From NCBI GenBank assembly GCA_947625885.1, contig CANQQA010000003.1, forward strand, positions 128,726-192,725: 64,000 nucleotides of DNA, read 5' to 3'. The notes beneath the pieces are model-generated. The model worked only from the letters and a program-made list of their open reading frames with translations. It did not search any database and was not told the origin of the DNA. Below are positions 1 through 64,000 of this stretch, one piece after another; the stretch's first letter is position 1; the number at the start of each line of letters is the position of its first letter. The position numbers and the translations under genes were made by a program. The stretch comes from an uncultured Bacteroidales bacterium (GTDB lineage Bacteria; Bacteroidota; Bacteroidia; Bacteroidales; UBA11471).

Positions 1-292
1 CTACCGAGCCGGGTATGCAGAATGCCTGCAAGCCGATACCGATGGCTTCGGCAGCATCGGAGGCGTTTTTGCAGCCTTTTTTCAGGGCAATGGCAGAACC
101 TACCACGTAAGCCCATTTGGCATTTTCGAAACAGATAGGCTGCGTATCTTCACACGTTTTGTAAGGGTCGAGACCGTAGCTGTCGCAGATAGCGTTGGCT
201 TCTTCAATATCTTTGATGCCGTTGGCGTTCAGCGCAGCGATGATTTGTTTGATACGGCGATCTTGGCTTTCAAATTTCACTTCTCTTATCAT
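1..292 (-). CDS. GGGtGRT-family protein (N-terminal 97 residues, cut by window edge)
   Basis: The reading frame starts at an ATG at 292 and runs off the left edge. It begins MIREVKFESQDRRIKQ and contains the stretch DSYGLDPYKTCEDTQP followed by WAYVVGSAIALKKG. I recognise this as the start of the family named GGGtGRT protein, which in Bacteroidales and Firmicutes sits next to an iron-sulfur scaffold-like gene, exactly as here. Its biochemical function is not established. Several cysteines (CDSYG, KTCED, PICFE, KKGCK, AFCIP) could suit metal or cluster binding, which is inference. The start is well supported: AAGGAGGA lies six bases upstream and overlaps the stop codon of the preceding gene, so the two are probably translationally coupled. 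Confidence 0.8.
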   Translation of the reverse strand, partial: MIREVKFESQDRRIKQIIAALNANGIKDIEEANAICDSYGLDPYKTCEDTQPICFENAKWAYVVGSAIALKKGCKNASDAAEAIGIGLQAFCIPGSV

Positions 293-298
293 AGTCTG

Positions 299-306
299 TC
301 CTCCTT
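299..306 (-). promoter_or_regulatory. Strong Shine-Dalgarno sequence for the GGGtGRT gene
   Basis: On the minus strand AAGGAGGA lies six bases before the ATG at 292 and shares the TAA stop of the upstream NifU-like gene. Bacteroidota genes usually lack a clear Shine-Dalgarno sequence, so this near-perfect one is unusual. It suggests termination-reinitiation coupling between the two genes. Confidence 0.75.
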
Positions 307-1006
307 ATTCTTTGCGTGGGTCAATGTATTTAACGGCTCCCGCCTCTTTCGTAAAGCGACCGTAAGTGCCGGTAACTTTTTTCAGGGCTTCGTTGGCATC
401 GGTGCCTTTTTTGATTTCTTCCATGAATTTTCCCAGATGTACGAATTCATACCCGCACACTTCGTCGTTTTTGTCGAGGGCGAGGGTTTTGATGTAGCCT
501 TCCGCCATTTCGAGGTAGCGCGTGCCTTTGGCGAGCGTGCCGTAGAGCGTGCCCACTTGGCTGCGGAGTCCCTTGCCGAGGTCTTCGAGACCGGCACCTA
601 TCATCAGGCCTCCTTCGGAGAATGCCGACTGCGTGCGACCGTAAACGATTTGCAGGAAGAGTTCGCGCATGGCGGTATTGATGGCGTCGCATACGAGGTC
701 GGTGTTCAGTGCTTCGAGCAGCGTTTTGCCCGGCAGTATTTCCGATGCCATGGCGGCGGAGTGGGTCATACCCGAGCAGCCTATGGTTTCTACCAGCGCT
801 TCTTGTATGATACCGTCTTTTACGTTAAGCGTCAGTTTGCACGCACCCTGTTGGGGAGCGCACCAGCCGATGCCGTGCGTCAAGCCCGAAATGTCGATAA
901 TCTCTTTGGCTTTCACCCACTTGCCCTCTTGGGGAATAGGAGCGGGACCGTGGTTGGGTCCTTTCTTTACAACACACATGTGTTCTACTTCGTGTGAATA
1001 GATCAT
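305..1006 (-). CDS. Iron-sulfur cluster scaffold-like (NifU/IscU N-terminal-type) protein
   Basis: A 233-residue soluble protein with features of the NifU/IscU scaffold fold: GWCAPQQGACKLTLNV (Cys49, Cys56), then ETIGCSGMTHSAAMASE (Cys77) and Cys106. IscU proteins use three cysteines to assemble a cluster. The spacing differs here and the canonical third ligand is not obvious, so this is a divergent relative rather than a standard IscU. The C-terminal half (LGKFMEEIKKGTDANE) is extra. It is the first gene of a two-gene unit with the GGGtGRT gene. A TACCTTTG promoter element lies about 100 bases upstream of the start. The pair may form a dedicated cluster-handling module, which is inference from co-occurrence. 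Confidence 0.8.
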   Translation of the reverse strand: MIYSHEVEHMCVVKKGPNHGPAPIPQEGKWVKAKEIIDISGLTHGIGWCAPQQGACKLTLNVKDGIIQEALVETIGCSGMTHSAAMASEILPGKTLLEALNTDLVCDAINTAMRELFLQIVYGRTQSAFSEGGLMIGAGLEDLGKGLRSQVGTLYGTLAKGTRYLEMAEGYIKTLALDKNDEVCGYEFVHLGKFMEEIKKGTDANEALKKVTGTYGRFTKEAGAVKYIDPRKE

Positions 1007-1104
1007 AATGCTCTTTGTTTTAGTTGGGAATATAATGTGTCTGAATTTTATAACCTTTTACCTTTTTACGAAATGCAGCGACAACTTTTTTCTCGCATGC
1101 GTTG

Positions 1105-1112
1105 CAAAGGTA
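1105..1112 (-). promoter_or_regulatory. Promoter -7 element of the NifU-like/GGGtGRT unit
   Basis: The minus strand reads TACCTTTG, matching the Bacteroidota consensus TAnnTTTG, with ATTG 19 bases upstream (1132-1135) as a -33 element. Transcription would begin near 1100, giving a leader of about 95 bases. Confidence 0.6.
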
Positions 1113-1283
1113 CGTTTTTTTTGCATTCGGGCAATAAACTTGTTCGGCTAAAAATATTTTTCTTAATCCTTTTTTGTAAAAACGCCGCGTAATATTTGGC
1201 TGTCCGTAAAAATTTTTTCATTTTTGTATGGAGTTTCTCCCCAAAAGATGGAATAACACGTTTTAACCAAAATATAAAGACCC

Positions 1284-2927
1284 ATGAAAAAAAGCGCTTT
1301 GCAGCTCGCGCGGGCTGCCTATCAACCCAAGTTGCCGAAATCCCTGCGTGGGGACGTTTGCCTCAAAGAAGGGGCTGCCACGCAATCGGTTGCCGACAGA
1401 GAGGAGATAAAAAAACTTTTCCCGAACACGTACGGCATGCCGGTGCTCTCTTTCGAGGCTTCCAAGAAGGTTCGCATCTATCCGGCTATCAACGTCGGCG
1501 TTATCCTTTCGGGCGGACAAGCCCCCGGCGGACACAATGTCATCGCCGGTCTTTTCGACGGATTGAAACGCATGAATCACGACAGCCGTCTTTTCGGATT
1601 TCTTTTGGGTCCGGGCGGATTGGTCGATCACAACTATATGGAGCTTACGCCCGACATCATCGACGATTACCGCAATACGGGCGGGTTCGACATCATCGGC
1701 TCCGGTCGTACCAAACTCGAAAAGAAAGAACAATTCGACAAAGGTCTTGAAATTCTGAAAAAACTCGATATCAAGGCGTTGGTCATCATCGGCGGCGACG
1801 ACTCCAACACCAATGCCTGCGTATTGGCGGAGTATTACAAGCAGATAAATGCCGGCGTACAGGTAATCGGCTGTCCGAAAACCATCGACGGCGACTTGAA
1901 AAACGAAATGATTGAATGTTCGTTCGGTTTCGATACCGCTTGCAAAGTCTACTCCGAAGTCATCGGCAACATCGAGCGTGACTGCAATTCGGCAAAAAAA
2001 TACTGGCACTTCATCAAACTCATGGGGCGCTCGGCTTCGCACATCGCTTTGGAATGCGCCTTGCAGACGCAGCCTAACGTCTGTCTCATTTCCGAAGAGG
2101 TGGCAGCCAAACAGCAGACGCTCGACGACATCGTGAATTACATTGCCGGCATCGTGGCTGCTCGTGCCGCCGACGGCAACAACTTCGGTACGGTGCTCAT
2201 TCCCGAAGGCTTGATAGAGTTCATTCCCGCCATGAAGAAACTGATTGCCGAGCTGAACGATTTTCTTGCCGCCAACGGCGACGCCTTTGCCGCTGTCGAG
2301 CGCTCGCAACAAATCAAATACATCGTCGAGCATCTCTCGCCCGAGAATGCCTCCATTTATTCTTCGTTGCCCGAAACGGTGGCTCGCCAGCTGACGCTCG
2401 ACCGCGACCCGCACGGAAACGTACAGGTATCGCTCATCGAGACCGAAAAACTTTTGGCTGAAATGGTCGGTCGCCGTCTGGCTGCGATGAAAGCCGAAGG
2501 AAAATACGTCGGCAAATTCTCGCCGCAAACCCACTTCTTCGGTTACGAAGGTCGCTGCGCCGCTCCCTCCAACTTCGACGCCGACTACTGCTATTCGCTC
2601 GGTTACACGGCAGCTCTGCTCATCGGCGAAGGCAAAACGGGTTATATGTCGTCGATACGCTGCACTACCCGTCCCGCCGCAGAGTGGATTGCCGGCGGCG
2701 TGCCCGTTACCATGATGATGAACATGGAGCGCCGGCACGGCGAAATGAAACCCGTGATACAAAAAGCTCTGGTCGAACTCGACGGCGTGCCGTTCAAATA
2801 CTTCGCTGCCCACCGCGAACGCTGGGCGCGCGAAACCTCTTTCATATATCCGGGTCCCATTCAATACTTCGGACCGTCGGAGGTGTGCGACCGCACCACC
2901 GAAACCCTGCGTCTCGAACACGAATAG
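1284..2927 (+). CDS. pfp: Pyrophosphate--fructose 6-phosphate 1-phosphotransferase (PPi-PFK, long form)
   Basis: This enzyme reversibly phosphorylates fructose 6-phosphate using pyrophosphate instead of ATP, in cytosolic glycolysis and gluconeogenesis. The 547-residue length fits the long clade of PPi-PFKs found in Bacteroidota, spirochaetes and plants. Motifs: [15 protein letters not shown] near residue 72; GGDDSNTN at 170-177, where Asp replaces the Gly of ATP-type enzymes and marks PPi use; PKTIDGDLK at 198-206 with the catalytic aspartate; and GYEGR further on. The ATG at 1284 begins [16 protein letters not shown]. It is monocistronic, followed by a strong hairpin terminator. An ATP-type PFK is also encoded in this window at 51237-52238. 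Confidence 0.95.
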
Positions 2928-2948
2928 AATCGAAGACGATATAAGCGC

Positions 2949-2985
2949 GAGAGGCGCGTCCTACAAGGGCGCGCCTCTCTTTTTA
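2949..2985 (+). terminator. Intrinsic terminator of pfp
   Basis: GAGAGGCGCG (2949-2958) pairs perfectly with CGCGCCTCTC (2970-2979) across an 11-base loop, followed by a run of Ts. It lies 21 bases after the pfp stop. The convergent dacB gene ends at 3001. Confidence 0.85.
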
Positions 2986-3000
2986 TTCTCATGCCTGTTT

Positions 3001-4482
3001 TCAAGGCAGTTCGTCGAGAAGTGTTTTCAGGAAATGCTCGATGTTTTTCTGCACCTGCTTCCGTTTTTCCGTGTAATTGTTTACCATGATGGCGAGGGCG
3101 TAGGTACATTCGTCGGCGGTGTAGTAGCCGACGTAGCAGAGCACGCCCGATATGCTGCCGCTTTTGAGGCGCAGGTTGCGTGCCTCCGGCAGACGGACGG
3201 CAAAGTTGTAGAGCGTGCCTTCGCCCGGGTGCGGCAGGGCGTGCATGAATGCGGTGCCGATGCGCGGGTCGCGGGCGGTGTAGACGAGCGCCTGCGCCAT
3301 CATCTGCGGCGTGATGCGGTTGAGCGGCGAGAGTCCGGAGCCGTCGTACAGGGCGGCTTTATCCACGTCGAACGCTTCGCGCCAGACCTCCCGCATACGT
3401 TCAAGACCGTTTGCGAGCGTCGCCGTCGTGTCGATTTGTCGTCCGATGTCCCGCAGAAAAGTTTCCGCAAACAGGTTGTCGCTCATTTCCAGCGTGTGGG
3501 CGACGAGTGCGATCAACGGCGCCGACCGGTGGACATATACGTCGGTGGCGGTGCTGTCGGGCGCGGGGAGGGGCGTACCGCTTTCGCGCAGCAGCCGTGC
3601 CGTCGTAGGCTCGCCGTCGATATTCACGCCCGATTTACGCAGCGTGTCGGTAAGCAGTTGCGCCAGATACATGGGCGGGTCGGGCATATCGCCCCGAATG
3701 GCGAAGGGATAGCGGTTGGCGGGCAGCGACCCGTAGATGCGCCGCGTGTAGTCGTAAGGTGCGCCGAAGAAATAGGCTTCGTCTTTTCCTTTCTCGTTGG
3801 TCGTGAGGTAGGGGTAAAGCTGCAATCCCGCTATTTCGGGCGTGATGCCCAACAGCTGTGGGCGGGTGCCCACAGCGCCCGTGCGGAAAATGGCACGGAA
3901 AAGGTTGTCCCCGTAATTGATGCCGTAGCAGCCGGCGGCATAGTAATTGCCGACGTCCTCCCACGTCCATTGCGGCGAAAGCGGTTCGGGCAGAAATGCC
4001 GAATCGTCGGCGATGATTCGTCCCGACACCGACCGTATGCCCGTGTGCCGAATCGCCTGTACTGCCTTCCGCAGAAACGTGCCCGACGGCATATAGCCGT
4101 AATCCGAGCCGAGCGACGGGTCGCCCTCGCCGCGTATGACGAGGTCGCCGTCGAGCTGTCCGCTGCCGTCGATTTCACCATTGTAATATACGCGTGTCAG
4201 GAAGCGGTAGTCCATCGGTCGGCAAAACAGTGCGGCGGCGGTAGTCAAAACCTTTTGGGTGGAAGCCGGCGTAAAAAAGTCGCTGCTCCGGTATGCTGCG
4301 ACCACGTCGCCGCTCTCTACTTCGACTACGCACAATCCGGCGACAGAACCTTCGCCGCCGAGGTTGGCGAGTACGGAATCTCTTTCTGTTGTTTCTCCGG
4401 CGGCGGGCTGCCACAACGACACGGCGCATATCGCCGCCAATGCATACGCCCGCACACGACCGGAATATCTCCTCTTTTTCAT
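3001..4482 (-). CDS. dacB: D-alanyl-D-alanine carboxypeptidase/endopeptidase, PBP4 (S13) family
   Basis: A periplasmic penicillin-binding protein that trims or cleaves peptidoglycan cross-links. At 493 residues it matches the S13 family. It has an N-terminal signal peptide (MKKRRYSGRVRAYALAAICA, cleavage likely after the AAG near residue 29). All three active-site motifs are visible: STQK with Ser74 and Lys77, SDN at 334-336, and KSG at 440-442. The start is the ATG at 4482; the open frame continues far upstream, but that part is antisense to the permease gene. A second ATG eight codons upstream (MMFCNFAG) is possible but would spoil the signal peptide. The gene is divergent from the permease at 4579. 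Confidence 0.92.
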   Translation of the reverse strand: MKKRRYSGRVRAYALAAICAVSLWQPAAGETTERDSVLANLGGEGSVAGLCVVEVESGDVVAAYRSSDFFTPASTQKVLTTAAALFCRPMDYRFLTRVYYNGEIDGSGQLDGDLVIRGEGDPSLGSDYGYMPSGTFLRKAVQAIRHTGIRSVSGRIIADDSAFLPEPLSPQWTWEDVGNYYAAGCYGINYGDNLFRAIFRTGAVGTRPQLLGITPEIAGLQLYPYLTTNEKGKDEAYFFGAPYDYTRRIYGSLPANRYPFAIRGDMPDPPMYLAQLLTDTLRKSGVNIDGEPTTARLLRESGTPLPAPDSTATDVYVHRSAPLIALVAHTLEMSDNLFAETFLRDIGRQIDTTATLANGLERMREVWREAFDVDKAALYDGSGLSPLNRITPQMMAQALVYTARDPRIGTAFMHALPHPGEGTLYNFAVRLPEARNLRLKSGSISGVLCYVGYYTADECTYALAIMVNNYTEKRKQVQKNIEHFLKTLLDELP

Positions 4483-4549
4483 GCCCGCAAAATTACAAAA
4501 CATCATTGAAAATTTTGGCTTGACAATGAATTTCCTAACGACTTTTTTG

Positions 4550-4557
4550 TACATTTG
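4550..4557 (+). promoter_or_regulatory. Promoter -7 element of the AI-2E-family permease gene
   Basis: TACATTTG matches TAnnTTTG. The TTG that would give an upstream start for the permease overlaps this element, so the real start is the ATG at 4579, about 15 bases after the expected transcription start. No convincing -33 TTTG is seen at 19-base spacing. Confidence 0.5.
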
Positions 4558-4578
4558 TCCGAAACAGACCGAATCGTT

Positions 4579-5721
4579 ATGAAACCTGCCCGCAAACCCT
4601 TTACTTTCGACCGCGTGGTGCGCATACTTTTTTCCGTCGCCATCGTTGTCGTCGTACTCTATTTCGTCAATTTGCTCAAAGGCGCGCTGCTGCCCTTCCT
4701 CATTGCGTGGCTGCTGGCATATATGATAAATCCCTTCGTCGAGTTCATACAGTACCGTTGCAAAGTGAAAGTGCGCATACTTTCCATATTCGTCGCCCTT
4801 TTGACGTTGGTGGCGTTTCTGTGGCTCGTCGTCTGGATTATCACGCCCGGCATTGTCGAAGAAGCCGGAAAGATGCGTACCATGATCGACGACTATCTGG
4901 CGCGCGAAAACTCCACCATACCCTTTGTTCCCGAAAGCTGGCACCTCTATCTGAAAGAAAAAATCGACTTCGCCAAAATTTCCGAAGCCATGAATCCCGA
5001 AGACTGGCGGGCGCTTATCGAGCGTTTCCTGCAACAGCTTTGGGCTATCTTCACCGGCTCCGTCAATCAGATACTCAGTATTATCGGTTGGTTTATCATA
5101 TTCCTGTACCTTATATTCATACTCTTGGATTACGACAAAATACTTGCCGGATTCAAAGCCTTGATACCCGACCGCTACCGCGACAGGACCCTCAGCGTGT
5201 TCAACGACGTAAAAGACAGCATGAACCGCTATTTTCGCGGACAGGCGCTCGTGGCGTTCATCGTCGGCATACTGTTCTGCATCGGCTTTTCCATTGTCGG
5301 GCTTCCGTTGGCGATACTTCTGGGCTTGTTTATCGGGTTGCTCAACATGGTGCCCTATTTGCAGATAGTCGGCTTTCTGCCCACGTTCCTCCTCTGTCTG
5401 CTCAAATCGGTGGAAACGGGCGAGAGCTTCGGCTGGCTGCTCTTGGCTTGCGCCATTGTGTTCATCGTCGTGCAGGTCATACAAGACATGATACTCGTGC
5501 CCCGCATCATGGGGCGCGCCATGGGCTTGAACCCCGCCATCATTCTGCTCTCCCTCTCGATATGGGGCACCCTGCTCGGACTGCTCGGCATTATTATCGC
5601 CTTGCCGCTCACCACCCTGCTGCAATCCTATTACGAACGCTATATATTGCAAAAAGAGAATCTTGCGGCGAAAAAAGAACTTGCCGACGCCGAATCGGAA
5701 TCTCCGTCCGCAGAAAAGTAA
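4579..5721 (+). CDS. AI-2E family transporter (PerM/YdiK-like permease)
   Basis: A 380-residue inner-membrane protein of the AI-2E transporter (former UPF0118/DUF20) family. It has paired N-terminal hydrophobic segments, a soluble insert of roughly residues 110-150 (RENSTIPFVPESWHLYLKEK), and further membrane segments with the family pattern LFIGLLNMVPYLQIVGFLPT and QDMILVPRIMGRAMGLNPAI. Family members have been linked to AI-2 export, Na+/H+ antiport or other export, so the substrate is not predictable. The C-terminal tail is charged (AAKKELADAESESPSAEK). The start was placed at 4579 because the upstream TTG lies inside the promoter. Confidence 0.88.
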   Translation: MKPARKPFTFDRVVRILFSVAIVVVVLYFVNLLKGALLPFLIAWLLAYMINPFVEFIQYRCKVKVRILSIFVALLTLVAFLWLVVWIITPGIVEEAGKMRTMIDDYLARENSTIPFVPESWHLYLKEKIDFAKISEAMNPEDWRALIERFLQQLWAIFTGSVNQILSIIGWFIIFLYLIFILLDYDKILAGFKALIPDRYRDRTLSVFNDVKDSMNRYFRGQALVAFIVGILFCIGFSIVGLPLAILLGLFIGLLNMVPYLQIVGFLPTFLLCLLKSVETGESFGWLLLACAIVFIVVQVIQDMILVPRIMGRAMGLNPAIILLSLSIWGTLLGLLGIIIALPLTTLLQSYYERYILQKENLAAKKELADAESESPSAEK

Positions 5722-5753
5722 TATTTTTTAACATATAAAAAGACGGTGAAACT

Positions 5754-5785
5754 GTTGGTCGGTACAAAAATAAAGCGTACCTTTG
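5754..5785 (+). promoter_or_regulatory. Promoter of tRNA-Lys
   Basis: GTTG at 5754-5757 and TACCTTTG at 5778-5785 are separated by 20 bases and fit the Bacteroidota primary-sigma consensus. The tRNA begins 41 bases downstream. Confidence 0.65.
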
Positions 5786-5825
5786 CCACGCATTTGGGAA
5801 AAACGCTTCCCGATGCCCATACGAT

Positions 5826-5898
5826 GATTCGCTAGCTCAGCTGGTAGAGCACAACACTTTTAATGTTGGGGTCCTGGGTTCGAGCCCCAGGCGGATCA
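5826..5898 (+). tRNA. tRNA-Lys (anticodon TTT)
   Basis: A 73-base cloverleaf. The acceptor arm GATTCGC pairs with GCGGATC, with one G-T wobble; the D arm is GCTCAGCTGGTAGAGC; the anticodon loop is CTTTTAA with anticodon TTT; the T arm is CCTGGGTTCGAGCCCCAGG. No CCA is encoded after the discriminator A, so the CCA end must be added by an enzyme such as the one at 6410-7840. A perfect terminator follows immediately. Confidence 0.95.
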
Positions 5899-5899
5899 C

Positions 5900-5931
5900 A
5901 AAAGCGGTTATCGAAAGATAACCGCTTTTTT
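5900..5931 (+). terminator. Intrinsic terminator after tRNA-Lys
   Basis: AAAAGCGGTTATC (5900-5912) and GATAACCGCTTTT (5917-5929) form a perfect 13-base-pair stem with a GAAA tetraloop, running into a T tract. Confidence 0.92.
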
Positions 5932-6049
5932 CGTACTTATAACTTGCAATGCAGGAGCATAGCAGGTATTGTGCTTCTTATTGGAATTTTTCTTCGGACA
6001 ATGGAAATTTTTTAGAGAGCAAAAATTTTTTCAATTCAAAAAAAGATTG

Positions 6050-6057
6050 TACCTTTG
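6050..6057 (+). promoter_or_regulatory. Promoter -7 element of tRNA-Met
   Basis: TACCTTTG lies 29 bases before the tRNA. The sequence upstream is T-rich but has no clean TTTG at the ideal distance. Confidence 0.55.
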
Positions 6058-6086
6058 TCCCCGCATTCCCGAAGCGGAGTGACGAT

Positions 6087-6160
6087 GGCGGGGTAGCTCA
6101 GCTGGTTAGAGCGTCGGATTCATAACCCGGAGGTCACGAGTTCAATTCTCGTCCCCGCTA
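6087..6160 (+). tRNA. tRNA-Met (anticodon CAT), elongator type
   Basis: A 74-base cloverleaf with acceptor GGCGGGG paired to CCCCGCT, D arm GCTCAGCTGGTTAGAGC, anticodon loop TTCATAA and T arm ACGAGTTCAATTCTCGT. There is no initiator-type 1-72 mismatch with three G-C pairs below the loop, and the 5' GGC resembles elongator Met tRNAs. A CAT anticodon can also belong to a lysidine-modified Ile tRNA, so that is the main alternative. No CCA is encoded. Confidence 0.9.
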
Positions 6161-6168
6161 CGTTTTTT

Positions 6169-6203
6169 AGGCTGTTACCGGTAAAAGGGCGACAGCCTTT
6201 TTT
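6169..6203 (+). terminator. Intrinsic terminator after tRNA-Met
   Basis: AGGCTGT (6169-6175) pairs with ACAGCCT (6192-6198), followed by a T run. It lies eight bases after the tRNA. Confidence 0.75.
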
Positions 6204-6374
6204 GTATGAAAAAGCGTATGGAGGTTTTGAATCGCTTGTCATTGCCCATGCCGACGAGGTGTGGCGCCGTGAAAACCCGATGACGGGTATCGTAGAATGG
6301 ATTCCATAGACTGTTTTGTAATTCCTGTTTATTGATTTCTCCGTCCGGTTTTTCGCTTTTACCGCTTTTTGCGC

Positions 6375-6382
6375 TATCTTTG
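6375..6382 (+). promoter_or_regulatory. Promoter -7 element of the CCA-adding enzyme gene
   Basis: TATCTTTG fits TAnnTTTG, with TTCG at the -33 position 19 bases upstream. It places the transcription start near 6389 and so excludes the in-frame upstream TTG at 6332 as the start of the gene. Confidence 0.6.
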
Positions 6383-6409
6383 CCGGCATCAAGAAAAGCG
6401 ATTGAAGAA

Positions 6410-7840
6410 ATGAAACTCGACGATACGCTGTTGCAGCAGCATTTGGGGCACCCGTTGTTCGGACTTCTCACGGCGACTGCCGACGAAATGGCGCTGCCAT
6501 GTTACGTCGTGGGCGGTTACGTGCGCGATATTTTCCTGCAACGACCGTCGAAAGACGTCGATGTGGTAACCGTCGGAAGCGGCATCGGGCTGGCGAAAGC
6601 CTTTGCTGCGAAGCTGGGGCGGCAGGCGCACCTCGCCGTGTTCCGCAATTTCGGTACGGCGCAAGTCAAGTACAAGGGGCACGAGATAGAGTTTGTCGGC
6701 GCGCGCAAAGAGTCGTATTCGCACGACTCCCGCAAACCGGTCGTCGAAGACGGCACCCTTGCCGATGACCAAAACCGGCGCGACTTCACCATCAACGCTT
6801 TGGCGATATGCCTCAATCGGGAGCATTTCGGCGAACTGATAGACCCCTTCGGCGGCATTGCCGACTTGGAAGCGGGGCTTATACGCACACCGCTCGACCC
6901 CGACATCACTTTCAGCGACGACCCCCTGCGCATGATGCGGGCGATACGCTTTGCCACGCAGCTCGGATTCCGCATCGTCGATGAGACCTTCGATGCCATT
7001 ACCCGCAACCGCGAACGCATCGCTATCATTTCGGCGGAGCGCATCATCGACGAAATGAATAAAATCATGCTTGCGGCACGACCCTCCGTCGGCTTTCTGC
7101 TGCTCGACAAGTGCGGTCTGCTGCCGCTCGTCTTTCCCGAACTCTGTGCGCTGAAAGGCGTGGAAACCGTCGAGGGTAGGGGACACAAAGACAATTTCCG
7201 CCACACGCTCACGGTGCTCGACCAACTTTCGGCGCGGAGCGGCGACCTCTGGCTGCGCTGGGCTGCGCTGCTGCACGACATCGCCAAACCCGCCACCAAG
7301 CGTTACGACCCGAAAACGGGTTGGACGTTTCACAACCACAATTTCGTGGGAGAGAAGATGATACCTTCCATTTTCCGGCGGCTGAAACTGCCGATGAATG
7401 AAAAAATGAAATTCGTGCAAAAAATGGTCGGGTTGCACATGCGCCCCATTGCGTTGGTCGAAGACGAAGTTACCGACTCTGCCGTGCGCCGCCTGCTCTT
7501 CGATGCCGGCGACGACATCGACGCGCTGATGATGCTTTGCGAAGCCGATATCACCTCCAAAAATCCGGAAAAGGTGCGGCGCGTGCTCGACAATTTCGCG
7601 TTGGTGCGCACCAAGTTGCACACCATCGAGGAGAAAGACCGCGTGCGCAATTTCCAGCCGCCGGTGTCGGGCGAGGAAATCATGGCGGTTTTCGCCTTGC
7701 AGCCCTGCCGCACGGTGGGCGATATAAAGTCGGCTATCAAAGACGCCATACTCGACGGCGTGATACCCAACGAACGCGATGCCGCCTACCGGTATATGTT
7801 GCAGGTCGCTGCCGCAAAAGGGCTGACACCCGTGAAGTAA
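6410..7840 (+). CDS. cca: CCA tRNA nucleotidyltransferase with HD domain
   Basis: A 476-residue class II nucleotidyltransferase of the polyA-polymerase/CCA-adding family. It adds or repairs the 3' CCA of tRNAs, which is needed here because neither nearby tRNA gene encodes CCA. The N-terminal head shows GGYVRDIFL and the catalytic DVDVV (about residues 30-50), then RRDFTINALA. The neck has DDPLRMMRAIRFATQLGF. A C-terminal HD phosphohydrolase-type domain carries HDNFRHTL-like and LLHDIAKPATKRY motifs (about residue 270-300). Members of this family can be CCA-adding, poly(A)-adding or both; CCA addition is the likely role in Bacteroidota. The start at 6410 follows the promoter at 6375. Confidence 0.9.
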   Translation: MKLDDTLLQQHLGHPLFGLLTATADEMALPCYVVGGYVRDIFLQRPSKDVDVVTVGSGIGLAKAFAAKLGRQAHLAVFRNFGTAQVKYKGHEIEFVGARKESYSHDSRKPVVEDGTLADDQNRRDFTINALAICLNREHFGELIDPFGGIADLEAGLIRTPLDPDITFSDDPLRMMRAIRFATQLGFRIVDETFDAITRNRERIAIISAERIIDEMNKIMLAARPSVGFLLLDKCGLLPLVFPELCALKGVETVEGRGHKDNFRHTLTVLDQLSARSGDLWLRWAALLHDIAKPATKRYDPKTGWTFHNHNFVGEKMIPSIFRRLKLPMNEKMKFVQKMVGLHMRPIALVEDEVTDSAVRRLLFDAGDDIDALMMLCEADITSKNPEKVRRVLDNFALVRTKLHTIEEKDRVRNFQPPVSGEEIMAVFALQPCRTVGDIKSAIKDAILDGVIPNERDAAYRYMLQVAAAKGLTPVK

Positions 7841-7861
7841 AGCAGATAAATATGAATGACG

Positions 7862-7891
7862 ACGGCGCGAATTTTTAGGGATTCGCGCCGT
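7862..7891. terminator. Hairpin between convergent cca and TlpA-like genes
   Basis: ACGGCGCGAAT (7862-7872) and ATTCGCGCCGT (7881-7891) form a perfect 11-base-pair stem between two convergent genes. The flanking T-tracts are weak, so it may act in both directions with modest efficiency. Confidence 0.6.
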
Positions 7892-7913
7892 TGTCGTGTT
7901 CAGAGGAAAATGC

Positions 7914-9260
7914 TTATTGCAGACTTTCCAAAATATCTTTCAACTCGCCGTTGCTGGGACGCGGGGCGTCGTATTTCAACAGTTTTCCGTTCTTGTCGTA
8001 GATGACGAAGAAAGGCACGCCTCTGATGTTCAACATCTCGGCGAGCAGGTTGTCCTTGATGATGAATTGGTTGCCCGACAGGTTCAGTTGTTGCATTTTT
8101 TTCACCCAAGCCTCTCGGTCGCTGTCGATGGAAATGCCGATGAACTCGACATTCTTGTTTTGCAGATTCTTTTTCAAATCCAGCAGATGCGGTATTTCGT
8201 TCACGCAGGGAATGCACCATGACGCCCAGAAATCCACGTAAAGGTATTTGCCCTTGAAGTCGGAGAACTTCCGTTCGTTGCCTTCGGCATCGACAAATAC
8301 GGCTTCGGGCGCATCGGAGCCGATTACCGTATTGGTGCGCAGGCGGAAGCGTTCGAGATAAATATCCGACATATCGTTGCCGCGTGTCATCTGTTTCAGT
8401 CGCTCATAGCCTTTTTGCGCATCTTTGTTGTAGTCGTAGGAGAGGATATACCGCTCGAACAGAAATCTTTCGACTTCGCTTATCACCGTCTTGTCGGAAT
8501 ATTTCCGGTGCAGGTCGGCTAAAACCTCCTCTATCGTCGAGCCTTTCAGCGACTGCCGCACGTGTTGAGCCACACCCGGTCGGAGCATCGCCGTCCCGTT
8601 GTCGAAAATTTCCTCCTCTTTCGGCAGAGCGGCTTTTACCTCTTTCAGAGCGGCAAGCACCGGTTCGTTACGCCGGTTCATGTGGTAGAGCTGGTTCATG
8701 TAATCGAAAATTTGCGCATACGCCCATATTTCGATGTATTCGCCCACCTCTTTGTCGCAGCGGGTATGGGCGATGATGTCTTTTGCCGTATCGGAGAATT
8801 TTTCCAGAAATGGTTTTATCTCCTCTACCGGCAGCGATCGTGTGAGATAGTGGTTGTAAAACAGCTGGTTGAACTCTGCCAGCGCCTTCATGTTCCGGTC
8901 TTTCGTTTTCACCTCGGGCGCCTTCTTTTCGGATAATACGATGTCCATCTTCGTTTTCTTGTGCTCGGGGGTCAGATAGACGGGCAGACTTATCTGTCGT
9001 ATATCGTTGCGGCTGTCTATCAGCGTGCCGTATAGGGTGGCGAAACAGGGTGCCGTGCAGTCGAGCGTGAGAGTATATTTCCCTTCGCCGACGGTTACGG
9101 GTTCGGGTTGCATGAACATACCGCCTACGGCAGCGCGGCTCAATGACAATTCTATCACCGTACTGTTTTCCGAGACGATTTTTCCCGACACGGTTATGGT
9201 TTCAGCTTTTGCCGATAATAGACAAAATGCCGACAAGCAGAAAATAAGAAATCGTTTCAT
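7914..9260 (-). CDS. TlpA-family thioredoxin-like protein, secreted
   Basis: A 448-residue exported protein with a signal peptide (MKRFLIFCLSAFCLLSAKAE), an N-terminal beta-rich region resembling the DUF4369-type domains found in Bacteroidota thiol oxidoreductases, a helical middle, and a C-terminal thioredoxin fold. The active site WCIPC is at residues 348-352, preceded by YVDFWAS, and the cis-proline loop is RGVPFFVIYD. It probably reduces or exchanges disulfides in the periplasm, although the substrate is unknown. It is the last gene of the leftward SusC/SusD operon, 27 bases after the PKD-like gene, so it may help fold or process proteins linked to that uptake system. Confidence 0.85.
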   Translation of the reverse strand: MKRFLIFCLSAFCLLSAKAETITVSGKIVSENSTVIELSLSRAAVGGMFMQPEPVTVGEGKYTLTLDCTAPCFATLYGTLIDSRNDIRQISLPVYLTPEHKKTKMDIVLSEKKAPEVKTKDRNMKALAEFNQLFYNHYLTRSLPVEEIKPFLEKFSDTAKDIIAHTRCDKEVGEYIEIWAYAQIFDYMNQLYHMNRRNEPVLAALKEVKAALPKEEEIFDNGTAMLRPGVAQHVRQSLKGSTIEEVLADLHRKYSDKTVISEVERFLFERYILSYDYNKDAQKGYERLKQMTRGNDMSDIYLERFRLRTNTVIGSDAPEAVFVDAEGNERKFSDFKGKYLYVDFWASWCIPCVNEIPHLLDLKKNLQNKNVEFIGISIDSDREAWVKKMQQLNLSGNQFIIKDNLLAEMLNIRGVPFFVIYDKNGKLLKYDAPRPSNGELKDILESLQ

Positions 9261-9287
9261 AGGTAAAAGATTTATAGGTAAATTGAC

Positions 9288-10787
9288 TTATTTCTTTTTG
9301 TACATGATTTTCACCGGACGATAGCAGATGTTGTCGTACTGGGCTATTTCCTTGCCGGTATTGGTTTCCAGCACAGTTACGTGTCCGTTCAATCCCGCTT
9401 CATCGGGTTCGTAATAAGCGACATACGTCCGTTTGTGGTCGTCGCTTATTTCCATGCTGGTAATGACGGCGTTGGGGCTGCCTACGGTGGCTATCGTTTT
9501 GGCATTCGACAACATACCGGTGCTCGTATAGTTCCAGCTATATACCTTGTTGTCGATTCCGTCGCTGAACAGGAGGGAATAGTAGGTACGGTTGGCGACA
9601 TAAGGCGATTCACCGGAGAATTTGATGCTTCCGAAGCCTGTCACGGTCAGTCCGCCGTTATCCGTCAGCACGTTCTGTTTGGTATCTTCGTTATAGGCCC
9701 AGAAATTGTTGTTGAGTCTCACTTTTCGGTATTCGATGCCTTTCTTCACGATGACCACGATTTCGCCCGCTTCGGTTACCTGTTGCGCATCGGTCTGTCT
9801 CGGGACGAACATGGCTACGAAGTCCCAGCCGTTGAAGTAATTCGTGGTTTCGTTTACTCTGCTTCTTTCCTGCTTATCAGTCGTACTGCAATAGAAGGGT
9901 CCGTATCCTGTATATATTTGGCAAAGAGCCCCTAACTCCACGTCCCAGAAAACGAGGTTATAATAATTTCCGTATTCGTAAAGGGCACACGATTGCGCAT
10001 ACGTTGCCGACAGTTGTGTGCCCGGCACCAGTGTACCTTCGGTTTTCGAAAATTCATATATTTTTCCGTTTTCACACAGAATGGGGTAGGTCGGTCCCTC
10101 CCAAGCGCTTGAAGGCATTTGCATCTTGGTCGGTTTGAAATCGGGATATTCGGGTACGGACAATATATTTTCGATGACGAATGTCTTTTCGTTCAGGTAG
10201 TAAATCGTGGCGTAATCGCCGGGTACGCCTGTTCCTTGACAGGCGATGAGCAGGTTGCCGCCGCACTGCCGCATATCGGAAACGTTCGAGACGAATTTTT
10301 CGTTGCGATTGTTCATCGTAAAGCAGTCGTAGTCGTAAAACGTGCTGTCCGTACCGTCGGGTCTGGTGAGCATGAACGAGAGTCGGCTTTCCCCTTCGGG
10401 CGTTTTGCTGATGATGGTCATGCCCTCTTCGTAGGGCGAGTTTACGTTCAGTGTGAACGGTTGGAAGGCTTTTCCGTCTTCGTTAGCCACGACCAACCGG
10501 CATTGGTAACTGCCCAGCGCATCGCCGGTAAAGTGGAATACCGGATCGTTCGAATACTCTTTGCCGGCTACTTCCCAACTGAAAGAGAGTGGCTTTTGCT
10601 CGTTGCTTTGCTCTATTTCGGGGGTGATGGTCAAGGAATCGTTTTTGTTGATGTCGTATTGCGATTTTACAGAACCATCTACAATGGTTATTTCGGAAAT
10701 AGGATTTATGGCTTCCGTCGTATGGTCTTCCAGACACGACGACAAAACCATCGGAATTGACAACACGAGAATGGGATATATTTTCAT
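9288..10787 (-). CDS. PKD-like family lipoprotein
   Basis: A 499-residue surface lipoprotein. The signal peptide ends in a lipobox (LSIPMVLSSC, Cys18) and the next residues, LEDHTT, are typical of exported lipoproteins. After it comes an immunoglobulin/PKD-like domain (LSFSWEVAGKEYSND, about residues 65-110), then a long region with repeated blade-like segments (for example NLLIACQGTGVPGDYATIYYLNEKT) that suggest a beta-propeller. It matches the family that accompanies SusC, SusD and DUF4843 in Bacteroidales. Ligand binding on the outer face of the TonB transporter is the likely role, by context. It lies 23 bases downstream of the DUF4843 gene in the same operon. Confidence 0.85.
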   Translation of the reverse strand: MKIYPILVLSIPMVLSSCLEDHTTEAINPISEITIVDGSVKSQYDINKNDSLTITPEIEQSNEQKPLSFSWEVAGKEYSNDPVFHFTGDALGSYQCRLVVANEDGKAFQPFTLNVNSPYEEGMTIISKTPEGESRLSFMLTRPDGTDSTFYDYDCFTMNNRNEKFVSNVSDMRQCGGNLLIACQGTGVPGDYATIYYLNEKTFVIENILSVPEYPDFKPTKMQMPSSAWEGPTYPILCENGKIYEFSKTEGTLVPGTQLSATYAQSCALYEYGNYYNLVFWDVELGALCQIYTGYGPFYCSTTDKQERSRVNETTNYFNGWDFVAMFVPRQTDAQQVTEAGEIVVIVKKGIEYRKVRLNNNFWAYNEDTKQNVLTDNGGLTVTGFGSIKFSGESPYVANRTYYSLLFSDGIDNKVYSWNYTSTGMLSNAKTIATVGSPNAVITSMEISDDHKRTYVAYYEPDEAGLNGHVTVLETNTGKEIAQYDNICYRPVKIMYKKK

Positions 10788-10810
10788 GCGATTGAATGTT
10801 GAGTATGTTT

Positions 10811-11632
10811 TTATTCGGTTGCGTCAGGGAACGGATTGGGAAAATCGAACGGAAAGTCGGGGTAAAGTCCGAGAATTTCGGGTCGGTTTTCCGGCGCGTT
10901 GAAGTAGTCGTACATCGGTTTATAGATGTACTTTTTTATGGTCGTTTTATACTGGTACGGGTCGCCGTAGTCGATATGTTCCAGATTTTCGCCGTAGAGG
11001 TCGACCATTTTTTTGTATGTTTCGGGTTGGATAGCTTCCAATTCGTGGAAGTATTCCACCATTTTTATCAGTTTCAACGGGTGCCATACGCCCAATTCGC
11101 TTTCCCGCCATACCTTGTTGCCTTGGAAGTCGAGCCAATCGGGCTGTTCTATGGCGTTGTCGAACGTGATGACGCATCTTTGGCTGCTTTCATTCAGCGT
11201 GGGAGTGAACACCTTGTCGGCGACCAGTCTCAGTCCGAGTTTGTAGCGTATGAAACCATTTTCATAATTACCTCCGAGACCGTCGCGCAGCACGATAACG
11301 GGTATGAATCCGTCGATGGAGTCTGCGGGTATCTGGGGCGTTCCCAAGAGGTATTGCACACCGTTATTTGCGTCGGTGGAGTCGGGTATGATTTCAAAAG
11401 CGAAATTTCTTGTTTCTGTCGACGGCACACCCATGATGCGCACCGGCACGTTGATGGTGTGTTCCTGTATTTCAAGCGCCGTAACGCCGAACGAATAGCT
11501 CACGGTCGAGTCTCTGAAATAGATGCCCGTAAAATCGGCATCGTAAGTGAGGTAATCTTCCTGATAACAACCCGTAAGTAATCCTGCGAGGACGATTCCG
11601 GCGGCTATTTTACCTATTTTATTCGTTTTCAT
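10811..11632 (-). CDS. DUF4843 domain-containing lipoprotein
   Basis: A 273-residue lipoprotein with a lipobox at LAGLLTGC (Cys22). The sequence after it, YLTYDADFTGIYFRDST, then VSYSFGV and TINVPVRIMG, follows the DUF4843 pattern, followed by a C-terminal extension rich in aromatic and charged residues. The function is unknown. The family is almost always found next to SusC/SusD, and this gene sits between SusD (stop at 11645) and the PKD-like gene. It presumably decorates the outer-membrane uptake complex. Confidence 0.85.
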   Translation of the reverse strand: MKTNKIGKIAAGIVLAGLLTGCYQEDYLTYDADFTGIYFRDSTVSYSFGVTALEIQEHTINVPVRIMGVPSTETRNFAFEIIPDSTDANNGVQYLLGTPQIPADSIDGFIPVIVLRDGLGGNYENGFIRYKLGLRLVADKVFTPTLNESSQRCVITFDNAIEQPDWLDFQGNKVWRESELGVWHPLKLIKMVEYFHELEAIQPETYKKMVDLYGENLEHIDYGDPYQYKTTIKKYIYKPMYDYFNAPENRPEILGLYPDFPFDFPNPFPDATE

Positions 11633-11644
11633 AAGCGTCGTTTT

Positions 11645-13048
11645 TTAATAGCGGTTGCTGTATTCGATGTTGGGAATCGGCACGGTGTAGATAGCGGTAG
11701 AGGGGGCATACGTCGTTTTGCCGTCTACGCCGCTTATCGGCAGGTTCTGCCGTTTCAGGTTGTAGAACGTCTGTCCTTCGCCGATAAATTCGCGGTATCG
11801 TTCGTCATTGATGGCTTGTTGCGAGAACGGCGTCTGCGACGGCCATGTTTCGTAGGGATTCAGTCCGCGATGCGTCAGCACCTCGTCGAAGAGGGCGAGG
11901 GCGCGGTCGGGGTCGGTGTCGAGCAGTGCTTCGGCGGCGATGTAATACATTTCGGGCATTCGTATCAGATTGATGCCCAAAACGCGGTCGGCGGGACGGC
12001 TCGAGGAGATTCCGTTCAGTTCGTATATGTCGGTCAGTTTGCTCAACCGCAATTTGCCTGTCATACTGAAATAGGCGTTGTAGCGGAAGTCGTCGCCCCC
12101 TTCGCCCATATAGAAACTCTCTATGCCTGAGCGCGGGTCGAGTGAGCCGTACGAAATTTCCTGTTGCAGTTTGGGGCTTACCACCGAATAGAATCCGGCG
12201 TAGTAGATACCGAATATCGTTTCGTTGTTGGAGAGCACGCCGGCGAGGTCGCCCACGAGATTGGTGGCTTCCGTCAGGCGGTAGCCGCTTTCCTGTATCA
12301 CTTTGTCGGCGTAGTAGTAGGCGCTGTCTTTGTTGCCCATGGTCAGATACACGCGAGCCAGCGTCGCCCGTGCGGCGTGCAGGTTGAAGTGTATTTTCCG
12401 GTTGGTCATGAAGTTGGTTTCGTCCGTGTGTTCTCCTTCGTCTTGCAACAGCCGTTCGGCTTCGCGCAGGTCGGCGATGATGGCTTTGTAGTTGTCTTCC
12501 GCCGTCTGGAACTCGGGAATTTCCTGCGAAAATTCCGTAGCATAGGGTATGCCGCCCGCTTTCGGGTTCACGGTGATTTGGTCGGTGTAGAGCCGCACGA
12601 GGTCGAAGTGCATGAACGCCCGCAGACCCAGCGCCTCCCCTTTGTAGATGTTATAGGGGTAGCTTTCGTCTTCCAGCAGTTCGCAATTCACGATGGCATT
12701 GACGTTGGAAATGTTGTTGTACATCTTCGTCCAGATGGTCTCGAACAGGCTTTCCACGTTGCTGTTTTTATAGTTGAATTGCCCCAGTTCCGTAATCTGC
12801 GTGTTGCCGTAGCAGTCGAGATACTGTGCCATTACGTCGAGCGTGCCGAAAGTGAGTTCCTGTCCGTACAGCGACGTTTGGCGCATTTGGGCATACACGC
12901 CGTAGAGGGCGTCTTCCACGCCCGATGCCGACGTGAACAGGTCTTTTTGTTTTATTTCCCCTTCGGGAACGATGTCCAGAAACTTTTCGCACGAAGTGGT
13001 GAAAAGCAGTACACCGGCAGTCAATAGTTGGATATAGCGTAATTTCAT
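11645..13048 (-). CDS. SusD/RagB-family nutrient-binding outer-membrane lipoprotein
   Basis: A 467-residue SusD-like protein that forms the lid of the SusC channel and captures ligand at the cell surface. It has a lipobox in LLTAGVLLFTTSC (Cys about residue 21) followed by EKFLDIVPEG, the typical mature SusD start; a TPR-like helical core (EALGLRAFMHFDLVRLYTD); and the C-terminal motif RVLGINLIRMPEMYYIAAEALL. The ATG at 13048 was chosen over one two codons upstream (13054) because the latter is only five bases from the SusC stop; either is possible. No glycoside hydrolase lies nearby, so the substrate may not be a glycan. Confidence 0.93.
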   Translation of the reverse strand: MKLRYIQLLTAGVLLFTTSCEKFLDIVPEGEIKQKDLFTSASGVEDALYGVYAQMRQTSLYGQELTFGTLDVMAQYLDCYGNTQITELGQFNYKNSNVESLFETIWTKMYNNISNVNAIVNCELLEDESYPYNIYKGEALGLRAFMHFDLVRLYTDQITVNPKAGGIPYATEFSQEIPEFQTAEDNYKAIIADLREAERLLQDEGEHTDETNFMTNRKIHFNLHAARATLARVYLTMGNKDSAYYYADKVIQESGYRLTEATNLVGDLAGVLSNNETIFGIYYAGFYSVVSPKLQQEISYGSLDPRSGIESFYMGEGGDDFRYNAYFSMTGKLRLSKLTDIYELNGISSSRPADRVLGINLIRMPEMYYIAAEALLDTDPDRALALFDEVLTHRGLNPYETWPSQTPFSQQAINDERYREFIGEGQTFYNLKRQNLPISGVDGKTTYAPSTAIYTVPIPNIEYSNRY

Positions 13049-13059
13049 CGTCATCGTGT

Positions 13060-16000
13060 TTAGAAAGTCGTACTTAGGTTGATTTCGAATCCCTGACTGT
13101 ACAGATAGTCCGTACCGCGTTCTATCTTCACGGTCGATACGCGGAATATGTCCGTGCCGTTGATGCCGATGCGCAGGTTGCGCATTCGCAATTTCGAGCA
13201 TATCTTTTCGGGAAATTCGTAGCTGAGGTTCAGCGAGCCGAGCGTCAGGGTGTTTTCTCTTTCGGCGAATCGGTCGGTCTGGCGCGGCGACGATTGGTCG
13301 GCGATGTCCTTGTATATGGCTACGTCGCCCGGTTGTTTCCAGCGGCTGTCGAATACCCGTTGGTCGGCGTTCTGTTTCGGATTGCTGCCCTCCACTTTCG
13401 ATACGCGGGTGGTGTTGTATATCCAGCCGCCGCACCGCAGGTTGAACATCGCGTAGAGGCTGATGCCCTTGTAGTAGAACGACGTGTTGATGGTGCCCGT
13501 GAATTTCGGCTCGGTATCGCCTATCAGCACGCGGTCGCTTTCGTTGTAGGTGAATGTCAGTTCGCCGTTTTTGGTGATGTATATCTCCTGACCGGTGGCG
13601 GGGTCGATGCCGGCGGAGCGCACCAGCCGCAGCGACGACACGGGGTCGCCCTCTGCGTACTGCACAAGCGGTTCGTAGTTATAGACCCGATACGACATAT
13701 TTTCCAGATTTTCGCGGTTTATCTCTTCGAGGGCGCGGTTTATCTTCGTTATTTTGTTGCGGTTCATGTAGCCCGATGCGCCGAGTTTCCAGTTGAAAAT
13801 CGACGTGCGGAATATGTAGCCGTCTATCTGGAATTCGAAGCCGCGGTTCTGCATTTCGCCCAAGTTGTCGATAGCGCTGGTTACACCCACCGACGGCGGC
13901 AGGGAGCGGTCGAGCAGCAGGTCTTTCGTATTTTTTTCATAGAAGTCGGCGACGAAGTTCAGCCGGTGGTCGAACAGGCTCAAGTCCACGCCCACGTTGT
14001 AGGTCATCGTGCGTTCCCACGACAGGTCGGGGTTGCCGATGGTGCGGGGCACGGCGCCGATGCCGTACAGGTATTCATACGTATTTTCGTATTCGTACAT
14101 TGTCATGGCTTGGAACGCGCTGAAATTCACTTTGCCCGTATAGCCCACGCTGCCGCGTATTTTCAGCAGGTCGATGTGGTCGAAATACCTCATGAAATTT
14201 TCGTTGTGGATATTCCAGCCTGCACCTGCCGACCAGAAGTGTCCCCACCGGTTGTTTTCGCCGAAGACCGACGAACCCGACAGACGGTAGGTCGATTCCA
14301 CGAAATAGCGGTTGCGGAAAGAGTAGCTGCCCGTGATGAAGGCGCCCACGTCCGAGGCTTCCGATAGCGAGCTCGACGGGCGGTTGCTTGCCGGATAGCC
14401 GGCGGCGTTGCCCAATGCCGAGAATGAATCGTTGAAAAAGCCGATGGCTTGCGTGCGCTCGGTTTTACTGTTGCTCCGGCTGATTTCCCAGCCGGCGGTG
14501 AGCGAAATCAGCGACTGGTCTTTCATGATGTGGTTATACGACCCCACGATTTGTCCGTTGTAGTTGGTTCCCCGCGACGACGACTGGTCGCGCGAGCCTC
14601 TCTTCGTCAGGTCGGTTTCGTTGCGGAACGTCCGCGACAGCGGCGAGACGAACACTTCGGTCCACCCCGTGTTCGACGTGATGTTGAACAGTCCCGTCAG
14701 GCGCAAATCCCGCGTGATGTCCCACCGGAAGTCGGTCGAGTTCGTTATCGAGCGCGTGCCGTTTTTGTCGTAGTTGCCCAGTTGTGCTTCATACAGCGGG
14801 TTGATGAGGTCCCATGCGAGGTCGGTGTTTGCCGAGCCGTCGTCGTTATACATGCGGTCGTAGGGGTTCATCTGCGTGTAGAGGGTGAAGCTGCCGTAGG
14901 GCGAGTTTTTCACCGACACTTCGGAGTAGCTGGTGCGGTTCGAGATTTGTATTTTGTTGTTGATGAAATAGTCGAGTTTGAAGCCCAGACCGTAGCGGCG
15001 GCGGTAGTCGTCTTTCATCACGCCTTCGGTGTTGCCGTAGCGCGCGTTGAGTTCGTAGCGCACGTTCGACATACCGCCGTACACGCGTAGCGAGTGGTCG
15101 TTCGACACGGCGGTGCGTGCCGGCTGCCGCAGCCAGTCCGAGTTCTGCCCCCGCCGTATCTGTTGGAAGCGGGCGTTGTAGAGGCTGTCGAGCGTATATT
15201 GGTAGGGGAGACCCGTCGTCTCGTCTGGCTTGTTTTCGGTGTCGGTGTAGAGGCCGGCGAGGCGTTCGTACTCCAATTTGTCGGCAGCATTAAGCAGCTG
15301 GTAATCTTTTAGATAAGGAAACTGTACGTTCCCCGTGAAGTTGTACGACACCCGTATGGTCGATTCGCGCAGCTGCTTGCGCGTGATGACGATCACGCCG
15401 TTGGCTGCCTTGCTTCCGTACAGGGCCGATGCCGATGCGTCTTTCAATACGTTTATCGACTCCACCTCGTTCATGTCGAGGTCGTAAAGCTCCTGCATGG
15501 ATATTTCCGTACCGTCGAGTATGATGGTCGGCTGGTTCACGTCCTGTCCTTCGTTGGAAAACGAGCTGGTACCGCGAATTATCAGTTCCGGCACTTGGTT
15601 GGGGTTCGACCCCATGCGGTTGTTCTGCACCATCTCCATACCCGGTGTCAGGGCCGACAGCGCCGTAAAGATGTTCGTGTTCGAAATCTGTTTCAGCTCC
15701 GTGCCCGAGACTTGTTGTACCGAACCCGTAAAACTCTCTTTGCTTTTGTTGAAGAAGCCCGTTACCACCACCTCTTTCATCGTGGTGGCTTCGTTTTCGA
15801 GTTTGATGTTCAGGTTGTCCGACTCCGGCTCCGGCTCTAACGTTTCGCTGCGATAGCCGATGGTCGAGATGCGCAATTCGTACTTTCCGTTCGGGCGCCG
15901 GAGGCGGAATGTTCCTTCTGCCGAAGAAAACGTGCTGTAAATCAGTTTGCCGCTTTGCCATGCCGATATGGTAACGCCCGGCAGCATTTCGCCGGAACTT

Positions 16001-16149
16001 TTGTCGCTTACCGTACCCGTTATGTAACGGGCGTCGTTGTCGGGGGGCTGTGCCAGCAGCACGCTGCCTCCCTCGCCGAGTGCCGGCGCGGCGAAGCTCC
16101 CTATCAGGGCGATGGCGAGCAGCAGATGACGTAAAGTGTGTGAACTCAT
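13060..16149 (-). CDS. SusC/RagA-family TonB-linked outer-membrane transporter
   Basis: A 1029-residue TonB-dependent transporter. It has a signal peptide, then a carboxypeptidase-regulatory-like beta domain (YITGTVSDKSSGEMLPGV, about residues 42-115), a plug domain with the SusC signature region (IILDGTEISMQELYDL and LKDASASALYGSKAANG), and a C-terminal 22-strand barrel. It imports a ligand presented by the SusD lipoprotein, energised by TonB-ExbBD, which is not in this window. It heads an operon with SusD, DUF4843, PKD-like and TlpA-like genes, all leftward with gaps of 27 bases or less. The LRR protein gene ends 76 bases upstream without an obvious terminator. Confidence 0.95.
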   Translation of the reverse strand: MSSHTLRHLLLAIALIGSFAAPALGEGGSVLLAQPPDNDARYITGTVSDKSSGEMLPGVTISAWQSGKLIYSTFSSAEGTFRLRRPNGKYELRISTIGYRSETLEPEPESDNLNIKLENEATTMKEVVVTGFFNKSKESFTGSVQQVSGTELKQISNTNIFTALSALTPGMEMVQNNRMGSNPNQVPELIIRGTSSFSNEGQDVNQPTIILDGTEISMQELYDLDMNEVESINVLKDASASALYGSKAANGVIVITRKQLRESTIRVSYNFTGNVQFPYLKDYQLLNAADKLEYERLAGLYTDTENKPDETTGLPYQYTLDSLYNARFQQIRRGQNSDWLRQPARTAVSNDHSLRVYGGMSNVRYELNARYGNTEGVMKDDYRRRYGLGFKLDYFINNKIQISNRTSYSEVSVKNSPYGSFTLYTQMNPYDRMYNDDGSANTDLAWDLINPLYEAQLGNYDKNGTRSITNSTDFRWDITRDLRLTGLFNITSNTGWTEVFVSPLSRTFRNETDLTKRGSRDQSSSRGTNYNGQIVGSYNHIMKDQSLISLTAGWEISRSNSKTERTQAIGFFNDSFSALGNAAGYPASNRPSSSLSEASDVGAFITGSYSFRNRYFVESTYRLSGSSVFGENNRWGHFWSAGAGWNIHNENFMRYFDHIDLLKIRGSVGYTGKVNFSAFQAMTMYEYENTYEYLYGIGAVPRTIGNPDLSWERTMTYNVGVDLSLFDHRLNFVADFYEKNTKDLLLDRSLPPSVGVTSAIDNLGEMQNRGFEFQIDGYIFRTSIFNWKLGASGYMNRNKITKINRALEEINRENLENMSYRVYNYEPLVQYAEGDPVSSLRLVRSAGIDPATGQEIYITKNGELTFTYNESDRVLIGDTEPKFTGTINTSFYYKGISLYAMFNLRCGGWIYNTTRVSKVEGSNPKQNADQRVFDSRWKQPGDVAIYKDIADQSSPRQTDRFAERENTLTLGSLNLSYEFPEKICSKLRMRNLRIGINGTDIFRVSTVKIERGTDYLYSQGFEINLSTTF

Positions 16150-16225
16150 GTGTTGGTGATGAACGTTTTTACTTTTGGTTATATATTATATATGGTGTGA
16201 ATGCGGGATTTTCTCTTTTCGGGGG

Positions 16226-17845
16226 TTAAGGTACGACGATTTTTGTCGCGATGCCGTTTACCGATACGACGTAGAATCCGCCGGCGAGCGGCAGATGCGT
16301 TTCGGCGGCGCGGGTCGTCAGGGCGGCTCGTCTCCGTCCGTCGATGCCGTACACAGCGATATGCAGTTCCTCTTCGCCCGATTGCCGCACGGTGCAGCCG
16401 CCGTTTTCGCCGGCGACGGTGGCGGCAGCCTTCGGCGCAATCAGGGCGCTCGATTCCATCTCTTTCAGTATTCGTTGTTTTATCGGGAGGCGGGTCAGTT
16501 TCGCCAGATCTATCGGCGAAACGGCCTTTATGGTTTTGAAGTCCGACCAATAGTCGACGGCTTTATAGGCATTCACGCACTCCTCGTTTGCCACGCACAG
16601 GGTGCCGGTGTATTGGTAGCCCGTGTTGGCGAATGCGCAGTGGAGTATTCGGAAGCCTGACATAGAACCGTGTTCGTACGGATTCCACAGCGCGCACACG
16701 ATGCCCGTGCCCACGCCGGACTTGCCGAACTGGTTGAGCCCGAATTGGTTGAGCCCTGCCGGCAGCATGATGTTGTGCAGCGATTGGCAGCAGTAGAATG
16801 CATTGCTTCCGAGCGAGGTCGTGTTTTCGGGCAGGAGTATGGTTTGTATTTGCGTATTGTTTTCGAATGCCCGTTCCGGTATCGACTGTCGCGGCGACGT
16901 TACCGTCGCTTCGCGCATATCTATTTCGAGCAGGGCGGGCATACTGTCGCGCATATAATAGAAGTCTTCCGTGCGGAGTTCGCCTTTGATGTTGAGCGAC
17001 TGCACGTAGTCGGCTTCATACTTGGCAAAGCACGCTTTCAGTCGTTTGTCCGCCGTGGGGGTTACCTCCATGTATTTGGGCATGGCGGCGGTGTCGATGG
17101 CGGTTATCGTTACCGTTTGGTCGCTCGTAACGTATTCCAGCGTATAGAAGTAATTTTGTCCCACGTAGTTGGCAGGCACCCTGCTGCCGTTCACTTCGAT
17201 AGCGAGTATGTGCGAGGGGGCGAGGGCGCGAGCTGCTACGGTGAAGTTTCTCCCCCGTATCACTTTGTCGGGGTAGAGGTTGGCGGGCGATACCGTCGTT
17301 TCGGCGCCTTCCGTGGCGGTGACGGTTACCGTGCAGAAGGGCAGCCGGTAGTTGCGTGCCGCGATTCGGGTCGTTACCTCGTCGGCGCCCGGCATGACCC
17401 CCAGCAGGCAGTAGCTTTCGCTGCCCGTCTGTTTCGATACGAGGGCTATTTCATCGCCGTCGAGCACTTCGGTGCCTTCGGGTATCCGGCACGAGGAGAA
17501 GCGCTGCACCCAGCGGTCGTTGTCTTGCTCTATGGACACTTCGGCTGCGAGAGCTACGATTTCATTGCCGCGCAGCAAGGCTACCGCCAGTACGCCGGAG
17601 AAAGAGTTTCCGGAGTACACTCTCAGGTCGCCTGCTTCGAGCGAGAAGCGCGTGCCGCCCTGCACCGAAAAAATTCCCTCCTCTGCGTCGTGCGCGGAGA
17701 GCGGTGCCGGCGACAAGCCGATTTTCCCGATTTCCGAGGTGATGCGTATCGGCGACGGAGTGCCGCTGAGGCGCTCTCCCCGTGCCGGCTGCATCGTTCC
17801 CGCTGTTATCAGGGCAAGTAAGGCAATGAAAAAGTTTTTTTTCAT
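16226..17845 (-). CDS. Secreted BspA-like leucine-rich-repeat protein with C-terminal sorting-like tail
   Basis: A 539-residue exported protein. The signal peptide MKKNFFIALLALITAGTM is followed by beta-rich domains of unknown type (residues about 30-270). A short BspA/LRR_5-like segment comes next, with QSIPERAFENNTQIQTILLP and LGSNAFYCCQSLHNIMLPAG. The last 60 or so residues (LHIAVYGIDGRRRAAL, then GGFYVVSVNGIATKIVV) resemble the type A C-terminal sorting domain of type IX secretion. A five-residue tandem duplication GLNQFGLNQFG occurs in the LRR part. It lies between a terminator-flanked gene and SusC in the same direction and may be co-transcribed with SusC. The exact role is unknown; adhesion or surface display is a reasonable inference. 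Confidence 0.75.
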   Translation of the reverse strand: MKKNFFIALLALITAGTMQPARGERLSGTPSPIRITSEIGKIGLSPAPLSAHDAEEGIFSVQGGTRFSLEAGDLRVYSGNSFSGVLAVALLRGNEIVALAAEVSIEQDNDRWVQRFSSCRIPEGTEVLDGDEIALVSKQTGSESYCLLGVMPGADEVTTRIAARNYRLPFCTVTVTATEGAETTVSPANLYPDKVIRGRNFTVAARALAPSHILAIEVNGSRVPANYVGQNYFYTLEYVTSDQTVTITAIDTAAMPKYMEVTPTADKRLKACFAKYEADYVQSLNIKGELRTEDFYYMRDSMPALLEIDMREATVTSPRQSIPERAFENNTQIQTILLPENTTSLGSNAFYCCQSLHNIMLPAGLNQFGLNQFGKSGVGTGIVCALWNPYEHGSMSGFRILHCAFANTGYQYTGTLCVANEECVNAYKAVDYWSDFKTIKAVSPIDLAKLTRLPIKQRILKEMESSALIAPKAAATVAGENGGCTVRQSGEEELHIAVYGIDGRRRAALTTRAAETHLPLAGGFYVVSVNGIATKIVVP

Positions 17846-17872
17846 GTCGGATAGATAGGGTTTGTGTCAGAT

Positions 17873-17917
17873 AAAAAATCCCTCCCCGACACATACGGGG
17901 TGCGCCGGGGAAGGGAT
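17873..17917 (-). terminator. Intrinsic terminator after the 679-residue secreted protein gene
   Basis: Reading leftward, ATCCCTTCCCCG pairs with CGGGGAGGGAT across a 22-base loop and runs into six Ts. One base is bulged. It separates the 679-residue gene from the LRR gene. Confidence 0.8.
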
Positions 17918-17930
17918 AGGGAGGGGGAGG

Positions 17931-19970
17931 TTATCGAACGATCACTTTCGACGTACTTCCGTTGGCTTTTACGAGATAGAAGCCGCGTTTGAGTCCGCCG
18001 ATTTCGTTCGTGATGCCGCTGTACGCCTGTGCGCCCGATATGCTGTACACCTCGACACGGGTCGGTTCGCCGGCGATGTATATCACGCCGTCGGCGGCAT
18101 ATACAGCAGCTTTCCGGTCGCTCGATACGCTTTCTATAGCGTCGGAGCCGGAGCCCCGCGTCAGCGTTACGTTCGTGCAGGTGGCTACGAGATTGTTCTC
18201 TTTGTCGACGATGGTGAAGTCGCTCATCGTGATGGTGCCGTCTTCGTTATAGGTTATGACGAGAGGATTCGTACCTTGCTCGGCATCGCGCAGGTGGAGC
18301 GTTTTCGTACCTTCGTTTCCGGAAAATAATAAACCACCCGCATAGGTCTCTACCGCAATAGATAAAGTTTTCGCCTGTTCATCGACGGTTACCATAAAGC
18401 CTCCATTATTCAAGGTGAAAGCATCGGCATTCATGAACGTAGATATGAGGGTAGGCTCGCCTCCATTCCAGAGACCGACCGTGAGTTTCGAGCTTTCGGC
18501 GAAGTCGAAGTCGGCATAGTCGGCAGCGGCAGCCGTTGTGGTTACGGTGGCGTTCATGGTGTAGTCGCCCAAGTAGTTCCATTCCTCCTCTGCTTTTCTC
18601 TCTGCGGTGCAGGAGTTGATATATGCCTCCATGGCAATGCTCTCGTTATTTCCCCATTCATAGTAGAGCAGGAACATATCGTCGAGTTTGAACGTTTGGT
18701 CTTTTTCGTCCCAGTAGAATTTTATATCGCCCGAAATTTTATCCGACTCTGTCGACATGACGAGGCACGTGCCCTGATTACTGTAAACGACGGCAAAACC
18801 CGGATAATTGTTGGTGGTGGGAATGGTCAGCGTATCGCCCGATGCTGTTGCCGCAATAGCGAATTCACCCAAATCCTGTCCGAAGATTTTGGTGATATAT
18901 AGGGCGCCCGATTGGTCGATGATAGTCATTTCCGAAACAGCCGGTACTTCAAACGAGGTTTTGCGACCCTCTTCTACATAGAAATTTTGTTCAGTGTCGC
19001 TCGTTATGGTATAGGTGCCGGTGAAGTCTCTGTCATCCGTCTTTTTCGTTACGTCTCCGGAGAATACTGCCCAATCCGGGGTTTCTCCCTCTTTCACCCG
19101 TATGCTGAAGTTGACGGACATCTTTTTTTCACTTTTTTTGGTGAACGAGAAAGTACCTTCAAGGGCACCGGTATTGCCATCTGCAAAAACAATGCCTTTT
19201 TCTTGATCGACATAGGTGTTGTTGATCGGGAACGTCATCGTTTCGTCGTTGAATGTAACGTTCTCGAAGATTACCGGCTCGTACCCCTCGAATGTCATCG
19301 TGGCTTTATAGAGGGTGTTCATCTCGTTGGCGGTTTCCAGCGTCATATCGAACTCTGCCGGGAAATTTTCGGAGGGAATATAGCCCTCGTCGCCGGTGAA
19401 ATGCCAATTGCCCGACATATCGGTGGCAGCTACCTCTTGTTTCTCTTTCAACGTCAGGGTGCACTCGGTGAATTTGGCGATAGGCGTGATACTGTGAGCA
19501 TCCTTCGGGTCGGGTGTGAGTACCAAATAGAAAGAATCGAGAGTCATCACCGTTCCTTCTTCATCGAGGAAAAAAGTTAATTTCCTTGGTACCATGGCTC
19601 CCGCATAAGGGCTGATGGTATCTACGCTGGCATAGACCAATCCTGAATTGCCCCATTGAAGTTTATCCATAACGGGACAGTCGAAGTCTCCAAACTGACC
19701 GTTATTTGCATGAAAGTTAAATTGCGTAGTTGTGGTGGCTTCGGCAAAACCGGCAACATCGCAGTCGTAAACAGTCGTGGTGGGACCGATGGTTACTTCG
19801 CAATCGCCGCTGAATGCCTCTTTGTCGGCAAACGAATTGTCGAGTATCTCGACTTTGGCTTTGAATGTCCATGTTCCGTACAAGTCACGTGCGCTTGTTA
19901 CGGCGGCTTTCATCGGAGTGAACGAGAAAGCCAGTGCGCTTAGTAAAGCAATGTGTAGTAATTTCTTCAT
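17931..19970 (-). CDS. Large secreted protein with about four lipocalin-like repeats and C-terminal sorting-like tail
   Basis: A 679-residue exported protein with signal peptide MKKLLHIALLSALAFSFTPMKA. I see at least four segments opening with the same pattern: DLYGTWTFKAKVEI (about residue 29), DMSGNWHFTGDEGY (about 187), DFTGTYTITSDTEQ (about 317) and YLGDYTMNATVTT (about 470). Each is followed by hydrophobic-polar strand alternation, reminiscent of lipocalin/calycin-like beta barrels. The C-terminus VEVYSISGAQAYSG then GGLKRGFYLVKANGSTSKVIV resembles a type A secretion-tail. I do not recognise a named family for the whole protein. It is a single-gene unit with its own promoter element and terminator. 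Confidence 0.7.
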   Translation of the reverse strand: MKKLLHIALLSALAFSFTPMKAAVTSARDLYGTWTFKAKVEILDNSFADKEAFSGDCEVTIGPTTTVYDCDVAGFAEATTTTQFNFHANNGQFGDFDCPVMDKLQWGNSGLVYASVDTISPYAGAMVPRKLTFFLDEEGTVMTLDSFYLVLTPDPKDAHSITPIAKFTECTLTLKEKQEVAATDMSGNWHFTGDEGYIPSENFPAEFDMTLETANEMNTLYKATMTFEGYEPVIFENVTFNDETMTFPINNTYVDQEKGIVFADGNTGALEGTFSFTKKSEKKMSVNFSIRVKEGETPDWAVFSGDVTKKTDDRDFTGTYTITSDTEQNFYVEEGRKTSFEVPAVSEMTIIDQSGALYITKIFGQDLGEFAIAATASGDTLTIPTTNNYPGFAVVYSNQGTCLVMSTESDKISGDIKFYWDEKDQTFKLDDMFLLYYEWGNNESIAMEAYINSCTAERKAEEEWNYLGDYTMNATVTTTAAAADYADFDFAESSKLTVGLWNGGEPTLISTFMNADAFTLNNGGFMVTVDEQAKTLSIAVETYAGGLLFSGNEGTKTLHLRDAEQGTNPLVITYNEDGTITMSDFTIVDKENNLVATCTNVTLTRGSGSDAIESVSSDRKAAVYAADGVIYIAGEPTRVEVYSISGAQAYSGITNEIGGLKRGFYLVKANGSTSKVIVR

Positions 19971-19996
19971 AATTTATGTTTTTAGAGTTTATGCCC

Positions 19997-20004
19997 CAAA
20001 TGTA
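19997..20004 (-). promoter_or_regulatory. Promoter -7 element of the 679-residue secreted protein gene
   Basis: The minus strand reads TACATTTG, 26 bases before the ATG at 19970. No good -33 TTTG is seen. Confidence 0.5.
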
Positions 20005-20142
20005 CGAAATTATTTGATTGGTTATACTTCACACACGGTTTTTTTACAAAGAAAGGGGAAAAAATAACATTTATTTCTGTTTGGACGGTCGTTTTTGGGA
20101 AAATGCGACCAAAATGTTCTTAATTTTCGGAAATAGATGTCA

Positions 20143-20175
20143 CGGCGGGAATCCGCAGCACGCAGATTCCCGCCG
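20143..20175 (-). terminator. Hairpin downstream of dipeptidyl peptidase III
   Basis: CGGCGGGAATC (20143-20153) and GATTCCCGCCG (20165-20175) form a perfect 11-base-pair stem 11 bases after the stop. It lacks a T run, so it may stabilise the 3' end rather than terminate strongly. Confidence 0.45.
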
Positions 20176-20186
20176 CAGTCCGTTCA

Positions 20187-22226
20187 TCAATCGTTGTAGG
20201 TGGGCAGGGGCGAATAGTCGCGCGCATAGCGCAGCATCTGCTCGGCATATCCCTCGCCGTAGCTTACGGCGACGTCGGCGATGCGCCCCTCGCTGTCGAA
20301 TACCGGCGTATAGACGGGATTGACGAATCCTTTGTAGGGTTTTATGTCCAATCCCTCGTAGCGGCGCAGCACTTCGGCGTGCAGTGCGCTGTCGACTTTC
20401 ACGCCGTAGCTTTCCACCAAGTTTTTCCCCGCCTCGTAGTCGCCGGTCGATTTGATGCGCTGCACTTCGGCAAGCAGTTCGCCGATAAGGGTGCGCAGCC
20501 GCCCGTAGTCGTTTATCACCACGAAGCTCTTGCCGTCGCGCCGGCGTATCTCCACCGTCCGGTCGGCGGCGCCCTTTTCAAGTACCCGGCGCGCTATCAG
20601 TTGGCGGTTGCGCATGTGCGACTCTTCGAGGTCTTTCCCGGGTTCGATGCGCACGAGCTGCGTCATCAGGCCGTTCATCATGTAGCGGTAGTATTCGGCT
20701 TTGTAGGCTTCGGCGTCGGGCAGCAGCCCCAGTTCGATGAGCTTTTCATCGGCGAGGAAGTAGAGCGCGAACAGGTCGGCGCGCGTCTCCTCGAGCGTGG
20801 AGCCGTACGAGCGCAGCGCGTCGGGGTCGGTGGTGGGCAGGAGTTTGCCCGAGCCGTGTCCCAAGCACTCGTGCAGGTCGGTATGCAGGTTGTCGGTGAG
20901 GAATCCGTAGCGGCGTATCAACTCCCGCTCGGTGTCGCTCCACACGAATTCTTCGTTGAATCCGTTGCCCTGCGCTGCCTTGTCGTAGGCGGAAGTGATG
21001 TTTTCGATCGTTACCGATTTCGAACCGTGCAGGTGGCGAATCCAGTCGGCGTTGGGCAGGTTGATGCCGATAGGCGTCGCGGGGTAGCAGTCGCCCGCCA
21101 ACAGCGCGGCGGTGATGACTTTTGCCGATACGCCCTTCACCTCCTCTTTTTTATAAGCGGTGTCGGTTGGCGAGTGCTGCTCGAACCACTGCGCGTTGGC
21201 GCTGATGATTTCGGTGCGGTGCGAGGCTTCGAGGTCTTTGAAATTGACGAGCGACTCCCAGCTCCCTTTCAGGCCGATAGGGTCGCCGTACACTTCGATA
21301 AAACCGTTCACGAAGTCGATGCGCGAGGTGTCGCCCACCCACAGTATGGAGTAGTCGTCGAATGTTTTGAGGTCGCCCGTGCGGTAGTAGTCGGCGAGCG
21401 TTTCGATGACGCGGCGCTGCCGGTCGCTCTCGGCGACGCCGGCGGCTTTGTCGAGCCAGTAGACGATTTTTTCGATGGCTTCGCCGTAACGGCCGCCCAC
21501 GCGGCACACCTCCTCTTGCAGCCTGCCGTTGCGCTTGACGAGGCGGCTGTTCAGTCCGTACGATACCGGCGTGGTGTCGCCCGGCGTTTTCTGTGCGGCG
21601 TAGAAGGCTTCGGCTTCGGCTTGCGTTACGCCGTCGTAGAAGTTGCCCGCCGAGGTGGCGATGAGGTCGGCGCCCGCTTCCTGATTGACGCGCTTCGCCA
21701 GCGTGTCGGGGTTGAAAATCACGGGGCAGATGTCGGCGAGCAGTCGCTCGACGTCGCCGTCGGTACGCAGCGGCAGGCTCTCTGCCGGCACGCTCCGCAC
21801 GGCTGCCTCGAAAAATTCGCGGCTGAATCCGGGCGTGAACTTGTCCGTCGAGTAGTGGTGGTGTATGCCGTTGGCAAACCACACCTGTTTCAGATATTTT
21901 TCCAGCTCACGGAAGTCGGCGCCGGAGCGGTCGCCCTCGTATTGCGTGTAGACGGCTTCGAGCGTGCGGCGTATGGCGAGATTCCATTTCCCGTTTTGGT
22001 CGAACAATATGTCGCGCCCTTGCAGCGCGGCTTCCGTCAGGTAGTAAACCAACTCTTTCTGTCGGGGCGCGAGGCTCTCGAATGCGGGCACGCGGTAGCG
22101 CAGCACCTCCAAGTCGGCGAAGCGGTCGACCGAATAGGTGAAGTCGTCTGCCGCCCCTTTTTCCGTCTTGCCGGAACAAGCCGACAATAAACCGATTGTC
22201 ATCATCATGCAGATAAGTTTTTTCAT
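20187..22226 (-). CDS. Dipeptidyl peptidase III (M49 family), lipoprotein
   Basis: A 679-residue zinc exopeptidase that releases dipeptides from peptide N-termini. The zinc motif is HECLGH at residues 452-457 (the HEXXGH arrangement of bacterial M49 enzymes), and the second motif EETRAD at 480-485 supplies the third ligand. The N-terminus MKKLICMMMTIGLLSAC carries a lipobox, so the enzyme is membrane-anchored, unlike the cytosolic eukaryotic forms. The ATG at 22226 was preferred over one eight codons upstream (MNTQTTTV) because it gives a compact lipoprotein signal. It lies 33 bases after the rlmI-like gene and is probably the last gene of the dxr-rseP operon. Confidence 0.92.
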   Translation of the reverse strand: MKKLICMMMTIGLLSACSGKTEKGAADDFTYSVDRFADLEVLRYRVPAFESLAPRQKELVYYLTEAALQGRDILFDQNGKWNLAIRRTLEAVYTQYEGDRSGADFRELEKYLKQVWFANGIHHHYSTDKFTPGFSREFFEAAVRSVPAESLPLRTDGDVERLLADICPVIFNPDTLAKRVNQEAGADLIATSAGNFYDGVTQAEAEAFYAAQKTPGDTTPVSYGLNSRLVKRNGRLQEEVCRVGGRYGEAIEKIVYWLDKAAGVAESDRQRRVIETLADYYRTGDLKTFDDYSILWVGDTSRIDFVNGFIEVYGDPIGLKGSWESLVNFKDLEASHRTEIISANAQWFEQHSPTDTAYKKEEVKGVSAKVITAALLAGDCYPATPIGINLPNADWIRHLHGSKSVTIENITSAYDKAAQGNGFNEEFVWSDTERELIRRYGFLTDNLHTDLHECLGHGSGKLLPTTDPDALRSYGSTLEETRADLFALYFLADEKLIELGLLPDAEAYKAEYYRYMMNGLMTQLVRIEPGKDLEESHMRNRQLIARRVLEKGAADRTVEIRRRDGKSFVVINDYGRLRTLIGELLAEVQRIKSTGDYEAGKNLVESYGVKVDSALHAEVLRRYEGLDIKPYKGFVNPVYTPVFDSEGRIADVAVSYGEGYAEQMLRYARDYSPLPTYND

Positions 22227-22259
22227 TACTGTCGTCGTTTGTGTATTCATATATATACT

Positions 22260-23444
22260 CTATTCCACGTAGAGCACCAACCCTTTGAGGTATTCGCCTT
22301 CGGGGTGATAGATGTTCACGGGGTGGTCGGCGGGCTGGGCGAGCTGGTGCAAAATGCGCACCTTGCGCCGCGTCTGCGCCGCCGCGCTGAACACCGCCAG
22401 CCGGAAATCGTTTTTGCTCACCACCTGCGAGCAGGAGAAGGTAAAGAGTATGCCGCCCGAGGCGATTTTTTCGAGCGCAGCCGCGTTGAGTTTGCGGTAG
22501 CCTTGCAGGGCGTTGCGCAGCACGTTTTTATGCTTGGCGAATGCCGGCGGGTCGAGTATGATGAGGTCGTAGTCGCCGCCGGCGTGTTCGAGAAATTTGA
22601 AGGCGTCTTCGGCAAAGGCGCGGTGCCGCCCGTCGTTCGGAAAATTCAGCTCCACGTTTTTGTTGGTCAGGTCGATGGCTTTCGACGAACTGTCGACCGA
22701 GTGCACGAGCTTCGCCCCGCCCCGCATGGCGGCGAAAGAGAATCCGCCCGTGTAGCAAAACATATTCAGTACCGAGCGTCCGCGCGCGTAGCGTTCGAGC
22801 AGGGCGCGGTTGTCGCGCTGGTCGACGAAGAAGCCGGTTTTCTGTCCTTTCAGCCAATCGACGTGGAATTTCAGTCCGCGTTCCACAGCGATGTCGTCGG
22901 CGTTGCCGCCGAGCAGGTATTCATTGGAGGCATCGAGCTGCGCCTTGTAGGGGAGTGTCGTTTCCGATTTGTAGAAAATGTTCTGCACCGCGCCGCCCAT
23001 CACCTCCTGCAACGCCTGCGCGAGCAGCCGGCGCGCGTAGTGCATACCCGGCGCGTGCGCCTGCATGACGGCGGTGCGCCCGTACAGGTCGATGACCAAT
23101 CCGGGCAGGTAGTCGCCCTCGCCGTGCACCAACCGGCAGGTGTTGTTGTAGTCGCCGTCGAGCAGCCCGATGCTGCGGCGCACGTCGAGCGCAGCCCGCA
23201 GCCGCTCTTTGTAGAAATCGAGGTCGATGTCGCGCGGCTCGAAAGTGAGTATGCGCACCGCGATGCTCCCTATCTGGTAGTGCCCCCGCCCGAGAAATTC
23301 GCCTCGGCTGTCGACGACCTCTACCACGTCGCCCTCGTCGGGCTGTCCGCTCATGCTCTGTATCGCTCCCGAAAACACCCACGGGTGGAATCGCAGCAGC
23401 GACTCCTCCTTACCCGCACGCAGTTTTATCTGAATATAGTTCAT
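22260..23444 (-). CDS. Class I SAM-dependent 23S rRNA methyltransferase, RlmI-like
   Basis: A 394-residue protein with an N-terminal PUA-like domain (LRFHPWVFSGAIQSM), an EEHEE-type middle domain, and a C-terminal Rossmann methyltransferase. SAM-binding and catalytic motifs are VLNMFCYTGGFSFAA, LILDPPAFAKHKN and FTFSCSQVV, with the SCSQ cysteine as the m5C nucleophile. E. coli RlmI methylates C1962 of 23S rRNA, and the same role is likely here. It starts four bases after the rseP stop, in the envelope operon. Confidence 0.9.
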   Translation of the reverse strand: MNYIQIKLRAGKEESLLRFHPWVFSGAIQSMSGQPDEGDVVEVVDSRGEFLGRGHYQIGSIAVRILTFEPRDIDLDFYKERLRAALDVRRSIGLLDGDYNNTCRLVHGEGDYLPGLVIDLYGRTAVMQAHAPGMHYARRLLAQALQEVMGGAVQNIFYKSETTLPYKAQLDASNEYLLGGNADDIAVERGLKFHVDWLKGQKTGFFVDQRDNRALLERYARGRSVLNMFCYTGGFSFAAMRGGAKLVHSVDSSSKAIDLTNKNVELNFPNDGRHRAFAEDAFKFLEHAGGDYDLIILDPPAFAKHKNVLRNALQGYRKLNAAALEKIASGGILFTFSCSQVVSKNDFRLAVFSAAAQTRRKVRILHQLAQPADHPVNIYHPEGEYLKGLVLYVE

Positions 23445-23447
23445 GAG

Positions 23448-24767
23448 TTAGAAAAAGAATCTGATGATGTCGTTGAGGTTGGCGTAAATCAGCAGTCCGA
23501 ACAGCAGCACCATGCCCGTAACCTGCGCGTATTCCAGAAATTTCTCGTTCGGCTTGCGGCGGGCTATCACTTCGTAGAGCAGGAACAGCACGTGTCCGCC
23601 GTCGAGCGCCGGTATGGGCAGAATGTTCATGAACGCGAGTATGATAGAGAGAAATGCCGTCATTTCCCAGAATGCCTCCCAGTTCCATGTGGCGGGGAAG
23701 ATGCTGCCTATCGTGCCGAAGCCGCCCAAACTGTTGGCGCCCTCCTTGGTAAAGACGTATTTGAAGTCGTGCACATATCCGGCAAGCGTGGTTATCCCTT
23801 TGGAAATGCCTTTGGGTATCGACTCGAAAAATCCGTAGTACACCGTTTCGGTGGGGTAGAACGCGGTGGCGGGAACGAGGGCGATGCCTATCTTGCCCGC
23901 GTCGTCGACGGCGACGGGCAGCGTGAGCGTCGTATCGCCGCGCACGAATGAAATCTGCGCCTCGCCGCCGCGATATGCCGCCAACTGCGCCGTGAAGTCG
24001 GTATAGTCGGGAGTAGCCTCGCCCCCGATGGCGACGATGCTGTCGCCCGCCTGCATACCGGCGGCGTATGCCCCGTAGCCCGCTACGGCATCTTGCACCA
24101 CGACCGGCATACGGCACGAGGCAAACGGCTGTTTCGCCGCGAGCAGCTGCAGCATCAAATCTTCGGGCAGCGACAGCGTAATGCGCTCGCCCCCTCTCGA
24201 TACCTCCACTTCGCGGGCTTCCGCCAGCGAGCGAATCGTTTTGCCCGAAAAATCGTATATCTCTTTTCCGTCGGCGGTGAGGGGCAGGTCGCCGTCCTCG
24301 AATCCGGCGCGGTGAGCCACTTCGCCGTAGACGAGCCCGCTGCCGATATTTTTCATCGGCAGGCGCGTGTCGCCCCATACGAAAGCTATTATGGCGTAGA
24401 TGATGAGGGCGAGTATGAAGTTGTTGATGACGCCCGCCGTCATGATGAGCAGCCGCTGCCATGCCGGTTTCGAGCGGAACTCCCACGGCTGTTCGGGCTG
24501 CGCCATCTGCTCTTTGTCCATCGACTCGTCTATCATGCCGACGATTTTCACATATCCGCCCAACGGCAGCCACCCGATGCCGTACTCGGTGTCGCTGTTT
24601 TTCGGCTTGTACTTGAACAGCGAAAACCACGGGTCAAAAAAGAGGTAGAATTTTTCAACCCGCACCTTGAACAAGCGGGCGAAAAAGAAGTGTCCCAATT
24701 CGTGTATGAATACCAGAATCGAGAGGCTGAGCATCAATTGAGCGGCTTTTATCAAAAATGTTTCCAT
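23448..24767 (-). CDS. rseP: RIP metalloprotease RseP (site-2 protease, M50)
   Basis: A 439-residue intramembrane zinc protease. The first membrane segment contains the active site HELGHFFFARLF (about residues 22-33), there are one or two periplasmic PDZ-like domains (GYGAYAAGMQAGDSIV), and the second metal-ligand motif is in NILPIPALDGGH near residue 385. In E. coli RseP cleaves anti-sigma factor RseA and clears signal peptides. In Bacteroidota it probably processes anti-sigma regulators and leader peptides, although no anti-sigma gene is next to it. It lies between dxr (15-base gap) and the rlmI-like gene, a conserved dxr-rseP pairing. Confidence 0.93.
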   Translation of the reverse strand: METFLIKAAQLMLSLSILVFIHELGHFFFARLFKVRVEKFYLFFDPWFSLFKYKPKNSDTEYGIGWLPLGGYVKIVGMIDESMDKEQMAQPEQPWEFRSKPAWQRLLIMTAGVINNFILALIIYAIIAFVWGDTRLPMKNIGSGLVYGEVAHRAGFEDGDLPLTADGKEIYDFSGKTIRSLAEAREVEVSRGGERITLSLPEDLMLQLLAAKQPFASCRMPVVVQDAVAGYGAYAAGMQAGDSIVAIGGEATPDYTDFTAQLAAYRGGEAQISFVRGDTTLTLPVAVDDAGKIGIALVPATAFYPTETVYYGFFESIPKGISKGITTLAGYVHDFKYVFTKEGANSLGGFGTIGSIFPATWNWEAFWEMTAFLSIILAFMNILPIPALDGGHVLFLLYEVIARRKPNEKFLEYAQVTGMVLLFGLLIYANLNDIIRFFF

Positions 24768-24782
24768 ACGGGTCGTATTCGG

Positions 24783-25940
24783 TTAGTGTAAAAATTCGCG
24801 GGCGATGCGGCGCGCTTCGGCGTCGGTCGCCACGTAGTCGTCGTAAGCGGGGGTGGCGACGAAGGCACACCGTTCCATCGTGCGGGCGATGAGGTGCGGC
24901 ATCTCCGTGAACGCCACGCGGTCGTGGAGAAAAGCATCGACAGCCACCTCGTTGGCGGCATTCAGTATGCAGGGCATATTGCCGCCCTGCCGTATGGCGG
25001 CGAAGGCGAAGTCGAGCAGCGGAAATTTTTCGCGGTCGGGCTGCTCGAATGTCAGCACGGCATAGTGGCGCAGCTCCGGTTTCGGGTCGGAGCCGGGCAG
25101 CCGCTGCGGAAAGGTGAACGCATATTGTATGGGCAGCTTCATGTTGGGCAGCCCCAGCTGCGCCTTTATCGCTCCGTCGCAGAACTGTATCATGGAGTGT
25201 ACGATCGATTGCGGGTGCACCACCACTTCCACCTGTTCCGGCGTTACGCCGAACAGCCATTTCGCCTCGATGACCTCGAATCCCTTGTTCATCATCGACG
25301 CCGAGTCTATGGTGATTTTCGCGCCCATTTTCCAATTCGGGTGTTTCAGCGCATCGGCTTTCGTAACGTGCTTCAACGCCTCGGCGGTGAACGTGCGGAA
25401 CGGTCCGCCCGATGCTGTAAGTATAACCTTTTCCACCGGACTGTTGTTCTCGCCCGCCAAACATTGGAATATCGCGGAGTGCTCCGAATCCACCGGAATG
25501 ATAGGCACGCGGTGTTCGAGCGCGAGGCGCGTTACCAGCCCGCCCGCCACCACGAGCGTTTCTTTGTTGGCGAGCGCAATCGCCTTGCCCGCTTTGATGG
25601 CGCGTATCGTGGGGTACAGCCCTGCATATCCCATCATGGCGGTCAGCACCATGTCGATAGGGGCGGCTTCCACCACCTGCGCTATGGCATCGGCACCGGC
25701 ATACACTTTTATGGGCATATCGTGCAGTGCCTCGCGCAGCTGCGGATAGAGCGCCTCGTCGGCGATGACCGCGATTTCGGGCTTGAACCGCCGCGCCTGT
25801 TCTATCAGCAATTCGACGTTATGCCCAGCCGTGAGCGCGTATGCCTCGAACAGGTCGGCGTGCTCCGCTATCACTTCCAAGGCTTGCGTACCGATGGAGC
25901 CGGTGGAACCGAGTATGGCGAATCGTTTTTTTTCTTTCAT
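24783..25940 (-). CDS. dxr: 1-deoxy-D-xylulose 5-phosphate reductoisomerase
   Basis: This catalyses the first committed step of the MEP isoprenoid pathway, converting DXP to MEP with NADPH. The 385-residue length is standard. It shows the NADPH-binding GSTGSIGTQALEV at the N-terminus, the substrate/metal-binding VDSEHSAIFQCL and TASGGPFR, and IDSASMMNKGFEVIEA in the catalytic domain. The stop is 15 bases before rseP. The M23-like gene ends 15 bases upstream, so all belong to one leftward transcript. Confidence 0.96.
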   Translation of the reverse strand: MKEKKRFAILGSTGSIGTQALEVIAEHADLFEAYALTAGHNVELLIEQARRFKPEIAVIADEALYPQLREALHDMPIKVYAGADAIAQVVEAAPIDMVLTAMMGYAGLYPTIRAIKAGKAIALANKETLVVAGGLVTRLALEHRVPIIPVDSEHSAIFQCLAGENNSPVEKVILTASGGPFRTFTAEALKHVTKADALKHPNWKMGAKITIDSASMMNKGFEVIEAKWLFGVTPEQVEVVVHPQSIVHSMIQFCDGAIKAQLGLPNMKLPIQYAFTFPQRLPGSDPKPELRHYAVLTFEQPDREKFPLLDFAFAAIRQGGNMPCILNAANEVAVDAFLHDRVAFTEMPHLIARTMERCAFVATPAYDDYVATDAEARRIAREFLH

Positions 25941-25955
25941 AAAAATCGACGGCTG

Positions 25956-26819
25956 TCAAAACCGGATATATTCCGACGGATCGAGCGGAATACCCGTGTG
26001 CCACAATTGAAACTCCACGAAGGGACGGTCGCTCCCTTCGGTGCGGTCGTTGGTCAGGGCGATGTTTTCGCCCTCCTCCACTTTGTCGCCCACCGACTTC
26101 AACAGCTGGCTGTTATATAAATATATGGATATATAGTTGTTGCTGTGCTGCACCTCTATCACGTAGCCGAACTCCAAGGAGAGGTAGGTGGCAATCACCG
26201 TGCCGCCGAGCACCGCTGCTACGCCCGACTTGCGTTCGGGCGCGATGCGTATGCCGTAATGCCCGCGCTGCGGGTCGAAGCGGCGGACGGTGCGCCCTTT
26301 CACCGGCGGATAGAGTATGATGTTTTCGGCAACATTCTGGCTGAATACGTCGAGCGAATATTTACTCTCCTCCTTGTATTTCTGCATGAAACTTTTCGCG
26401 GCGGTCGAAGCCGGCAGCAGCGAGTCGATAGGAAAGGTGAGGAACGGCTGTTTTCGGTCTAAGTCTATGGAGTCGAACGTGATGCGCCCCGACAGGATAT
26501 TCGCCATATTGTCGAGATACGCCCCGTTGATGTTTACGATGCGCGACAGCGAATCTACCGACAGGGCGTTGTTCACGATTTGCCCCCGCATATCGGAGCT
26601 GATGTAGCCCGGCAGGGCGCGGCGCAGCGGCGTGCCCGTCAGCAACGAAATGGTAATGGCTCCGATACATATCGAAGCAAAGACGGCAATCAGTATGGCG
26701 GATAATTTCGAGATGCGCATTTCCCATACCATAGCCAGCGTATTTTCGTTGAAAATGGAGAGCTTGTAGCGGAATCGCAACTCCTTCCAAAGCGATTTTA
26801 TTTTGTTGCCCGTTTGCAT
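25956..26819 (-). CDS. Membrane-anchored degenerate M23 (LytM-like) protein
   Basis: A 287-residue protein with one membrane segment near residues 36-60, a periplasmic linker, and a C-terminal M23/LytM fold (GHYGIRIAP, VIEVQHSNNYISIYLYNS, PFVEFQLWHTGIPLDP). Catalytic M23 enzymes bind zinc through HxxxD, HxH and a final His. Here His187 remains but the aspartate position is Arg191, the HxH position reads Tyr235, and the last HLHFE reads FVEFQ. It is therefore probably non-catalytic, and may act like EnvC/NlpD as an activator or scaffold for cell-wall enzymes. The start at 26819 was chosen because the ATG at 26858 sits at the predicted transcription start. It is first in the dxr-rseP operon. 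Confidence 0.82.
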   Translation of the reverse strand: MQTGNKIKSLWKELRFRYKLSIFNENTLAMVWEMRISKLSAILIAVFASICIGAITISLLTGTPLRRALPGYISSDMRGQIVNNALSVDSLSRIVNINGAYLDNMANILSGRITFDSIDLDRKQPFLTFPIDSLLPASTAAKSFMQKYKEESKYSLDVFSQNVAENIILYPPVKGRTVRRFDPQRGHYGIRIAPERKSGVAAVLGGTVIATYLSLEFGYVIEVQHSNNYISIYLYNSQLLKSVGDKVEEGENIALTNDRTEGSDRPFVEFQLWHTGIPLDPSEYIRF

Positions 26820-26863
26820 ACCGATTCTGAAAACTTTGCGAAAACGTTTTTTTATCAAGTTTG

Positions 26864-26871
26864 CAAAGTTA
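26864..26871 (-). promoter_or_regulatory. Promoter -7 element of the M23-like/dxr/rseP operon
   Basis: The minus strand reads TAACTTTG. Initiation near 26858 gives a leader of about 40 bases to the ATG at 26819. Confidence 0.55.
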
Positions 26872-27084
26872 AGAAATATTCGCGATACGCCGCTTTACGC
26901 GACGCTATTTTTAGAAAAGTTTTTGTATTTAATTAATTGCCGGCAAACTTTTATCCTGCAAACGAACAGAATCCCCCTTTTTTCTGTTGTAGATGCTGAA
27001 TGCGACAACTTTCTCTATTTCCCGCGGGGAGAAGCGTGTCGTTGGGAAGATTTCCGGGGGAGTAATAAAAATTGATAAATTGAC

Positions 27085-28260
27085 ATGAAGACAAGCAAAT
27101 GTTTTTTGTGGTCGGCTGTGTGTCTGACTTTTACGGGATTTTCGTTCGGCTCGAAGGCTTCGGCGCAAACCCTTGTCGTCGAAGAAGAAATCGTGGAGGT
27201 GCAGCCGGTACACGGCACGAAGTATTACAGCAAACGGGCGCGGGACAACTGGTTTATGTCGGTGGGCGCCGGCATGCAGACCTATATGCACTCCGACCAC
27301 CACGGTACGCTGATGTATAATGTGGCGCTCGACGTCGCCGGCGGTAAGTGGATTTCTCCCTATTTGGCGATACGGCTCAATGCCATGGGCGGCGAGGTGC
27401 GGAAAAAGTGGCAGACCCTTGACGACAGACAGAGCGCCCGTTACGTGGCTGTGTATGGCGATTTTCTCTGGGATATTACCAACGCCATAGGCGGCTACAA
27501 CCCGCGGCGGGTCGTTTCGGTGCGTCCCTTTGTGGGTGCCGGCGGTTTGTTTACGTTCAAAAATTCGATGGCGGGCTACAACACCTATCTTTTTCCCGTT
27601 ACTGCCGGTCTGAATCTGAATTTCCGCCTTTGCCATTATGTGGATATTTTTCTCGAAGGTCGGGCGAATATCATGGGCAACAACTTTTCCGGTCATCGTA
27701 GCGGCAGGCAGGTGGAGTCGATAGGTTCGTTGGTGGCAGGTTTCACCTTCAATTTCGGTCGCGACCGCTTCTTTGCCTACAATCCTTACACCGAGCAGGC
27801 GCTCCGCCAACAACTTAACGACCGTGTCAATACCTTGCGTGAGGAATTGGCAGAATGCCAAAACCGTCCGCAGCCCAAACCCGAAGAGGTTGTCGTTTAT
27901 GTGCCGACTCCCGTCGAAGCGCCCCATTGCGGCGGCAACTTGATGGCGGTCGTCCGCTTCTCGCTCAACAGTGCGACAATCGCTCCTGCCGAAATGGTGA
28001 ACATCTACAACGTGGCACAATATATGAAAGAGCATAAAGAATGTACGCTCGTCGTAACCGGTTATGCCGACGAAGATACGGGTACGCCCCAATACAACGA
28101 GGCGTTGAGTCGCCGTCGGGCGCAAGCCGTCGTCGATGTGCTCAGCAAAAAGTACGCATTGTCCAAAGAGCGCATAGAAGTGGTGGCAGGCGGCAGTGCT
28201 ACCCAACCTTATCCGCACGACAACAACTGGAACCGCGTCGTGGTCTTTTCTACGAAATAG
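27085..28260 (+). CDS. OmpA-family outer-membrane protein
   Basis: A 391-residue protein with signal peptide MKTSKCFLWSAVCLTFTGFS, an N-terminal beta-barrel region (NWFMSVGAGMQTYMHSD and NVALDVAGGKWISPY) and a coiled linker (QLNDRVNTLREELAECQ). A C-terminal OmpA peptidoglycan-binding domain follows (VVRFSLNSATIAPAE, then LVVTGYADEDTGTPQYNEALSRR). It should link outer membrane and cell wall as a structural porin-like protein. It is a single rightward gene, divergent from the M23-like operon, with an unusual structured 3' region. Confidence 0.9.
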   Translation: MKTSKCFLWSAVCLTFTGFSFGSKASAQTLVVEEEIVEVQPVHGTKYYSKRARDNWFMSVGAGMQTYMHSDHHGTLMYNVALDVAGGKWISPYLAIRLNAMGGEVRKKWQTLDDRQSARYVAVYGDFLWDITNAIGGYNPRRVVSVRPFVGAGGLFTFKNSMAGYNTYLFPVTAGLNLNFRLCHYVDIFLEGRANIMGNNFSGHRSGRQVESIGSLVAGFTFNFGRDRFFAYNPYTEQALRQQLNDRVNTLREELAECQNRPQPKPEEVVVYVPTPVEAPHCGGNLMAVVRFSLNSATIAPAEMVNIYNVAQYMKEHKECTLVVTGYADEDTGTPQYNEALSRRRAQAVVDVLSKKYALSKERIEVVAGGSATQPYPHDNNWNRVVVFSTK

Positions 28261-28273
28261 CCACCCGTTTTAC

Positions 28274-28343
28274 CGGCGAACAGCATGGAATCCCGTGAGT
28301 AAAAACGATTAACATTTTGCTTATGAGGGATTCCCGTTCGCCG
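28274..28343. other. Extended imperfect hairpin in the ompA 3' region
   Basis: CGGCGAAC (28274-28281) pairs with GTTCGCCG (28336-28343), and inside it GGAATCCC (28287-28294) pairs with GGGATTCC (28327-28334). The two 8-base-pair stems are separated by a five-base bulge on one side and one base on the other, with a 32-base loop. There is no T run; a separate terminator follows. Confidence 0.7.
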
Positions 28344-28351
28344 TGGTTTTC

Positions 28352-28403
28352 ATCGTCCGATTTTGCACGGAACTGTTTTTCCGTGCTGTCGGACGATTTT
28401 TTT
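28352..28403 (+). terminator. Intrinsic terminator of the OmpA-family gene
   Basis: ATCGTCCGA (28352-28360) pairs with TCGGACGAT (28389-28397), with an inner GCACGG/CCGTGC stem, followed by a run of seven Ts. Confidence 0.85.
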
Positions 28404-28406
28404 GTA

Positions 28407-28428
28407 GGGGGGGGGAAAAATTTTTTTT
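28407..28428. repeat. Consecutive homopolymer tracts G9-A5-T8
   Basis: Nine Gs, five As and eight Ts lie back to back, ending inside the TGA stop of the HmuR-like gene on the minus strand. Such a tract is prone to slippage, but it lies almost wholly outside coding sequence. Confidence 0.9.
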
Positions 28429-30329
28429 CAAAAAAATCGGTCGATGTCGAGCGACACGCCGGCGTAGAATGTGGTGCCGGTGGTGGCAGGCGAGTTGTAG
28501 TAATAGTACGACGGTACGTAGTTGAAGAGATTATCGACGGCGAGTGTTACCCGTATTCCTTTCCGGATATCTTGCGAGAGCGTCAGTTTCCAAAGCGTGT
28601 AGGCAGGGTATTTTCGCCGCACGGTTTGGGTATATGAGGTGAGCGAAGTATATTCGTCGGCTTCGACGGCGGAGAGCCAGCGTCCGTTCAGTATGAGGTC
28701 GAACGAATAGTTTTTCCACTTTTTCCCGTACTCTGCGCGCAGGGTCGCCGTGTGGGGGCGGGTGGGCGAAATCATCGGCTCGCCGGCTTTGGCGTGTTCG
28801 TGCGTGTAGGCGTAGGAGAGGCGGGCGCCGACCCCGCAGTTCAGTTTCATCGACACGTACATTTCCACACCCGATATTCTGAGGGCGGAGGTATTGACGT
28901 AGCGCATTCCGTTCAGGCTGTTGTCCCATGCCGTCGAAATGCGGTTGTCCACGAGGTTGCAAAATCCCGTAATCGCCACGTTCCAGCCGCTTCGCAGGTA
29001 TTCGGCGGAGAGCGAGAAGTTGTGGCTCGATTCGGCTTTCAGGTCGGGGTTGCCGTAAATCATGAACAGGTTTGCCATATCGAAGTTCATGAACATTTCT
29101 TTGAGCGTGGGGGCGCGGAATCCGCCTGCGTAAGAGCCGCGCAGGGAGCAGTTGCCCGTTTTATACATGATGCCCGCTTTCGACGACAGGTGGTGAAGGT
29201 GCGCCTCCGACAGCCAGTCGTACCGCACGCCGGCAATCACGTTGATTTTCTTGATAGGATTCCAGTCGAATTGGGCGAAGATGTCGGCGGTGTATTGGCT
29301 CTTGCTTCCGTTCTCGGCAAACTGGTAGCTCAACAGATAGTCGCGCATGAAATCGCCGCCCGTCGTCAGCGTATATTTTTTGTCGATGTGGAAATTGTAA
29401 AGGGCGCGCAGCGTGTGCTGCACGTTGCTGTAATCGCGTATGTCTTTTTCGGTGAACAGGTTGTAGTCGCTCTTGTCGTATTGGTCGAAAGTGTATGCCA
29501 GCTCGGCATCGTGTCTGCCGAAAACATAGTTGCCCTTTATCCCTCCGCTGAAATCGCGGTATCGCTCTTTGGCGATGGCTTGTGCGTCGCGCTCGCGGAA
29601 GAAGTATCCCGCCCGTGCCGTGAATTTCAGATGTTCGTTCGCCGTGTAGATCAACCGCTCTTTGAAATCCCATGTCCGGTTTCCGTAGATGCGGCTGTAA
29701 TCGCCGTCGGCAGGCAGGTCGTAGGAGTCGATGTCGGTATATTGCACATTCGTGCGGCTATATACTTTTCCGGCGTTGAAACTCACTGCTCCGCCGTAGC
29801 GCTGCTCGTTGTGCGAACCGTAGCGCGCGTTGGCTTCGACGTTCCATTTCTCTTTATCCGTGCGGGTGATAATGTTCACCACTCCGCCTACGGCGTTCGA
29901 GCCGTAGAGGGCGGAGGCTGCCCCTTTCACGATTTCGATGCGTTCCACGTCGTTGAGATTCAGCCGGCTGTAATCGACGTTGTCTAACGTTTCGCCCGCT
30001 ATCCGTTCGCCGTCGATGAGAAAGAGCACCGAGCCGCCGTCGAATCCCGACATATTGAGTGCCGTTTGCTGGTTCATCGAAAACGAAAATTCGATGCCCG
30101 GCAGTTCCGATTGCAGCAGTTCGCCCACGTGCGAAGCGTCGCTTTTGCGTATGTCGTCGCGCGTGATGATGCGGGTTACGAGCGGAGCGTCTTTCAGCAA
30201 TTTCGGGGTGCGTGTCGCCGTTACCACCACCTGCTCCATGTCGATGTCTTTCATCGGCGACTGCGCCATGGCGGGGGTGACAAGAAGCAGCCCTGCCGAC
30301 AAACCGAGTATGCCGCGAAAAACGTTCAT
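28428..30329 (-). CDS. hmuR: TonB-dependent haem receptor, HmuR-like
   Basis: A 633-residue outer-membrane transporter. A signal peptide (MNVFRGILGLSAGLLLVTPAMA) is followed by a TonB-box-like segment MEQVVVTATRTPK. The plug (IEIVKGAASALYGSNAVGGVVNIITR) and a 22-strand barrel ending in an aromatic residue (DIDRFF) complete it. The length and the adjacent HmuY gene match Porphyromonas HmuR, which takes haem from HmuY. Many other receptors share this architecture, so the haem assignment rests mainly on the neighbour. Its start lies one base after the HmuY stop. The stop sits in a homopolymer tract. Confidence 0.85.
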   Translation of the reverse strand: MNVFRGILGLSAGLLLVTPAMAQSPMKDIDMEQVVVTATRTPKLLKDAPLVTRIITRDDIRKSDASHVGELLQSELPGIEFSFSMNQQTALNMSGFDGGSVLFLIDGERIAGETLDNVDYSRLNLNDVERIEIVKGAASALYGSNAVGGVVNIITRTDKEKWNVEANARYGSHNEQRYGGAVSFNAGKVYSRTNVQYTDIDSYDLPADGDYSRIYGNRTWDFKERLIYTANEHLKFTARAGYFFRERDAQAIAKERYRDFSGGIKGNYVFGRHDAELAYTFDQYDKSDYNLFTEKDIRDYSNVQHTLRALYNFHIDKKYTLTTGGDFMRDYLLSYQFAENGSKSQYTADIFAQFDWNPIKKINVIAGVRYDWLSEAHLHHLSSKAGIMYKTGNCSLRGSYAGGFRAPTLKEMFMNFDMANLFMIYGNPDLKAESSHNFSLSAEYLRSGWNVAITGFCNLVDNRISTAWDNSLNGMRYVNTSALRISGVEMYVSMKLNCGVGARLSYAYTHEHAKAGEPMISPTRPHTATLRAEYGKKWKNYSFDLILNGRWLSAVEADEYTSLTSYTQTVRRKYPAYTLWKLTLSQDIRKGIRVTLAVDNLFNYVPSYYYYNSPATTGTTFYAGVSLDIDRFF

Positions 30330-30330
30330 G

Positions 30331-30984
30331 TCAGAAAGAAATGGAATAGAGGTAGTCGATAGTTATGTAGCCCTTTGCGCCGCGGTCGTCCATGTAGTTG
30401 AGAAACCGCAGCGCCATGCACCTGCCGTCGTCGAAGCGCACCGTGTAAACGCGGTTCGACGGCGTGTAAATCGGCGGCATCGTGCGCAGATCCACGTCGA
30501 GCCAGCGGGAGAGGCAGGGATTGTAATACGACGGCGTATAGACGATGATGCTGTCCATCATGTGCGACAGGTCGGTCATGATGCGCTCGTCCGACCAGAT
30601 GTCGGCGTACTCCTCTGCGGGTGCGGGACGCCCCGCAGCTACCCACTTCGAGAGGTCGGAGTAGGTGGTTTCGGCAGCCCGTCCGTCGTGCGTTTTCACG
30701 TCGTAGCGGTGTAGGGCGACGTCCCACGCCTCCGGCGCTTCGTCGGCGACAGCCGCGACAGCGGTTGTCTGCGCCTCGAAATCGAGATACACCCATTGCG
30801 TATAATCCTGCGTGTCGATGTAGATGCGTCCCGCCTCGCTGTCCGTGCAGGGCTTTACGAAACCGTAGGCAGAAGTTTCGTCAGAGGGCTCTGCCGTATC
30901 GTAGATATTTCCGAAAATACCGTTGCAGGCGGAGAGCAGGCACACGGCACAGCCTCCGAGAACGGCGGCAAGCGTTTTTTTCAT
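30331..30984 (-). CDS. hmuY: HmuY-family haem-binding lipoprotein
   Basis: A 217-residue lipoprotein with lipobox LLSAC (Cys20). The family pattern is clear: VYLDFEAQTTAV, then PEAWDVALHRYDVKTHDG, followed by a C-terminal strand pair ending NYMDDRGAKGYITIDYLY. HmuY of Porphyromonas captures haem from host proteins at the surface and passes it to HmuR. Haem-ligand residues cannot be fixed by eye; histidines (HRYDVKTHDG, SHMMDS) and methionines are candidates. It is tightly packed between the calycin-like gene (stop and start adjoining) and HmuR. Confidence 0.85.
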   Translation of the reverse strand: MKKTLAAVLGGCAVCLLSACNGIFGNIYDTAEPSDETSAYGFVKPCTDSEAGRIYIDTQDYTQWVYLDFEAQTTAVAAVADEAPEAWDVALHRYDVKTHDGRAAETTYSDLSKWVAAGRPAPAEEYADIWSDERIMTDLSHMMDSIIVYTPSYYNPCLSRWLDVDLRTMPPIYTPSNRVYTVRFDDGRCMALRFLNYMDDRGAKGYITIDYLYSISF

Positions 30985-31473
30985 TTATTTCTCCGTGTCG
31001 GGAGCCGCGCCTTCGATGAAGGTAATGGTCGTACCGCCCATGACGGTCGGGCAGGTGAATATCAGTCGTCGGGGCGCTCCTTTTTCTATGGTGCCGGTGA
31101 GCGTGGCGTCGTATGAAACAGGTTCACGGTCGCCCATCGCCATATAAGCCTTTCCGTTTCCGTCGATTTGGAATTTGCCATCAACGACCGATACGGTGGC
31201 ACCGTCGATGTCAAGGTCAAGTGTATAGCCCATTATTACAGACGTGAACGATACATCGAATTTGTTGCCCTCTACTGCGGTTATCGTTACGGTTTCGTTT
31301 TCCGTCAGCAACGGTTCGGGAATAGGGGCAGCGGCAAATGTGGAATATCCCTGATACTTTCCGGAGATAATATCTTCGACGGGGTCTATAATGAGTTCGT
31401 TTTCTTTTTCATCGTTGTCGCAGCTTGCCAGACAGAAAACGGCGAGCAGCAAAGTCAAGGCGGATAGTTTCAT
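30985..31473 (-). CDS. Calycin-like domain lipoprotein
   Basis: A 162-residue lipoprotein with lipobox VFCLASC (Cys18) and a beta-rich body (GKYQGYSTFAAAPIP, ETVTITAVEGNKFDVSFT, MGGTTITFIEGA) that fits the calycin-like family of Bacteroidota. Its TAA is immediately followed by the ATG of HmuY. It is the first gene of the haem operon and may be an additional ligand-binding or accessory surface protein, which is inference from context. Confidence 0.75.
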   Translation of the reverse strand: MKLSALTLLLAVFCLASCDNDEKENELIIDPVEDIISGKYQGYSTFAAAPIPEPLLTENETVTITAVEGNKFDVSFTSVIMGYTLDLDIDGATVSVVDGKFQIDGNGKAYMAMGDREPVSYDATLTGTIEKGAPRRLIFTCPTVMGGTTITFIEGAAPDTEK

Positions 31474-31514
31474 TTTTTAGATTTTATAGGGTTGGAAATT
31501 TTTTGTTTCGGGGG

Positions 31515-31522
31515 CAAAGATA
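31515..31522 (-). promoter_or_regulatory. Promoter -7 element of the calycin-hmuY-hmuR operon
   Basis: The minus strand reads TATCTTTG, 41 bases before the ATG at 31473. No clear Fur-type palindrome was seen around it by eye. Confidence 0.55.
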
Positions 31523-31560
31523 AGACGAATCTTGAAAATTTTTAATACCTAAATCGAAGT

Positions 31561-31647
31561 AAAAAAGCGGCATCGCCTACCTATAATGCGGTACGGTTTA
31601 GGTGTTGTCTGCCGCCGTATCGTCCCGAACGGCACTCCCGTTCGGAA
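31561..31647 (-). ncRNA. Candidate small structured RNA of about 87 nucleotides
   Basis: A minus-strand unit with a textbook promoter (31651-31681), a 5' hairpin directly at the expected start, and an intrinsic terminator. The 5' hairpin is CCGAACGG/CCGTTCGG with a five-base loop (31625-31645). A second domain has outer stem GCGGCA/TGCCGC (31567-31572 with 31610-31615) and a nested ACCTA/TAGGT stem (31579-31583 with 31599-31603), followed by six Us. No plausible short coding frame uses the region. It could regulate the neighbouring toxin-antitoxin or haem genes, or act elsewhere. I do not recognise a known RNA family. An alternative is that it is the 3' end of the upstream operon with a fortuitous promoter. 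Confidence 0.6.
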
Positions 31648-31650
31648 GTG

Positions 31651-31681
31651 CAAAGATAGAAAAGATTTGCGGAATCGCAAA
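31651..31681 (-). promoter_or_regulatory. Perfect promoter driving the candidate small RNA
   Basis: On the minus strand TTTG (31678-31681) and TATCTTTG (31651-31658) are exactly 19 bases apart, the Bacteroidota consensus. It lies after the antitoxin stop and points away from that gene. Confidence 0.75.
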
Positions 31682-31699
31682 AACAACTTTGAATGGCAA

Positions 31700-31966
31700 T
31701 TAATTCACGGAAATAATTGGCTGCCCGAAAAAAGCGGAGAGTTTGCCGAGTGTAGAAAGCGTAAAATTGTGCTGACCGCTGAGCCATTTGGTTATTTCGC
31801 ACGGACGCTTGCCTAACGCATCGGCAAATTGTTTCTTCGAGAGCCCTTTCTCCTGCATCAGCGTTTCGATACGATTGGAAATCTCAAATGATAAATTTAT
31901 TTCAGCCTTAATATTTTCCGGTACGCTTGCTACTAAGGATTTATATCTATCTCTTGCATCTTTCAT
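31700..31966 (-). CDS. XRE-type helix-turn-helix antitoxin-like protein
   Basis: An 88-residue protein whose C-terminal half is a canonical HTH: IETLMQEKGLSKKQFADALGKRPCEITKWLSGQ (split here as IETLMQEKGLSK and KQFADALGKRPCEITKWL), residues about 33-68. Its ATG overlaps the stop of the upstream 156-residue gene by four bases, the arrangement of HigBA-type toxin-antitoxin pairs in which the toxin comes first. It would bind DNA, repress the pair and neutralise the toxin. The region is AT-richer than its surroundings, suggesting acquisition. Confidence 0.75.
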   Translation of the reverse strand: MKDARDRYKSLVASVPENIKAEINLSFEISNRIETLMQEKGLSKKQFADALGKRPCEITKWLSGQHNFTLSTLGKLSAFFGQPIISVN

Positions 31967-32433
31967 AATTTCAAAGTTTTATCGGTTATAATACTTCTTT
32001 CGGTAATAGTAACAGTCCCTTTATCTGCCTCTTCTTTGAGAAGTTTTTCAAATTTTTGGAGTGTCAGGACATACCCTCTTAAAGAATCATCTTCTTGATA
32101 GGTACGGGAGTTTTTTATGCCACCATTGCCGAGTATCAGAATTTTGTCTGATAATCTCAAACAGTAAAGTCGGAGTTTTGAGGAGAATGCCGGTAGTGCG
32201 AAAACGGAATCGTTATGTTTTCCTTCGTATCGAAAATAACGTTCAAGCGCTCCATGCTCGGCAATCCGATCGACTATTTGTACGATTTTGAACAAATCAG
32301 GATTAAGTTTTGCATTTGCTATGAATTTTTCATAAAAGCGTTCATATTCGGATTTATCCTCCGATGCAAACTGAATACTGTACAAAGTACAATTTTCGCC
32401 TTCTGTCAATAGTATTAATTCTACTTCACTCAT
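31963..32433 (-). CDS. Putative toxin partner of an HTH antitoxin (unrecognised family)
   Basis: A 156-residue soluble protein without a signal peptide. The central region GALERYFRYEGKHNDSV, then KLRLYCLRLSDKILILGNGG, recalls the core of HigB/RelE-like or Gp49-like toxins, where a basic/aromatic strand precedes a hydrophobic strand ending in Gly. I cannot see the usual catalytic residues with certainty. It overlaps the HTH gene by four bases and is AT-rich. It is best described as a candidate type II toxin; a non-toxin regulator is the alternative. Confidence 0.6.
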   Translation of the reverse strand: MSEVELILLTEGENCTLYSIQFASEDKSEYERFYEKFIANAKLNPDLFKIVQIVDRIAEHGALERYFRYEGKHNDSVFALPAFSSKLRLYCLRLSDKILILGNGGIKNSRTYQEDDSLRGYVLTLQKFEKLLKEEADKGTVTITERSIITDKTLKL

Positions 32434-32456
32434 AACGACGTTGCTTGTATTTGACG

Positions 32457-32464
32457 CAAAGATA
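32457..32464 (-). promoter_or_regulatory. Promoter -7 element of the toxin-antitoxin-like pair
   Basis: The minus strand reads TATCTTTG, 23 bases before the ATG at 32433. Confidence 0.5.
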
Positions 32465-32550
32465 AGAAGAAAATTTTATTTATAAGTAAAATCCGTGTAA
32501 AAAATTACGATGAAGATAGAAAAATACAAAGCATTTGATTTATCGCAAAA

Positions 32551-32584
32551 AATAAAAAGGCGTCTCTCCTCACGGAGAAACGCC
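32551..32584 (-). terminator. Intrinsic terminator of ppdK
   Basis: Reading leftward, GGCGTTTCTCC pairs with GGAGAGACGCC (32559-32584), with one mismatch and a four-base loop, followed by a T-rich tract. It lies 27 bases after the ppdK stop. Confidence 0.85.
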
Positions 32585-32611
32585 CAACCAATAAAATATG
32601 ATAATGAAACA

Positions 32612-35323
32612 CTATTCGATAGCTGCTTGTGCTGCTGCCACGCGTGCGATAGGCACACGGTAGGGGCTGCAGCTTACGTAGTTCATGCCCAATGAAGCGC
32701 AGAATTTCACCGACGAAGGTTCGCCGCCGTGTTCGCCGCAGATACCCACTTTGAGTTCGGGTTTGGTGGAGCGACCTTTTTCTACGCCCATACGCACGAG
32801 TTGTCCCACGCCTTTTTGGTCGAGCACCTCGAACGGGTCGGTTTTGATAATGCCTTTTTCTTTATATATTTTGAGGAATTTGCCGGCATCGTCGCGCGAG
32901 TAGCCGAAAGTCATTTGTGTCAGGTCGTTCGTACCGAACGAGAAGAAGTCTGCCACTTCGGCTATCTGGTCGGCGGTAACGGCAGCGCGAGGCACTTCGA
33001 TCATCGTACCCACTTTGTAAGCCACGCTTTCGCCGCGTTCTGCAAATACTTTGGCGGCGGTGTTGTGTATGATTTCGGCTTGCAGTTTCAGCTCTTCGAC
33101 CACGCCTACCAGCGGCACCATGATTTCGGGGTGTACGTCGATACCGCGCGCTTTCACGTTGAGAGCGGCTTCGATGATGGCGCGAGCTTGCATTTCGGTG
33201 ATTTCGGGATAGGTGCAGCCCAAACGGCAGCCGCGGTGTCCCAACATGGGGTTGAACTCTGCCAACGAGTCGCAGGCGAGTTTTACTTCGTCGATGGTGA
33301 GCCCCATTTCCTCTGCCAGCTCTTTCTGCGTAGCCAGCTGGTGGGGTACGAATTCATGCAAGGGCGGGTCGAGCAGACGTATCGTTACGCCGAAGCCGTC
33401 CATTGCCTCGAAGATGCCCTCGAAGTCGCCCCGCTGCATCGGCAGCAGTTTGTCGAGTGCATGGCGGCGACCCTCTTCGTCTTTCGAGAGAATCATTTCG
33501 CGCATGGCTTTGATGCGGGTGCCTTCGAAGAACATATGTTCGGTGCGGCACAGTCCGATGCCTTTTGCACCGAAGCGGCGGGCTACCGACGCATCTTTGG
33601 GCGTATCGGCATTGGTGCGTACATCGACTTTGGTGTATTTCTCGGCGAGATTCATGATAGCTGCGAAGTCGCCGCTCATGTCGGCTTCTACGGTCGGAAC
33701 CTGTCCGTCGTACACTTCGCCGGTGGAACCGTTCAGCGAAATCCAGTCGCCCTCTTTATATACTTTCCCCGACATTTCGAGCGTACGGGCTTTGTAATCG
33801 ACTTTTATTTCGCCGGCGCCCGATACGCAGCATTTGCCCATACCGCGAGCCACGACGGCTGCGTGCGAGGTCATACCGCCGCGTGCGGTGAGAATACCTT
33901 GTGCCACGTGCATACCGCGCAGGTCTTCGGGCGAGGTTTCGATACGTACCATCACCACTTTTTTGCGTTTTTCTGCCCACGCTTCGGCATCGTCGGCGAA
34001 GAATACGATTTGTCCGGCGGCAGCGCCCGGCGAGGCGGGCAGACCTTTTGCCATGACTTTCGTACGTTTCACAGCCGTCTTGTCGAATACGGGGTGGAGG
34101 AGTTCATCGAGTTTCTGCGGCTCCATGCGTTTGAGAGCCGTTTTTTCGTCGATGATGCCGTCGCGCAGCATATCCATGGCGATTTTCACCATGGCGGCGC
34201 CGGTGCGTTTTCCGTTGCGGGTTTGCAAGAGCCACAGTTTACCGTTCTGAATGGTAAATTCGAGGTCTTGCATATCTTTGAAGTAGTCTTCGAGTTTCTG
34301 CTGCGTTTCGATGAGGTCTTTGGCGCATTCGGGCATCGACTCTTCAAGCGAAGGATATTTTTTGGCACGTTCTTCTTCGGAGATGCCTTGCAGGGAAGCC
34401 CAGCGGCGCGACCCTTCGACGGTGATTTGCTGCGGTGTGCGTACACCGGCTACCACGTCTTCGCCTTGTGCGTTGATGAGGTATTCCCCGTTGAATATGT
34501 CTTCACCCGTAGCGGCGTCGCGGGTGAATGCCACGCCGGTAGCCGACGTGTTGCCCATGTTGCCGAATACCATTGCCTGCACATTCACAGCCGTACCCCA
34601 TTCTTCGGGTATCTGGTTCATGCGGCGGTAGAGAATGGCGCGCTCGTTCATCCAGCTGTCGAACACGGCGCAGATAGCGCCCCACAGCTGTTCCCACGGC
34701 GACGAGGGGAAGTCTTTGCCCGTGCGGGCTTTTACGGCGGCTTTGAAGCGTTTTACCAACTCTTTCAGGTCATCGACCGTCAATTCGGTATCCAGCTTGA
34801 TGCCTTTGGCGGCTTTCACCTCTTCCATGACCTCTTCGAACGGGTCTATGTCTTCTTTGCTTTTGGGTTTCATGCCGAGCACCACGTCGCCGTACATCTG
34901 TACGAAGCGGCGGTAGGAGTCCCATGCGAAACGGGGATTTCCCGATTTACGGGCAATGCCCTCTACGGCGTCGTCGTTCATACCGAGGTTGAGTACCGTA
35001 TCCATCATGCCGGGCATCGACACGCGGGCACCCGAGCGCACCGAAACCAACAGCGGGTTTTGGGCGTCGCCGAATTTCGTGCCCATCAGGTTTTCGATAT
35101 GGGCTATTGATTTTTCGACATCGCTTTTCAGCATTTTCACAATAGCATCTTTACCCTCTTTGTTGTAAGCGGTGCAGATTTCAGTGGTAATAGTAAATCC
35201 GGGCGGAACGGGCACGCCGATAAGGTTCATCTCGGCGAGATTGGCACCTTTTCCCCCCAACAGGTTTCTCATATCGGCACGACCTTCTGCATGACCGTTA
35301 CCGAAAGTATAGATTTGTTTCAT
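32612..35323 (-). CDS. ppdK: Pyruvate, phosphate dikinase
   Basis: A 903-residue enzyme interconverting PEP + AMP + PPi and pyruvate + ATP + Pi. The N-terminal ATP-grasp domain begins KQIYTFGNGHAEGRADMRN and contains LLGGKGANLAEMNLIGVPVPPG; the swivelling phosphohistidine domain has GGMTSHAAVVARGMGK with the catalytic His; the C-terminal PEP-binding barrel has GHRGCRLGCTYPE, and SFGTNDLTQMTFGYSRDD near the end. Length matches full PPDK. With PPi-PFK it forms a pyrophosphate-linked glycolysis that saves ATP. It is monocistronic, with its own promoter and terminator. Confidence 0.96.
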   Translation of the reverse strand: MKQIYTFGNGHAEGRADMRNLLGGKGANLAEMNLIGVPVPPGFTITTEICTAYNKEGKDAIVKMLKSDVEKSIAHIENLMGTKFGDAQNPLLVSVRSGARVSMPGMMDTVLNLGMNDDAVEGIARKSGNPRFAWDSYRRFVQMYGDVVLGMKPKSKEDIDPFEEVMEEVKAAKGIKLDTELTVDDLKELVKRFKAAVKARTGKDFPSSPWEQLWGAICAVFDSWMNERAILYRRMNQIPEEWGTAVNVQAMVFGNMGNTSATGVAFTRDAATGEDIFNGEYLINAQGEDVVAGVRTPQQITVEGSRRWASLQGISEEERAKKYPSLEESMPECAKDLIETQQKLEDYFKDMQDLEFTIQNGKLWLLQTRNGKRTGAAMVKIAMDMLRDGIIDEKTALKRMEPQKLDELLHPVFDKTAVKRTKVMAKGLPASPGAAAGQIVFFADDAEAWAEKRKKVVMVRIETSPEDLRGMHVAQGILTARGGMTSHAAVVARGMGKCCVSGAGEIKVDYKARTLEMSGKVYKEGDWISLNGSTGEVYDGQVPTVEADMSGDFAAIMNLAEKYTKVDVRTNADTPKDASVARRFGAKGIGLCRTEHMFFEGTRIKAMREMILSKDEEGRRHALDKLLPMQRGDFEGIFEAMDGFGVTIRLLDPPLHEFVPHQLATQKELAEEMGLTIDEVKLACDSLAEFNPMLGHRGCRLGCTYPEITEMQARAIIEAALNVKARGIDVHPEIMVPLVGVVEELKLQAEIIHNTAAKVFAERGESVAYKVGTMIEVPRAAVTADQIAEVADFFSFGTNDLTQMTFGYSRDDAGKFLKIYKEKGIIKTDPFEVLDQKGVGQLVRMGVEKGRSTKPELKVGICGEHGGEPSSVKFCASLGMNYVSCSPYRVPIARVAAAQAAIE

Positions 35324-35401
35324 ATAAAAAAGGTTTGTATGTTTACTTTTCTCATTGACGAAATTTCAGACTACAAAAATATATGGATTCTTGCGATAGT
35401 C

Positions 35402-35430
35402 CAAATTTATAGAAAGAATAAATTTGCAAA
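35402..35430 (-). promoter_or_regulatory. Promoter of ppdK
   Basis: On the minus strand TTTG (35427-35430) precedes TAAATTTG (35402-35409) by 17 bases. The leader to the ATG at 35323 is about 75 bases. Confidence 0.55.
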
Positions 35431-35476
35431 ATATAGTTTTTTTTGTTTCTGCGGTGTCGGATTGAAGAATTATCGC

Positions 35477-35484
35477 TACCTTTG
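35477..35484 (+). promoter_or_regulatory. Promoter -7 element of rlmD
   Basis: TACCTTTG lies 33 bases before the TTG start of rlmD, showing that the longer open frame from 35443 would begin before the transcript. Confidence 0.55.
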
Positions 35485-35517
35485 GACGAATTTGTTTTTA
35501 TTCAAAAACGTATCGTT

Positions 35518-36936
35518 TTGGCTCGAAAAAAGAAAGAGTTGCCTGTTTTGGAACAGGTGGAGATAACCGGTGTCGCCGCCGAAGGCAGAGCCGTCGCCCG
35601 TGTCGATGACCGGGTGGTGTTCGTACCCTATGCCGCCCCGGGCGACATTGCCGATTTGCAGGTATATCGCAAAAAACACAAATATGCCGAAGCCCGCATC
35701 GCACGGCTCATCACCCCGTCGCCCATGCGGGTGGCGCCGTTTTGTTCCCACTTCGGCGTGTGCGGCGGCTGCAAGTGGCAGCACATTCCCTACGAATACC
35801 AACTCAAATACAAACAGCAACAGGTGTTCGACAACCTGACCCGCATCGGAAAAATTCCCCTGCCTGAGTTCGAGCCTATCAAAGGTTCGGCGCGCACCGA
35901 GTTCTATCGCAACAAACTCGAATTTACCTTTTCCGACAAGGCGTGGCTCACGCCCGAACAACTGGCGCAGGAGCAGACGTTCGACCGCAACGCGCTGGGT
36001 TTCCACATACCCTCCATGTTCGACAAGGTGCTCGACATCGAGAAGTGTTGGTTGCAGGACGACATTTCCAACCGCATACGCCTCGCGATAAAACGCTTCG
36101 CCCTCGACAACGGCTATCCCTTTTTCAACCTGCGGGAGCAGACGGGATTCATGCGCAACATCATCGTGCGCACCGCCTCGACGGGCGAAATCATGCTCAT
36201 CGTCGTATTCTTCGACGACGACCGCGAGCGCATCGACCGCCTGATGACATTCGTCGCCGATACTTTCCCGCAGATAACCTCGCTTCTCTACATCGTCAAT
36301 CGCAAAGCCAACGATACGATTACCGACCAAGAGGTGCACGTGTTTCGCGGGCGCGATTACATTCTCGAAAAAATGGAAGACCTCCGTTTCAAAATCGGAG
36401 CGAAGTCGTTTTTCCAGACCAACACCGCGCAGGCGTGCGAACTTTATAAAGTCGTGCGCGAGTTTGCCTCGCTCACGGGGCGGGAGCTGGTCTATGACCT
36501 CTATACGGGAACGGGCACGATAGCCAATTTCGTGGCGCGGCAGGCGCGGCAGGTCGTCGGCATCGAGTACGTACCCGAAGCCATCGAGGACGCCAAAGTC
36601 AATTCCGCCTACAACGGCATCGAAAATACCCTGTTCTACGCCGGCGATATGAAAGACCTCCTCACGACCGCGTTCATCGAGGAGCACGGCCGTCCCGACG
36701 TTATTATCACCGACCCGCCCCGCGCCGGTATGCACGACGATGTGATAGCCGCCATACTCTTTGCCGCCCCGCAGCGCATCGTTTACGTCAGCTGCAACCC
36801 TGCCACGCAGGCGCGCGACCTCTCGCTGCTCGATGCCGCCTATCGGGTGGCGCGGGTGCAGCCTGTCGATATGTTCCCGCATACGCATCATGTGGAAAAC
36901 GTCGTGCTGCTGGAACGAAAAACCGTTGAAAAATAA
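35518..36936 (+). CDS. rlmD: 23S rRNA (uracil-C5)-methyltransferase RlmD
   Basis: A 472-residue RlmD/RumA-type enzyme that methylates U1939 of 23S rRNA. It has an N-terminal TRAM domain (LEQVEITGVAAEGRAVAR), a four-cysteine cluster CSHFGVCGGCKW that binds a 4Fe-4S cluster (with a later Cys), and a SAM-binding domain with VYDLYTGTGTIANFVA. The catalytic motif is VYVSCNPATQARD. The likely start is the TTG at 35518, giving MARKKKELPVLE, the usual N-terminus of Bacteroidota homologues; the frame's ATG at 35443 lies upstream of the promoter. It is first in a rightward group with the MFS permease. Confidence 0.92.
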   Translation: MARKKKELPVLEQVEITGVAAEGRAVARVDDRVVFVPYAAPGDIADLQVYRKKHKYAEARIARLITPSPMRVAPFCSHFGVCGGCKWQHIPYEYQLKYKQQQVFDNLTRIGKIPLPEFEPIKGSARTEFYRNKLEFTFSDKAWLTPEQLAQEQTFDRNALGFHIPSMFDKVLDIEKCWLQDDISNRIRLAIKRFALDNGYPFFNLREQTGFMRNIIVRTASTGEIMLIVVFFDDDRERIDRLMTFVADTFPQITSLLYIVNRKANDTITDQEVHVFRGRDYILEKMEDLRFKIGAKSFFQTNTAQACELYKVVREFASLTGRELVYDLYTGTGTIANFVARQARQVVGIEYVPEAIEDAKVNSAYNGIENTLFYAGDMKDLLTTAFIEEHGRPDVIITDPPRAGMHDDVIAAILFAAPQRIVYVSCNPATQARDLSLLDAAYRVARVQPVDMFPHTHHVENVVLLERKTVEK

Positions 36937-36955
36937 TATTATCAAATAAGAAAAA

Positions 36956-38335
36956 ATGACTGAAATTCTGAGAAAAAAATTGAGCGACAGCGCTGTGGCG
37001 CGATGGTCGGCTATGGTGATTGTGTCGTTTACCATGATGACGGGCTACTTTTTGTGCGACATCATGGCGCCCCTTGAAGATATGCTTACCAAAATGCCCG
37101 AAGAAGGCGGTTTGGGCTGGACGAGCAGCGAGTACGGATTCTTCTCCGGCTCCTACGGTTTCATCAACGTGTTTCTGTTGATGCTCTTTTTCGGCGGCAT
37201 CATTCTCGACAAATGCGGCGTGCGCTTCACCGGTCTGCTGTCGAGCAGCCTGATGCTCTCAGGCGCGCTCATCAAATGGTATGCCCTCTCTGCCGACTTC
37301 GGCGGCGCCACGCTTTTCGGCTACAACATGCAAGTGATTCTGGCAAGTTTGGGCTTCGCGATTTTCGGTGTGGGCAATGAAATTACCTGCATTACCGCCA
37401 CGAAAGTCATTGCCAAATGGTTCGGCGGGCATGAAATGGCGTTGGCGATGGGTTTGCAGGTGGCATTGGGACGTTTGGGCACTGCCGCCGCATTGAGTTG
37501 CAGCGTACCCATAGCACACGCCATAGGCACCATTGCGGCGCCGGTGCTGGTCGGTGCCATCGCTTTGTGCGTGGGCTTGATGGCGTATATAGTATATTGT
37601 GTGATGGACCGTCGGCTGGACGCCTCGTCCGACCCTGCTGCCGCAGCCGGAAATTCGGGCGAGGAGGGTGGTTTCGTATTGAGCGACCTGAAACTGATTT
37701 TCACCAATCGCGGATTTTGGTTGATAGCTCTGCTCTGCCTCTGCTTCTATGCCGCCGTGTTCCCCTTTTTGAAATTCGCCACCAAACTGATGATTTATAA
37801 GTACAACGTTGCTCCCGACCTTGCCGGATTCATTCCCTCGCTGCTGCCGTTCGGCACTATCCTGCTGACGCCGCTTTTCGGTTCGCTCTACGACCGCATA
37901 GGCAAGGGCGCCACGTTGATGATTATCGGTTCGGTCATGCTCACGGCGGTGCACGTCTTGTTTGCTCTGCCCATACTGCCTTATTGGTGGTTTGCCATTA
38001 TCGTCATGGTGATTCTCGGCATTTCGTTCTCGCTGGTACCCTCCGCCATGTGGCCCAGCGTTCCCAAAATCATTCCGATGAAACAACTCGGCTCGGCGTA
38101 TGCGACGATTTTCTATATACAGAATATCGGGCTGTCGATGGTGCCCGTGTTCATCGGCTGGGTGATAGAAACCTATGCCAAACGCACCGACGCTGCGGGG
38201 GCGGTAACTTACGACTACACTTTGCCCATGGCGATATTCGCGTTGTTCGGCGTGCTGGCTATTTTCATCGCTTTCCTGCTGAAAACCGAGAATGCCCGCC
38301 GCCATTACGGTCTCGAAAAACCGAATATGAAATAA
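36956..38335 (+). CDS. Major facilitator superfamily permease
   Basis: A 459-residue integral membrane protein with about 12 hydrophobic segments. The MFS A-like loop IILDKCGVRFTG follows the second segment, with a matching motif GSLYDRIGKGATLM in the second half. A central cytoplasmic loop separates the halves. The pattern NEITCITATKVIAKWFGG and the layout recall the MFSD1-like branch. Substrate is not predictable. It is 19 bases after rlmD and 33 bases before the metallophosphoesterase gene, so co-transcription is likely. Confidence 0.85.
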   Translation: MTEILRKKLSDSAVARWSAMVIVSFTMMTGYFLCDIMAPLEDMLTKMPEEGGLGWTSSEYGFFSGSYGFINVFLLMLFFGGIILDKCGVRFTGLLSSSLMLSGALIKWYALSADFGGATLFGYNMQVILASLGFAIFGVGNEITCITATKVIAKWFGGHEMALAMGLQVALGRLGTAAALSCSVPIAHAIGTIAAPVLVGAIALCVGLMAYIVYCVMDRRLDASSDPAAAAGNSGEEGGFVLSDLKLIFTNRGFWLIALLCLCFYAAVFPFLKFATKLMIYKYNVAPDLAGFIPSLLPFGTILLTPLFGSLYDRIGKGATLMIIGSVMLTAVHVLFALPILPYWWFAIIVMVILGISFSLVPSAMWPSVPKIIPMKQLGSAYATIFYIQNIGLSMVPVFIGWVIETYAKRTDAAGAVTYDYTLPMAIFALFGVLAIFIAFLLKTENARRHYGLEKPNMK

Positions 38336-38368
38336 AAGCGTTGTTAAAGGAAATTCGGACGTTCGATT

Positions 38369-39586
38369 ATGAGATTCTTCCTTATTCCGGTAATTCTTGC
38401 TTTGGCAATCATTGTCATTGCCGACGGGTGGATTTATGGACGGCTGCGGTCGCGCATTCGTTTCGACCGTGTGCGGAAAATCGCCTATTGGCTGCCGTCG
38501 GCATTCTTTGCTTTGCTGCTGCTTTTCTTTTGTTTCTTCCTGCCCGTCCTTTCCGGTTATAAGTCTATGGTGGCGGTGATGTGGCTGTTGTGGCTCTACG
38601 TCCTCATCTACATTCCGAAACTCTTTTTCGTCCTGTTCGATGCGCTCGGAAAAGGCGTTTGCCTGTTGTTTCGTCTGCGCACGCGGGTGTTTTTCTTCAT
38701 CGGCTTGACGGCTGCCGCTTCGGGTGTGCTGCTCTTTTTGTCCGGCGCCTTTGTGGGGCGGACGGCAGTGCACGTCGAGAATGTAACGGTAACTTCGCCT
38801 CGCATACCCGAACAGTTGGACGGATTCCGCATCGTACAGTTTTCCGACGCCCATATCGGCAATTGGGGCGACTGCACCGGCACGCTCGAAAAAACCGTCG
38901 CGCTCATCGACTCCTGTCATGCCGATGTGGTAGTCTTTACCGGTGATTTCGTGAATAATATTTCCGACGAAATAACGCCGCGCATCATCGAAACGTTCCG
39001 CCGCCTGCAAGCGCCTTGCGGCGTGTATGCCATACTCGGAAACCACGATTACGGCGATTATCACCGCTGGGACACGCCGACGCAGTGGCGCGAAAATCTG
39101 GCGCGCACGAAAGCCGGTATCCGCGCCTGCGGGTTCGACTTGCTGCTCAACGAATCGCGTCTTGTGGCGACGGGCGATACCGCGTTGCAACTCGTCGGCG
39201 TCGAAAATGTCGGCAAGCCGCCTTTCCGCCGGTACGGCGATTTGCCGCTTGCCCTGTCGGAGCTCGATACGACGCGCTTCACCGTTTTGCTTTCGCACGA
39301 TCCGACGCATTGGCGCAGAGAGGTGCTCGGCTATCCGTTTATCGACCTTACCCTCTCGGGGCACACCCATGCCGGACAGAGCGGCGTGGCGCGGGGGCGT
39401 TTCCGTTGGTCGCCCTCGTCGTGGCTTTTCGACGAATGGGAGGGCTTGTATCGCAACGGCACGCAATACCTCTACGTCAATCGCGGACTGGGCTATGTCG
39501 GATTGCCCGTGCGCATCGGTATGTCGCCCGAAATCACCTGCATCACGCTGCGGCGGGGCGATTTGCCGCAAGACGCCGGCAATTGA
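38369..39586 (+). CDS. Membrane-bound metallophosphoesterase (YaeI-like)
   Basis: A 405-residue protein with four or five N-terminal membrane segments (residues 1-130) followed by a calcineurin-like phosphoesterase domain. Metal-binding motifs appear in order: QFSDAHIGNWGD, VVFTGDFVNN, LGNHDYGD, LLSHDPTHW and LSGHTHAGQ. This arrangement resembles YaeI and related enzymes, some of which act on lipid-linked diphosphates such as UDP-diacylglucosamine. The actual substrate is unknown. It lies in the rlmD group. Confidence 0.87.
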   Translation: MRFFLIPVILALAIIVIADGWIYGRLRSRIRFDRVRKIAYWLPSAFFALLLLFFCFFLPVLSGYKSMVAVMWLLWLYVLIYIPKLFFVLFDALGKGVCLLFRLRTRVFFFIGLTAAASGVLLFLSGAFVGRTAVHVENVTVTSPRIPEQLDGFRIVQFSDAHIGNWGDCTGTLEKTVALIDSCHADVVVFTGDFVNNISDEITPRIIETFRRLQAPCGVYAILGNHDYGDYHRWDTPTQWRENLARTKAGIRACGFDLLLNESRLVATGDTALQLVGVENVGKPPFRRYGDLPLALSELDTTRFTVLLSHDPTHWRREVLGYPFIDLTLSGHTHAGQSGVARGRFRWSPSSWLFDEWEGLYRNGTQYLYVNRGLGYVGLPVRIGMSPEITCITLRRGDLPQDAGN

Positions 39587-39629
39587 ATCGAAAGAAAATT
39601 CTCGAATATACATTATTAATTATTAAGTC

Positions 39630-40493
39630 ATGAAAAACTGCTTGAAAATTCTGTTCGTACTGTCGGCATTCCTTTTGCCGGCAAACGGCTTTTCCTCCAA
39701 AATCGTGGAAGATTCGATAGCGAGCCGCATACTCGGGTGCGATATGCCTTTTCTGGTCTATCTGCCCGACGGATTCAACCCCGAAGACAAAACGGTGAAA
39801 TATCCCGTACTCTATTTGCTGCACGGATTGGGCGACGATTGTTTTGCGTGGACGCGCAAAGGTACGATGCGCGAAGTTGCCGACCGCCTGATGCGTTCGG
39901 GCGAAAGCCGGAAAATGGTCATCGTCATGCCGCAAGCAGGCACCAGCGATATTGTGGGTACGAATTGCGGCTACTTCAATGTTCCGAATTGGAATTATGA
40001 AGATTTCTTTTTTAAGGAGTTCATGCCCGCCGTCGAAGCGAAATACAATGTGCAGTCCGACCGTCGGCACCGCGCCCTGAGCGGTTTGTCGATGGGTGGC
40101 GGCGGCACCGTGTCGTATGCCCAGCGGCACACCGACCTTTTCTGCGCTGCCTATGCCATGAGCGCGTGGCTCGACGAACCGGAATCTTCGCGTGAAAAAT
40201 ACCGCAGCGACAAGGAATTTTATACCCGTAATTCGGTGTTCAAACTCTCTCCGCTCCGTCTGTTGAGAAATGCCGATGAGAAGCAGGCGGAGGAGTGGCG
40301 CTCGGTGCGCTGGTTTTTCGATTGCGGCGACGACGATTTCCTGTTGCAGTGCAACCTCGATTTCTATACGACGATGCAGGCAAAACACATACCTGCCGAA
40401 TTGCGCGTGCGCGACGGATGGCACTTCTGGGACTATTGGCACACTGCCCTCTACACGATGCTTCCTTTTGTGTCGCGCTGTTTCGGCGAATAA
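39630..40493 (+). CDS. Secreted esterase (esterase D / feruloyl-esterase-like family)
   Basis: A 287-residue alpha/beta hydrolase with signal peptide MKNCLKILFVLSAFLLPANG. Motifs are YLLHGLGDDCFAW (oxyanion region), the nucleophile elbow GLSMGGGG with the catalytic Ser, FDCGDDDFLL for the acid and GWHFWDYWHTAL containing the catalytic His. It belongs to the putative esterase family (PF00756) that includes xylan and trehalose esterases and feruloyl esterases. Substrate is not predictable. It is the last gene of the rightward group, ending before a terminator. Confidence 0.88.
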   Translation: MKNCLKILFVLSAFLLPANGFSSKIVEDSIASRILGCDMPFLVYLPDGFNPEDKTVKYPVLYLLHGLGDDCFAWTRKGTMREVADRLMRSGESRKMVIVMPQAGTSDIVGTNCGYFNVPNWNYEDFFFKEFMPAVEAKYNVQSDRRHRALSGLSMGGGGTVSYAQRHTDLFCAAYAMSAWLDEPESSREKYRSDKEFYTRNSVFKLSPLRLLRNADEKQAEEWRSVRWFFDCGDDDFLLQCNLDFYTTMQAKHIPAELRVRDGWHFWDYWHTALYTMLPFVSRCFGE

Positions 40494-40542
40494 AAGTGAT
40501 TAAGGCATATCGGTAGCCGCTTTGCATTGGCTTTTTATACGA

Positions 40543-40574
40543 ACGACCCTTTCATGCGGAAGGGTCGTTTTTTT
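40543..40574 (+). terminator. Intrinsic terminator of the esterase gene
   Basis: AACGACCCTT and AAGGGTCGTT form a 10-base-pair stem with a short loop and run into seven or more Ts. It overlaps the 3' end of the convergent 71-residue gene. Confidence 0.85.
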
Positions 40575-40767
40575 GCCGTTTCATTTCTTCGCGGAATTTG
40601 TATCGTTTGCGCAGCACGAATCGCAGCAGTACGATGATTCCTATCTCCGCTACGATGATAGCCGCAAATTCGAGCGGTCTCTCCGCAAACTGTTTCCACC
40701 CTATGACAGACATGACTATCATATAGACAAGCAGGACGAGCGGGATAAGGTTGTAGGATTTTTTCAT
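40552..40767 (-). CDS. Small two-segment membrane protein
   Basis: A 71-residue protein (starts MKKSYNLIPLVLLVYMIVM) with two hydrophobic segments separated by WKQFAERPLEF and a basic C-terminal tail (LRKRYKFREEMKRQKND). No named family recognised. It starts seven bases after the exonuclease stop, as the last gene of the leftward yicC-gmk-nadD operon. The longer open frame upstream overlaps the exonuclease and is not real. Confidence 0.65.
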   Translation of the reverse strand: MKKSYNLIPLVLLVYMIVMSVIGWKQFAERPLEFAAIIVAEIGIIVLLRFVLRKRYKFREEMKRQKNDPSA

Positions 40768-40774
40768 CGGACGG

Positions 40775-41413
40775 TTAATTTTGTATGAACGATTTTTCGT
40801 CGATATGTTTTTCGACGGGAAATACGAGCGGATAGACGCCGGAGGGCGATTCGCCCCGCAAGGCTCTGTATATGTGCAGACAAGCCCACGCATCGGTAGC
40901 GGCATAGGCTTGTTGGGCGGGTGTGAGCGATTCTATCTCCCAGTTGGAAAGCTGTTGCCCTTTGGAAATTTTTTTGCCGAAAAGCAGCGCGTAGATTTTT
41001 TGAAGACTCATGTCCTCGATGTTGAAAACTCCGACGTAGCGCTGCAATTCGAGCCAGCGGTGCGGCTCGATGCTTCCGAAGCGGCGCAGCGCCAGAAAAT
41101 CGTCTTTTAGGGAAAGTCCGATTTTCAAAAGGCTTGTCGATTCCAGCAATTGTTTGACAGGGGCTATCGTATTTATTTTACAGAGGCGGAAGAGGTAGCA
41201 GGTGTCCCACGTGGAAATCTGCACCAGCGATACGCGGTGCGACGTTCCTTTTTTGAACGAAGGGCGCGTTTCCGTATCGAAGCCTACGACCGTTTCTTTT
41301 TTCAATTCTCCGAGAGCCGTTTCGGCGTCGCCTTCGGTATCGACGACGACGATTTTTCCCGGAAATTTGATGATTTCCATTTCAGCTATGGTGGCTTTGT
41401 CGATTTGTGTCAT
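40775..41413 (-). CDS. 3'-5' exonuclease, DEDDy/RNase D-like
   Basis: A 212-residue exonuclease domain protein. The DEDD acids appear in VVGFDTETRPSF (Asp, Glu), LKIGLSLKDDFLAL (Asp) and AYAATDAWACLHIY (Asp and Tyr of the DEDDy type). It resembles Werner-type/RNase D 3'-5' exonuclease domains and lacks other domains. The role may be RNA or DNA 3'-end trimming. The start at 41413 (MTQIDKATI) was preferred over an in-frame ATG nine codons upstream that overlaps the DUF5063 gene stop. Confidence 0.85.
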   Translation of the reverse strand: MTQIDKATIAEMEIIKFPGKIVVVDTEGDAETALGELKKETVVGFDTETRPSFKKGTSHRVSLVQISTWDTCYLFRLCKINTIAPVKQLLESTSLLKIGLSLKDDFLALRRFGSIEPHRWLELQRYVGVFNIEDMSLQKIYALLFGKKISKGQQLSNWEIESLTPAQQAYAATDAWACLHIYRALRGESPSGVYPLVFPVEKHIDEKSFIQN

Positions 41414-41430
41414 GGTGATTAAATTCTTTT

Positions 41431-42057
41431 TTACAACCATCTGTCGGCATCTTCATCATCGTCCTGCCATGCCGATTGGCGTCTTTGGTAGAAGTTTTCT
41501 TCTTCGTGGTGATGATGGTGATGTTCGCATTCGTATTCGTCTTCGCACTCGGTCGCAAAACAGATGCGGTGCAGGGCGCCGAGCGCGTTCAACAGTTTGG
41601 CGCCCCAATAGGCGATGAAATCTTCGCGGCACGTACTCAACGCCGTCCGCATGGAATCGTCGTTTTCCGTGCGGTAAGCCGACACGCAGTCTTTCACCGC
41701 CTGATACACATCGGCGAGGTCTTCGGCGATGCTTGCGGCAAAGGGCTGGTCGTTGTATGCCGTGTCGTCGTTCTGTATGAGCAGGTAGGCGTCTTTTTCG
41801 CCCAAAATATATTCGATGTTTCGGCGCAGGTATTCGTAAGCCTCTTCCGAAACGAATCGTTCGGGAATGTCGGAATAGTCGTCTTCGTCGCTTTCGGGGA
41901 GCAATGTCGCTTTCAAGTAGAGCAGCGGGAGCAGTTTGACGGCGGTCGATGTAAACTCCTCCGGCGTCGTGTCCTGCACTCTTTCTGCAAATGCGCAAAA
42001 TTCCACCCCTACGGTGATAAATTCCACGCTGTTTTTCGCGTATATATATTCGTCCAT
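41431..42057 (-). CDS. DUF5063 domain protein
   Basis: A 208-residue acidic cytoplasmic protein with no signal peptide. It begins MDEYIYAKNSVEFITVGVEF and has a helical body. The C-terminal tail is rich in acidic and histidine residues, including six consecutive histidines (ECEHHHHHHEEE). The family is known only as DUF5063 in Bacteroidota, and no function is assigned. The natural hexahistidine could bind Ni or Zn, which is inference. It starts two bases after the nadD stop in the yicC operon. Confidence 0.8.
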   Translation of the reverse strand: MDEYIYAKNSVEFITVGVEFCAFAERVQDTTPEEFTSTAVKLLPLLYLKATLLPESDEDDYSDIPERFVSEEAYEYLRRNIEYILGEKDAYLLIQNDDTAYNDQPFAASIAEDLADVYQAVKDCVSAYRTENDDSMRTALSTCREDFIAYWGAKLLNALGALHRICFATECEDEYECEHHHHHHEEENFYQRRQSAWQDDDEDADRWL

Positions 42058-42059
42058 TT

Positions 42060-42641
42060 CTATCTGTTTTTATAGAGGTCGTGTTCCATGATATAGCGGT
42101 GTACTGTCGGGGGAATCCACTGTTCCGCCGGCTTTCCTGCCGCGATGTGCGCCCGTATGGCGGTCGATGAAACGTCGGTCATCGGCGCGTCCGTGAGCCG
42201 TACCGAGGGCGGTAGCGTCGCCGCATCGACCGGATAGCTCGGGCGCGGGTAAATATCTATCCGGTAGTCGGCAATGATTTTTCCGCTCTCTTTCCAGCGG
42301 GGAAATATCGTCCAGTTGTCCGAGCCGATAAGCAGATGAAATTCCGTGTCGGGATATTCCCTTTCGAGTCTTTGTAATGCTGTAATTGTGTAAGAGGGGC
42401 GGGACAGGTGCTGCTCCACGTCGCATAGGCGGAACCGGTTGTTGCCGGCTATGGCAAGTTTCACCATAGCCTGCCGCTTGCCGTCGTCGAGCAGATCGCA
42501 TTCCCGTTTTATAGGATTCTGCGGCGTAACGCTGAACCATATCTCGTCGAGTCCGCCGGCGCCGAGCATGTATTCGGCAATGGCGATGTGCCCGTTGTGT
42601 ATGGGATTGAACGAACCCGAAAAGAATCCGACTTTTTTCAT
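42060..42641 (-). CDS. nadD: Nicotinate-nucleotide adenylyltransferase
   Basis: A 193-residue enzyme converting nicotinate mononucleotide and ATP to deamido-NAD in NAD biosynthesis. It shows the nucleotidyltransferase motif GSFNPIHNGHIAIAEY (HxGH), the LIGSDNWTIFPRW loop and the SSTAIRAHI motif near the C-terminus. It lies seven bases after gmk in the leftward operon. Confidence 0.95.
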   Translation of the reverse strand: MKKVGFFSGSFNPIHNGHIAIAEYMLGAGGLDEIWFSVTPQNPIKRECDLLDDGKRQAMVKLAIAGNNRFRLCDVEQHLSRPSYTITALQRLEREYPDTEFHLLIGSDNWTIFPRWKESGKIIADYRIDIYPRPSYPVDAATLPPSVRLTDAPMTDVSSTAIRAHIAAGKPAEQWIPPTVHRYIMEHDLYKNR

Positions 42642-42648
42642 GGCGCTG

Positions 42649-43218
42649 CTATTCGGCTAAAAAATTTCGGACGACCGACAATACCTCCTGACAGGCGCGT
42701 TCGAGTTCGTCGTTTACCACAATGCGGTCGAATTTCGGAGCGAAGCTCAATTCGTATTCCGCTTTCGCCAGCCGGCTTTCTATCACTTCGGGCGTATCGG
42801 TGGCGCGGTGTTCCAGCCGCCGGCGCAGCTCCGCGAGGCTCGGCGGCTGTATGAATACCGACAAAGCCCGTTCGCCGTAGAAGCGTTTGATGTTAAGCCC
42901 GCCGACCACATCGACATCGAACAGCACGTTTTTGCCTGCCGTCGTCAGCCGTTCCACTTCGCTTTTGAGCGTGCCGTAGAATTTGTCGGCATACACCTCC
43001 TCGTATTCGAGAAAGTCGCCGGCGGCGATGCGGCGGCGAAATTCGTCGGGTGTGAGAAAATAGTATTCCACGCCGTCGCGTTCGCTCCCGCGCGGGGCGC
43101 GCGAGGTGGCGGATATGGAGAATGCCAGATTCAGATGCTGCGTGAGCAGGTAGTTGATAATGGTCGATTTTCCGGAACCGGACGGCGCTGAAAAGATGAT
43201 GAGTTTTCCTTTCGACAT
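42649..43218 (-). CDS. gmk: Guanylate kinase
   Basis: A 189-residue kinase phosphorylating GMP to GDP. It shows the P-loop SAPSGSGKST at the N-terminus, the GMP-binding SISATSRAPRGSERDGVEY and the lid region beyond. The start MSKGKLIIFSAP at 43218 lies four bases after the yicC stop; an upstream ATG inside yicC is less likely. Confidence 0.96.
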   Translation of the reverse strand: MSKGKLIIFSAPSGSGKSTIINYLLTQHLNLAFSISATSRAPRGSERDGVEYYFLTPDEFRRRIAAGDFLEYEEVYADKFYGTLKSEVERLTTAGKNVLFDVDVVGGLNIKRFYGERALSVFIQPPSLAELRRRLEHRATDTPEVIESRLAKAEYELSFAPKFDRIVVNDELERACQEVLSVVRNFLAE

Positions 43219-43222
43219 GGCA

Positions 43223-44092
43223 TTACATGGCATTGAGTATCTGCTCTTTGATTTGTTCCAACTCGTCTTTCATGCGGACGACGATTTTTTGCAGCTCGGC
43301 ATGGTTGGCTTTCGAACCTAACGTATTGATTTCGCGCCCCATTTCCTGTGCGATAAATCCTAATTTCTTGCCCTGTCCGCAGTTTCCCTCCATTGTTTCG
43401 CGAAAATATTTCAGGTGGTTGTCGAGCCGGTTTTTTTCTTCGTTGATATCGAGTTTCTCGATATAGAAAATCATCTCTTGCTCCATGCGGTTTTTGTCGT
43501 AGTCGAAGCCGATTTTTTCCAATGCCTCGACGATGCGTTTTTTTATTTTCTCGATGCGTTCCTGTTCGTAGGGAGCCACCTCGTCGAGCAGTCGGGCGAT
43601 GTTGTCGATTTTTTCCGTGAAAAGTTTTTGCAGCATGGCGCCCTCTTGTGCACGGAAATCCATCAGTTTGTCGATGGCTTCGTTTACGGCAGCCATGACG
43701 GCGCGCCTTTCGTTTTCATCTATTTCCGTCGGGTCGCTTTTCAGGGCGTCGGGCAGGCGCAGCAGCGTCTGAAACCAGTCGGCAGGCTGCGGTATTTGCA
43801 GTGTGTCCGCCATTTTTTGCAGTTGGGTGTAATATCCTTTTATGACGTCGGTGTTGAGCTGGGCGGTGTCGTTTGTCGCTTTGTTCTCGACCTGAATGAA
43901 AAAATCCACTTTCCCGCGTTCCAACCGTCGGGCTATTTCGTTGCGTATTTCCATTTCCGTGTCTTTGTAGATTTGAGGCACTTTCATGGCGAGATCGAGT
44001 TGTTTGCTGTTCAGCGATTTTATTTCGACGGTTATTTTTCGGTGCGGAAATTCGGCTGTCGCTTTGCCGAAACCGGTCATGGAATAAATCAT
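43223..44092 (-). CDS. YicC/YloC-family endoribonuclease
   Basis: A 289-residue protein of the YicC family, recently recognised as an endoribonuclease family. It has the typical N-terminus MIYSMTGFGKATAEF and a C-terminal DUF1732 region (GNCGQGKKLGFIAQEMGREINTLGSKA, cited here as GKKLGFIAQEMGREINT). It heads the leftward operon yicC-gmk-nadD-DUF5063-exonuclease, with a TACATTTG promoter element upstream. The link between a ribonuclease, an exonuclease and nucleotide enzymes in one operon is plausible for RNA turnover. Confidence 0.9.
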   Translation of the reverse strand: MIYSMTGFGKATAEFPHRKITVEIKSLNSKQLDLAMKVPQIYKDTEMEIRNEIARRLERGKVDFFIQVENKATNDTAQLNTDVIKGYYTQLQKMADTLQIPQPADWFQTLLRLPDALKSDPTEIDENERRAVMAAVNEAIDKLMDFRAQEGAMLQKLFTEKIDNIARLLDEVAPYEQERIEKIKKRIVEALEKIGFDYDKNRMEQEMIFYIEKLDINEEKNRLDNHLKYFRETMEGNCGQGKKLGFIAQEMGREINTLGSKANHAELQKIVVRMKDELEQIKEQILNAM

Positions 44093-44399
44093 GCGTTTGT
44101 GTTCTTTTAATCCGTAAATCAGTCTGTACGAAATCTATTCTCTTTGGAGAGGGGAGAAAATGTCGTTTAGCAATACAAATGTATGGAAAATATGTTGAAA
44201 TATAAAACAGAAATCGACGGAAAATCGGCGAAAAAAAGGAGGTGAAATAAATTTCCGTAATGTTTCCAAATAATGTTCAAACTCCTTGCGGGCGTCAAAC
44301 TTTTATGAAACGAACCCGTTAGATAATACGCAAAACGGTCTGAGTACAGGAACGAAATATTTTGAATCTTGGAAATGTGTAATTATAAAATGTGTCGAG
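44093..44399. other. Intergenic region between divergent yicC and fimbrial operons
   Basis: This 307-base stretch holds the yicC promoter (44176-44183, minus strand), a perfect Shine-Dalgarno-like string AAAGGAGGTGA at 44235-44245 with no correctly spaced start codon, and a poorly defined fimbrial promoter (a near-match TATTTTG about 40 bases before the Mfa1-like start). I found no long inverted repeats that would suggest an invertible promoter. Confidence 0.7.
44176..44183 (-). promoter_or_regulatory. Promoter -7 element of the yicC operon
   Basis: The minus strand reads TACATTTG, with TTTA at the -33 position 19 bases upstream. The leader to the yicC ATG is about 77 bases. Confidence 0.6.
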
Positions 44400-46562
44400 A
44401 TGAAAAAAAAATTATGGTGGTGGACGATAGCCGCGATGTTCGGTTGTGCCGCCTGTTCCGATGAAACGACAGCCCCTGTTTCCGGCGGCAGCGATATTGC
44501 CGCATCAAACGATTCCTACATAGCGTTTCGCATTCTATCCAATGGTTCCGACCTTACCCGCGCTTGGGGTGATGACCAGCCGAGTACGTCGTTCGATGAG
44601 GGCTTGGCAGCCGAACAGGCTGTCGATTGCGCTTTCATTGTCTTTTTCGACAACAGCGGCGGGAAGGGAGAATATCTTTATTATGCCGAGGCAGACAAGA
44701 ACGACATTCACCTCGAAAATCGGGAAACCGACGACGAGAACGGCGGCAAGTGCGTTTCGCTTGCCAACATCGTCTTTACCGTGCCCAACACCCAAAAGCA
44801 GCCGACCGATGCCATTATCATACTTAACGGCAATCACACGGCGCTGCCCGTCATGGACCAGTCGAAACCCGATATGTGGACGTATGCCGCGTCGATACGC
44901 GGCGACGACGACGGCGAAAACGCTTTTCACATACAGGTGGACAATACGCCCTATCTGACCATGAGCAATTCGGTATATGCCGATGCCGCAAACAAAGTCG
45001 TCTTCACGACGAATGTCGAAGACAAGATGAAACAGACCGAGACCGAAGCGCTTGCCGCTCCGGCAGTCGCTCACGTGGAACGTATGGCGGCTAAGGTCGA
45101 GACCCGTTTCAAGGTGAATGACGGGGAGGTCTCTTTCGAGAATCAGAAAAAGTCGCTCGACGCCGTCGTCTATACGCCGAAAGAAAAGGTTGCGGCGTTG
45201 TGGCGCGGCGATAACGGTTCGTATGCCGTCGCCACCGGAGAGATGCCTTACAAGGTGCGCATTCACGGGTGGAGCGTCAATGGTACGGCGCCGAGTATGT
45301 CGCGCCTGAAAACCATTGCGCCGTATGTTTCGGAGCATGGCGACTATATGCCGCCCTATACAGGTGCCGGCACGCCGGAGGAATATTTCACCGGCTGGAA
45401 CGATGCCGAGAATTTCCGCTCGTACTGGGCGATAGACAACCATTACGGCGACGGGCATTATCCGACGCAGAGTCGTCGAGGCATCGACAAAAAGGGATAT
45501 ATGAGTGGCGGCAATCGGGTCGAAGGCTTTACCCGGTCCGACGGTTCGCCGTGGTCGCTTTCCTATAAAAGTTATGCCAATATCCGTTATGCCGGCGAGG
45601 AGTTTTCGGGTGTTAATGCGTGGAAAAACGGTACGCTGCTCGGCTCGACGCAGGTGAAATACTGCACCGAAAACACCATTGGCGGCGACAACCTGCAAGG
45701 GCGCCGTTATCTGACTGCCGCCACCCATGTCGTCGTTGCCGCGCAGCTTCTGTTCGATACGCCTGTCGCCAAGGCTTATCCAGAAAAAGGCGTGGAAGTA
45801 ACAACCAAAGAAACCGAGCTGATAGGGAAGAATCTTACCGAGAGCGAATATTTCAGTGCCGTAGCCGACAAGTATCGGGTCGCCGGCGTGTTTTATACTT
45901 TGAACGGTTACAAGCAATTGGCGTTGGAAATGTTGAATATGGCGCTTGCCCGCCGCACCGATGCCACGAAAGCGCCCGACAGTTTGTGGGTATGCCGGAC
46001 AAGCGACGAATTGACCACCGCCCGCAAGGCGACCATCGACGATTTTACCGTCGATACCGATTGGCGTTCCGACGGAATGGTGCTACTGAAACCGAAACCG
46101 GATATTCGTTTTTTCAACAGCAATCCCTCCGGCAAGAGCATTGTCAAAAGGGAAAGCGCCGGTTCGGATTACGATGAAAAAGTATGTTACGAATATACCA
46201 TCGATTTTGAACAGTGGGACAATGACGATACCGACCCCGACAATTTCATAAATTACATTTATGCCTATATTGCTCCGGCGCAGTGTTATGCCGGCGGTCG
46301 CATGTATTATATCATACCCATACAGCATTATGTTCGCCCTGCAACCGGAGAGGGCAATCAACAGGTGGGTACTTACGGCGTGGTGCGCAACCATTGGTAT
46401 CGCATTGTGGTCAATGGCGTTACGGGCATCGGCGAACCCGTACACAAAGATACGGACCCCATCGTCCCCAATTTCAATCCCGATGATCAGTATATCGGCT
46501 TCGATATTCATATCATGCCGTGGAATATCATCGAGCAGGAAGTCGATTTGAAACCGCTTTAA
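44400..46562 (+). CDS. Mfa1-family fimbria major subunit-like lipoprotein
   Basis: A 720-residue secreted lipoprotein with signal MKKKLWWWTIAAMFGCAAC (Cys19). The N-terminal beta domain pattern CAFIVFFDNSGGKGEYLYY, the middle VAHVERMAAKVETRF and the C-terminal YGVVRNHWYRIVVNGVTGIG, ending MPWNIIEQEVDL, fit the Mfa1/FimA-type fimbrillin fold in which a donor strand completes neighbouring subunits. It is longer than typical Mfa1 (about 560), so insertions are likely. The ATG at 44400 excludes an upstream non-signal extension. It heads a three-gene fimbrial operon. Confidence 0.85.
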   Translation: MKKKLWWWTIAAMFGCAACSDETTAPVSGGSDIAASNDSYIAFRILSNGSDLTRAWGDDQPSTSFDEGLAAEQAVDCAFIVFFDNSGGKGEYLYYAEADKNDIHLENRETDDENGGKCVSLANIVFTVPNTQKQPTDAIIILNGNHTALPVMDQSKPDMWTYAASIRGDDDGENAFHIQVDNTPYLTMSNSVYADAANKVVFTTNVEDKMKQTETEALAAPAVAHVERMAAKVETRFKVNDGEVSFENQKKSLDAVVYTPKEKVAALWRGDNGSYAVATGEMPYKVRIHGWSVNGTAPSMSRLKTIAPYVSEHGDYMPPYTGAGTPEEYFTGWNDAENFRSYWAIDNHYGDGHYPTQSRRGIDKKGYMSGGNRVEGFTRSDGSPWSLSYKSYANIRYAGEEFSGVNAWKNGTLLGSTQVKYCTENTIGGDNLQGRRYLTAATHVVVAAQLLFDTPVAKAYPEKGVEVTTKETELIGKNLTESEYFSAVADKYRVAGVFYTLNGYKQLALEMLNMALARRTDATKAPDSLWVCRTSDELTTARKATIDDFTVDTDWRSDGMVLLKPKPDIRFFNSNPSGKSIVKRESAGSDYDEKVCYEYTIDFEQWDNDDTDPDNFINYIYAYIAPAQCYAGGRMYYIIPIQHYVRPATGEGNQQVGTYGVVRNHWYRIVVNGVTGIGEPVHKDTDPIVPNFNPDDQYIGFDIHIMPWNIIEQEVDLKPL

Positions 46563-46582
46563 TTATTGAGCGATACGGCGGT

Positions 46583-47614
46583 ATGAAACGGTTGTCGGAT
46601 TTTCTGCATGCGGCGGTGTGCCTGCTTGTGGCGGCGTTTCCCGCCGTGTCGCTGTCGTGCGGGTCGATATTCGAAGACGAAGGCGACTGCCGTTCGCTGT
46701 GGCAGGTGCGTTTCATTTACAATAAGAACATGGATTTTGTCGATGTCTTTTCCGAAAATGTGGAATCGGTGCGCCTGACGATATGCGATGCCGCCACCGG
46801 TCGGGTGGTGGCGGAGCAGCGGGAGTCGGGTGATGCGCTGGCGACGGGGCATTACGTCATGCCCGTAAATCTGCCGCCGGGTGATTATGATTTTGTGGCG
46901 TGGTGCGGACTCGAAGGCAACGACCGTTTTGCGGTGGCAGATATCGATTCCGCCACTGTCCGCGAAGATTTGTCGTGCAGGCTTGTTGCCGACAGAGACA
47001 GTGAAGATGCACCGCCCTGCTGCGCGGCTTCCTTGAAGCATCTGTTTCACGGTTGTACTTCGTATCGCATACACGACCGAGCCGGACTCCATACCATTCC
47101 CATTTATCTGACGCGCAATACCAATCGTTTGCGCATCGAGCTGTTTCATGCCGGTGCCGACCTTACCCCCGAACGGTATGCCGTTTCCCTTGCCGACGGC
47201 AACGGTCGTATGGAGTGGGACAACTCCATACTTCCCGGACAGGAAAAAGTAGTGTATCTTCCCTATGCGGTTTTTACCGATTCCGTTGTCGTGAGAAGCG
47301 GTGAAGCCCCTTTGCGCAAAGCGCTTTTCGCCGAACTCTCGACGGGACGCCTGCTTGCCGACCATTCGTCCGATGCCCTGTTTACCATTGCCGACCGGCA
47401 GAGCGGCGACACGCTTTTTTCGCTGTCGCTTATCGAATACCTGATTATGGCGAAAGGGCACGAGCTGCCTATGGACGAACAGGAGTACCTCGACCGTGAA
47501 TACGATTACGAAGTGGAGCTTTCTCTTGCCGACCGACCGCAGGGCGGCTGGTATTGCTGGCAGCTGAGAATCAACGATTGGCACGTCATATTCAATCCCG
47601 ATGTCGATTTATAA
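46583..47614 (+). CDS. FimB/Mfa2-family fimbrial anchor lipoprotein
   Basis: A 343-residue lipoprotein with lipobox VSLSC (Cys about 25). It shows the Mfa2/FimB features NMDFVDVFSENVESVRLTI, PVNLPPGDYDFVAWCG and IPIYLTRNTNRLRIEL. Mfa2 anchors the fimbria in the outer membrane and limits its length. It starts 20 bases after the Mfa1-like stop; the earlier in-frame ATG at 46520 lies inside the upstream gene. Confidence 0.85.
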   Translation: MKRLSDFLHAAVCLLVAAFPAVSLSCGSIFEDEGDCRSLWQVRFIYNKNMDFVDVFSENVESVRLTICDAATGRVVAEQRESGDALATGHYVMPVNLPPGDYDFVAWCGLEGNDRFAVADIDSATVREDLSCRLVADRDSEDAPPCCAASLKHLFHGCTSYRIHDRAGLHTIPIYLTRNTNRLRIELFHAGADLTPERYAVSLADGNGRMEWDNSILPGQEKVVYLPYAVFTDSVVVRSGEAPLRKALFAELSTGRLLADHSSDALFTIADRQSGDTLFSLSLIEYLIMAKGHELPMDEQEYLDREYDYEVELSLADRPQGGWYCWQLRINDWHVIFNPDVDL

Positions 47615-47621
47615 TGTTTCG

Positions 47622-48854
47622 ATGATGAAACCGCTGTCGCTTCTCCTTTGCCTTTTTGCGGCGCTGCTTCCGACTTCCTGTCGGAAAGTGTATGAGCCTG
47701 TTGCTGCTGCCCCGATGCAGATAAGTTTTCTTGTGGCTGCCGACAGGAGCATCGCGGCGGGAAGCGGATATTCCGCAGGCAGCGACACGCCCGACGAAAA
47801 TTACATCGACCCCGCACAGATGCAACTCTTCGTGTTCGACCGTGCGGGAAAATTTCTTTTCGAGATTACCGAACCGGATTCGGGTTTGTATCTTTCGGCT
47901 GTGTCGTCCGATAATCGGACGTCGGGAGTGTATCGCATCTCGGCTGCGGTGTCGGAGGCGTATATCGAAGCATTTGCCGCAGGCGTGAAAATAGCGGTCT
48001 TGGCGAATTTTCCTGCCGATGTCCCGCCCGTTGCGCTTCATGCGGGCGAGCCGCTCTCGGCGCTCGGCGATGCCGACCGCCGGCGGTCGGTCGATATGGT
48101 GCGTGTCGTCGGCGGAAAACCGGTCGGCGTGATGCCGGAAATCGGACGTTTCGGCATACCCATGTACGGGGTCGGAAGTTTTTCGGGCGTGGAGCTGCGC
48201 CGTTCCGAAATCGTCTTTCTCGACGGTTGCGTATCGCTGTTGCGAGCCGTCGCCAAAGTCGAGGTGAAAATGCCGCGAACACTGCCACTTCCCCGTACGG
48301 TATATATGCGTCATGCCCTTCGCACGGCATGGTGTACATCGCGCGATGTAACGGTCGATACCGATGTCTTGTGGCAGGGAGGCAGCGCCGTTGTTGTCGG
48401 CGACGACGGTTTGCCGGTAGTACAGTATTACGAAGGCGTCGAGCAGGAAATGGCACGCCTTGCCGAAAATCCCGACGCCGGCGACCTGCATATTTTCAAT
48501 CCCCGACATAACGTTTTTGCCGGCGATACGGTCGATTATCTGCCTTTCTCGGTCGTGCCGGCTGCCGACACCGTTACGTATCGGCTCTATCTTCCGGAGG
48601 TGATGACCGACGGTTCGTCGGGTGTTGCGCCGTATATAGAGCTGGCATTCGGCGACGATGATACCGGCGCGACTGCCGATGCCGTGATACGTTTTTCCCC
48701 GTATTCCGACGGCGAACCGACCGACGGTATTATTCCCGTCGTGCGCAATTGCATATACAGCTATTCCGTGTACGATGTGGCGGGGCGTCTTTTCGTGCAA
48801 TATACCGTGTGTCCGTGGGGTGAACGGACGGCAGATTTGCCGCCCTTCAATTAA
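47622..48854 (+). CDS. Fimbrial accessory/tip-like lipoprotein
   Basis: A 410-residue lipoprotein with lipobox LLPTSC and a beta-rich body (MQLFVFDRAGKFLFE, YRLYLPEVMTDGSSG, VVRNCIYSYSVYDVAG, ending YTVCPWGERTADLPPFN). The ending and position match minor fimbrial subunits such as Mfa3-5 or FimC-E that form tips or adaptors. The start is ambiguous between 47622 and 47625 (MMKPLSLLL) and an upstream ATG at 47601 overlapping the Mfa2 gene. It is the last gene of the operon and converges on rel with only 33 bases between. Confidence 0.75.
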   Translation: MMKPLSLLLCLFAALLPTSCRKVYEPVAAAPMQISFLVAADRSIAAGSGYSAGSDTPDENYIDPAQMQLFVFDRAGKFLFEITEPDSGLYLSAVSSDNRTSGVYRISAAVSEAYIEAFAAGVKIAVLANFPADVPPVALHAGEPLSALGDADRRRSVDMVRVVGGKPVGVMPEIGRFGIPMYGVGSFSGVELRRSEIVFLDGCVSLLRAVAKVEVKMPRTLPLPRTVYMRHALRTAWCTSRDVTVDTDVLWQGGSAVVVGDDGLPVVQYYEGVEQEMARLAENPDAGDLHIFNPRHNVFAGDTVDYLPFSVVPAADTVTYRLYLPEVMTDGSSGVAPYIELAFGDDDTGATADAVIRFSPYSDGEPTDGIIPVVRNCIYSYSVYDVAGRLFVQYTVCPWGERTADLPPFN

Positions 48855-48887
48855 GCGGCAGACAAGGGTATAGGAGATAACAATGAT

Positions 48888-51188
48888 TTAATTTTTGCGG
48901 GCGGCGGATTTCACCTCATCTAATTTTTTCAATTGCGTACACAGCTGCTCGATGTCGCGCGCATCGTGCACCATGACGCCGAGTTCGCCGTGGAACAGAC
49001 CTTTGTTGGCGGTGATGGTGAGTGAGCGGATATTCATCGCCATGTTGTCCGAAATGATGTGGGTAATGCGGTTGAGTACGCCGGCGCCGTCGATACCGTC
49101 GATTTCTATTTCCACCGGGAACGATTCGTGCAGATGTTTGTCCCATTCGACCGAGATGAGGCGCGAACCGAAGCTGCTTTTCAGTTTCATGGCTATCGGA
49201 CACGATTGCTTGTGTACGATGACCTCCTCTTTTTCATTGACATAGCCCAGCACATCGTCGCCCGGGATAGGATTGCAGCAGGTGGCGATGATATAGTTGC
49301 GTTCGGTTTCGGTGCTTTGCAGCAAATAGGTCGCTTTCTTGTCGATTTTTTTCGGCGATACGAGTTTCTTTTTGTCCGATTTTTTGTTTTTCGAGTTGTT
49401 TTCGTCCGACGATTTGTTTCCCGATTTGCTGCCTCCGAACGGATTGAGCAGGTATCGCATAAATACGTTGTGCGACTTGCCTTTGAATAGTTTTTTTACG
49501 TTGTCGTCGAGTACGATTTCGTTTTTTCCGAGTTGGTAGAACAGCTCCTCTTTTTTGTCGATGTCGAAGAAATTGAGTATCTTGTCGAGAACACTCAGAT
49601 CGTTGGTTATGAGTTGGTTTTCGGCAATGAATTTGTTGTAGATTTCTTCACCTTGCGCAGCGACCCCGCGACGCTCTTTTTTGAGGGCGGCTTGCAGCTG
49701 CGTTTTGGCTTTGGCTGTCGTTACGAAATTTTCCCATTCGGGCTTGGGCGTTTGCGATTTAGAGGTGAGTATCTCCACTTGGTCGCCGCTTTGGAGCTTT
49801 TGGCTCAGCGGAGCCAGACGGTGATTGACTTTGGCTGCGATGCAGTGATACCCCAAATCGGAGTGCAGGAAGAAAGCGAAGTCGAGCGCGGTGGCATCTT
49901 TGGGCAGCGTTTTCAATTCGCCTTTGGGCGTGAATACGAAAATTTCCGAAGCAAACAGATTGAGTTTGATGGTATCGAGAAAGTCGAGCGCATTCGGCTC
50001 TGGATTTTCGAGAATCTCTTTAATCGTTCGCAGCCAGATGTCGAGTTCCGACCCTTCGTCTACTCCGCCCACTTTGTATTTCCAGTGGGCGGCGAAACCG
50101 CGTTCGGCGATTTCGTCCATTTTGCGGCTGCGTATCTGCACCTCCGTCCAGTTGCCGTCGGGTCCCATGACGGTTACGTGCAGGGCACGGTAGCCGTTGG
50201 CTTTGGGGTGGCTCACCCAGTCGCGGGTGCGTTCGGGGTGCGGTCTGTAAATATCGGTGATGACGGAATAGATGTTGAAACATTCGGTCTTTTCGTTTTC
50301 TTCGTGCTGCGGGTCGAAGATGATGCGCACGGCGTAGAGGTCGTACACTTCGTCGAACGGAATGTTTTTGGTCTGCATCTTGTTCCATATCGAGTATGCC
50401 GATTTCACACGGGTTTTCATCTCGAATTGCACGCCCATTTCATGCAGCTTGGCGGTGATGGGGGCGGCGAAATCCTGAAACACTTTTTGCCGCATTTCCT
50501 CGCTCGATGCGATGTTGTGCTGTATTTCGGCGTAGGCTTCGGGGTGTTCGTATTTGAAACTCAGGTCTTCGAGTTCGGTCTTTATGGCGAACAGCCCCAG
50601 CCGGTGCGCCAGCGGCGCATAAATGTAAAGCGTTTCGCCGGCTATCTTGTATTGCTTGCTGGGCAGCATCGAGCCGAGTGTGCGCATATTGTGCAGACGG
50701 TCTGCCATTTTCACGAGAATCACCCGTATGTCTTCCGACATGGTGAGCAGCAGTTTGCGGAAGTTTTCGGCTTGTGCTGACGCTTGGTCGCCGAATATGC
50801 CGCCCGAGATTTTGGTCAATCCCGATACGATCATGGCGATTTTTTTCCCGAACAGATTTTCGATGTCTTCGACCGTGTATTCGGTATCCTCCACCACGTC
50901 GTGCAGCAGGGCGGAACATATCGACGTGGAGCCCAAGCCCATCTCCTCGCATACGATGCGGGCTACCGCTATGGGGTGCATGATATACGGTTCGCCCGAG
51001 CGGCGGCGTATGCCGTGATGCGCCTCTTTGGCAAAGCGGAAAGCCCGTTCGATAATCTCCACTTTTTTCCGGTGATTGGAGTGGAGATATTCGTTGAGCA
51101 GGGCTTGAAATTCCTGCTCGATCATGGCATCTTCTCTTTGCTCGACGGTCAGACCTTCGCTGTCGGGGAGAATAGGAGTATCGCTCAT
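48888..51188 (-). CDS. Bifunctional (p)ppGpp synthetase/hydrolase (RelA/SpoT family)
   Basis: A 766-residue stringent-response enzyme. The N-terminal HD hydrolase domain retains HPIAVARIV and HDVVEDTEYTVED, so hydrolase activity is likely. The synthetase region has MKTRVKSAYSIWNKMQ and ANGYRALHVTVMG, then a TGS domain (IFVFTPKGELKTLPKDAT) and a C-terminal ACT domain. Residues about 585-620 form a low-complexity Ser/Lys/Asn insert (GGSKSGNKSSDENNSKN). It ends 48 bases before pfkA, which is upstream in the same direction. Confidence 0.93.
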   Translation of the reverse strand: MSDTPILPDSEGLTVEQREDAMIEQEFQALLNEYLHSNHRKKVEIIERAFRFAKEAHHGIRRRSGEPYIMHPIAVARIVCEEMGLGSTSICSALLHDVVEDTEYTVEDIENLFGKKIAMIVSGLTKISGGIFGDQASAQAENFRKLLLTMSEDIRVILVKMADRLHNMRTLGSMLPSKQYKIAGETLYIYAPLAHRLGLFAIKTELEDLSFKYEHPEAYAEIQHNIASSEEMRQKVFQDFAAPITAKLHEMGVQFEMKTRVKSAYSIWNKMQTKNIPFDEVYDLYAVRIIFDPQHEENEKTECFNIYSVITDIYRPHPERTRDWVSHPKANGYRALHVTVMGPDGNWTEVQIRSRKMDEIAERGFAAHWKYKVGGVDEGSELDIWLRTIKEILENPEPNALDFLDTIKLNLFASEIFVFTPKGELKTLPKDATALDFAFFLHSDLGYHCIAAKVNHRLAPLSQKLQSGDQVEILTSKSQTPKPEWENFVTTAKAKTQLQAALKKERRGVAAQGEEIYNKFIAENQLITNDLSVLDKILNFFDIDKKEELFYQLGKNEIVLDDNVKKLFKGKSHNVFMRYLLNPFGGSKSGNKSSDENNSKNKKSDKKKLVSPKKIDKKATYLLQSTETERNYIIATCCNPIPGDDVLGYVNEKEEVIVHKQSCPIAMKLKSSFGSRLISVEWDKHLHESFPVEIEIDGIDGAGVLNRITHIISDNMAMNIRSLTITANKGLFHGELGVMVHDARDIEQLCTQLKKLDEVKSAARKN

Positions 51189-51236
51189 AAACAACCGGTA
51201 TTTATGGGTGCATCGGATTGATAAGGAGAAGCAGGC

Positions 51237-52238
51237 TTAGATAGAGAGCGTCCGCAGCGTGTTGAGCAGTTCGCGATCAATAGGTTTGTCGTTCTTTATG
51301 GCTTTGGAGAACGGTACATATACTATCTGGTCGTTTTGTATGCCTATCATTACGTTGCGTTGTCCCTCGATGAGAGCGTCGATGGCGGCAGCCCCCATGC
51401 GGCTTGCCAAGATGCGGTCGTGTGCCGTCGGCGAGCCTCCGCGTTGCAGGTGTCCGAGTATCGAAACACGTACATCGTATTGGGGGTATTCGTTTTTCAC
51501 ACGCTCGGCGAGTTGCATGGCACCGCCTGTCGTCGGACTTTCTGCCACGAGTACGATACTGCTGTTTTTCGATTTGCGGAAACCGTTTTTGATAAGTTCT
51601 TCAAGCTGGTCGACTTCCGTGTTGTATTCGGGAATGATAGCGGCTTCGGCTCCCGATGCGATAGCGCCGTTGAGGGCGAGGAAGCCGGCGTCGCGACCCA
51701 TGACTTCGATGAAGAACAGCCGTTCGTGCGACGTTGCCGTGTCGCGTATTTTATCCACTGCCTCCATGATGGTGTTGAGCGCCGTGTCGTATCCGATGGT
51801 CGAGTCGGTGCCGAACAGATCGTTGTCTATCGTACCCGGCAGACCCACAATCGGGAAGTTGTATTCCGTAGCGAAAATGCGGGCACCTGTCAGTGTACCG
51901 TCGCCGCCGATGACCACAAGGGCGTCGATATTTTCGCGTACCAGCGTGTCGTATGCGATTTTCCGACCTTCGGGTGTCTGAAATTCTTTGCAGCGGGCAG
52001 TCTTCAATATCGTACCGCCCTGTTGTATGATGTTGCTGACATTCTGAGTTTTGAACTCGACGATTTCATCGCTGAGCAATCCTTTGTACCCGCGGTAAAT
52101 GGCTTTCACGCCGAATCCTTTGTATATGGCGGCGCGCGTTACCGCTCTTATTGCAGCATTCATACCCGGGGCGTCGCCTCCCGATGTCAATATACCAATG
52201 CAATAGTTTTTGCCGGGTGCTTTTGTCGTTTCTTCCAT
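51237..52238 (-). CDS. pfkA: ATP-dependent 6-phosphofructokinase
   Basis: A 333-residue group I PFK that phosphorylates fructose 6-phosphate. It has [30 protein letters not shown] with Gly at the position that is Asp in PPi enzymes, [14 protein letters not shown] with the catalytic Asp, and [17 protein letters not shown] indicates ATP use. The start at 52238 ([10 protein letters not shown]) lies beyond the leader hairpin at 52270-52290 and the promoter at 52296. It probably shares a transcript with rel downstream. Confidence 0.93.
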
Positions 52239-52269
52239 CTTGTGATACCTTAAATAAAACAAACCTTTT

Positions 52270-52290
52270 CCTGAAAACACATATTTCAGG
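52270..52290 (-). other. Small hairpin in the pfkA leader
   Basis: On the minus strand CCTGAAA pairs with TTTCAGG around a short loop, about 30 bases before the pfkA ATG. Its function is unknown. Confidence 0.5.
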
Positions 52291-52295
52291 TATCG

Positions 52296-52303
52296 CAAAA
52301 TTA
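52296..52303 (-). promoter_or_regulatory. Promoter -7 element of pfkA
   Basis: The minus strand reads TAATTTTG (TAnnTTTG). A TTTG lies 14 bases upstream, closer than ideal. Confidence 0.45.
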
Positions 52304-52409
52304 AAAAATTATCTTGTCAAAAAAAAGCGAAATTGATAAAATTTTATCGTCGTCGGGAAAACTTTTTTTACGAGGAGGAATCTTTGGTGATATTTTATCA
52401 AAAAAAGAG

Positions 52410-53684
52410 CTATTTATATTTGTCGCCCCACAATTTTTGCAGCAGCTCTTTGTGGCGTTCTTCGGCGGCATTGGGCTGCGGGTGCCATATCGTTTCCGAT
52501 TTCAGTGCGTCGGGCAGATACTGCTGCTTGACGAAATGTCCCGCATAGTCGTGGGCGTATTTGTACTCTTTTCCGTAGCCCAACTCTTTCATGAGCGAGG
52601 TCGGTGCGTTGCGCAGGTGCAGCGGCACGGGCAGGTTGCCCGTCTGTTCCACCGTTTCGAGGGCGGAGTTGATAGCCATGTATGCCGAGTTGCTTTTGGG
52701 GCTGCAAGCCAGATAGATAGCGGCTTCGGAAAGGACGATGCGCCCTTCGGGCCACCCGATGTTCTGCACGGCTTCGAAGGCGGCGTTTGCAATCAGCAGG
52801 GCATTCGGATTGGCAAGCCCGATGTCTTCCGATGCCGATATGACCAACCGTCGGGCGATGAATTTCGGGTCTTCGCCGCCGGCTACCATACGTGCCAGCC
52901 AATACACGGCGCCGTCGGGGTCGCTGCCCCGTATCGACTTGATGAATGCCGATATGATGTCGTAGTGCATTTCGCCGTCCTTGTCGTATGCCATCGGGTT
53001 TTGTTGCAGTCGTTCGGTTACGACGGCATCGTCGATGACGAGCGGTTCGTCGGGCGACGAGGCGTTGGCTATGAGGTCGATGATGTTGAGCAGCTTGCGG
53101 GCGTCGCCGCCGGCGTAACGAAAAAGGGCGGTCGTTTCGCGCACTTCCGTTTTGCGCTTGCGCAGTTCGGTGTCGACCGTGAGGGCACGGTCAAGCAGCT
53201 GTTGCAGGTGGGCGGCATCGAGCGGTTGCAGCACATATACCTGACAGCGGGAGAGGAGCGGGCGTATCACTTCGAACGAGGGATTTTCGGTTGTGGCGCC
53301 GATAAGCGTTACCGTACCGTTTTCCACCGCGCCGAGCAGGGAGTCCTGCTGCGACTTGTTGAAGCGGTGTATTTCGTCGATGAACAGAATCGGTCGGCTT
53401 TGGCGGAACATGCCGCCGTTTTTGCATCGCTCTATCACGTCGCGCACCTCCTTTACTCCCGAGTGTATGGCGCTCAGGGTGTAGAACGGTGTTTTGAGTT
53501 GTACCGAAATGATGTGTGCCAGCGTCGTTTTTCCCACGCCGGGCGGTCCCCACAATATGAATGAGGAAATGTCGCCCGTGTCGAGCATGCGGCGCAGCAC
53601 CGCCCCTTTGCCCACGAGGTGCTCTTGTCCGATGTACTCGTCGAGACTTTTTGGGCGTAACCGTTCGGCTAAGGGCGGAAGCAT
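52410..53684 (-). CDS. rarA: Replication-associated recombination protein A (RarA/MgsA)
   Basis: A 424-residue AAA+ ATPase related to clamp loaders that acts at stalled replication forks. It shows the N-terminal LAERLRPKSLDEYIGQEHLVG, Walker A LWGPPGVGKTTLA, Walker B LFIDEIHRFNKSQQD and sensor-1 ATTENPSFE. The C-terminal RarA region has SFIKSIRGSDPDGAVYW-like and ARRLVISASEDIGLANP motifs. It starts 15 bases after the purA stop in a leftward fur-purA-rarA unit. Confidence 0.95.
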   Translation of the reverse strand: MLPPLAERLRPKSLDEYIGQEHLVGKGAVLRRMLDTGDISSFILWGPPGVGKTTLAHIISVQLKTPFYTLSAIHSGVKEVRDVIERCKNGGMFRQSRPILFIDEIHRFNKSQQDSLLGAVENGTVTLIGATTENPSFEVIRPLLSRCQVYVLQPLDAAHLQQLLDRALTVDTELRKRKTEVRETTALFRYAGGDARKLLNIIDLIANASSPDEPLVIDDAVVTERLQQNPMAYDKDGEMHYDIISAFIKSIRGSDPDGAVYWLARMVAGGEDPKFIARRLVISASEDIGLANPNALLIANAAFEAVQNIGWPEGRIVLSEAAIYLACSPKSNSAYMAINSALETVEQTGNLPVPLHLRNAPTSLMKELGYGKEYKYAHDYAGHFVKQQYLPDALKSETIWHPQPNAAEERHKELLQKLWGDKYK

Positions 53685-53699
53685 GGCGCGTGCGTGGAA

Positions 53700-54974
53700 T
53701 TAATCGTTTTCGGTATGGCGCACGATGGTCTGATGACGGTCGGGACCCACCGATACGATTTTGACGGGTACGCCGAGTTCTTTTTCGAGGAAAGCGATGT
53801 AGGCGTTGAAATTTTCGGGAAACTCGCTTTCGCTCTGTATTTTGGACAAGTCGCATTGCCAGCCGGGCAGTTCCGTATATACCGGCTCTATGTTGTCGCC
53901 GATTTCAAACGGAAACTCTTTGGTTTCTTTTCCGTCGATGCGGTAAGCCACGCAGGCTTTTATGGTCTTGAACGAGTCGAGCACGTCGCTCTTCATCATG
54001 ATGAGGTGGGTAACGCCGTCGATCATGATAGCGTAGCGCAGCGCCACGAGGTCTATCCAGCCGCAGCGGCGTTCGCGACCCGTTACGGCGCCGTATTCGT
54101 GCCCGATGTCGCGTATCTTTTTGCCCGTTTCGTCGAGCAGTTCCGTAGGGAACGGACCGCTGCCCACGCGGGTGCAGTAGGCTTTGAATATGCCGTACAC
54201 GTTGCCGATGCGGTTAGGGGCAACGCCCAGTCCCGTGCAGGCGCCGGCGCATATCGTATTCGATGACGTAACGAACGGGTACGACCCGAAATCCACGTCG
54301 AGCAGGGTGCCCTGCGCGCCTTCGGCGAGCACCGATTTGCCCTCTTGCAGCAGCCGGTTTATTTCGTGTTCGCTGTCGATGAGGCGGAAGCGTTTCAGAT
54401 AGTCCAGCGAGGCAAACCACTGTTTCTCGGCTTCGGCGATGTCGTAGGTATAGTTCAGCGATTTCAAAATGGATTCGTGGCGGGCTTTCGCCTTGGCGTA
54501 TTTTTCGTCGAAGTTGTGCAGCAGGTCGCCCACCCGCAGACCGTTGCGACTCACCTTATCGGTGTAGGTCGGACCGATGCCTTTGCCGGTGGTGCCTATT
54601 TTGGCGGAGCCTTTCGAGGCTTCGTAGGCGGCATCGAGTATGCGGTGCGTCGGCAGTATGAGATGCGCTTTCTTGGAGATGCAGAGTTGTCGGGTCAGGT
54701 CGTGTCCGCTTGCCGCCAACGCTTCGGCTTCCTGCCGGAACAGCACGGGGTCGAGCACCACGCCGTTGCCGATGATATTGATTTTACCGCCTTGAAAAAT
54801 TCCCGAAGGAATGGAGCGCAGCACATATTTTTCGCCATTAAATTCCAACGTGTGTCCGGCGTTGGGTCCTCCCTGAAAACGGGTAACGACGTCGTATTTC
54901 GGCGTAAGTACATCGACGACTTTGCCTTTGCCTTCGTCGCCCCATTGCAATCCTAATAATACATCTACTTTCAT
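53700..54974 (-). CDS. purA: Adenylosuccinate synthetase
   Basis: A 424-residue enzyme joining IMP and aspartate with GTP in AMP synthesis. Motifs are GLQWGDEGKGKVVD at the N-terminus, FQGGPNAGHTLEF, TTGKGIGPTYTDKVSRNGLR and GAQGTLLDVDFGSYPFVTSS. It lies between the Fur-family gene (8-base gap) and rarA. Confidence 0.97.
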   Translation of the reverse strand: MKVDVLLGLQWGDEGKGKVVDVLTPKYDVVTRFQGGPNAGHTLEFNGEKYVLRSIPSGIFQGGKINIIGNGVVLDPVLFRQEAEALAASGHDLTRQLCISKKAHLILPTHRILDAAYEASKGSAKIGTTGKGIGPTYTDKVSRNGLRVGDLLHNFDEKYAKAKARHESILKSLNYTYDIAEAEKQWFASLDYLKRFRLIDSEHEINRLLQEGKSVLAEGAQGTLLDVDFGSYPFVTSSNTICAGACTGLGVAPNRIGNVYGIFKAYCTRVGSGPFPTELLDETGKKIRDIGHEYGAVTGRERRCGWIDLVALRYAIMIDGVTHLIMMKSDVLDSFKTIKACVAYRIDGKETKEFPFEIGDNIEPVYTELPGWQCDLSKIQSESEFPENFNAYIAFLEKELGVPVKIVSVGPDRHQTIVRHTEND

Positions 54975-54982
54975 ATGGGTTG

Positions 54983-55483
54983 TTATGCTCTTTTATTGTC
55001 TGTTTTTTCGTTTTGACGTTCTTGTTTTTTCCGGCGCTCCTCCCGCAGGCACGACGAACATACGCCATATACATACAGGGCGTAATAGGCTGTCGTAAAG
55101 CGGGCGAACTTCCGCTGGCTCAGCGCCTCCGAGAGTTTGGCATCTTTCACCTCTCTGATTTTGCCGCAGCGCGTGCATATCAGGTGGTGATGGTTTGCCA
55201 TGTTGTATACTTTCTCGTATTGGGCAGGGTGTCTGCCGAACTGGTGTTTGCGCACGAGACCCGCGTCGGTAAGCAGGTCGATGGTGTTATATACGGTGGC
55301 ACGGCTTACCCGATAGTCGCTTTTCGTCATCATTTCGTACAGCGATTCCACGTCGAAATGCTCGTTGGTCGTGTATATCATTTCCAAAATGGCATACCTT
55401 TCCGGTGTCTTTCTGCACTTCTTGGCTTCCAGATATTGCGTCAGTTTTTGGCGAATGATTTCCCGATTCTTTTCTTCGACCAT
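54983..55483 (-). CDS. Fur-family transcriptional regulator
   Basis: A 166-residue metal- or peroxide-sensing repressor. The winged-helix N-terminus (RKTPERYAILEMIYTTNEHFDVESLY, cited here as RKTPERYAILEMIY) is followed by the HHHLICTRCGK and VCSSCLRE CxxC pairs, the structural Zn site. Whether it is Fur (iron), PerR (peroxide) or Zur cannot be decided by eye. The haem operon at 28.4-31.5 kb would be a plausible target, but no Fur box was identified there. A promoter (ATTG, 19 bases, TATCTTTG) precedes it. Confidence 0.92.
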   Translation of the reverse strand: MVEEKNREIIRQKLTQYLEAKKCRKTPERYAILEMIYTTNEHFDVESLYEMMTKSDYRVSRATVYNTIDLLTDAGLVRKHQFGRHPAQYEKVYNMANHHHLICTRCGKIREVKDAKLSEALSQRKFARFTTAYYALYVYGVCSSCLREERRKKQERQNEKTDNKRA

Positions 55484-55514
55484 GTCTATTTCCGTTTTGC
55501 CGTCATAACGACAG

Positions 55515-55545
55515 CAAAGATAAAAAAATAAAGCCGGATAACAAT
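55515..55545 (-). promoter_or_regulatory. Promoter of the fur-purA-rarA unit
   Basis: On the minus strand ATTG (55542-55545) and TATCTTTG (55515-55522) are 19 bases apart. The ATG at 55483 follows about 30 bases later. Confidence 0.65.
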
Positions 55546-55573
55546 ACGAAAAAAAAGATTTGTAACCTCTTCC

Positions 55574-55604
55574 TTTGTCAGAGCGTTTTTTTGCCGTACT
55601 TTTG
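55574..55604 (+). promoter_or_regulatory. Promoter of mnmA
   Basis: TTTG (55574-55577) and TACTTTTG (55597-55604) are exactly 19 bases apart. The transcript should start near 55610, so the mnmA start is the ATG at 55644 and not the upstream in-frame start at 55575. Confidence 0.7.
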
Positions 55605-55643
55605 TACGACGAATCGCGAAGTGCAAAAACAGAAATCCGGAGT

Positions 55644-56711
55644 ATGGAAATAGCGGCATTGGTATCGGGAGGCGTGGACAGCTCGGTGGTCGTTCATCTG
55701 CTGAAAGAGGCGGGCTACGACCCGGTGCTTTTCTACATACGCATCGGCATGGAGGACAAGGACAAAACCCTGCATTGCCATTCTGAGGAAGATTTGGAAA
55801 TCGTTACCTATATCGCCCGAAAATACGGCTGCCGTTTCGAGGAGGTGTCGCTGCACGAGGAGTATTGGAAATATGTCATGGGCTACACGCTCGACTCCAT
55901 CAAGCGGGGTTTTACGCCCAACCCCGATGTCATGTGCAACAAATACATCAAGTTCGGCTTTTTCGAGCAATACTGGGGCAAGGACTTCGACCGCATCGCC
56001 ACCGGACACTATGCATCCATTGTCGAGCGCGACGGCATCGTCTATTTGGGTACGGCGGTCGATCCGGTGAAAGACCAGACCGATTTTCTCTCGCAGCTTA
56101 ACACCTTGCAGGTGTCGAAACTGATGTTTCCGCTGGGCGGGCTGATGAAAAGCGAGGTGCGCGCGATAGCCGAAAAGGCGGAGCTTCCGAGCGCCAAACG
56201 CAAGGACAGTCAGGGCATCTGCTTTTTGGGCAATATCAATTACAACGAATTTATCCGCAACTACATGGGCGAGCGCGACGGCGACATCGTCGAGTTGGAA
56301 ACAGGCAGGAAACTCGGTCGCCACAAAGGATATTGGTTCCATACCATCGGGCAGCGCAAAGGCTTGGGACTGAGCGGCGGTCCGTGGTTTGTCATTCGCA
56401 AGGACGTCGATACCAACACCCTTTATGTGTCGAACGGCTTCGACCCCGATACGCAATACGGTACGGAGTTGAATCTTGCGGGTTTCCGTTTCATCACAGG
56501 CAATCCGTTGGGCGACTTGCGGGAGCCGGTTCGCATCACGTTCAAAAACCGCCATACGCCCGAGTTTACGGGCGGCACGCTGCAACGCACCGGCGACGAC
56601 AAGGTGCGCATCGTCTCCGACGACCGCATACAGGGCATTGCTCCCGGACAGTTCGGCGTCGTGTACAGCGAGGACAAAAAACTTTGTCTTGCCTCCGGTG
56701 TCATCGAGTAG
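55644..56711 (+). CDS. mnmA: tRNA-specific 2-thiouridylase MnmA
   Basis: A 355-residue enzyme that thiolates U34 of Lys, Glu and Gln tRNAs. It has the PP-loop SGGVDSSV at the N-terminus, the first catalytic cysteine in [12 protein letters not shown] (Cys98), the second in GICFLG (Cys193), and a tRNA-binding region with [15 protein letters not shown]. The mnmE gene for the companion U34 modification lies at 62601. The gene ends before a strong two-way terminator shared with pepD. Confidence 0.95.
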
Positions 56712-56724
56712 CGGCCTTCGTGAA

Positions 56725-56768
56725 CAAAAAAACGCGCATTCCTTTTGCAAAGGAATGCGCGTTTTTTT
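56725..56768. terminator. Bidirectional intrinsic terminator between mnmA and pepD
   Basis: AAACGCGCATTCCTTT and AAAGGAATGCGCGTTT form a 16-base-pair perfect stem with a short loop, flanked by A and T runs on both sides. It lies between convergent genes. Confidence 0.93.
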
Positions 56769-56785
56769 ATCGGAGTTGTTTCCGG

Positions 56786-58252
56786 TTACGCTTTTTCGGG
56801 AATGTTCGCCAGCAGTGCCGTAAGGAATTTCCAGAAGTGACCGACGGAAGCTATTTCCACTTTTTCGTCGGGCGAATGCGGGTAGCGCAGCGTGGGACCG
56901 AACGAAATCATCTCCATATCGGGATATTTTTCGCCGATGATGCCGCACTCCAATCCGGCATGGATAATCATGATTTTCGGGTCGATGCCCAACTCTTTGC
57001 GGTGTATCTCTTTGGCGGTCTGCAAGAATTTCGACTGCAAGTCGCTCTGCCAGCCCGGATAGTTGCCGGAGGTCTCGACCTTGGCGCCGACCGCCTCGAA
57101 GGCGCTTTCGATGCTCGATACCAGCGAGGCTTTCATGCTTTCGCTCGAACTCCGTACAAGGAATGTTACGTCGATAGCCCCTTCGCCCGATTGCACGATA
57201 GCAAGATTCGACGACGTTTCCACCATATCGGGAGCGCCCGGCACCATGCGCAGCACGCCGTCGTGGCAAGCCACTACGGCATTGATGAGGTCGTCTTGTA
57301 TCGGCTCCGGAATCCACGTCGAAGGCATCGCCGTCTTTTCGGCGGCGAAGGTGAGGTCGGGTTCTATCACTCCGTATTCGGCGCGATAGATGTCGGCATA
57401 TTCCTCTACCAAGTCGAGAAAATCGTTTTCCGCCTCTGCCGGTACGGTAACGAGTGCGGTCGCTTCGCGCGGTATGGCGTTGCGCATATTCCCGCCCGAT
57501 ACTGAGGTAAGCCGCGCTTCGCACGTCCGTACAGCTTCTTTCAAGAATCTGAACAGCAGTTTGTTGGCATTGGCGCGACCCAGATTGATGTCGATGCCCG
57601 AGTGTCCGCCTTTCAGCCCCGAAATGGTAACGGTGTATGCGGCATCGTCGTCGGCATCGACCTCTTCGTCGCGGTAGCGGAAAGAGGCGTTCATGTTGAT
57701 GCCGCCCGCGCAGCCGACATATATTTCATATTCCTGTTCCGAGTCGGTGTTGAGCAGTATTTCGCCTTTCAGAAAATCCGGTTTCAAGCCGTTGGCTCCC
57801 GTCATGCCGGTCTCTTCGTCGTTGGTGAACAAGGCTTCTATCGGACCGTGCGCCAGCGTTTCCGATTCCAACACGGCAAGAATGGCGGAAAGACCGATGC
57901 CGTTGTCGGCGCCGAGCGTCGTGCCTTTTGCCTTTACCCATTCGCCGTCGATATAGGGCTGTATGGGGTCAACCGCAAAGTCGTGGACGGTGGCGTTGTT
58001 TTTTTGCGGCACCATGTCGAGGTGCGCTTGCAAAACGACGGGGCGGCGATTTTCCATGCCGGCGGTTGCCGGTTTGCGTATCAATACGTTGCCCGCTGCA
58101 TCAGCCAATGTTTCAAGTCCTAAGGAACGTCCGAAATCGACTACGTAACGGGTTACTTTGTCCAATGAACCCGAAGGGCGGGGTATGGCGCAGAGTTTCT
58201 CGAAATGACGCCATACTTCGACAGGTTGGAGAGACGAAATTTTGTTTTCCAT
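56786..58252 (-). CDS. pepD: Aminoacyl-histidine dipeptidase (PepD, M20 family)
   Basis: A 488-residue zinc peptidase of the M20C/PepD type that cleaves Xaa-His and other dipeptides. Metal-binding motifs are LQAHLDMVPQKN, GTTLGADNGIG, FTNDEETGMTGANG and LNTDSEQEYEIYVG, with the final His in the C-terminal catalytic part. The lid domain lies between (about residues 190-350). It is monocistronic and convergent with mnmA. Confidence 0.93.
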   Translation of the reverse strand: MENKISSLQPVEVWRHFEKLCAIPRPSGSLDKVTRYVVDFGRSLGLETLADAAGNVLIRKPATAGMENRRPVVLQAHLDMVPQKNNATVHDFAVDPIQPYIDGEWVKAKGTTLGADNGIGLSAILAVLESETLAHGPIEALFTNDEETGMTGANGLKPDFLKGEILLNTDSEQEYEIYVGCAGGINMNASFRYRDEEVDADDDAAYTVTISGLKGGHSGIDINLGRANANKLLFRFLKEAVRTCEARLTSVSGGNMRNAIPREATALVTVPAEAENDFLDLVEEYADIYRAEYGVIEPDLTFAAEKTAMPSTWIPEPIQDDLINAVVACHDGVLRMVPGAPDMVETSSNLAIVQSGEGAIDVTFLVRSSSESMKASLVSSIESAFEAVGAKVETSGNYPGWQSDLQSKFLQTAKEIHRKELGIDPKIMIIHAGLECGIIGEKYPDMEMISFGPTLRYPHSPDEKVEIASVGHFWKFLTALLANIPEKA

Positions 58253-58289
58253 AAATTATGTAGGTTTGGCGGTAAAAATACGAATTTTT

Positions 58290-59279
58290 TTATTTGCGAT
58301 TCTTTTTCTTTTCAAAAAGAATCGAGAAAAATGTATAAATGCCCAGCAGTACGATGACGACTATCTGCGCTCCGTGTGCCACCAGTGCGAACGAACCGGC
58401 GACGTTGGGGTCGGTAACTCCGTAGATGTACAGCGTGGCAATGACAGCCACGTGCCACGGTCCGAATCCGCCCTGCACGGGAACACCCGCCCCGATACTT
58501 CCCATGACGAAAAGCGACAGGGCTGCCAAGGCTCCCAGTTGTGCCGTATCGGCGAAGGCGAATATGCACAGGTACAGTTGCAGGTAATAGCAGAACCAAA
58601 TCAATAGGGTGTAAAGAATGAACTGTGTTTTCTTTTTCATCGTGAATATGGTGCGTATGCCGTACCAGAGCTTGCGCATCAGCTCTTTTGTGCGGGCAAC
58701 CCACCGGTACTCTTTTTTCTGCCGGAAAAGCCAGATGATTGCTCCCGCCACGACGGCAAGCGACAGATATAGATAGGGCGATGTTGCCAAAGCGATTGCT
58801 GTTTCTTCTATCGACGGATACTCTTTGAGAAAGTCGAACAGTACGTTCATTTGTAAAAAGAATACGGCGACGATGAGCAGAATGACGGCGACCGTGTCCA
58901 TCAGCCGGTCGGACACCACCGAGCCCAGCAGCATCGTGAATGACATTCCTTCGCGTTGCGCCACGTAACCGCAGCGCCATACTTCGCCCAGTCGGGGAAA
59001 CACCAGATTCATGGCATACGTGCCGAATATGGCGTTGGTCGCCGTGCGCAGCGATACGTTGTTACCCAACGCCTGCAACTGCAACCGCCAGCGCAATGCG
59101 CGCACGATGTGGCTCATTACCCCCGCTATCATGGAGAGAATTACCCATTCGTATTTTATTTCGGTCAGAATACGAAGTACCCGTTTCATATCCAACTGCC
59201 GATAAACAGCCCAGAATACGAGAACACCGCAGCAAAGCGGTATCAGGAATTTCAGTATATTGCGTACGGTTTTGTTCAA
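58290..59279 (-). CDS. UPF0104/AglD-type flippase-like membrane protein
   Basis: A 329-residue polytopic membrane protein of the lysylphosphatidylglycerol synthase transmembrane (UPF0104/DUF2156-less) family. It has about eight hydrophobic segments, an N-terminal basic loop (RQLDMKRVLRILTEIKYEW, cited as RQLDMKRVLRIL) and the family pattern FGTYAMNLVFPRLGEVWRC. Such proteins are linked to lipid or glycolipid translocation. No enzymatic domain is attached. A TACCTTTG promoter element lies 24 bases upstream. Confidence 0.8.
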   Translation of the reverse strand: MNKTVRNILKFLIPLCCGVLVFWAVYRQLDMKRVLRILTEIKYEWVILSMIAGVMSHIVRALRWRLQLQALGNNVSLRTATNAIFGTYAMNLVFPRLGEVWRCGYVAQREGMSFTMLLGSVVSDRLMDTVAVILLIVAVFFLQMNVLFDFLKEYPSIEETAIALATSPYLYLSLAVVAGAIIWLFRQKKEYRWVARTKELMRKLWYGIRTIFTMKKKTQFILYTLLIWFCYYLQLYLCIFAFADTAQLGALAALSLFVMGSIGAGVPVQGGFGPWHVAVIATLYIYGVTDPNVAGSFALVAHGAQIVVIVLLGIYTFFSILFEKKKNRK

Positions 59280-59302
59280 TTTTTACAAATTTGAATATGG
59301 CA

Positions 59303-59310
59303 CAAAGGTA
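59303..59310 (-). promoter_or_regulatory. Promoter -7 element of the flippase-like gene
   Basis: The minus strand reads TACCTTTG, 24 bases before the ATG at 59279. Confidence 0.5.
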
Positions 59311-59402
59311 CGCTTTTTTTTGAAAGGAGGAATCAATCTCCGAATCAACGATGCAAAATAAAGTTGAAAAACATTCGTTTGGAGGGCGAAAAAACTTATA
59401 TT

Positions 59403-60308
59403 TTATTTTTTCAGAGCCTCTTCGATGCAGTCGAATATGGCGGCGCTGTCGTCGGGCGAAAACCAGCGGATTGTCTTGTCGCGCTTGAACCACGTCATTT
59501 GCTTGCGCGAATAGACCCGCGTGTTGCGTTTTATTTTTTCTACGGCGGCAGGCAGGTCGCAGGTGCCGTCGAAATAGGCGAACAGCTCTTTGTAGCCGAC
59601 GGTGTTGAGCGCGTTGAGCCGGCGCAGGGGGTAGAGGCGTCGGGCTTCGGCTTCGAGTCCTTCGCGCATCATGGCATCGACTCGGCGGTTGATGCGCTCG
59701 TAGAGGATTTCGCGCGGCAGCGCCAATCCTATTTTTATGATGTCGAACGGGCGTTGTTTGCGCGGGTTGGTGCGCAGCGAGGAGTAGGGGCGACCCGTCA
59801 TGCGGCATATCTCTATGGCGTGTATCACCCGCTTGGGGTTGTTGCGGTCGACCTGCATATAGAACTGCGGGTCGAGCCGCTGCAACTCTTCTTGCAGTGC
59901 CGCCAGCCCTTCGCTCTCGTATTTGGCGACTACCGCCTGCCTCACCTCGTCGCTGACGGTGGGCATTTCGTCGATGCCGTTGCACACGGCGTCGATGTAG
60001 AGCATGGAGCCGCCCGTGAGCAGCGCCGTGTCGCGTTCGGCGAATATCTGTTCGAGCAGGGCTATGGCATCGGCTTCGTAGCCGGCGGCGCTGTAATAGT
60101 CTGCCGCGTCGAGCGTCCCTACGAAATAGTGTTTTGCGCGCGCGAGCTGGTCGGCGGTGGGGGCTGCCGTGCCGATGGGCATATCGCGGTAGAGCTGCCG
60201 GCTGTCGGCAGAGAGTATGGGGCAGCCTAATCGCTCGGCGATGCGCAGGCTCAATTCGGTTTTGCCTACGCCCGTAGGTCCCAAAAGTACGATGAGTTTC
60301 TTTTTCAT
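59403..60308 (-). CDS. miaA: tRNA dimethylallyltransferase MiaA
   Basis: A 301-residue enzyme that prenylates A37 of tRNAs that read UNN codons, using dimethylallyl pyrophosphate. It has the P-loop [13 protein letters not shown], the substrate motif [11 protein letters not shown], and later [11 protein letters not shown] and [13 protein letters not shown]. It is probably co-transcribed with pepT upstream; a perfect hairpin lies between. Confidence 0.96.
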
Positions 60309-60328
60309 GCGGGGCAGCCGGAAAGGGT

Positions 60329-60356
60329 GAAGCCGAAAGCTGGCGCTTTCGGCTTC
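60329..60356 (-). other. Perfect 12-base-pair hairpin between pepT and miaA
   Basis: GAAGCCGAAAGC (60329-60340) and GCTTTCGGCTTC (60345-60356) pair completely around a TGGC tetraloop. There is no T run, so it is not a standard terminator. It could mark RNA processing or tune miaA expression. Confidence 0.7.
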
Positions 60357-60375
60357 GGTAGAGGTATGGATATTT

Positions 60376-61602
60376 TTAATGTTTTTCGGCGACTAAACGG
60401 GCTATTTCCACGATGACGTCGCGGGCTTTCACCATCGAGGGCACGGGCACGAATTCGTACCGTCCGTGAAAGTTTACACCGCCGGCGAAAATGTTGGGGC
60501 AGGGCAGCCCCTCGAACGAGAGCCGCGCACCGTCCGTCCCGCCGCGCACGGGCACGATTACGGGTGTTACCCCCACGTTGGTCATCGCCTCTTGGGCGAG
60601 GTCGATGATGTGCATCACCGGCTCTATTTTTTCGCGCATATTGTAGTATTGGTCTTTGATTTCGAGGCTGGCGCAGTCGGGGAACTCTTTGTTGATTTTC
60701 CGCACCAGATGCTCGAACTCTTTTTTTCGCCGCTCGAAACGGTCGCGGTCGTGGTCGCGTATGATGTAGCCCAATACGGTTTTCTCCACCGTGCCTTCGC
60801 ACGAAATCAGGTGGTAGAAGCCTTCGTAGCCTTCGGTATGTTCGGGGGTCTCCCAGCGGGGCAGCATGATGGCATACTGGGCTGCCACGCGCAGGGCGTT
60901 TATCATTTTGTGTTTGGCATATCCCGGATGCACGTTGCGTCCCTTGAAAGTGATGCGGGCTGAAGCGGCGTTGAAGTTTTCATATTCCAATTCGCCTATT
61001 TCGCCGCCGTCCATCGTATAAGCCCATGCGGCGTCGAAGCGTTTCACGTCGAACTTGTCGGCGCCTTGTCCTATCTCTTCGTCGGGGGTGAATCCGATGC
61101 GTATGCGTCCGTGCTTGATTTCGGGGTGGGCAAGGAGGTATTCCATTGCCGAAACGATTTCGGCAACGCCTGCTTTGTCGTCGGCGCCCAAGAGCGTTTT
61201 TCCGTCGGTTACGACGATATCCTGCCCCGTGTAGTGCAGCAGCTCCGGAAATTCGTCGGGGCGCAGCACCACGTTGTCGTCGGCGTTGAGTACGATGTCG
61301 CTGCCGTCGTATTTCTCGACGATGCGGGGCGACACTTTGCGTCCCGAGCAGTCGGGGCTGGTATCGAGGTGGGCAATGAATCCGACGGTGGGCAGCGGCT
61401 TGTCGCTGTTGGCGGGAAGTGTCGCCATGAGGTAGCCGTTTTCGTCGAGCGTAATTTCGGTAAGTCCGATTTGCCGGAGCTCTTTTTCCAACTCTCGGGC
61501 GAAAATCATCTGCCCGGGCGTGCTGGGCGTCATGTTCGTCAATTCGTCCGACTGGGTGTCGAAACTTACGTAGTGCAGAAAACGGTTGAGCAGTTTTTCC
61601 AT
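60376..61602 (-). CDS. pepT: Peptidase T (tripeptidase, M20 family)
   Basis: A 408-residue zinc tripeptidase. Metal-binding motifs are [27 protein letters not shown] and [16 protein letters not shown], with the C-terminal [17 protein letters not shown] supplying the last ligand. The start [12 protein letters not shown] at 61602 is preceded by a promoter element; the longer open frame upstream is antisense and not real. It releases amino acids from tripeptides in the cytosol, complementing pepD and the surface dipeptidyl peptidase. Confidence 0.95.
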
Positions 61603-61702
61603 GAAATATGTTTTTGATATTGGACGTCTTGCCATTCGCGGACGATCTTGCCGCAAACGATGAATCGCGTGCGACGGAAACCTTTTCTGTCGGAACGGCA
61701 AA

Positions 61703-61735
61703 CAAAGATAGGTAAAAAATGCGTACATTTGCAAA
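61703..61735. promoter_or_regulatory. Overlapping divergent promoters of pepT and the nuclease-mnmE unit
   Basis: The minus strand reads TATCTTTG at 61703-61710 (pepT) and the plus strand reads TACATTTG at 61724-61731 (nuclease). The TTTG that could be the pepT -33 element (61732-61735) abuts the nuclease -7 element. Confidence 0.6.
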
Positions 61736-61759
61736 GTGGAAACAAGAAAAAACGGCAGA

Positions 61760-62626
61760 ATGCAAAAACACAAGGAACAACGAGGCGGCAGTCGCTTTCG
61801 CCGGAAGCATTTCGGACGGAATATTGCGGCGGTGTTGGTCGTGCTCGTTCTTGTCGTGTGCCTCCCGCAAATCATGCGCGGACTGGGACTTTCCGTCGCC
61901 GATGAAAAATCACGTGCAAAAACAGCGCATTACGACAATCTCGAAATCCCTGCGGCATTTACCGACGGGCGTCCCGATCTGCGGCGCATCTATACCGGCT
62001 ATACCGTTTCTTACAACAGCGGGTGGCGGCTGCCCAACTGGTCGGCTTACGAACTCGTGCGGGAGGAGTTGGACGGCAGGACGCCCCGCAAAGACGATTT
62101 CCGTCCCGATGAAACACTGCACCTTCCGCAAGCCGAAATGTCCGACTATACCCGAAGCGGATTCGACCGCGGACACATGACACCGGCAGGCGATATGCGC
62201 TGGGACAGAAACGCCTTGTCCGAATCGTTCTATTTTACCAATATATGCCCGCAGACTCCGGCGGTGAACCGCGGCGACTGGAAACGTCTCGAAATAAAAA
62301 TCCGTGAATGGGCGGAGCAGGACAGCGCCCTTGTCATCGTCTGCGGTCCTATCGTTTCGCCTACCGATGCGACGATAGGGTACAACCGAGTCAAAGTGCC
62401 GTCGGCATTTTACAAAGTGGTCGTGGCGCCATACGTCGGGGCAGGGAAGGGGATAGGCTTTATCTTCCCCAACCGACCCAAGTCGCGGCGGCAGTCGCTG
62501 GTCGGGTATGCTGTTTCTATCGACAGCGTGGAGGTGCTTACCGGCATCGACTTTTTCCCTGCTTTGCCCGATGAAATCGAAAACCGAATAGAATCACGAT
62601 ATGACCTCGATGAATGGAATTTCTGA
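61760..62626 (+). CDS. Membrane-anchored DNA/RNA non-specific endonuclease
   Basis: A 288-residue protein with a basic N-terminus, one membrane segment (residues about 24-40, [17 protein letters not shown]) and a C-terminal NUC1-type endonuclease domain. The active-site motif is [13 protein letters not shown] with the catalytic His, followed by the metal-ligand Asn in FYFTNICPQ. The nuclease would face the periplasm or outside. The start at 61760 follows the promoter at 61724; a GTG at 61736 would be at the transcript start. It overlaps mnmE by 26 bases. Confidence 0.88.
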
Positions 62627-64000
62627 ACAGCCGCTATACACCGACGGCGATACCATTTGTGCCCTCTCCACCGCTGCGGGGGCGGGTGCGATAGCCGTCG
62701 TGCGTGTCAGCGGGCGCGATGCCTTCGCTATCGTCGATGCGATTTTTCGCCCCGCAGGCGATAAAACGCCGTTGAGTCGGCGCGCCCCCAATACGCTCGT
62801 TTACGGCGAAATAGTCGACGAACAGGGCGCGACGCTCGACCAAGTGATCGTATCGCTCTTTCGGGCGCCCCATTCGTTCACCGGCGAAGACACCGTCGAA
62901 ATATCCTGCCACGGCTCCCTCTACATACGCCGGACGCTTATCGCCCTGTTGATGAAAAAAGGCTGCCGCGGCGCTATGGCGGGCGAATTTACCCGCCGCG
63001 CATTCGCACACGGCAAACTCGACCTCTCCCAAGCCGAAGCCGTTGCCGACCTTATCGCCTCCGAATCGGCAGCCTCGCATCGACTGGCGATGAACCAGAT
63101 GCGGGGCGGATTCAGTCGGGAACTCTCCGCCTTGCGGGAACAGCTGCTGCAATTCGTCTCCCTCGTCGAACTCGAACTCGATTTCAGCGAAGAAGATGTG
63201 GAGTTTGCCGACCGCTCCCGACTTACCGAATTGGCGCAGCATATCGAACAGGTGATTACCCGTCTTGCCGACACCTTTCATCGCGGAAACGCCCTGAAAA
63301 ACGGCATACCCACGATTATCGTCGGCGAAACCAACGCGGGAAAATCGACCCTCCTCAACCGGCTCCTTCACGACGACCGCGCCCTCGTGTCCGACATACA
63401 CGGGACGACCCGCGACACCCTCGAAGACACTGTCGATATACAGGGCACGACCTTCCGTTTCATCGACACCGCCGGCATACGCGACACCCGCGACACCATC
63501 GAAAATATGGGCATCGACCGCACCTTCCGCAAACTCGAACAAGCCGACATCGTGCTTTGGACTATCGACGGCACCTCTGCCGATGACGCCCTGCAACAAC
63601 TCTCGGAACAGCTGTTGCCCCGCTGCGCGGGAAAGCACCTCGTCGCCCTCATCAACAAAACCGACCTCCTCATGCCCGAGCAATGCGCCCGTCATCGCCG
63701 CGCATTGGAAAAATGGGGCATCGCCCCCGACGCCATACTGGAAATATCCGCCCGCACCGACGCCGATATGACACCCCTCGAAAACCACCTTGCCGCATGG
63801 GCGCAGCGCGACGACTCGGCAAGCGACGTCGTGGTAACCAACCAGCGCCACTACGAAGCCCTCTTGCGTGCGCAAACCGCTATCCGCCGCGTCCTGCAAG
63901 GATTGCGCGACAACTACACCGGCGACCTCCTCTCGCAAGACATATGCGAAACCCTCCACCACCTCGGCGAAATCACCGGCGAAATCACCACCGACGAAAT
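62601..64000 (+). CDS. mnmE: tRNA modification GTPase MnmE (3' end beyond window)
   Basis: The frame starts at an ATG at 62601 ([10 protein letters not shown]; an alternative ATG is at 62610) and runs off the right edge after 466 complete codons. With MnmG it builds the 5-carboxymethylaminomethyl group on U34. The N-terminal formyl-THF-binding domain begins DTICALSTAAGAGAIAVVRVSG. The G domain has the P-loop GETNAGKST (near residue 242), the switch GTTRDT, DTAG and NKTD. The C-terminal helical domain (NQRHYEALLRAQTAI) is incomplete, so the conserved final cysteine lies outside. It overlaps the nuclease gene by 26 bases. Confidence 0.95.
   Translation, partial: MTSMNGISEQPLYTDGDTICALSTAAGAGAIAVVRVSGRDAFAIVDAIFRPAGDKTPLSRRAPNTLVYGEIVDEQGATLDQVIVSLFRAPHSFTGEDTVEISCHGSLYIRRTLIALLMKKGCRGAMAGEFTRRAFAHGKLDLSQAEAVADLIASESAASHRLAMNQMRGGFSRELSALREQLLQFVSLVELELDFSEEDVEFADRSRLTELAQHIEQVITRLADTFHRGNALKNGIPTIIVGETNAGKSTLLNRLLHDDRALVSDIHGTTRDTLEDTVDIQGTTFRFIDTAGIRDTRDTIENMGIDRTFRKLEQADIVLWTIDGTSADDALQQLSEQLLPRCAGKHLVALINKTDLLMPEQCARHRRALEKWGIAPDAILEISARTDADMTPLENHLAAWAQRDDSASDVVVTNQRHYEALLRAQTAIRRVLQGLRDNYTGDLLSQDICETLHHLGEITGEITTDE

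Follow-up and report, generated by a model that had tools for sequence, protein, structure and literature searches.

A gene-free interval between a toxin–antitoxin-like gene pair and a haem uptake operon carries the elements of a small transcription unit, consisting of a promoter (P1), a 5' hairpin and an intrinsic terminator. It lies in the 64,000-nt stretch of DNA analyzed here (the window), from an uncultured gut Bacteroidales bacterium, and recurs in two relatives of the same genus (G004 and G005). We lean, slightly, toward the view that the unit encodes a lineage-restricted, independently transcribed intergenic small RNA (sRNA) of the ordinary Bacteroidota kind. P1 would be a housekeeping-type Bacteroidota promoter, driving an RNA of ∼85 nt whose 5' end carries a hairpin. 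The RNA would end at the intrinsic terminator, with a gap of 38 bases to the –7 box of P2, the operon's own promoter, and would most likely act in trans via base pairing. The features are as follows, in window coordinates.

31651..31681, minus strand: P1 promoter, TTTG-N19-TATCTTTG; 31683-31648 unchanged at all 36 positions across the three genomes
31666..31681, no strand: perfect palindrome TTTGCG-ATTC-CGCAAA over the P1 –33 box; candidate operator or weak terminator
31561..31647, minus strand: predicted short RNA, ∼85–87 nt; one genomic copy; varies at 4 of 87 positions
31625..31645, minus strand: 5' hairpin, 8 bp, CCGAACGG-GAGTG-CCGTTCGG; A.G mismatch in both relatives (31629 T to G)
31561..31615, minus strand: terminator made of a GCGGCA/TGCCGC stem and T6; in G005, 31612 G to A disrupts the long stem
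31592..31619, minus strand: alternative helix, UACGG (31619-31615)/CCGUA (31596-31592); 10 of 10 bases invariant in three genomes
31515..31552, minus strand: P2, haem operon promoter, with TTAGGTATT (31552-31544) and TATCTTTG (31522-31515); only copy in the genome
30985..31473, minus strand: calycin-like lipoprotein, whose gene opens the haem operon; PF13944 with E 4e-4, short of the gathering score
30331..30984, minus strand: HmuY; PF14064, E 1.2e-29
28428..30329, minus strand: TonB-dependent receptor, HmuR-like; best NCBIfam match TIGR01785, below its cut-off

Promoter, predicted RNA and terminator

P1 is an exact sigma-ABfr-type promoter, TTTG CGATTCCGCAAATCTTTTC (N19) TATCTTTG, at 31681-31651 on the minus strand, just as an earlier reading of the sequence (the sequence-only reading) had described it. 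The window contains 5 matches to TTTG-N17-21-TAnnTTTG, versus 0.69 in shuffles. Two tandem exact matches of the same promoter type lie upstream of ppdK (35430-35374, minus strand). The interval that P1 faces is indeed free of genes, and the predicted RNA has an intrinsic terminator at its 3' end; both features are criteria for intergenic sRNAs in Bacteroidota (PMC7366714). A regulon defined by the P1 palindrome was considered and rejected, since the palindrome occurs once, with no second copy in a search of the whole genome.

The 5' hairpin is present at 31645-31625, as claimed. Alone it means little, because perfect hairpins of 8 bp are not unusual in the window (29, versus 4–17 in five Markov shuffles). 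At the 3' end, the sequence-only reading saw a two-layer stem followed by six Us. The outer layer (GCGGCA, 31615-31610; TGCCGC, 31572-31567) and the T6 run (31566-31561) are in place. But the inner layer that this stem would enclose, ACCTA/TAGGT, appears in the centroid and is absent from the minimum-energy fold. All three genomes also share a compact hairpin of 5 bp, AGGCG-ATGC-CGCTT (31578-31565), that extends into the T run; in G005, where the long stem is broken, this hairpin and the T run are all that remains of the terminator.

The window's 87-nt RNA has a fold of –32.5 kcal/mol (z –2.87 versus dinucleotide shuffles), whereas the relatives' RNAs, with z of –0.65 and –0.69, fold no better than shuffles. 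Of the proposed anatomy of a stable small RNA, the layout of independent start and terminator stands, and the excess in folding is confined to the window's sequence. In a nested fold, formation of the UACGG/CCGUA helix excludes the terminator stem; the helix is invariant, though among three close sequences only. With its terminator stem broken, G005 has a minimum-energy fold built from this helix and the compact hairpin at the T run. The family was unfamiliar to the sequence-only reading, and Rfam 15 likewise gave no match, either at the gathering score or, within 31400-31800, at E up to 10. Within the RNA gene, the reverse complement of 31605-31596 reads TTTAGGTGTT, which agrees with the P2 element TTTAGGTATT at 9 of 10 positions; a direct TAGGT is found close by, at 31583-31579.

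Distribution and variation among relatives

The promoter–RNA unit is single-copy in its own genome. Among six congeners examined, good DNA matches were found only in G004 and G005, at 96–97% identity. The remaining four lack both the RNA sequence and HmuY, and in the two of these with a readable stretch (G003 and G006) a different lipoprotein gene follows ppdK. A search of relatives with a covariance model had been proposed as a check. The model, built from the window, G004 and G005 and searched in 295 Bacteroidales genomes, yielded homologues in these two relatives but no credible one beyond the three known loci. A weak 36-base match (E 0.012) was rejected, as it lies inside an open frame of another genome. 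Gene order in G004 and G005 is ppdK, ppdK terminator, P1, RNA, P2, lipoprotein, HmuY and TonB receptor, and in all three genomes the unit sits directly upstream of the lipoprotein–HmuY–TonB operon on the same strand. Two uncultured Bacteroidales MAGs from a separate collection, with samples named 'Lapin' (French for rabbit), show the same operon, identities and contig positions.

Across the three genomes, variable sites number 0/36 in P1, 4/87 in the RNA, 2/45 in the spacer between terminator and P2, 4/41 in the operon 5' UTR and 36/654 in HmuY. In four flanking genes, 86/670 fourfold-degenerate sites (12.8%) are variable. P1 and the RNA together (4/123) fall below this rate, with a binomial P of about 0.0002, and the RNA alone gives P of about 0.01, assuming independent sites and neutral fourfold sites. 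This low variability is not necessarily RNA-specific, because the terminator–P2 spacer is about as conserved.

The four changes in the RNA have different consequences. In both relatives, 31629 T to G breaks a pair of the 5' hairpin, and 31623 A to G touches the hairpin base and lengthens the alternative helix. In G005, 31612 G to A breaks a pair of the terminator stem. The fourth change, 31601 C to T, retains an inner pair as G-U. Compensatory changes in the stems, which the sequence-only reading had offered as a supporting sign, did not appear among these four sites in three sequences, and two of the four break pairs. The RNA structure is conserved in part only; divergence among three sequences is too small to exclude a structured RNA.

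The same comparison separates the unit from the neighboring gene pair, beside which the sequence-only reading had placed it. In PADLOC, the pair (32433-31963 and 31966-31700, minus strand) matches PDC-M64B/C, a candidate defence system (E 7e-48 and 2e-25), and its 156-aa protein has no Pfam match. Copies of a 10-bp direct repeat, TTTTTGCGAT, flank it at 32551-32542 and 31683-31674. G004 and G005 have an empty site with a single TTTTTGCGAT copy, followed by P1, the RNA and the haem operon. None of the six congeners has the pair. One repeat copy in the relatives implies that the pair was either inserted at this site or lost via the repeat; the conserved P1 block starts exactly at the insertion boundary. 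Because both relatives carry the RNA without the pair, the RNA is not part of it, and, given the PDC-M64 match and flanking repeats, their proximity is accidental. The unit is therefore distinct from the pair, a defence-like cassette of recent gain or loss. In the window, a weak palindrome is the sole terminator candidate between the antitoxin stop (31700) and P1, so the pair mRNA may end at the RNA terminator. Even so, the idea that the RNA serves the pair, as regulator or shared terminator, is very improbable and, from the comparison of loci, largely refuted.

The haem operon promoter and target pairing

The unit had been placed 39 bases upstream of the haem operon promoter. The position is right, and the measured gap between the terminator and the P2 –7 box, TATCTTTG, is 38 bases. 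In P2, TTAGGTATT begins 30 bases before TATCTTTG. At L080, a locus that shares this gene order but belongs to another family, TTAGGTATT begins 30 bases before TAACTTTG, and the P1 unit is absent. The unit is also absent upstream of haem operons from other families, in the upstream regions that were read. Since P2 and TTAGGTATT are conserved in another family without the unit, the operon can do without P1.

In 14 hmu upstream regions, the TAGGTAT motif was counted 9 times, versus 0.45 in shuffles, and no other 7-mer with two or more G/C is shared as widely there. Its enrichment upstream of HmuY/TonB-receptor operons spans Bacteroidales families (window 31552-31544, L078, L080, L077, L082 and L084). 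TAGGTAT is a candidate operator of some haem or iron regulator. P2 is probably the real operon promoter, with TAGGTAT as a regulator site; if so, the P1 transcript would be separate from, or only auxiliary to, the operon mRNA.

Adjacency to the haem operon, another element of the sequence-only reading, holds in each of the three genomes with the unit, yet P2 is conserved elsewhere without the RNA, and pairing of the RNA with the first mRNA region was not significant. In a first small test, pairing with the lipoprotein start region seemed favorable (0.005 of shuffles). Despite this, the lipoprotein was rejected as a target, as it ranked only 21 among the 49 start regions of the window. HmuY and the receptor ranked 4th and 7th, but these ranks, among G+C-rich starts, are not convincing.

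Rival readings and known systems

The main rival to an independent sRNA is a premature-termination leader of the haem operon. P1 would then be a second, distal operon promoter, and the choice between UACGG/CCGUA and the terminator would set read-through, much as in an attenuator or riboswitch. The constant same-strand position directly upstream of the operon fits this idea, as does the helix itself, which is invariant, longer in both relatives and part of the minimum-energy fold in G005. A terminator just upstream of a TonB-receptor operon, together with an alternative helix, also recalls the attenuators and riboswitch leaders of bacterial transport operons. Unlike those, however, the locus has a good, conserved second promoter past the terminator, matches no Rfam aptamer or leader family and comes without a known aptamer or leader peptide; moreover, the unit is absent from the upstream regions that were read for haem operons of other families. 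We consider a leader rather unlikely, though a serious contender.

It is also possible, if unlikely, that the locus has no RNA function. A chance promoter and an insulating terminator might lie in regulator-binding DNA, given the P1 palindrome, the TAGGTAT-type elements at P2 and the similar words within the RNA gene. The inner terminator layer might then represent operator copies rather than RNA structure. The poor folding in two of three genomes, the pair-breaking changes and the enrichment of TAGGTAT upstream of hmu operons are consistent with this. But an exact P1 without a single change, combined with a well-placed T6 terminator, exceeds what an operator needs.

A more specific proposal is that the RNA tunes the lipoprotein–HmuY–HmuR operon, through a UACGG/CCGUA–terminator switch or contact with the P2 operator. 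Pairing between ACCUAAA (31603-31597) and TTTAGGT in P2 would be possible, reminiscent of the SnoA locus of B. thetaiotaomicron, where an RNA locus lies near an operon that SnoA is proposed to influence (preprint PMC13370916). Unlike the SnoA case, the 7-base match here is near chance and is weaker in both relatives (ACTTAAA). We regard such tuning as improbable; regulation of haem uptake by the candidate RNA is hypothetical.

An independent sRNA agrees with what is known of B. thetaiotaomicron, for which 49 high-confidence intergenic sRNAs with start site and terminator were described, 27 of them strain-specific (PMC7366714), and a later atlas lists 135 intergenic sRNAs (PMC10994844). Like these RNAs (e.g. 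GibS and MasB/BTnc201), the candidate is a short unit with a sigma-ABfr-type promoter and an intrinsic terminator, and many of them are also narrowly conserved (PMC7366714; PMC10994844). They differ in having RNA-seq and, for some, northern and target evidence, whereas the candidate is known only from its DNA. If transcribed, it would add another sRNA of narrow distribution to those of the Bacteroidota, new but ordinary. A role in haem uptake would matter more, as such regulation is poorly understood in gut Bacteroidales. In either case, the comparison highlights a conserved TAGGTAT element at haem operon promoters. Porphyromonas gingivalis, a haem-requiring member of the Bacteroidales, also has a small transcript, PG_RS02100 (PMC6231650).
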